Source of the DNA: a virus
Length of the DNA stretch: 21,478 bases
Strand: one strand, 5' to 3'
IMG/VR virus record: IMGVR_UViG_3300044612_001798
Span: 1 to 21,478 of that record
A program made the position numbers and the translations under genes. The notes under the pieces are model-generated. The model saw nothing but the letters and a program-made list of their open reading frames with translations, was not told where the DNA came from and did not search any database. Positions 1-21,478 of the stretch are shown here, one piece after another; position 1 is the first letter of the stretch, and every line of letters starts with the position of its first letter.

Positions 1-210
1 CCGCAGTTCCGGCTCTACGTGTCCGAGTGGTCGCCAGCGGGTGACTTCACGGCCCTGCAGTTGCTCACGCAGCGGATCATTGCCCTGCTCCCCGGCTGCC
101 GTGCGGTGCCGATCGGTGGCGATCCCCCAGGCCGTGGCATCGGGGTGCTTGACCAGTACGCCCTGAGCTGGACCAACCCCACCCAATACGTCGTCACCCC
201 AGGAGGCTGA
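1..210 (+). CDS. 3' end of a gene upstream of the tape measure (partial)
   Basis: An open frame enters from the window edge and stops with TGA at 208-210. It gives 69 residues with no in-window ATG start; a GTG at 19 is only an internal possibility. The visible protein is mixed alpha/beta in character, has no membrane segment and ends in TPGG. The next gene starts 1 nt after the stop, and its Shine-Dalgarno sequence lies inside this coding sequence, so the two are probably co-transcribed and translationally coupled. Genes just before a tape measure in siphoviruses are usually tail terminators, tail tube proteins or tail assembly chaperones. I cannot tell which this is from the fragment. No frameshift signal of the gpG/gpGT kind is visible. 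Confidence 0.6.
   Translation, partial: PQFRLYVSEWSPAGDFTALQLLTQRIIALLPGCRAVPIGGDPPGRGIGVLDQYALSWTNPTQYVVTPGG
201..206 (+). promoter_or_regulatory. Strong Shine-Dalgarno of the tape-measure gene
   Basis: A perfect AGGAGG lies 5 nt before the ATG at 212, inside the last codons of the upstream gene. It fixes the tape-measure start. It also contrasts with the head genes further on, which lack such a site. Confidence 0.8.
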
Positions 211-211
211 C

Positions 212-3200
212 ATGGCAAACGAGTGGGTTGTCAAGGTAACGGCCGATGTCAAGGGCGTCCTTGATGCGTCGCGGCAGATCGGGCAGGCGGGAAAGCAGGC
301 GGGGGAGCAGTTCAAGCAAGGATTCGGCGGCAGCGACCAGACGATCGAAGGGCTGCGTAGCCGACTGAATGAGTTAACCCAGTCCCTAAACAAAGCGGCT
401 ATCGGATCAAAGGAGTTTGCGGCTGCGCAAAAAGAAATCGCCAAAACACAGCAGGAAATCAACAATGCGTTAAAGGGGGTTGCCGCAGGGGAGGCGACTA
501 TTAACGGGCTGCGCAACAAGATGGCGGCGCTGAACGAAACCCTAGGTCAAAGCGTAATTGGCTCTAAAGAGTTTGTAGCAGCGCAAAAAGAAATCGCCCA
601 AACTCAAGACAAGTTAAACGCAGCGCTAAAGGGATTTGGAGGCAACCAAAACAGCATTGAAGGGTTAAACAACAGGCTGGCAGAGTACAATAGCATACTG
701 CAAAAAGCTGAAATTGGCTCTAAGGACTTTGTGGCGGCACAAAGGGAAATTGCAGCAACGCAAAAGCAAGTAAATGATGCATTGAAAGGATTTAGCGCAA
801 GCGAAAACACGATCAACGGGTTGCGCAGCAAAATATCGGCCCTCAATGAAACCCTAGGCCAAAGCGTGGTTGGGTCGAAAGAATTTGTCGCAACACAAAA
901 GGAAATCACTCAAACCCAGGAGAGGTTAAATGCGGCGCTAAAAGGATTTAGCGGAAACCAGAATAGTATTGAAGGGTTAAACAATAAACTAACCGAGCTT
1001 AACGGAGTATTGCAAAAAGCTGAGATTAGCTCTAAAGAGTTTGTGGCGGCACAAAAAGAAATTGCTCAAACTCAAGACAGGCTCAATGCGGCACTAAAAG
1101 GGTTTACTGGCAGTCAAAACAGCATTGAAGGGTTAAATAATAAACTAGCCCAGTATAATAGCGCTTTGCAAAAAGCAGAAATTGGTTCCAGGGAGTTTGT
1201 CGCGGCACAAAAAGGAATCGCGGCAACACAAAGAGAAATCAATAATGCCTTAAATGGATTCAGCGGTAAAGAGCAAACAATTAGCGGGCTACGCAATCGC
1301 TTGTCAGAACTAAACCAGTCGTTAGATAAAACAGCAATCGGATCGCGGGCGTTTAAGGAAACACAGTCGGAAATTGCACGCACACAACTGCAGGTTGATC
1401 AAGCTCTTGGCAAAACTAGCGTAGCGGTTGGCGTTCTTGGCAATGCCTTGAACGCACTGGGCTTTGTTGGGGTTACCTATTCGGTGGTTGGGTTCCTGAA
1501 GGGATCCATTCAGGGAGCGGCAGAGCTTGAAACAACCACCCGCAAGCTATCCGCCACCCTTGGCGCCCAGGGGGCTGCTGGGGCTCTCAGCTTCGCTCGT
1601 GAAACTGCCGAGACATTGGGGCTTTCTTACAGAAGCCTGTCTAGTACCTTCGGTAGCTTTACCGCAGCAGCAACGGCTTCCGGTGTACCACTGCAGCAAC
1701 AGAAAGAGCTGTTTGCGTCAGTAGCAAAAGCGGGCCAAGTATTGGGGTTAACCAATGATGGAATCAACGGGACCTTTTTGGCGCTGCAGCAAATTGCCTC
1801 AAAGGGCGTGGTCTCTATGGAAGAGCTGCGTCAACAGCTTGGGGAAAGGCTGCCAATCGCTCTAGCTGCGACCGCCAATGGTCTAGGTATTAGCCAGCAG
1901 GCGCTGATTAAGCTGGTGGAAACTGGCAAGCTCACATCGGCTGAGTTCTTCCCAGCAATCACCAAAGGATTAAATGATCTGACTGCTAATGCTGGCGGAA
2001 CACTTACCGCAGCACAGAACTTTGCCAAGTTGCAAAACGCCTGGCAAGACTTGCAAGACAGCTTCGGAACGAGCCTACTCCCAACGGTTACGCAGCAGGT
2101 GGTAAAGCTGGCCGGGGCGCTGGAAGGGTTAAAGATTGACGCATCGGCAAGAGACTTGCGTCAGTCATTTGGCGTAACGGCCGATGAAGCAACCCAGCTT
2201 GTTGGCATCCTAAAAAACATCACCAAGGAATACGGACTTAGCGACAAGCAAGCCAAGAACCTACTAAGCAACGCTATTGCAAACACTGGGGCCAGTCGTG
2301 ATTGGTTTGGTGAGCTGAACTTAGGGGGTAATCGGTTTGCTCAGGTTCAAACAGAGATTGGCGACCTAGCCAAAGATTTTGCCAGCAAACAGCGCGACAT
2401 ACTAGGCGAAACTAATGCTGCCGTCGCTGCCGAATCTCAGCGACTCGCAATTGCAAAGAAGCAAAACGAAGAAAAAATCAAAGAACTAGCAAGTCAAGCG
2501 CAGTTAGCGGAAGCAGTTGGCAGGACGCTTCAGGCCGAAAATGCCGGTCGCGCAGAAGTTCAGCAGGCCGGTATCAACCTTGGCCAGGCGCTTATTGGCC
2601 TAGAGGATTCGCGTTTCAGTATTATCCGCAATCGCAATAACTATGAATTACAAGAAGCGCAAAAGCGTGGCGCAAGTGAAGGTGAAATCAATGCAATCAG
2701 ACAACAAGGAGACGAGATTGATCGAGCCGCTTTAACTTTTAAGTTTAACGCTTTACTAGCACAGCAGGACCTGCAAAGGCAGATACTTGCCTTGCAGCAA
2801 GAACAAGCCAGGCTAGATGCTGGGCTTGCGTCAGACTCAGCAAGGCTAGAGGTAGAGAAAGCAAAGCTAGGACTAGAACAGGCCTCGCTGTCAAACAATG
2901 CACAAGCCATCCAGCAAGCTGAGATTGCACTGAGAATTGCTCAACTTGGCACGCAATCCGCTGACTCTAAGCTCCAGATTCTCAGTAAGACACAGGCCAT
3001 CGAGGCGCTGATTGCTGGCGTCACCAATGAAACCGCGCAAAACCAGATCAAGGCCGAAGCTGCTGCCAAGAACCTGGCGCTGTTTTCTGATGGCACCTTC
3101 AAGGCCACCAAGGGCACTAGGGACCAGTTCAACAGCTTTCAGGACTTGCTGTACCTCAATCTGGACCAGCAAAAGACCTTCCAGGGACTGGTCAGGGAGA

Positions 3201-3778
3201 CGGGGCTGCAGGTCAAAAACACCGGCCAGGGCTACTTCGAGATCAGCGGCTTCATTGACGGTGCCGCCAAGGCTACGGGTGCCGCCAGAAGCCAGACCGC
3301 TGGGCTTGCCAGCAACATGAGCAATGCTGCCGATGCCGCCAGGTCGTTCTACAACAGCCTGAATGCCGCCGCCGGCCTACCTCCTGCACGGTTCACGGGT
3401 GGCCCGGTGGACGCCGGCCAGACCTACCGCATCAATGACGGCCCGAGCGGGATGAGCCTGGGGCAGGAGTCGTTCCTGTCGGCATCGGGGGCGCTGAGCC
3501 TGATCAACCGACCCGCAAACAGCCTCTGGATGGCGCCATCAAAAGGCACCGTGATCCCCGCTGCCGTGACAAGCCGCCTGAAGGAAGCCGGGGCCCTGGG
3601 CGGTGCTGGCGTGATGCGTGCGGGGCCCGATCCGGCAATGGCTCATCTGGCCATGGCAGTTGGAAACCTGAGCCAGGAGGTAGCTGAGCTGCGGCGTAAA
3701 GCATGGAACGTATCGGTAGGGGTTCGAGGGGACGGGTCCGCGTTGAAGTTGCAGCAGACCATGGCGCGGATTCGTTGA
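212..3778 (+). CDS. Phage tail tape measure protein
   Basis: This 1188-residue protein should sit inside the tail tube, set its length and help assembly and DNA ejection. Residues 1-40 are a short N-terminal segment. Residues 41-405 are seven tandem repeats of about 52 residues with core signatures GSKEFVAAQKEIA and LNAALKG. A hydrophobic stretch follows at about 405-435. Residues 438-590 match the tape-measure domain seen in many siphovirus proteins (signatures ETAETLGLSYRSL, SMEELRQQLGERLP, GKLTSAEFFPAI). Residues 720-950 are a long charged coiled coil. The C-terminus (about 1055-1130) has the FTGGPVDAGQTYRINDGPSG and GTVIPA motifs common near tape-measure ends. The start is fixed by AGGAGG at 201-206. 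Base composition changes sharply inside the gene: the middle is AT-richer and both ends are GC-rich. Confidence 0.93.
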   Translation: MANEWVVKVTADVKGVLDASRQIGQAGKQAGEQFKQGFGGSDQTIEGLRSRLNELTQSLNKAAIGSKEFAAAQKEIAKTQQEINNALKGVAAGEATINGLRNKMAALNETLGQSVIGSKEFVAAQKEIAQTQDKLNAALKGFGGNQNSIEGLNNRLAEYNSILQKAEIGSKDFVAAQREIAATQKQVNDALKGFSASENTINGLRSKISALNETLGQSVVGSKEFVATQKEITQTQERLNAALKGFSGNQNSIEGLNNKLTELNGVLQKAEISSKEFVAAQKEIAQTQDRLNAALKGFTGSQNSIEGLNNKLAQYNSALQKAEIGSREFVAAQKGIAATQREINNALNGFSGKEQTISGLRNRLSELNQSLDKTAIGSRAFKETQSEIARTQLQVDQALGKTSVAVGVLGNALNALGFVGVTYSVVGFLKGSIQGAAELETTTRKLSATLGAQGAAGALSFARETAETLGLSYRSLSSTFGSFTAAATASGVPLQQQKELFASVAKAGQVLGLTNDGINGTFLALQQIASKGVVSMEELRQQLGERLPIALAATANGLGISQQALIKLVETGKLTSAEFFPAITKGLNDLTANAGGTLTAAQNFAKLQNAWQDLQDSFGTSLLPTVTQQVVKLAGALEGLKIDASARDLRQSFGVTADEATQLVGILKNITKEYGLSDKQAKNLLSNAIANTGASRDWFGELNLGGNRFAQVQTEIGDLAKDFASKQRDILGETNAAVAAESQRLAIAKKQNEEKIKELASQAQLAEAVGRTLQAENAGRAEVQQAGINLGQALIGLEDSRFSIIRNRNNYELQEAQKRGASEGEINAIRQQGDEIDRAALTFKFNALLAQQDLQRQILALQQEQARLDAGLASDSARLEVEKAKLGLEQASLSNNAQAIQQAEIALRIAQLGTQSADSKLQILSKTQAIEALIAGVTNETAQNQIKAEAAAKNLALFSDGTFKATKGTRDQFNSFQDLLYLNLDQQKTFQGLVRETGLQVKNTGQGYFEISGFIDGAAKATGAARSQTAGLASNMSNAADAARSFYNSLNAAAGLPPARFTGGPVDAGQTYRINDGPSGMSLGQESFLSASGALSLINRPANSLWMAPSKGTVIPAAVTSRLKEAGALGGAGVMRAGPDPAMAHLAMAVGNLSQEVAELRRKAWNVSVGVRGDGSALKLQQTMARIR
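332..1426 (+). repeat. Seven tandem 156-bp repeats in the tape-measure gene
   Basis: Seven direct in-frame repeats of about 52 codons (residues 41-405). They fall into two subtypes. Units 2 and 4 begin TINGLR and contain ALNETLGQSV. Units 3, 5 and 6 begin QNSIEGLNN and contain LQKAEI. Units 1 and 7, at the edges, are more diverged and share IGLR/SGLR-type starts. Units 2-3 and 4-5 therefore form a higher-order repeat of about 104 residues. The repeats are predicted helical (Q/A/K/E-rich) and could have expanded or contracted by recombination, changing tail length. Confidence 0.9.
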
Positions 3779-3788
3779 GGATGCCCTG

Positions 3789-4553
3789 ATGAGCATCCAG
3801 CTCAGCTATGGCGGCTCGACCTTGACCCTGCGATACCTGCAGGCGCAGCCGTTTGGTTACGCCGAAGCGGAAACTGAGCAGGGCCTGACGGCGCGGCGCT
3901 TCACCGTGGCGGGGCTCTGCACGCCGGCGCAGTGGGTGACGTGCTGCAGCATTTTTGATGCGTGGCAGGCGGCCAAGATCCTGGAATCCCCCACCATCAC
4001 CAGCCGAGCGGTAGGGGCCACCGTGTCGCTCACTTGTGCCGCCCATGGCCGCAGCGTCACCGGGCTGGGTTGCTGGTTCACCGGGGCGCCAGCGGGCGAA
4101 ACGACCGGGGCATGGGTCAAGGTGAACCTCACGCTGATCGACGCGGCGCAGCAGTTGGCGGTGGTGCTCCGCCAGAACGAGAAAGCCCGCCTAGGCAGTG
4201 ATGCCTTCCTGCCTGCCTACGGAACATTCTCGCTGGGGGCCACCAGCCTGGCGCTGTTGGAGCAGCCAGAGGCTTTTGAAGACGGCCCCAGCCTGGAGCC
4301 CACGTCTACCGGTGGGTTTGTGACACGGGGCCCGTTGGTGGCGAGCGAAGTGCTCAACATCAGGGGGGTCACCAATGCCGCCGGGTGGACGGCGATCAAG
4401 GCATGGTTTATCAGTACCATCGCCAGCCGGCCTGGCTCGACCGACTACTGGCCGGTGGATGGCCTCTCCCTTGAGCGGGATCGGATCGTCAGCGGCGGGG
4501 TAGTGGTCGAGCGTTACATCGTCAGCGTCAAGCTCAAGCGGAGGGCTGCCTAA
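3789..4553 (+). CDS. Distal-tail-like protein after the tape measure
   Basis: A 254-residue protein starting at ATG 3789, 10 nt after the tape-measure stop, with GAGG about 8 nt upstream. Its stop overlaps the next start as TAATG. It is beta-rich, has no signal peptide or membrane segment, and contains several Trp and Gly-rich strands plus the ending VSVKLKRRAA. In many siphoviruses the gene immediately after the tape measure encodes the distal tail protein that joins the tube to the tip. Position and the following tip gene support that role. I recognise no diagnostic motif, so the call rests mainly on gene order. It could instead be another minor tail protein. Confidence 0.6.
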   Translation: MSIQLSYGGSTLTLRYLQAQPFGYAEAETEQGLTARRFTVAGLCTPAQWVTCCSIFDAWQAAKILESPTITSRAVGATVSLTCAAHGRSVTGLGCWFTGAPAGETTGAWVKVNLTLIDAAQQLAVVLRQNEKARLGSDAFLPAYGTFSLGATSLALLEQPEAFEDGPSLEPTSTGGFVTRGPLVASEVLNIRGVTNAAGWTAIKAWFISTIASRPGSTDYWPVDGLSLERDRIVSGGVVVERYIVSVKLKRRAA

Positions 4554-7500
4554 TGCCTGCCGCACCGTTTGATGTTCGTGCCCAGGCATTCAGCAACCTG
4601 GGTCCTGTGATCAGTGGGCAGCTATCTGACGATCCGCTGCAGCCTGGAGTTGGCCTCCTGCGCACGCAAGGGGAGGTGGTGATCAGCGGCCTCATCCAGC
4701 CGGCCAAGGGCGCCGAGTTTCTGCTTGGGGTGCGGTTGCCTGGTAACACTCTGACCCGGTTCCCGAGGCGTTTGCGGGTGCTCAAGGCCGAGAGCAACCC
4801 GATCGAAAACGAGACCACCCTGACCGTTGGGTGCCTACTGGCTCTGAAGTGGGACCTAGTGAAGGCGGAGATTTACTACGCCGATGAGTACCCCCAATGG
4901 ACACCGGTTGTGCCCACGGCGGCAGGATCTACGCCAAACATCTGCCACCTGAGCAGCGTGGTGGCCACCTGCCTGACCCGTTGCGGGATCACCCAGGCGG
5001 GCGGCAACCCTGCCATCACTGGTGCCAAGGCGGTGGACAGCATCGACCTATCCGATGGTTACCTGGAAGTGGTCAGCCGGATACTTGGCGAGGCCGGTCT
5101 GTATGGCTTCATTGATGCAGCGGAGACGCTGCGGTTGCGACGGGTGCTGGCCCCGGCCGCTACGGGGCCATTGCTGGCGATGAGTGATCTGATCACCATG
5201 GAGCCGATCGGTGATCCTGCGGCACCAGACGAGATCCTGGTTGAGTACACGGCGGTTGAAGCGCCGCCAAATTACAAGCCCAAGAACCCGGACGACAAAG
5301 CGGTTACCTGGAACACTGATGATCAGGATGGGCCAGGTTACGCAAGGAACTGGACATACCAAAAAACCATCAGCCCCGTACAGACATATGAAATTGAATA
5401 CCAACGCACAGTTAACAACGTTAAGGTAACTTTCCAGGATTCTGTTAGCTTTGTTTCTGAGTCGGTAAACCAGAGCTTTTACAGAACAATTAGCTACAAG
5501 GATAAGGACGGCAAGATCCAAAAACAAGACGTACTTTTTAGGTCAACATCAGACACAACTACCTGCAGTGCTGCCGTAAATCCAACTGAATGGAAATCAA
5601 AGCGAGAGGGCGGCAGCGGTTACGCCCCCCTTGCGTTGCAGGTCAAAGCGACCAAGGTTTCCAAATCTTACAAGATCACAGAAGATGGCCCAGTAGAAAC
5701 ACGGCAAGTAACAGAAGAATACGAGCCACTGATTGCCTTTGCGGGCGGGCTTGCCATTGAAAACTACAACGGTGTCAACATCGCCCAGGGCAACTTCCTG
5801 GTAAGAAAAACTGTAGTTTACAAAACAGAAAATAAAGCATCTGATATAACGTTACAAAAAACCACCGTCTATCAAGCGTGGGGGGCAACGTCGTCGGGCA
5901 AAACGATTGCTTCGGCAACAATGAAAATAGCTAGCAGATTTAACGATACCACCAGAGTTGCTATGACCATAGCGTTGGTCAATCGGATGAGTGCGTTAGT
6001 CTGCAGCGGCAGCGAAACTGTAACCAATATAGGACGCGGGCAAATTCCAGTCCCACCTAAAGAAGTTGACGAGCAAAACAACAAGCTAGACAACATTCAA
6101 AACGACGTAACAACTAACAGCAGCCTAGACAAAACAGACCCAAGGGGCGAGTCGGTACCTCAATCGGTAACCTTGCAGTTTGGCCAGGGCAGCGCCAGTA
6201 GCACGGGCAAGTACGACATGCAGTACGCCCCAGACAGCTACCTCAGGCCCGCTGATGGCGCCGGGGACAATGGCACCGGCATGACGTTTGTCAATGGTGC
6301 CAGCAGCGCTGCCGCCTACACCTACGGCAAGGCGGTGCATGCGATCCTGTCGGGGATGGCCAATGGCAAGTCCATCACTACCGAGTTTCGCAATATCCCT
6401 AGCGAGCCACTGGCGGGGATCTTCATTGAGGCATCAGGAACCATTGGCAAGTTCCGGGCCAATGGGATCACCTATGCGTTTGATGCCCAGGGACTGGTTG
6501 CCGGCTGTGACGCCATGCTCGACGGCGGTGCGGGGCTGGTGGCCGGCGGTAGCGGGGCGGATTGGTTCCCCCTGGCGGTGCCAGCCACCAACCTGTCAAC
6601 CTTGACCCCAGCGGTGAACAGCACCCCAGCTCTAGCGAACACGATCACGGCGCCGGTAGGGTTTGACCCTGCGGCACCGGGCAACATCTGGACCAGCCTG
6701 GGGACTGCGGGCGCAGGGAGTGACGTGTACGCGGCAGCGGTTACCAAAGCCGCTGTAGTAGGCGCGGTAGCGGAGCTTGTAAGGCGCGAGAGCGTGAGCC
6801 GATCGCTGAGCTGGCTGCTGACGGCGGACTATGACACAACGCCGCAGACGCTTTCGTTGGTGAGCGTAACGATGAATTATGGGACGCTGCAAACCTTCAC
6901 GGCGGCTGAGAATCCTGGTGTTGCCTGGGTCACGAATGTCACTACATTTGAGCCTGGAGCGCGGAGCGATGGCCAGGGGTATAACGAAGGCGTGGCATGG
7001 GTGACACCTGCCACTACGTTCACGCCGGGCGGTGCGAACAATGGACCCAATCCAGGGGTGGCATGGGTGACACCGGCTACCACGTTCACGCCGGGGGCAA
7101 GAACGGACGGGGTTGGGTTCAACCCTGGCGTGCAGTGGGTGACACCTGCTACGACATTTACTCCGGGAGCAAGAAGTGATGGCAGAAGTGATAATGCTCT
7201 TCTATTGCTGCACATGGATGGGGCTGATAATGGCACAGTCTTTACTGATTCAAGTTCATACGCCAGAACAATTACGCGTATTGGGTCAGTAGTAACAAGG
7301 ACAAACGTTAAAAAGTTTGGCACCGCAAGCCTTCGCGGGGAACTCAATGGCTACTTAAGATTCTCGCCGGCCATCACGCTTTCTGGAGACTTTACGATAG
7401 CAACTTGGTTTAGTGCTAACAATATAACGTTTGACCAGGCGCTGTTTGGGGCAGTTCTGGACTTTGGTAATCAACAAGTATTTAGGTTAAACGAAGATGG

Positions 7501-7816
7501 AATAACCGGAAACCTTATCGTCTACAGCAATGCCTACCTATGGAGTCGCTTCAACGACTACCATTCCGGCCTAACTTCTGGAGTTTTCAATCATTACGAG
7601 CTAACAAGGCAAGGAACAACTGTGAGATTGTTCATTAACGGGAACTTGCTTGCAACCGTAACATTCTCAGGTAGCATATCAATAGATACTATAGGTGCTG
7701 GGTACAATGGCGTCTCTAATCAAATCTTTGGGAATATGGATGAGGTAATAATTCTTGGCGAATGCCTGCATACTGCCAGCTTCACTCCCCCCACCGCGCC
7801 ATACTCAAACGGCTAG
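4553..7816 (+). CDS. Large tail-tip / receptor-binding protein with C-terminal LamG-like domain
   Basis: A 1087-residue protein translationally coupled to the upstream gene (TAATG). Residues 1-260 form a beta-rich N-terminal part consistent with a tail hub or tip. Residues about 265-525 come from an AT-richer block with different composition. Residues 540-780 return to GC-rich sequence. Residues 787-879 hold four repeats built on GVAWVTPATTFTPG, probably a linker or stalk. From about residue 885 to the end the sequence fits a concanavalin/LamG-type jelly roll: LLLHMDGADNGTVFTDSS near its start, FTIATWFSA, HYELTRQGTTVRLFING and a final MDEVIILGECLHTASFTPP. Such domains commonly bind sugars at phage tail tips. 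The layout suggests a host-contact protein assembled from exchangeable modules. Exact hub versus fibre role is not certain. Confidence 0.75.
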   Translation: MPAAPFDVRAQAFSNLGPVISGQLSDDPLQPGVGLLRTQGEVVISGLIQPAKGAEFLLGVRLPGNTLTRFPRRLRVLKAESNPIENETTLTVGCLLALKWDLVKAEIYYADEYPQWTPVVPTAAGSTPNICHLSSVVATCLTRCGITQAGGNPAITGAKAVDSIDLSDGYLEVVSRILGEAGLYGFIDAAETLRLRRVLAPAATGPLLAMSDLITMEPIGDPAAPDEILVEYTAVEAPPNYKPKNPDDKAVTWNTDDQDGPGYARNWTYQKTISPVQTYEIEYQRTVNNVKVTFQDSVSFVSESVNQSFYRTISYKDKDGKIQKQDVLFRSTSDTTTCSAAVNPTEWKSKREGGSGYAPLALQVKATKVSKSYKITEDGPVETRQVTEEYEPLIAFAGGLAIENYNGVNIAQGNFLVRKTVVYKTENKASDITLQKTTVYQAWGATSSGKTIASATMKIASRFNDTTRVAMTIALVNRMSALVCSGSETVTNIGRGQIPVPPKEVDEQNNKLDNIQNDVTTNSSLDKTDPRGESVPQSVTLQFGQGSASSTGKYDMQYAPDSYLRPADGAGDNGTGMTFVNGASSAAAYTYGKAVHAILSGMANGKSITTEFRNIPSEPLAGIFIEASGTIGKFRANGITYAFDAQGLVAGCDAMLDGGAGLVAGGSGADWFPLAVPATNLSTLTPAVNSTPALANTITAPVGFDPAAPGNIWTSLGTAGAGSDVYAAAVTKAAVVGAVAELVRRESVSRSLSWLLTADYDTTPQTLSLVSVTMNYGTLQTFTAAENPGVAWVTNVTTFEPGARSDGQGYNEGVAWVTPATTFTPGGANNGPNPGVAWVTPATTFTPGARTDGVGFNPGVQWVTPATTFTPGARSDGRSDNALLLLHMDGADNGTVFTDSSSYARTITRIGSVVTRTNVKKFGTASLRGELNGYLRFSPAITLSGDFTIATWFSANNITFDQALFGAVLDFGNQQVFRLNEDGITGNLIVYSNAYLWSRFNDYHSGLTSGVFNHYELTRQGTTVRLFINGNLLATVTFSGSISIDTIGAGYNGVSNQIFGNMDEVIILGECLHTASFTPPTAPYSNG
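6911..7189 (+). repeat. Four tandem 22-24 codon repeats in the tail-tip gene
   Basis: Four in-frame units beginning at 6911, 6983, 7049 and 7121 encode variants of NPGVAWVTPATTFTPGARSD. Unit length varies between 22 and 24 codons. Units 2-4 are closer to each other (WVTPATTFTPG) than unit 1 (WVTNVTTFEPG). They join the GC-rich body to the AT-richer LamG-like end. Confidence 0.88.
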
Positions 7817-7856
7817 GGACCGGGAAAGCTAAGGCGAACTGATCCGGTCGGCAGTC

Positions 7857-8288
7857 ATGGCCTCAATCGTTTTCAGCAGCTTCCCGCTGGATGTTTTGAG
7901 CGGGAACTGCAACACCACGCATACATACAAGGCGATGCTGACTACTTCGGGTTACACCGAAGACCGCAATGCCCACACCAAACGCAGCAACGTCACCAAT
8001 GAGGTAACGGGCACCGGTTACACCGCCGGGGGCGTCACCGTAACCTTGACCGCGACCCTTGACACCGCTTCCACACCTCCAAAGTTAACGGTCACGACCA
8101 GCGCTGCCATCTGGCCGACTAGCACGATCACGGCGCGTAGATTGGTGGTCTACCGCTCACGCGGCGGGGCGTCTTCAGTTGACGAGCTGGTGTGCTGCGT
8201 AGACAACGGCGTTGATCTGGTAAGCAGCGCCAGCACGATGACATGGGCCGCCAGAACCTGGGAGATCCCGCTACCCCCTGCGGCTTGA
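7857..8288 (+). CDS. Small phage virion-type protein (GTGYTAGG family)
   Basis: A 143-residue protein recognised by the pattern YKAMLTTSGYTEDRNAHTKR, then NEVTGTGYTAGGVTVT, then WPTSTITARRLVVYRSRG. This arrangement recurs in a widespread family of small phage structural proteins that lie next to tail or head genes. It is entirely beta-rich with no membrane segment. It starts at ATG 7857, 40 nt after the tip gene. The spacer has no clear Shine-Dalgarno but contains GACCGG at 7818-7823 and CCGGTC at 7844-7849, which could pair as a weak hairpin. The molecular role in this family is not known to me. A virion surface or decoration role is inferred. Confidence 0.7.
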   Translation: MASIVFSSFPLDVLSGNCNTTHTYKAMLTTSGYTEDRNAHTKRSNVTNEVTGTGYTAGGVTVTLTATLDTASTPPKLTVTTSAAIWPTSTITARRLVVYRSRGGASSVDELVCCVDNGVDLVSSASTMTWAARTWEIPLPPAA

Positions 8289-8322
8289 TGGGGGTGGAAA
8301 GCTCCGGTAGGCAGGAGCACCT

Positions 8323-8724
8323 ATGGACGTTTTGATCTCACCTGATGCGCTGGCAAAGCAGGCTCAGCTCACCTACGAAGGCAAGACCTTCAGGATGTTC
8401 CTGGCGCTGCGTGGCGGCACGGTGCTAACCCAGGCCAGTCTGATCAGTGCCTGGGATGCAGTGAAGCTTGCGGCGGGCAATGGATACGCGGAGGTAACGG
8501 GCACGATCGGGACCGGCACGTTCAACTCTGGCAACGCGAGGTACGAGTTGCCAGCGTTTGCCACCATGCCGCTAACCCCGACCGGTAGCGGGATCACCTA
8601 CGACGCGATTGTGTTGCAGGTTGACAGCCGCACCTATCCCGACCGGGTGGTTTTATTGCCGACGCCAGAGACACTGCAGGCTGGGCAGCCGAAAACGTTC
8701 CAGATACTGGCAGCGCTGGGATGA
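8323..8724 (+). CDS. Hypothetical phage structural-module protein
   Basis: A 133-residue protein with a good AGGAG site (8313-8317) 5 nt before ATG 8323. It is beta-rich and soluble, with signatures KTFRMFLALRGGTVLT and TYDAIVLQVDSRTYPDRVV. Its stop overlaps the next gene as ATGA, so the pair is probably coupled. The mix of small beta proteins following a tail-tip gene suggests a baseplate, chaperone or virion accessory role. No family is recognised with confidence. Confidence 0.62.
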   Translation: MDVLISPDALAKQAQLTYEGKTFRMFLALRGGTVLTQASLISAWDAVKLAAGNGYAEVTGTIGTGTFNSGNARYELPAFATMPLTPTGSGITYDAIVLQVDSRTYPDRVVLLPTPETLQAGQPKTFQILAALG

Positions 8725-9449
8725 GCCTGATTGTTGACATCAATCCGGTGCCGTGGGAAATCCTGGAGCAGGTGAAGGCGCGGCTTCTGAGGAACCGGGC
8801 GAAGAAACAGAAGCGGCAGCCGGAGAAGGGCAAGGAATTGCGGCGGGTGATGCAGGTGGACAATGGAATACTGGCGAAGCAGCGGTGGGAGGAGTCGAGT
8901 TTTATTGGAGATGCTTCTATTGCACGCATAGTTGTACTATTGAGCTGGGTTGGCACATTTGAAAATGGCTCGTTTACTCAACCAGCAACTAAATTTGAAT
9001 TCATTGAGCCAGCTTCCGGATTGCTTAGCCCTTTTATTAACGCTAGCGGTGGAATTGGTGGCTACGAGTGGCTAAATGGCTTTGCCGCGATGACTTTTAT
9101 TGTAGATAAGACCGAAAAAGATCCTACAGGAACATTGTATCTTTATCAGCAATTTCCAGATCTTGTATCTATTAAATTATCCGTTCAGGCTGATTATAGG
9201 TTTGATTTTCTTAAAATAACGACCGTAAGTGTGTACGCGTTTGATGAAAATGATTTTTTACTTCGACTGAACCCTAACAGCGAAGGCCTGGTTGATCAGG
9301 GAATTAAATATGCTTATGCTTTTAAAAATTCAATTACACAAGTAATCAAATTAAACAATCCAGGCGAAAGCTTGATTTATCAAGGGTTGCCAGGAGAGAC
9401 GGGAATCCTTGAAATTCCACTAGACGGTAGCAGCGCATTTTTAACGTGA
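8721..9449 (+). CDS. Hypothetical protein with a foreign-looking AT-rich C-terminal part
   Basis: A 242-residue protein starting in the ATGA overlap at 8721. The first 55 residues are GC-rich, basic and helical (KARLLRNRAKKQKRQPEKGK). The rest, from about nt 8885, is AT-rich and codes for a beta-rich, aromatic domain (GGYEWLNGFAAMTFIVDKTE, YLYQQFPDLVSIKLS). A hand count gives 35/60 G+C at 8821-8880 against 24/60 at 9181-9240. The N-terminal part looks like an anchor and the rest like an exchangeable domain, as in tail fibre or fibre-assembly proteins. Function is unknown. Its stop overlaps a GTG start of the next small ORF. Confidence 0.6.
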   Translation: MSLIVDINPVPWEILEQVKARLLRNRAKKQKRQPEKGKELRRVMQVDNGILAKQRWEESSFIGDASIARIVVLLSWVGTFENGSFTQPATKFEFIEPASGLLSPFINASGGIGGYEWLNGFAAMTFIVDKTEKDPTGTLYLYQQFPDLVSIKLSVQADYRFDFLKITTVSVYAFDENDFLLRLNPNSEGLVDQGIKYAYAFKNSITQVIKLNNPGESLIYQGLPGETGILEIPLDGSSAFLT

Positions 9450-9586
9450 ACCCATCCCAGCCCCAACCCGACTCCCTCGAAACCCTGGTCGAAACCGTCC
9501 AGACCCGGCAGCTTGCCAACCGCATCGCCGCCGCCGAACGGGAGCAGCAGCGCCGCCAGCGGCCTAAGCCATCGCGTCGCCGCTAA
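9446..9586 (+). CDS. Small 46-residue hydrophilic protein
   Basis: A GTG start at 9446 overlaps the upstream stop as GTGA, and the frame runs to TAA at 9584-9586. The product is short, with a Pro/Gln N-terminus, a helical middle (LETLVETVQTRQLANRIAAA) and a strongly basic C-terminus (RRQRPKPSRRR). Composition returns to GC-rich here. The overlap, the coherent amphipathic helix and the position between structural genes support a real gene. The basic tail could contact nucleic acid or an acidic partner. No family is recognised. Confidence 0.5.
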   Translation: MNPSQPQPDSLETLVETVQTRQLANRIAAAEREQQRRQRPKPSRRR

Positions 9587-9616
9587 GCCGGAAAGCTGCA
9601 GACGTAGTTGCTCGCG

Positions 9617-9627
9617 GGCGTGATGCC
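9617..9627 (+). promoter_or_regulatory. GGCGTGATGCC motif, copy 1 (scaffold leader)
   Basis: An exact 11-bp motif 8 nt before the scaffold ATG, at the place where a Shine-Dalgarno would be expected but is not seen. As RNA it could form a tiny hairpin (GGCG, UGA loop, UGCC with one G-U pair). Three further exact copies precede the capsid gene. Confidence 0.5.
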
Positions 9628-9635
9628 CCGAACAC

Positions 9636-10442
9636 ATGAAGAAACGTTGGATTGATCAGTTCACCCTCCAGGGCCCCGAAGGTGGCAGCGAAGGTGGCAC
9701 GGGTGGCGCTGGTGGCGGTGCGGGTGGTGCTGGTAGCGCCGCAGGGACTGCCGATCCCGCCCCTGGCGGTGGCGAGGGGGATGGCGAGGGGGATGACCTC
9801 TCCCGCGTCAAACACGCCTTACAGCGTGAGCGCGAGGCCAACCGCGAAAAAGAGCGCCGTATGGGTGCCCTGGAAGCCCAGCTACGGGAGCTGTCCACCA
9901 CCAACCCTGAGGCAGTGCGGGCGGCCGAGGCCAGGGCTAAGGAGGAACAGGCGCGGCGGGAGCTGATCGAGCAGCAAGCCCAGATCAAGGAACAGCAGAT
10001 CGAAGAGAAGTACAGCACCCAGCTAGTGGGTCTGCGCAGTGAACTCGACACTGAACGCACGGCCCGCCAACGGGAGCTTGTGCGACAGCAAGCCGAGAAA
10101 GCCTTCATCGGCGCCAAGGGTTCCACCGTGGTTTCCGAGATCGACCGCAGCACCCCCTTTGACTCGGTCTGGGGCCGCTTCGGAGATCACTTCAAGCTGG
10201 AAAATGGCTCTTTGGTGGTGGTTGACGCCAACGGCAGCCCCGAAATTGATCCGGATACCGGCAAGCGGTTTGAGCCCGTCAAATGGCTAGGTCGGCTTCA
10301 ATCTGATCCCGTCTGGGGGCGCAACTTTGAGCCCGCCATGGGCAGCGGTGGCGGGGCACGTACCGGGCGTGATGGCCGTGTTACCAACAGCAAAGACCTG
10401 ATGTCCATGCCTGTTAGCGCGGCGATTGCGGAGGTTTTTTAG
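9636..10442 (+). CDS. Phage scaffolding protein
   Basis: A 268-residue protein just upstream of the capsid gene. Residues 15-55 are a Gly/Ala/Pro/Glu low-complexity segment. Residues about 56-165 are a very charged, continuous helix (HALQREREANREKERRMGAL, EEQARRELIEQQAQIKEQQI) typical of scaffolds that guide procapsid assembly. The C-terminal region carries a compact motif set (FDSVWGRFGDHFKLENGSLV, GKRFEPVKWLGRL) and ends SMPVSAAIAEVF, the kind of C-terminus that contacts the capsid protein. Coiled coil, length and position agree. The start is ATG 9636. There is no Shine-Dalgarno, but a GGCGTGATGCC motif lies 8 nt upstream. Confidence 0.85.
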   Translation: MKKRWIDQFTLQGPEGGSEGGTGGAGGGAGGAGSAAGTADPAPGGGEGDGEGDDLSRVKHALQREREANREKERRMGALEAQLRELSTTNPEAVRAAEARAKEEQARRELIEQQAQIKEQQIEEKYSTQLVGLRSELDTERTARQRELVRQQAEKAFIGAKGSTVVSEIDRSTPFDSVWGRFGDHFKLENGSLVVVDANGSPEIDPDTGKRFEPVKWLGRLQSDPVWGRNFEPAMGSGGGARTGRDGRVTNSKDLMSMPVSAAIAEVF

Positions 10443-10605
10443 TTAATCCCGCTGGCGGCTTAGGGGCCTGGGAAACATCAAACAACAGGGATCGACCGAT
10501 GGCGTGATGCCTGAGGCGGTCCCAATCCAAACAGCTCGGCGTGATGCCCTGCGAAGTCTTCCCGGCGTGATGCCACCTTTTTGACCTTCACCCGAACCTC
10601 CCCCA
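10443..10605 (+). promoter_or_regulatory. Capsid-gene leader with three GGCGTGATGCC copies
   Basis: This 163-bp stretch between scaffold and capsid has no long ORF. Exact 11-bp motifs lie at 10501-10511, 10538-10548 and 10564-10574, spaced 37 and 26 bp. Each contains an ATG. From the first one a 25-codon ORF (10507-10584, starting MPEAVPIQTARRDALRSLPG) runs across the other two and could be a leader peptide. No purine-rich ribosome site precedes the capsid ATG; the last 17 nt are pyrimidine-rich. I infer a regulatory leader that controls the large output of capsid protein. Confidence 0.5.
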
Positions 10606-11520
10606 ATGGGACTAACACTTCTGGAGGCCGCCAAAGTTGATACCAATCAACAACGGGTGGCCGTAATTCGTGCCCTTGCTGAATCCGAGGTAATCCGCCT
10701 CGTACCCTTTCTCAACGTGCAAGGTGGCATTGACTACCTAACCGAAGCCGAACTGCCTGGTGTTGGGTTTCGTGGCATCAACGAAACCTTTGAGGCTACC
10801 TATGGCGTGCTCAATCCTGAGTACGAACGCCTCAAGCCGTTTGGCGGCGACATTGATGTGGACATGCACCTCATCAAGAACAATGGGCCTCAAGTAAGGG
10901 CTCAGCAAATCGAAGCGAAGCTCAGATCCATGCGGCTAACGCTTGAGGACTACATGTTCAATGGCGATGAGTCGGTTGACCCTCGCAGCTTTGATGGCCT
11001 CAGGAAGCGGATTGGCACTGACAGCTCTCAAGCCTTCAACGCCAACGGTGCATTTTCGCTTGGCTTACTGGATGAGCTGATTGACGCCGTAGATGGCGAC
11101 AACAAGGCTGTCCACATGGGCAAGTCGATGCGTCGGCGCCTCACCGCTGCTAGTCGTAATTCCACCATCGGTGGATTCCTGACTACCACGCGAGATGAGT
11201 TCGGCAAGCTGGTCACCACTTATGGCGACACTCGCATTGTCGTCACTGACACCAATGCCCAAAACGTAACCATCCAAGGTTTTACCGAGGCTGGCAGCAC
11301 CACCAGTGTTTACTGCGTCGCCTACGGCGATCAGCAAGTCACTGGCATCCAAGGCCCTGATTCGGCTGGTGGGTATGGGGTTGACGTAAAGGCATTCGGA
11401 GAAGTATCCGATGCCCCAGTGGATCGCACCCGGATCGAATGGTCTGTAGGCCTTGCGATTATGAATGGTCGCAGCGCTGCCCGCGTTTACGGCATCACCA
11501 ATGCCGCAATGACCGCCTGA
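10606..11520 (+). CDS. Major capsid protein (HK97-fold type)
   Basis: A 304-residue shell protein located directly after the scaffold. Recognisable features are the N-terminal helix (LLEAAKV, then VAVIRALAESEVIRLVPFL), the FRGINETFEATYGVLNPEYE segment, the GGDIDVDMHLIKNN strand, YMFNGDESVDPRSFDGLRKR, LLDELIDAVDG, and GKSMRRRLTAASRN before a beta-rich C-terminal half. Together these are diagnostic of one family of siphovirus and podovirus capsid proteins. There is no separate protease gene and no long delta-domain in this protein, consistent with a dedicated scaffold. It starts at ATG 10606 without an evident Shine-Dalgarno. Confidence 0.88.
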   Translation: MGLTLLEAAKVDTNQQRVAVIRALAESEVIRLVPFLNVQGGIDYLTEAELPGVGFRGINETFEATYGVLNPEYERLKPFGGDIDVDMHLIKNNGPQVRAQQIEAKLRSMRLTLEDYMFNGDESVDPRSFDGLRKRIGTDSSQAFNANGAFSLGLLDELIDAVDGDNKAVHMGKSMRRRLTAASRNSTIGGFLTTTRDEFGKLVTTYGDTRIVVTDTNAQNVTIQGFTEAGSTTSVYCVAYGDQQVTGIQGPDSAGGYGVDVKAFGEVSDAPVDRTRIEWSVGLAIMNGRSAARVYGITNAAMTA

Positions 11521-11557
11521 TCATTGCCCTATTTATCCATCCATCCCCTGACTACCT

Positions 11558-12247
11558 ATGGCACGCGCAACTGGACTGGCCCCCCGAAGGGGCTATCTAC
11601 TGGATGCAATGACCGTATTGGTCGGCGAAGTCAAGGCCGGCGCCCGTGGCCGCCCTGCTGAAACTCGCACCGGTGCCGCTCGGCTGCTCACTACCAACCT
11701 GGCGGCCCAGAACGACTGGAAACTGGTGGTCTACGGCCAATCCAGTAACTCCGCTGGCGGCTACATCCTGCAGGCCGCTCACGTTGCCGAAGGCGCCGCC
11801 CTGAGCACTGCCTCCGCCTACGCCAACATCGGCGTGATCACGATTGGGACTGGGCAATCCAACCCCAATGAAGTCGTTGTCGGCGGCAAACAAATCCGTG
11901 ATGCCGTCAAGGTCGCCGGTTCGGTGACTGGTGACGTTCGGGTGGCTGCGGTCCGGGTGCGCCCTGGCACCGGCAATCTGGCGATCTCCAACGTAGCGCT
12001 CACCACCAATGTGGTGACCATCACGCTGTCGGCCGCTCACACCATGCTGGTCGGCGAGATCGTCACCGTGGGTTGCTCCAACCCGCTGGTGAACGGCACC
12101 TTCCGTGTTAAGGATGTGACCTCCACCACGTTCACTTACGACTTGGTGGCCAGTAACATCACCAGCGCCTCGGCGACTGGCACAGTGACCAACGGCGCGG
12201 CCGTGCCGGTTGGAACCAACACGGTGGCCCTAGTTCCCGCTGAGTGA
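11558..12247 (+). CDS. Capsid-adjacent protein, possible head decoration or fibre
   Basis: A 229-residue protein 37 nt after the capsid gene. The first half (to about residue 140) is Ala/Gly-rich and mixed. The second half is an all-beta module with signatures ALTTNVVTITLSAAHTMLVG, EIVTVGCSNPLVNGTFRVKD and VTSTTFTYDL, a pattern found in phage surface proteins and resembling small Ig-like folds. Position after the capsid and the add-on beta domain suggest an outer head decoration protein. A terminator hairpin lies just downstream, so it probably closes the head transcript. No Shine-Dalgarno is visible before ATG 11558. Confidence 0.55.
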   Translation: MARATGLAPRRGYLLDAMTVLVGEVKAGARGRPAETRTGAARLLTTNLAAQNDWKLVVYGQSSNSAGGYILQAAHVAEGAALSTASAYANIGVITIGTGQSNPNEVVVGGKQIRDAVKVAGSVTGDVRVAAVRVRPGTGNLAISNVALTTNVVTITLSAAHTMLVGEIVTVGCSNPLVNGTFRVKDVTSTTFTYDLVASNITSASATGTVTNGAAVPVGTNTVALVPAE

Positions 12248-12271
12248 CCCATTAGCCGGTCAATTATCCCT

Positions 12272-12294
12272 AGGGCCCTGCGGGGCCCTTTCTG
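12272..12294 (+). terminator. Rho-independent terminator after the head module
   Basis: AGGGCCC at 12272-12278 and GGGCCCT at 12283-12289 pair perfectly around a TGCG loop and are followed by TTTCT. The 7-bp GC-rich stem begins 24 nt after the stop at 12247. The T tract is short, so termination may be partial. Confidence 0.7.
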
Positions 12295-12306
12295 CTATCT
12301 ATCACC

Positions 12307-12516
12307 ATGAATTTCCCAATCGGCTACGGCCGCGAAGTCAAGCCACAACAGCCAGCATCCGAGCCCGAGGCCCAGGAACCCGCTGCGGAGCCCTTGACGG
12401 CATCGCAGTCGGGACTGACCGGCTCCACCAAACGCAAACGAGCACGGGTGACGGGTGGGCGGTTTGCCGCCGACGATCCGGCCACCGTGGCAGATGAGGC
12501 GTGGGTGGAAAGCTAA
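12307..12516 (+). CDS. Small acidic/basic low-complexity protein
   Basis: A 69-residue hydrophilic protein. Its N-terminal half is Pro/Ala/Glu/Gln-rich (EPEAQEPAAEP) and is followed by a basic patch (STKRKRARVTGGRF) and an acidic end. It begins at ATG 12307 without a Shine-Dalgarno, 17 nt past the terminator hairpin, and ends at TAA 12514-12516. GGCAG at 12517-12521 and CTGCC at 12528-12532 could form a small hairpin right after it. It appears intrinsically disordered. Function is unknown; a head-joining or virion accessory role is only a guess. Confidence 0.5.
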   Translation: MNFPIGYGREVKPQQPASEPEAQEPAAEPLTASQSGLTGSTKRKRARVTGGRFAADDPATVADEAWVES

Positions 12517-12552
12517 GGCAGCGATCTCTGCCGCTGAACAAAGGAGACTCCC

Positions 12553-12954
12553 ATGGCTTTTCAGTTTTCGGTAGCAGCGCGTAACGCTGCGCTGGACGCA
12601 ATCGAAACGGCAGCAGGTACGGCCCCGACGCTGACGATTCGCACGGGCGCTGTTCCCGCCAGCTGCGCAGCGGCAAGAACGGGCACGGTGCTGGCAACAC
12701 TGGTCCTCCCGTCCGACTGGCTGACAGCTGCATCAAGCGGGTCAAAGTCGCTATCTGGTACGTGGCAGGACGTAGCGGCGGACGCGGCCGGTACGGCGGC
12801 TCACTTCAGTGTTGATCAGGGTGCCACCTGTCATATACAAGGGACCGTAACCGCTACTGGTGGCGGCGGTGATATGACAATCGACAACACCTCGATTGCT
12901 GTGGGTCAACAAGTGACCATCACAGCACTCACTTTGACTGCTGGCGGTGCCTGA
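12553..12954 (+). CDS. Conserved small phage virion-type protein
   Basis: A 133-residue protein with a clear AAAGGAG site before ATG 12553. It carries a pattern I recognise from many phages: RNAALDAIETAAGTAPTLTI, then RTGAVPASCAAARTGTVLAT, LPSDWLTAASSGSKS, WQDVAADAAGTAAHFSV and finally MTIDNTSIAVGQQVTITALT. The family is beta-rich and is regularly found among structural genes near the tail fibre or virion-associated cluster, though its exact position in the particle is unknown to me. It leads the second structural cluster, which extends to 16126. Confidence 0.72.
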   Translation: MAFQFSVAARNAALDAIETAAGTAPTLTIRTGAVPASCAAARTGTVLATLVLPSDWLTAASSGSKSLSGTWQDVAADAAGTAAHFSVDQGATCHIQGTVTATGGGGDMTIDNTSIAVGQQVTITALTLTAGGA

Positions 12955-12996
12955 CCCCAAGATCCAACCAAAAAAAACAGCTAAAAGAGCAGATCT

Positions 12997-13206
12997 ATGC
13001 AGATTATTGTAACCCCCGGTAAAATCACTTACATTGCCAGCACCGGGGATTGGCGGCTTGTAATTGGTGATGGAGCTTTTGCGATTCAGCCGCAGGTAGG
13101 CGAATGGGAATATCTATCCGGCGTCAACCTTGACAATCTTGCTACACTTATTGTTGACGCGAAAGCCGATGCGGTACAACGTGGTATTGAATGGAGTGGT
13201 AATTGA
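12997..13206 (+). CDS. Small hypothetical protein preceding the paralogous pair
   Basis: A 69-residue protein (MQIIVTPGKITYIASTGDW at the start) with regular beta strands and no membrane segment. It begins at ATG 12997 after a weak AAAAGAG site, and its TGA overlaps the next ATG (TGATG). Coupling and co-orientation argue for a real gene working with its neighbours. No family is recognised. Confidence 0.6.
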   Translation: MQIIVTPGKITYIASTGDWRLVIGDGAFAIQPQVGEWEYLSGVNLDNLATLIVDAKADAVQRGIEWSGN

Positions 13207-14054
13207 TGGCTGCGCTTACCGACCTTTCGGACCTGATTAACCGGCAATCTGGTGGCAACAACGGAACGCCGAACAACATGTTCTTCCACAAGGTAGCCCG
13301 TGTTGCAGGCGCGGCTGCGCCAGCTCCAGTCGCCGGTCGTTCCAATTCCTTGTGGACTTTTGACGGTATGCCCGCAGGTGGTGCAGTGCCGACATCTGCC
13401 GCCATCACTGACCGCATGACGCAAGGTGCGCTGCCTATCATCGCGCCTGGTGAAGGTCGCGATTTGCACTTGATCGGTGCCAGCGTTCTGCCGCAAATCT
13501 CTGGCGTTTATCTGCTCTATGACCGGCTATTTCACGTCGGCGGACTGAGCGGAATCTCAACTTCCGCGCAGATCGTGCAGGGGTCACCTGCCTCGCCTGC
13601 ACTCACGCGCTATACGGGCGGAGCGGGCAATATGGCGTGGTATGAGATTTATAGCCTTCTTGGCACGACCGCGACCACTCTGACCATGAACTACACCAAT
13701 CAGGCCGGGACTAGCGGACAAACTGCAACCGTCAACATCGGCTCAACCAGTAACCGCGAAGTCACGCGAGCACAGCGCATTCCGCTTGCTGCAGGCGATA
13801 CTGGCATCCGTGCGATTAACACTGTAACCTTGGCGGCATCGACCACCACGGCGGGCAACTTCGGAATCACCATCGCGCAGCCGCTGGCATGGATACCCGT
13901 CGGCTCGACGGGAATGGCGGGCTGGCGCGATTACACTACCGGCTTGCCGGGTATCCCCACGATCCACCCTGACGCATGTCTTGCGTGGCTGTACACCCCC
14001 TTGTCTGGAAATGCTCCCGAAATATTGGGCTGTCTTAGCACGGTGGAAAAGTGA
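13206..14054 (+). CDS. Virion-associated beta protein, paralogue 1
   Basis: A 282-residue protein from ATG 13206, which overlaps the upstream TGA; GGAG at 13193-13196 supports it over the TTG at 13203. Landmarks are TRYTGGAGNMAWYEIYSLLG, TTATTLTMNYTNQAGTSGQT, RIPLAAGDTGIRAINTVTLA and TAGNFGITIAQPLAWIPVG, ending with an acid-Cys motif (PDACLAWLY). I recall this pattern from phage structural proteins in several bacterial groups, but its role is not established. The downstream gene is a clear paralogue, so the two could form a hetero-oligomer. Confidence 0.65.
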   Translation: MAALTDLSDLINRQSGGNNGTPNNMFFHKVARVAGAAAPAPVAGRSNSLWTFDGMPAGGAVPTSAAITDRMTQGALPIIAPGEGRDLHLIGASVLPQISGVYLLYDRLFHVGGLSGISTSAQIVQGSPASPALTRYTGGAGNMAWYEIYSLLGTTATTLTMNYTNQAGTSGQTATVNIGSTSNREVTRAQRIPLAAGDTGIRAINTVTLAASTTTAGNFGITIAQPLAWIPVGSTGMAGWRDYTTGLPGIPTIHPDACLAWLYTPLSGNAPEILGCLSTVEK

Positions 14055-14055
14055 A

Positions 14056-14865
14056 ATGGCTTTTGCTAATTATGGAGCATATCTTGACGCGTTTAAACTA
14101 AACCGCGCTTCGGATTTTCAGACAAGCACAATAACCTCTGCGGGAGGTAGACCAATCGGGTTGTGGCAACTATTCACGCCGAATCCCGCTACCCCGACCA
14201 CAAGTGTTGCGCTTAACAAAAACTCCTTGCAAAGCATTGGCTCTGTACCTGATACAACCAGCGGCAAGCTGCAAATCATCGGCGGGCATTTTGCTAACAC
14301 TGGTGTGGTAAGCGGCGCTTTGATGGCCGTTGACGTGCTGAATATCTCAGGCGGGATGAGCGCCACCGTTACAACGGAACAGACCACAAACCTGCCGACC
14401 GCTGCGCTAACCCGACACACTACGGGCGAAGGCGTAATGCTTGGCTTATTTATTCTTGGAGTTATCGGAACAACGGCGACCACTGTTACCGTGCGCTATA
14501 CCAATCAAGCGGGGACACCGAACCGCGTAAGCCCTGCAACTGTTTTTGGCGGCAGCAATTTTCGCGAACTAAACCGGTTTATTATTATTCCGTTGCAGGC
14601 AGGTGATACTGGCGTGCGCTCAGTCGAGGGCGTGACGCTGACCGGAACGACCAGTACGGCGGGAAACTTTGGAGTGTGCTTGCTCAAGCCTTTGACAATT
14701 TTCGATCCTGCCTCGACAAGCAACACGAATGTCATTGATGCGGTCAGTAGCGGCGGAATGATCGGCGCAATGGCCGAGTTCGATGACGATGCTTGTGTCA
14801 GCATTGTGTGCTTTACAACTGTCCAGCAGAATTATGCGGGCACACTCCTGCTGGCAGAGGCGTAA
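14056..14865 (+). CDS. Virion-associated beta protein, paralogue 2
   Basis: A 269-residue protein from ATG 14056, 1 nt after the previous stop. The same landmarks appear in the same order as in the upstream gene: LTRHTTGEGVMLGLFILG, GTTATTVTVRYTNQAGTPNR, IIIPLQAGDTGVRSVEGVTL, STAGNFGVCLLKPL and DDDACVSIVCF. Identity is high in these blocks and low elsewhere, so this is an old tandem duplication. An upstream in-frame start at 13981 is rejected because it would lie deep inside paralogue 1. Composition is slightly AT-richer than its sister. A paired role in the virion, for example two layers of one appendage, is inferred. Confidence 0.65.
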   Translation: MAFANYGAYLDAFKLNRASDFQTSTITSAGGRPIGLWQLFTPNPATPTTSVALNKNSLQSIGSVPDTTSGKLQIIGGHFANTGVVSGALMAVDVLNISGGMSATVTTEQTTNLPTAALTRHTTGEGVMLGLFILGVIGTTATTVTVRYTNQAGTPNRVSPATVFGGSNFRELNRFIIIPLQAGDTGVRSVEGVTLTGTTSTAGNFGVCLLKPLTIFDPASTSNTNVIDAVSSGGMIGAMAEFDDDACVSIVCFTTVQQNYAGTLLLAEA

Positions 14866-14868
14866 GAT

Positions 14869-15792
14869 ATGGCGTCCCGTCGCCTATTCGACGGCGCGCA
14901 GGTCGAACTGGGTCTGTTGCCGATCGTCGGTGCTGTTGCGCCGCCAAGTGGCATTACCGGCACGGCCTCTGGCACGATCAGCTTCACCGGGACTGCGACT
15001 GGCACTGTTGCTAACTCCGGTGCAGCTAGCGGCACGCTGCTACTCACGGGATCTGCTACGGCAACCGCCCTAGTCACCGGGATTGCCAGTGGCACGCTGG
15101 AACTAACTGGTGACGCAATAGGCGCCGTTGGCAACGCCCCTGCTAGCGCTACCGCATCCGGCACGCTGCCCCTTGGTGGGTCGGCAACGGGTGCGATCGC
15201 TATATCTGGATCTGTCGCTGGCACCCTGCCCCTAGAAGGGGCCGCCACTGGGGCCGTCATCGTATCTGCTGTTGGCAGTGGCACCCTGCCCCTGTTTGGC
15301 ACCGCTACGGGCGTCGTCGGCACCGTTCCGATCACTGCCACGGCAGCAGGGACACTGCCGCTCGCTGGTACCGCTACGGGCAAGGTCAACGTCGATGGCG
15401 CCGCCAGCGGGACGCTGCCGCTCACTGGTGAAGCGACCGCTTCTGTCCGCGTGTCCGGCGTTGCTGCTGGCATCTTGCCACTTGGCGGGACTGGCGTAGC
15501 AGCGGCTTTGCTCAGCGCGATTGCCAGCGGCAACTTACCGCTCACTGGTAACGCGACCGGCACAGTAGCTACGGCAATCATATCTGGGGTAGCGGCGGGA
15601 GATTTGCCACTTGGCGGGTCGGCAACAGGCGCAGTCCGCGTTATCGGCGTTGCGAATGGTGTCCTTGTGATCACCGGCACGGCAACGGCAATCGGGCCGG
15701 TCCAGTTCGCCACCCGCTTTGCATTCCCTGGCGATCCAGCCAATGGCGGCAAGCTGGGTATATCACGCCGTGGCGGGCGCATCGTTAGGTGA
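14869..15792 (+). CDS. Repeat-built beta protein, possible fibre or spike
   Basis: A 307-residue protein from ATG 14869 with AGAGG 8 nt upstream. A 32-residue leader is followed by twelve repeats (residues 33-278) of a 20-residue unit with consensus ASGTLPLTGxATGxVxVSGV. A short basic end follows (GKLGISRRGGRIVR). The composition is almost only Gly, Ala, Thr, Val, Leu, Ser. Alternating hydrophobic positions and turns at Gly suggest a beta-solenoid or fibrous beta structure. Three units (3, 6 and 10) are 23 residues long. It lies between the paralogous pair and a baseplate-like protein, so a fibre or a spike shaft is the likeliest role. The protein is not cysteine-rich and has no signal peptide. 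Confidence 0.65.
   Translation: MASRRLFDGAQVELGLLPIVGAVAPPSGITGTASGTISFTGTATGTVANSGAASGTLLLTGSATATALVTGIASGTLELTGDAIGAVGNAPASATASGTLPLGGSATGAIAISGSVAGTLPLEGAATGAVIVSAVGSGTLPLFGTATGVVGTVPITATAAGTLPLAGTATGKVNVDGAASGTLPLTGEATASVRVSGVAAGILPLGGTGVAAALLSAIASGNLPLTGNATGTVATAIISGVAAGDLPLGGSATGAVRVIGVANGVLVITGTATAIGPVQFATRFAFPGDPANGGKLGISRRGGRIVR
14965..15702 (+). repeat. Twelve tandem 60-bp coding repeats
   Basis: Direct in-frame repeats of 20 codons around GGCACGCTGCCGCTC-type cores. Units 3, 6 and 10 are 23 codons long because of a 3-codon insertion at the same unit position. Nucleotide divergence between units is considerable while the peptide core GTLPL is retained, so the array is old and under selection rather than newly expanded. 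Confidence 0.85.
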
Positions 15793-15799
15793 GGATTCG

Positions 15800-16126
15800 A
15801 TGAGCACTTTTTACATCAAGGCTGGTGATACATCACCCGCCATTCGATACGCACTAGATCCGGCATCGGTTGTGCTGACCGGTGCGTCGGTACGGTTTCA
15901 AATGCGGCAGCGACGATCGCGTGGTGGCGCCACCCTTGTTGACGCTGCGGCTGTGGTGGTGACCGCGACGGGCACTCCAACGGTCGAATATCAATGGGAG
16001 GCAGTCAACACTGCCAACGCTGGCACGTTTGAGGCAGAGTTCCGAGTGACGTATTCCAACGGCAGGATCGAGACATTCCCAAATGACGGATTTATTTCTG
16101 TAAAAGTTTCGGAAGACATTAGATAG
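15800..16126 (+). CDS. Baseplate-like small beta protein (BppU N-terminal type)
   Basis: A 108-residue protein. ATG 15800 is preferred because GAGG (15791-15794) lies 5 nt upstream and the following residues begin the family motif. Signatures are MSTFYIKAGDTSPAIRYALD, GASVRFQMRQR, EYQWEAVNTANAGTFEAEFR, VTYSNGRIETFPNDGFISVK. This matches the compact Ig-like module seen at the N-terminus of baseplate upper proteins and as stand-alone phage proteins. It probably joins a receptor-binding part to the tail. The longer frame that starts at 15719 overlaps the preceding gene and is rejected. The gene ends at TAG 16124-16126, immediately before the next ATG. Confidence 0.7.
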   Translation: MSTFYIKAGDTSPAIRYALDPASVVLTGASVRFQMRQRRSRGGATLVDAAAVVVTATGTPTVEYQWEAVNTANAGTFEAEFRVTYSNGRIETFPNDGFISVKVSEDIR

Positions 16127-16327
16127 ATGAGCACTTGTATGATCTGGAAAGCTGGAACAAATCGACACAGCTTCCACCGGCTGTTGAGCATGGATCTGAA
16201 AGATTTTATCGGCGTGGCGGTGCCGATGACGGCGCTACACCTGGTCTTGTTCCTGCCGGCGTGGTGGGTACTGACGGCGGTGCCGGGTGTGCGGCGCTGG
16301 ATGCGGGGGAGGTTGGATCGTGAATGA
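16127..16327 (+). CDS. Small membrane protein, possible holin-type
   Basis: A 66-residue frame starting directly after the previous stop. An internal ATG at 16190 would give a 45-residue form, MDLKDFIGVAVPMTALHLVL onward. The second option has the membrane segment near its start and may be the true one, since neither start has a good ribosome site. One transmembrane helix spans about residues 27-50 and a basic tail follows (RRWMRGRLDRE), which predicts an outside-in orientation. The next gene overlaps it by 8 nt. Position after structural genes and before two more membrane proteins suggests a lysis role, but no family is recognised. Confidence 0.5.
   Translation: MSTCMIWKAGTNRHSFHRLLSMDLKDFIGVAVPMTALHLVLFLPAWWVLTAVPGVRRWMRGRLDRE
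16308..16312 (+). promoter_or_regulatory. Shine-Dalgarno that selects a GTG start
   Basis: GGAGG, within GGGGGAGG, lies 7 nt before GTG 16320. It supports that GTG rather than an upstream in-frame TTG/GTG at 16287 and shows that translation restarts inside the end of the preceding gene. Confidence 0.65.
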
Positions 16328-16805
16328 AAATTTTAGTCAAGTTCCACAAGTTCCGCTTAGTGACCTAAAAGGCTTGTTTGACATGCTCAACAGAGCATGT
16401 GGTGAATTGTCCGGTGTTAAAGATCAGCTTCAAGAAGTTACTTCTATACAGGGAGATCTAAAGCTCTTATGCTCAGGACTAACTCGGATGGAGACAGCAA
16501 TATCAGATATTCAAACGGACCATAAAGCCGCAGTTAAAGACATGAACGCGCATGATAGGGACATCATAAAACTCTCAAGCGCTGTTGAAGCATTAATGAA
16601 AGAAGCAGGGCAATTAGAAAAATCTGTTGAAAAATTGCAAAGCGATATGAATGGCATCGTTATCAAGATCGCCGCAGTTGCAGGCGGTGTAAGCGTGGTG
16701 ATTTGGTTGGTGACGCAAGGCATCGCGGTGTATGACAAGCTGCCCCATGGCTCAGGCAAGGCGGGTCTTATCATGCCCCCAGCACTGGCGAGGGAAATGA
16801 GATGA
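16320..16805 (+). CDS. Coiled-coil membrane protein, XhlA-like lysis candidate
   Basis: A 161-residue protein. Residues 15-108 form a long amphipathic helix with heptads (LRM-free, rich in D, K, E, L: IKLSSAVEALMKEAGQLEKS). A single membrane segment lies at about residues 111-135 (IAAVAGGVSVVIWLVTQGIA). A short external tail follows. A coiled coil ahead of one transmembrane helix is the layout of XhlA-type hemolysin/holin accessory proteins in phage lysis cassettes. It is longer than typical XhlA, so this is a layout match only. The coding sequence is AT-richer than its neighbours. Its stop overlaps the next ATG (ATGA). Confidence 0.6.
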   Translation: MNENFSQVPQVPLSDLKGLFDMLNRACGELSGVKDQLQEVTSIQGDLKLLCSGLTRMETAISDIQTDHKAAVKDMNAHDRDIIKLSSAVEALMKEAGQLEKSVEKLQSDMNGIVIKIAAVAGGVSVVIWLVTQGIAVYDKLPHGSGKAGLIMPPALAREMR

Positions 16806-17053
16806 ACGCCAGAGACGCTATTACCAGAGCCATTGCATTGTGCCTCCTTTCCTCCCCGTTTATCGGGGCCGGGGGGGCGTACCACGTCTGCCAGTTGCAC
16901 CCGGATGACTGCCTTCAGGGATGGACAGCGGCCGGCTCCGGAACGCTCGCGGCAGCCGGCCTGGGTGCCACCCTGCTGGCAAAGCTGGACGATCCGCAGG
17001 CTGAGACCTTGCGGCCCACCGAGCCCCAGCAGGGCCGCACTCCCGGCCCGTAA
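16802..17053 (+). CDS. Small two-segment membrane protein, lysis-cassette candidate
   Basis: An 83-residue protein with AGGG 7 nt before ATG 16802, overlapping the upstream stop. The N-terminus is signal-like (ARDAITRAIALCLLSSPFIG), a short Cys-containing loop follows (YHVCQLHPDDCLQGW), then a second hydrophobic segment (AAGSGTLAAAGLGATLLAKL) and a polar Pro/Gln tail. Two hydrophobic segments with a short hairpin are compatible with a class II holin or a spanin-like protein. No endolysin is recognisable next to it. The gene converges on a minus-strand ORF 8 bp downstream with no clear terminator. Confidence 0.5.
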   Translation: MNARDAITRAIALCLLSSPFIGAGGAYHVCQLHPDDCLQGWTAAGSGTLAAAGLGATLLAKLDDPQAETLRPTEPQQGRTPGP

Positions 17054-17061
17054 AGATGATC

Positions 17062-17352
17062 CTAGGCGGGCTGAAGCTGGAAGGACTGCAGCAACTCTTC
17101 CGCCCATGGCTCAAGGTCTTCGGGTGACGTGTTTTCTCTGGTCATAATCACCGGCTCAAAATTGACGATCTCGTCCTTTGTAGTGCTGAGCATCTTGACC
17201 GTCACCCCAACAACCCCTCGATGGATGCAAGGGGCGTTGAGCATCGTGCCGCCTGGCAACAGGTCAAAGGCTCTGCCCATGATGCCAACATCGGACCTCC
17301 CTGGCACAGCAAACACCCGCTGAACATCCCAGGAGAAAGCGGCGGTGGGCAC
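17062..17352 (-). CDS. Hypothetical 96-residue minus-strand protein
   Basis: An open frame from GTG 17352 to TAG 17062-17064. The product has plausible folding character: a beta-rich N-terminal part (VQRVFAVPGRSDVGIMGRAF), then GVVGVTVKMLSTTKDEIVNF, and an acidic helix (SPEDLEPWAEELLQSFQ). The plus strand read in the same codon register contains a TGA and no convincing protein, which favours the minus strand. An in-frame TGA upstream limits the start; internal GTG codons such as 17316 are alternatives. No ribosome site is evident. No family is recognised. It is separated from the other minus-strand genes by a plus-strand ORF. Confidence 0.5.
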   Translation of the reverse strand: MPTAAFSWDVQRVFAVPGRSDVGIMGRAFDLLPGGTMLNAPCIHRGVVGVTVKMLSTTKDEIVNFEPVIMTRENTSPEDLEPWAEELLQSFQLQPA

Positions 17353-17409
17353 TACTGCCGTCTGGCGTCTGGCTCAGTTTACCGGGAAAGCTGCGCCAGG
17401 TGCTAGGCA

Positions 17410-17565
17410 ATGATGACCTGCGGGTTGATCCGCCTGATCTGCGAGGAGCCGCAGGATCCCCCGACTCGGGCGCGATTTGTTGACGTGCCGCCGTGGCGGG
17501 CTGGCATTGCGACAGTGCTGCTGCAGATCCAGGGCTGGCGTGTTGTGTCTCGGTGGCCGCTGTGA
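17410..17565 (+). CDS. Small 51-residue ORF opposing its neighbours
   Basis: ATGATG at 17410 opens a frame to TGA 17563-17565. The product (RLICEEPQDPPTRARFVDVP, then an amphipathic AGIATVLLQIQGWRVVS) looks more natural than the in-register antisense frame, which is rich in Arg, Pro and His. An AGG lies 3 nt before the start. It is the only likely plus-strand gene after the lysis cassette. Its function is unknown, and it could be a chance frame in an otherwise non-coding gap (17353-17583). Confidence 0.35.
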   Translation: MMTCGLIRLICEEPQDPPTRARFVDVPPWRAGIATVLLQIQGWRVVSRWPL

Positions 17566-17583
17566 AGGCACCTGCTTAGCCGC

Positions 17584-17856
17584 CTATACCCCCGGGTCGG
17601 GCAGCAGAGGGGGTCCTACGACTGGATCGGTAACACCAGTGGTCGCCAGGGTGATCCCGTGCTCTCGACATAGGCGCCGCATCTTGTGCCAGGCGTCGGC
17701 GCCGGAGAACGCCTCAACGCAGTGGACACCAGCGCAAATGCGCCAGACCAATCGACCGCCTATTGTGATGATCTCCTGGACTGGAACCACTGGGGTGATC
17801 ATCTGGGAACATTGCGGCTGTCCCCTAGGTTTCCGTTTTTCCGTCAACTGCGGCAA
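17584..17856 (-). CDS. Small hypothetical protein at the distal end of the minus operon
   Basis: A frame of 90 residues from TTG 17856, which has GGAG 7 nt upstream, or 73 residues from ATG 17802. The core reads IITIGGRLVWRICAGVHCVE, WHKMRRLCREHGITLATTGV, ending PVVGPPLLPDPGV. Two or three cysteines and a basic helix are seen, but no known motif. With the TTG start it overlaps the previous gene by 32 nt. It is the last gene of the minus-strand run. The start is uncertain. Confidence 0.45.
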   Translation of the reverse strand: MPQLTEKRKPRGQPQCSQMITPVVPVQEIITIGGRLVWRICAGVHCVEAFSGADAWHKMRRLCREHGITLATTGVTDPVVGPPLLPDPGV

Positions 17857-18184
17857 TCATCTGCTCCAGTTTTTCTTTATCAAAATTCACTTTAAGCCAA
17901 GCCTTTACCTCGGCTTCACTTGAAAATGGGCCTGCGCAACCTCGCTCAGTTAGATACCTGCCACATTTAGATAAGCCATAAAAACAAGCACGCCAAGTAT
18001 TTACCCCTCCCATAAATTGACAATCCTTATCAATAACCCAGTCAATTTTTGATTTAAGCCATTCACTGCGGACGTGTTGAGCGGCGTCTATGGCTGCATT
18101 GAGAGCGTTAAGTTCTGCACGTTCGAGATCGGTCAGACTGTTTTGATTGAAAATCAACAGTTCCGCTTTTGAGGTTGAGTCCAT
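17825..18184 (-). CDS. Hypothetical AT-rich accessory protein with ISDra-like Cys pattern absent
   Basis: A 119-residue protein from ATG 18184, without a clear ribosome site. An N-terminal helix (SLTDLERAELNALNAAIDAA) precedes IDWVIDKDCQFMGGVNTWRA, CFYGLSKCGRYLTERGCAGP and a C-terminal helical part (SEAEVKAWLKVNFDKEKLEQ). Four cysteines lie in the middle third, but spacing does not match a zinc finger I know. The gene is distinctly AT-richer than the genes on both sides, which suggests separate acquisition. Function is unknown. Confidence 0.6.
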   Translation of the reverse strand: MDSTSKAELLIFNQNSLTDLERAELNALNAAIDAAQHVRSEWLKSKIDWVIDKDCQFMGGVNTWRACFYGLSKCGRYLTERGCAGPFSSEAEVKAWLKVNFDKEKLEQMIAAVDGKTET

Positions 18185-18239
18185 GACGACTGGCGAGAAT
18201 TAGGTGGTGGTTGATAGGTGGTTGGGGATGGGGCGCGGT

Positions 18240-18485
18240 TCATGGGTCCAGTCTTTTGTGGCAGCATTCATCGCATAGATAATGCCCATCTGATTCACAA
18301 TCTGCCCAATCTCCTAGTTTGATTGGTCGGGGCTCAAATGCCGGGCAGGGGCTGTCGGGGTCTCGGTTGCCTGGTACGCCGATCGGCTTTCTACTGCTGG
18401 CCTCCATCTCCCTCGCATAACGGCGATAGGCCCATTTTGCGATTGACAAATAAGCGTCGGCCAGTGTTGGAATTTGAACTAACAT
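18240..18485 (-). CDS. Small Cys/His-rich putative zinc-binding protein
   Basis: An 81-residue protein from ATG 18485, which overlaps the previous TGA as TGATG and has GGAGG 4 nt upstream. The N-terminal part is a helix (TLADAYLSIAKWAYRRYARE). The C-terminal part holds CPAF, then DCESDGHYLCDECCHKRL. The clustered C-GH-C-CCH residues could bind one zinc ion, as in small zinc-ribbon or adaptor proteins. This is inferred from residue spacing only. It is coupled to the 280-residue gene upstream and separated by 55 nt from the next one. Confidence 0.58.
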   Translation of the reverse strand: MLVQIPTLADAYLSIAKWAYRRYAREMEASSRKPIGVPGNRDPDSPCPAFEPRPIKLGDWADCESDGHYLCDECCHKRLDP

Positions 18486-19327
18486 CACGCCTCCACCCCC
18501 CCAGCCTGGGGCGCTGGCAGTGGCTTGCCTTTGCCTAGCTCGGCTTGGGCATACTTACCAAAACCGGCTAGATCCCAATCTTCGGGATTTACGTTAGCTG
18601 CGTAATTCAAGAGACTGTCAGTACCCACTGATTGAACAATTTCTTTCCAGATAACGCTGTCGTAATGAAGCGTTACCGTTGCCAGTGCTACGCAAACGCC
18701 GGCCATGAAGCCGGTGTCCCATTTGCTCTCCTCCACCGGGACCACCTCCGGCGCTGGCGGGGTGGCCAGGCTTTCCCCAGGCTCTGGAGCTGCTGCAGAA
18801 GGGTGCCCCCAGCGGGCAAGCGAAGCCGAGATCATGTCTTGCAAAATCTCAAGGGTTTCACCCTGGTCGTCGTCATAGTGAAACCCGAACTCGGCGCATA
18901 GCTTGTCAACATCGGCGAGGCTTAACCCCTCTTTCTCCTCCGGCGCTGGCTGTGTGGCGGGGGATCGGCTCAGAGCAGGAAAGGTCGATGGTGGGCCATC
19001 CAGGTTATCCACTTCGACCAGGCTTTCCCACATTGGCTGTAATTGGCTATCCATTTTAACTTCCTGTTCGATTGGGTAGCCACCCTGCTTGGCCGGGTGG
19101 CCATCTTGATAGACGGTTCGCCTGTACCAACGCCAAGCGCCAAGGCGATTTGGAGGTCCCATAAGGTTCCAATCGCCTAGTGTTTGGGGCCATGCGAGGC
19201 CGGTGATTTTGGAGGTAGCGCTTAGCGGGCCAGGGGGAATGTCGTCAGAGGTCAGGGCAGCGCGACTGTCGGGCGTGGTCATGGTTCTGGGTCGATGGGT
19301 AATTTGGATTCGATCGGGCGCGGTCAT
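18485..19327 (-). CDS. Hypothetical 280-residue protein, multi-part and low-complexity
   Basis: The start at ATG 19327 overlaps the upstream stop (ATGA). Residues 1-60 are polar and partly disordered. Residues 60-110 contain a Trp/Tyr/Gly-rich segment (RLGAWRWYRRTVYQDGHPAK). A Pro/Ala linker and an acidic helix (LSLADVDKLCAEFGFHYDDD) follow, then a second Pro/Ala linker, and at about residues 205-225 a moderately hydrophobic stretch (FMAGVCVALATVTLHYDSVI). Linkers between short helical parts suggest an adaptor or regulatory protein. No catalytic motif is visible and no family is recognised. Confidence 0.62.
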   Translation of the reverse strand: MTAPDRIQITHRPRTMTTPDSRAALTSDDIPPGPLSATSKITGLAWPQTLGDWNLMGPPNRLGAWRWYRRTVYQDGHPAKQGGYPIEQEVKMDSQLQPMWESLVEVDNLDGPPSTFPALSRSPATQPAPEEKEGLSLADVDKLCAEFGFHYDDDQGETLEILQDMISASLARWGHPSAAAPEPGESLATPPAPEVVPVEESKWDTGFMAGVCVALATVTLHYDSVIWKEIVQSVGTDSLLNYAANVNPEDWDLAGFGKYAQAELGKGKPLPAPQAGGVEA

Positions 19328-20139
19328 CTGCGGGCCTGCCTTTCAAGCCATTCGGCCGCGTCCCATGCGCTGGGGTTGAAGACGGATGGGACGCATTGCC
19401 AGCTCCGCAGCGAAGAAGCTATTTCGCGGATCGCAAGACGGGCGCCAAGGGGGTCTTCAGGATCTGGAACAAGTAAACCTGGGCCGCCAGGGGTTGACGT
19501 TTTGTCTAAGAATATTTGCTCAATCCGTTCCGCCAACCCCTCAGCGTACGCATCAGGTGAGGGTGTTGGGGTGGCCGGCGCCGGGACAGCCGACGGGAAT
19601 TCCGATGTCCGGATCCCGTGCTCCTTCATCACCGGGCGGATAGCGGCAAGGGCTTCGGCGCAGCGCAGCTCGGCCCATGTGACCTTTTCAGTGGCAGAGC
19701 ACAAACGCCCAACTTCCCCCTTGGCAACATCCGCCAGGGCGGTCTCGGCCACGGTCAGGGCATTGGCAACCGGGCTGTCATCCACTGGGGCGGCGTTAAA
19801 CGGGGTGGCGTTAAACGCTTTGGCCCAGTCCTGGACCGTCAGACCAGCTTGAACCGCGTAGTCAGTGATGCGCTGCGCGATGGCAGCAACTGTGTCGGGC
19901 TGTGCCACTTCGGCATCCTCAACCGGGTGACGCAACCTAGCTCCACGCTCCAGGGCCTCCATCCGGCGGCAGAGCGCGGCGATTGTTTTGGAGTAGCTGT
20001 CCACGAATGCTGCAACATCTTGATCACGCTTATCGGCGCGGGCGATCAGGTGCAGCAGAACCTGAGCGTCCTGCTGGCCGCTATCTGCGGCATGGATGAG
20101 CCAGGCTAAGGTTTGGGAGGGAAGGGGAAGGGTGCTCAT
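19324..20139 (-). CDS. Hypothetical helical protein downstream of the DGR target
   Basis: A 271-residue protein. ATG 20139 is chosen because the upstream continuation of this frame is the VR sequence read in the wrong frame. The first 80 residues are helical (TLAWLIHAADSGQQDAQVLL, DSYSKTIAALCRRMEALERG), the middle is helical with Ala/Val, and a Pro/Thr/Ala linker precedes a final helix (AYAEGLAERIEQIFL) and WDAAEWLERQARR. It is not an Avd protein (the DGR accessory, a short four-helix bundle of about 120 residues with basic surface) by length, though both are helical. There is no Shine-Dalgarno. It overlaps the next gene as ATGA. Confidence 0.6.
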   Translation of the reverse strand: MSTLPLPSQTLAWLIHAADSGQQDAQVLLHLIARADKRDQDVAAFVDSYSKTIAALCRRMEALERGARLRHPVEDAEVAQPDTVAAIAQRITDYAVQAGLTVQDWAKAFNATPFNAAPVDDSPVANALTVAETALADVAKGEVGRLCSATEKVTWAELRCAEALAAIRPVMKEHGIRTSEFPSAVPAPATPTPSPDAYAEGLAERIEQIFLDKTSTPGGPGLLVPDPEDPLGARLAIREIASSLRSWQCVPSVFNPSAWDAAEWLERQARR

Positions 20140-20185
20140 AATTAACAGCCAAGGGCAAAGAATTAAAGAGTAAAAGGCTAAAGAA
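20140..20185 (-). repeat. AT-rich spacer with a 12-13 bp direct repeat
   Basis: The 46-bp gap after the FGE-like gene is AT-rich in otherwise GC-rich surroundings. GGCAAAGAATTA (20154-20165) and GGCTAAAGAATTA (20176-20188, reaching into the stop codon) are imperfect direct repeats on the plus strand. No GC-rich hairpin of the kind often found just after DGR variable regions is visible. It could be a promoter or recombination-derived sequence for the downstream gene. Confidence 0.35.
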
Positions 20186-21217
20186 TTAGTCCTGGGGGAG
20201 GCAACAGACGCGGAAACCGATGCCGTTGACGCGGAAGTCCGGGTGGAAGTCGTCGCGGCAAGCCGAGCGGCAGACCCCGGGGTGGCCGGCCCACGACCCG
20301 CCGCGCAGCAGGCGGCTGGCATCAGAGGCAACAGACGCGGAAACCGATGGTGATGACGCGGAAGCCTGGGTGGACGTTGCCGCGGTAGGCCGAACGGCAG
20401 CCCCTGGGGCCGTTGAGCCACGACCCGCCTCGCAGCAGGCGGGTGTGGACTCCCCCAGGCTGTGATCCTCCCAGGCGCTGCCATCCGCTGGGGCCCCTTC
20501 ATAGTTGCCATGCCATTGATCTGAACACCACTCCCAGACATTGCCATGCATGTCATGCAGGCCCCAGGCATTGGCCGGAAAGCTGGGCACTCCGGTGGTC
20601 TGCTCGCGGTAGATACCCTTCGAGCCCTGGCCATAGATGTAATTACCGTCGTAATTTGCCAGCTCCGCGCTGATCGTGTCACCAAAATGAAACGGTGTGG
20701 TGGTGCCAGCGCGGCAGGCGTACTCCCACTGGGCTTCGCTGGGGAGGGTGTACTTATATCCGGTGCGTTGGCTGAGGCGATGGCAAAATTCCATCGCATC
20801 CAGCCAGCTCACCTGCTCCACTGGGCGATTATCGCCCTTGAAGTGCGAGGGATCGGAGACAAGGGCGCGTTGGACCCGTGGCCAACTTGCCACCTCCCGC
20901 CATTGGGCCTGGGTGATCGGTGTCTTGGCCATCCAGAAGGCGGCCAGTGTTACCTCATGCTGGGGGCCTTCGGTTTTTGATCGGTCAGGCTCGTGCTCGG
21001 GGGAACCCATTACGAAGCTCCCAGCAGGAATAAACGCCAGCGGGATTAGGTCCGCTGTCGGTTTAGCTGCTGCAGTTGCTGGAGGTTGATAATCGGCGTT
21101 AATCCGGGCCAGTTCGGCTAATGCGACTGTGGCACTAGCGAATAGGGCTCGGTCGTTTTGAGCGCGGATAAACGCCACAGCAAACTCAAAGCCGGCGCGG
21201 CTGGAATCGGTGGTCAT
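20186..21217 (-). CDS. FGE-sulfatase-like (C-type-lectin fold) DGR target protein with displaced C-terminus
   Basis: A 343-residue protein from ATG 21217, with GAGG 7 nt upstream and ATGA overlap with the previous gene. FGE-family marks are [64 protein letters not shown] and [17 protein letters not shown]. The active-site cysteines of true formylglycine-generating enzymes in the C-terminal GG[AS] segment are missing. This fits the non-catalytic ligand-binding members used as DGR targets. The C-terminus (residues 302-343, RLLRGGSW to [10 protein letters not shown]) is a VR. Residues 256-301 are an Ala/Ser/Thr-rich stretch made by reading a first VR copy in the wrong frame. The protein may be intact with an inserted loop, or damaged by a 1-nt change at 20441-20443. 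Confidence 0.85.
20198..20314 (-). repeat. DGR variable region, distal copy (in frame with the gene)
   Basis: A segment of 117 bp coding RLLRGGSW, twelve variable residues, and a constant GFRVCCL end. Variable residues here are A, G, H, G, V, C, D, D, F, D, N and G. It is 97/117 identical to the second copy 127 bp away. It is read in frame by the N-terminal FGE part and followed by PQD and TAA. Confidence 0.82.
20325..20441 (-). repeat. DGR variable region, proximal copy (out of frame)
   Basis: A segment of 117 bp coding [20 protein letters not shown] and ending GFRVCCL with TGA at 20322-20324, when read one frame away from the gene body. Variable residues here are L, N, G, R, G, Y, G, N, V, G, I and T. 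A CCC at 20441-20443 (minus-strand sense) is the point where one missing C takes the gene out of this frame. Confidence 0.82.
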
Positions 21218-21478
21218 GGTTGGTCCTCGGTGGTGGGTTGATCTTCAGTGGTGGGTTGGTAGTTGACCATGTGATCAGGCAAGGGTGGCAGGGGGCCGGT
21301 CATGCCGCCTTGATACCAGCGATAAACGCCCACAAAGGTGATGTCGTCAAACCTCAGCATCAGGTGGGTCATCAGCCGCTGCATTGCCTCCCTAGCCGTC
21401 GCCAGTTCCCCTCGCAGTTCCCGCACGCACTCTGGGCAGCCCCAGGCGTTAGGTGGTTGCTGCCCGTGTGTGGGGCAT
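21214..21478 (-). CDS. Partial CxxC protein upstream of the DGR target
   Basis: An open frame enters from the right edge and stops at TGA 21214-21216, overlapping the FGE-like start. The visible 87 residues contain GCPECVRELRGELATAREAM: a CPEC motif followed by a helix, then VGVYRWYQGGMTGPLPPLPD and a C-terminal tandem [14 protein letters not shown]. The CPEC pair suggests a metal-binding knuckle whose second half lies outside the window. A GTG at 21426 is a possible later start, but the CPEC lies upstream and argues for the longer frame. Coupling to the FGE-like gene suggests a shared operon. Confidence 0.55.
   Translation of the reverse strand, partial: CPTHGQQPPNAWGCPECVRELRGELATAREAMQRLMTHLMLRFDDITFVGVYRWYQGGMTGPLPPLPDHMVNYQPTTEDQPTTEDQP

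What the first reader, a model, noticed from the sequence alone, without database searches (positions are those of the whole stretch)
20198..20441. Tandem DGR variable regions at the end of one FGE-like gene
Two 117-bp VR copies lie head-to-tail, 127 bp apart. Both have the constant RLLRGGSW start and GFRVCCL end, so both have an intact presumed homing (IMH-like) end. Known DGR targets usually carry one VR per gene; here a second VR sits as a spare cassette right beside the first. This could widen the repertoire or allow recombination between diversified copies. Seen: the repeat, its spacing and frames. Known: FGE/CLec-fold DGR targets in cyanobacteria. Inferred: that both copies are or were targets of the same retroelement.
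Basis: partly seen in the sequence, partly recalled or inferred. Interest (0 to 1): 0.9.

Follow-up and report, generated by a model that had tools for sequence, protein, structure and literature searches.

The report
Frameshift picks between two hypervariable ends
A family of probable cyanobacterial viruses carries a binding-protein gene with two separately mutated hypervariable ends in different reading frames, and a conserved ribosome-slippage signal in front of them probably lets the one gene make both versions of the protein at once.

Summary
The tandem repeat is real: two 117-bp DGR variable regions (VRs), 127 bp start to start. 127 = 1 mod 3, so the VRs are in different frames. The FGE gene (21217→20186, − strand) reads VR2 in frame. 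It reads VR1 out of frame, as a Ser/Thr/Pro/Ala-rich linker. VR1 lies in the −1 frame and has its own stop after GFRVCCL.

Just before VR1 sits a textbook bacterial −1 frameshift cassette: Shine-Dalgarno-like GGGAGG, 10 nt, then G_GGG_GAG. Of 157 distinct FGE+VR genes, all 15 with the first VR in the −1 frame carry such a cassette (G_GGA_AAG, G_GGG_GAG or the dnaX heptamer A_AAA_AAG), against 2 of 141 in-frame genes. AlphaFold2 folds the zero-frame product with VR2 completing the FGE fold and the VR1-derived linker disordered.

Both VRs carry the adenine-directed DGR signature. No RT was found in the window or related phage records. A DGR in a cyanobacterium of the order of Cyanobium has a TR differing from the phage-derived prediction at one non-adenine site.

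Best reading: one phage gene shows two independently diversified binding sites through programmed −1 frameshifting, so VR1 is not a spare cassette. Frameshifting itself is unproven. New variant of a known kind.

The parts
20186..21217 (-). FGE/CLec-fold DGR target gene, zero frame, 343 aa; ends with VR2
   Evidence: ORF; PF03781 E=8e-52; AlphaFold2 pLDDT 85 and PDB matches PvdO, FGE, TvpA
20467..20472 (-). Shine-Dalgarno-like GGGAGG, 10 nt before the slippery heptamer
   Evidence: sequence; duplex with anti-SD -9.8 kcal/mol; position conserved in relatives
20450..20456 (-). Slippery heptamer G_GGG_GAG in -1 phase (GGGAAAG or AAAAAAG at the same place in relatives)
   Evidence: phase checked
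20424..20443 (-). Candidate stimulatory hairpin CCCGCC-loop-GGCGGG, 6 nt after the heptamer (not specific evidence: mostly constant VR sequence)
   Evidence: -13.9 kcal/mol
20325..20441 (-). VR1, open in the -1 frame ([39 protein letters not shown])
20322..20324 (-). -1 frame stop TGA directly after VR1; ends the predicted 298-aa product
20315..20449 (-). Zero-frame reading of VR1 and spacer: Ser/Thr/Pro/Ala-rich linker, predicted disordered
   Evidence: 75% S/T/P/A/G over ten genes; pLDDT below 50 at residues 254-285 and 287-293
20198..20314 (-). VR2, in the zero frame ([39 protein letters not shown])

Best explanation
A phage-borne DGR target gene of the FGE/C-type-lectin fold carries two independently diversified VRs, and -1 programmed ribosomal frameshifting selects between them. 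Ribosomes that stay in frame read VR1 as a disordered Ser/Thr/Pro/Ala-rich linker and end with VR2 (343 aa). Ribosomes that slip back one base at the heptamer just before VR1 read VR1 in frame and stop right after it (298 aa, with the junction length of ordinary single-VR relatives). One gene would thus supply two binding proteins with different hypervariable faces. NNC codons made by adenine mutagenesis can never be stops in any frame, and in the zero frame they read NCN (Ser/Pro/Thr/Ala), so mutating VR1 does not break the VR2 product. RT and TR probably act in trans, from the host or from an unseen part of the phage. Shown: sequence, frames, conservation, the DGR mutation signature, a matching cyanobacterial TR, a predicted fold. 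Inferred: that slippage happens, its efficiency, that both proteins are used, and what they bind.
For: All 15 of 157 distinct FGE+VR genes with the first VR in -1 have a phased heptamer plus SD-like element; 2 of 141 in-frame genes do. Three different heptamers serve (GGGGGAG, GGGAAAG, AAAAAAG); L193 with the dnaX heptamer and GGAGG exactly 10 nt upstream was found after the hypothesis was formed. Natural variants fit: L018 has a broken heptamer (GAGAAAG) and its single VR in frame 0; L021 keeps the heptamer and its only VR is in -1. Slip glycine is GGA/GGG in 14/14 genes although these are 28% of Gly codons. Spacing always 1 mod 3 (124/127/130), and -1 stops sit within two codons of the VR1 end in tandem genes despite different tails. 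The zero-frame product folds with VR2 in place and the linker disordered. Known -1 cassettes: SD-like element 9-14 nt upstream, G_GGA_AAG shift-prone in E. coli (PMC5009743). Composite motif only twice elsewhere in 787 kb of strand-bases.
Against: No expression or protein data. Relatives are not independent (tree needs 4 changes of the trait, 2 forced). G_GGG_GAG, the window's own heptamer, is less canonical than G_GGA_AAG and its slippage is not documented in the review searched. Hairpins after the site are made largely by constant VR sequence, so they are not specific evidence. The role of the protein is unknown.
Confidence: 0.82

Rival explanations
1. VR1 is an untranslated or decayed spare cassette (recombination donor or retrohoming by-product). 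The gene simply makes the VR2 protein with a linker left by duplication.
For: The zero-frame ORF is intact without any slippage. L014 versus the nearly identical L016 (3 versus 2 VRs) and L021 (a single VR with a VR2-type tail) suggest that VR copies recombine.
Against: Does not predict the heptamer plus SD-like element in 15/15, the fixed -1 relation, the broken heptamer with restored frame in L018, the single -1 VR in L021, or the -1 stops.
Confidence: 0.1
2. DNA-level phase variation: gain or loss of a base in the short run (G5) switches the gene between VR1 and VR2 in different virions.
For: A single-base indel at G5 would put VR1 in frame (sequence).
Against: No contig with another run length was found; other lineages use GGGAAAG, which is no homopolymer, or AAAAAAG; the SD-like element 10 nt upstream has no role in DNA slippage.
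Confidence: 0.04
3. Transcriptional slippage rather than ribosomal slippage makes the second frame.
For: Would give the same two proteins.
Against: Bacterial transcript slippage is described on runs of about 9 A or T (PMC5009743); the runs here are shorter and GGGAAAG is mixed; the SD-like element would be unexplained.
Confidence: 0.02
4. Assembly or sequencing error created the frame break or the second copy.
For: Metagenome contigs with near-identical tandem repeats are error-prone.
Against: The same -1/0 relation appears in 14 distinct tandem genes from many metagenomes, with VRs that differ at many sites.
Confidence: 0.02

Closest known systems
DGR target proteins with FGE/CLec fold (Treponema denticola TvpA, 2y3c; Cyanobium DGR target in L149)
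   Same: Same fold, C-terminal VR bounded by RGGSW and GFRV, adenine-directed NNC variation, matching TR in cyanobacteria
   Different: Those in the genomes compared here have one VR in the gene's own frame; here two VRs in different frames behind a slippage cassette, and no RT or TR on the phage records examined
DGRs with several VRs in one ORF (31 in PMC6642488; Marichromatium tandem FGE paralogs in PMC3521204; Thiohalocapsa in PMC10907252)
   Same: More than one VR in one target gene
   Different: Those are described as VRs overlapping one ORF or as tandem CLec domains; none is described with alternative frames or frameshifting
Bacterial -1 programmed frameshifting (E. coli dnaX, phage lambda G/GT, IS elements)
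   Same: Shift-prone heptamers in X_XXY_YYZ phase, SD-like element about 10 nt upstream, candidate 3' hairpin, two products sharing an N-terminus
   Different: Here it would choose between two homologous hypermutated C-terminal domains, not add or remove a domain; not yet shown to function
Bordetella phage BPP-1 Mtd (DGR-diversified tail-fibre tip protein)
   Same: Phage gene with a DGR-diversified CLec-fold binding protein (own knowledge; BPP-1 also described in PMC7517822)
   Different: BPP-1 carries its own RT and TR and one VR (own knowledge); here none was found on the phage, two VRs, and the gene is not shown to be a tail gene

Membership tests
DGR variable regions | Differences from a TR concentrated at TR adenines | tested here: met
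   VR1 set 173/325 A sites vs 93/1079 others; VR2 set 178/300 vs 84/996
DGR variable regions | Cognate TR next to an RT (with Avd) | tested here: inconclusive
   Not on the window or related phage records; a TR with one non-A difference from the prediction, with RT and Avd, in cyanobacterial genome G194. Host link not shown
DGR variable regions | VR at the C-terminal part of a CLec/FGE-fold protein | tested here: met
   PF03781; fold model and TvpA match
DGR variable regions | Ongoing variation in a population | not tested
   No reads available; L002 and 3300044613_003466 share VR1 but differ in VR2, but their flanks are not near-identical
-1 programmed ribosomal frameshifting | Slippery heptamer in X_XXY_YYZ phase | tested here: met
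   the window's GGGGGAG is a near-canonical form
-1 programmed ribosomal frameshifting | SD-like stimulator 9-14 nt upstream and/or 3' structure | tested here: met
   GGGAGG with 10-nt spacer; hairpin 6 nt downstream; range from PMC5009743
-1 programmed ribosomal frameshifting | Overlapping -1 frame conserved across lineages with its own stop | tested here: met
   15/15 with phased heptamer and -1 VR; -1 stops after VR1
-1 programmed ribosomal frameshifting | Frameshifted product detected | not testable with these tools
   needs a reporter, ribosome profiling or mass spectrometry
Phage receptor-binding/tail-fibre protein (Mtd-like) | Gene in the tail module or protein in virions | tested here: inconclusive
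   Opposite strand to the structural genes in the window; among replication, terminase and integrase-like genes in L004/L005, with tail-fibre-assembly-like genes about 7 kb away in L004

The most novel reading that the evidence does not exclude
Recoding is used as a display switch for a hypermutated repertoire: ribosomal frameshifting lets one gene co-express two independently DGR-diversified versions of a binding protein at a set ratio, and the AAC-based code keeps the non-chosen VR harmless as an NCN linker. Such phages may run this with the host's RT and TR.
Probability: 0.7. Interest if true: 0.92.

Novelty: new variant of a known kind. Interest (0 to 1): 0.88.

Why it matters
DGRs create diversity but a target gene with one VR holds one variant per genome, so a phage that mutates its binding site loses the old one. 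A frameshift that expresses two independently mutated sites from one gene would allow one site to be kept while the other explores, or mixed display. It joins two well-studied mechanisms, DGR hypermutation and programmed frameshifting, in a way not found in the papers searched (openly licensed papers only). It can be tested directly with a standard frameshift reporter. It also suggests that gene callers miss or mis-join VRs, and that phages without an RT may exploit host DGRs.

Tried and rejected
A first AlphaFold2 run with 18 sequences gave pLDDT 47 and was discarded; the 58-sequence run gave 85. A TR search over all IMG/VR with an exact AAC pattern found only L142, free-standing VR cassettes without an RT in the record. 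RVT_1 in the phage records: none. Microcystis phages Ma-LMM01 and MaMV-CH01 carry single in-frame VR-like ends, not tandem. The A6G pattern scan also returned L250 (not FGE) and L252 (heptamer out of phase, VR in the zero frame), which act as negative controls. An open zero frame through VR1 was not counted as evidence, since NNC codons never give stops in any frame and the DNA is GC-rich. Downstream hairpins were not counted, since constant VR sequence forms most of them. L167, the one +1 case, is a TR-like stretch that diverges from the TR towards its 3' end and was not pursued.

Full report
WHAT IS THERE. The window is a virus record of 21,478 bases with tape-measure and major-head genes. 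On its − strand, 21217→20186 is a 343-aa gene with an FGE-sulfatase domain (PF03781, E=8e-52). Its 3' end holds two 117-bp copies, VR1 (20441→20325) and VR2 (20314→20198), 83% identical and 127 bp apart start to start. The gene's frame passes VR1 out of frame and VR2 in frame. VR1 itself is open in the −1 frame and ends RLLRGGSW…GFRVCCL-TGA.

BOTH COPIES ARE DGR VARIABLE REGIONS. In VR1 and VR2 of the window and its relatives, variation falls on NNC-type codons. I predicted a TR by putting A at variable sites and looked for it. A cyanobacterial contig (G194:C157, in the order of Cyanobium) holds an Avd gene (NCBIfam DivGenRetAVD, E=2.5e-22, just under that model's cut-off; Pfam bAvd over its cut-off), an RT (RVT_1, 57 bits, IGNLTSQ and YVDD motifs) and, right after it, a TR with one non-A and two A differences from the prediction over 114 bp. 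Cyanobium sp. Cruz CV13-4-11 has a similar cassette with a TR 93% identical to the prediction. Using the G194 TR as an outside reference, A sites differ 53% in the VR1 set and 59% in the VR2 set, other sites about 8.5% (p<1e-61, rows not independent). No RT was found in the window or in the related phage records searched, some of them 40-67 kb, and no TR in the 17 records with the −1 arrangement. Either the host supplies the machinery or the genes lie in unseen DNA. Trans action between DGR loci within a genome has been argued before (PMC10907252).

THE FRAME RELATION IS CONSERVED AND COMES WITH A FRAMESHIFT CASSETTE. Many other virus contigs carry the same tandem pair. Spacing is 124, 127 or 130, always 1 mod 3. 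The FGE core is always in VR2's frame and VR1 is always −1, with a −1 stop within two codons of the VR1 end although the tails differ. Immediately upstream of VR1 each has a purine-rich SD-like element (GGAGG or similar), about 10 nt, then GGGGGAG or GGGAAAG in the X_XXY_YYZ phase. G_GGA_AAG is highly shift-prone in E. coli, and SD-like stimulators of −1 shifting sit 9-14 nt upstream (PMC5009743).

TESTS. I scanned every fetched FGE gene with a VR and kept 157 distinct ones. In 15 the first VR is in −1, and all 15 have a phased heptamer with an SD-like element; of 141 in frame only 2 do (p=4.5e-19, rows not independent). One of the 15, L193, came from a later scan made after the hypothesis was formed. 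It uses the dnaX heptamer A_AAA_AAG with GGAGG exactly 10 nt upstream. Two natural variants behave as predicted. L018 groups with the tandem genes of L007 but has GAGAAAG in place of GGGAAAG, a single VR, and that VR in the zero frame. L021 keeps the heptamer and its only VR is in −1. At the slip glycine all 14 genes compared use GGA or GGG, which are 28% of glycine codons in these genes, and the neighbouring Glu, Ser and Leu codons are invariant against a mean same-codon rate of 0.64. The composite motif occurs only twice elsewhere in 787 kb of strand-bases. On a tree of the core, the trait needs 4 changes, at least 2 of them forced by well-supported branches (L193 not included).

HOW IT PROBABLY WORKS. 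Non-slipping ribosomes make the 343-aa form. Slipping ribosomes make a 298-aa form whose junction ([15 protein letters not shown] here, SLGK-VLRGGSW in relatives) has the spacing of single-VR homologues such as L018's SLRK-LLRGGSW. In the long form the variable codons of VR1 are read as NCN, which encodes only Ser, Pro, Thr or Ala; the whole linker is 75% S/T/P/A/G. The AlphaFold2 model shows most of this stretch as disordered (pLDDT below 50) between a confident FGE core and a confident VR2 (about 96-97). Its closest structures include PvdO, FGE and the DGR variable protein TvpA. So both forms should fold, each with a different hypervariable face. That both fold, the occurrence and rate of slippage, and the ligand are inferred.

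WHAT IT IS FOR. Unknown. It could be a receptor-binding protein, as in phage BPP-1 (PMC7517822), or a surface or sensor protein made in lysogeny. In L005 the gene lies near terminase, exonuclease and integrase-like genes. In L004 it lies near replication and methyltransferase genes, with tail-fibre-assembly-like genes about 7 kb away.

RELATION TO KNOWN THINGS. Several VRs in one ORF are known (PMC6642488, PMC3521204, PMC10907252), and −1 frameshifting is widespread. I found no paper that joins the two, within a library limited to openly licensed papers. I therefore call it a new variant of a known kind.

LIMITS. There are no expression data. Related sequences are not independent. Phage records may be incomplete. 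The host is inferred from matching cyanobacterial sequences. G194 is unnamed, and its DGR contig is only 3 kb long and might itself be a mobile element.

Noticed in passing
L025:9986-10846, L026:9983-10846, L205 from 2965, L207 from 2965, L241 from 3245: Permuted FGE genes: one to three VRs lie before the FGE core, in frame with each other, most preceded by a Met a few residues upstream, and the core stops where its own VR would normally begin. A second way to hold several VRs, perhaps using alternative starts.
   Followed up: partly
L142:348-887: Free-standing VR-like cassettes without an FGE core: an AAC-rich TR-like copy (393-505) followed by a VR-like copy (555-671); no RT in the record.
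   Followed up: partly
L014:10400-11400 and L016:300-1000: Two nearly identical phage contigs with three versus two VR copies; copy-number change by recombination, or an assembly artefact.
   Followed up: no
L021:2874-3300: VR1 and VR2 appear collapsed into one VR in the -1 frame; the zero frame reads through the linker into the next gene.
   Followed up: partly
L002:10774-11023 and L132/L130 (3300044613_003466): The two phages share an identical VR1 but differ in VR2, so one copy may be renewed or kept while the other changes.
   Followed up: partly
L007:9995-12086: Two consecutive FGE genes, each with its own slippery heptamer and VR1/VR2 pair, so four VRs in one phage.
   Followed up: partly
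L156 (G031:C18): A cyanobacterial DGR locus whose RT is truncated and fused to the 3' end of a TR-like sequence, with two VR-bearing FGE genes that fit the phage TR at all but one or two non-A sites.
   Followed up: no
L170, L171 (Microcystis phages Ma-LMM01, MaMV-CH01): Their FGE gene, annotated 'kinase' in Ma-LMM01 and 'hypothetical protein' in MaMV-CH01, has a single in-frame VR-like end that differs strongly between the two phages, suggesting a DGR target in cultured Microcystis phages.
   Followed up: no
window 392-1295: Tape-measure gene with a 156-bp repeat unit, four to five copies (52-aa period).
   Followed up: no
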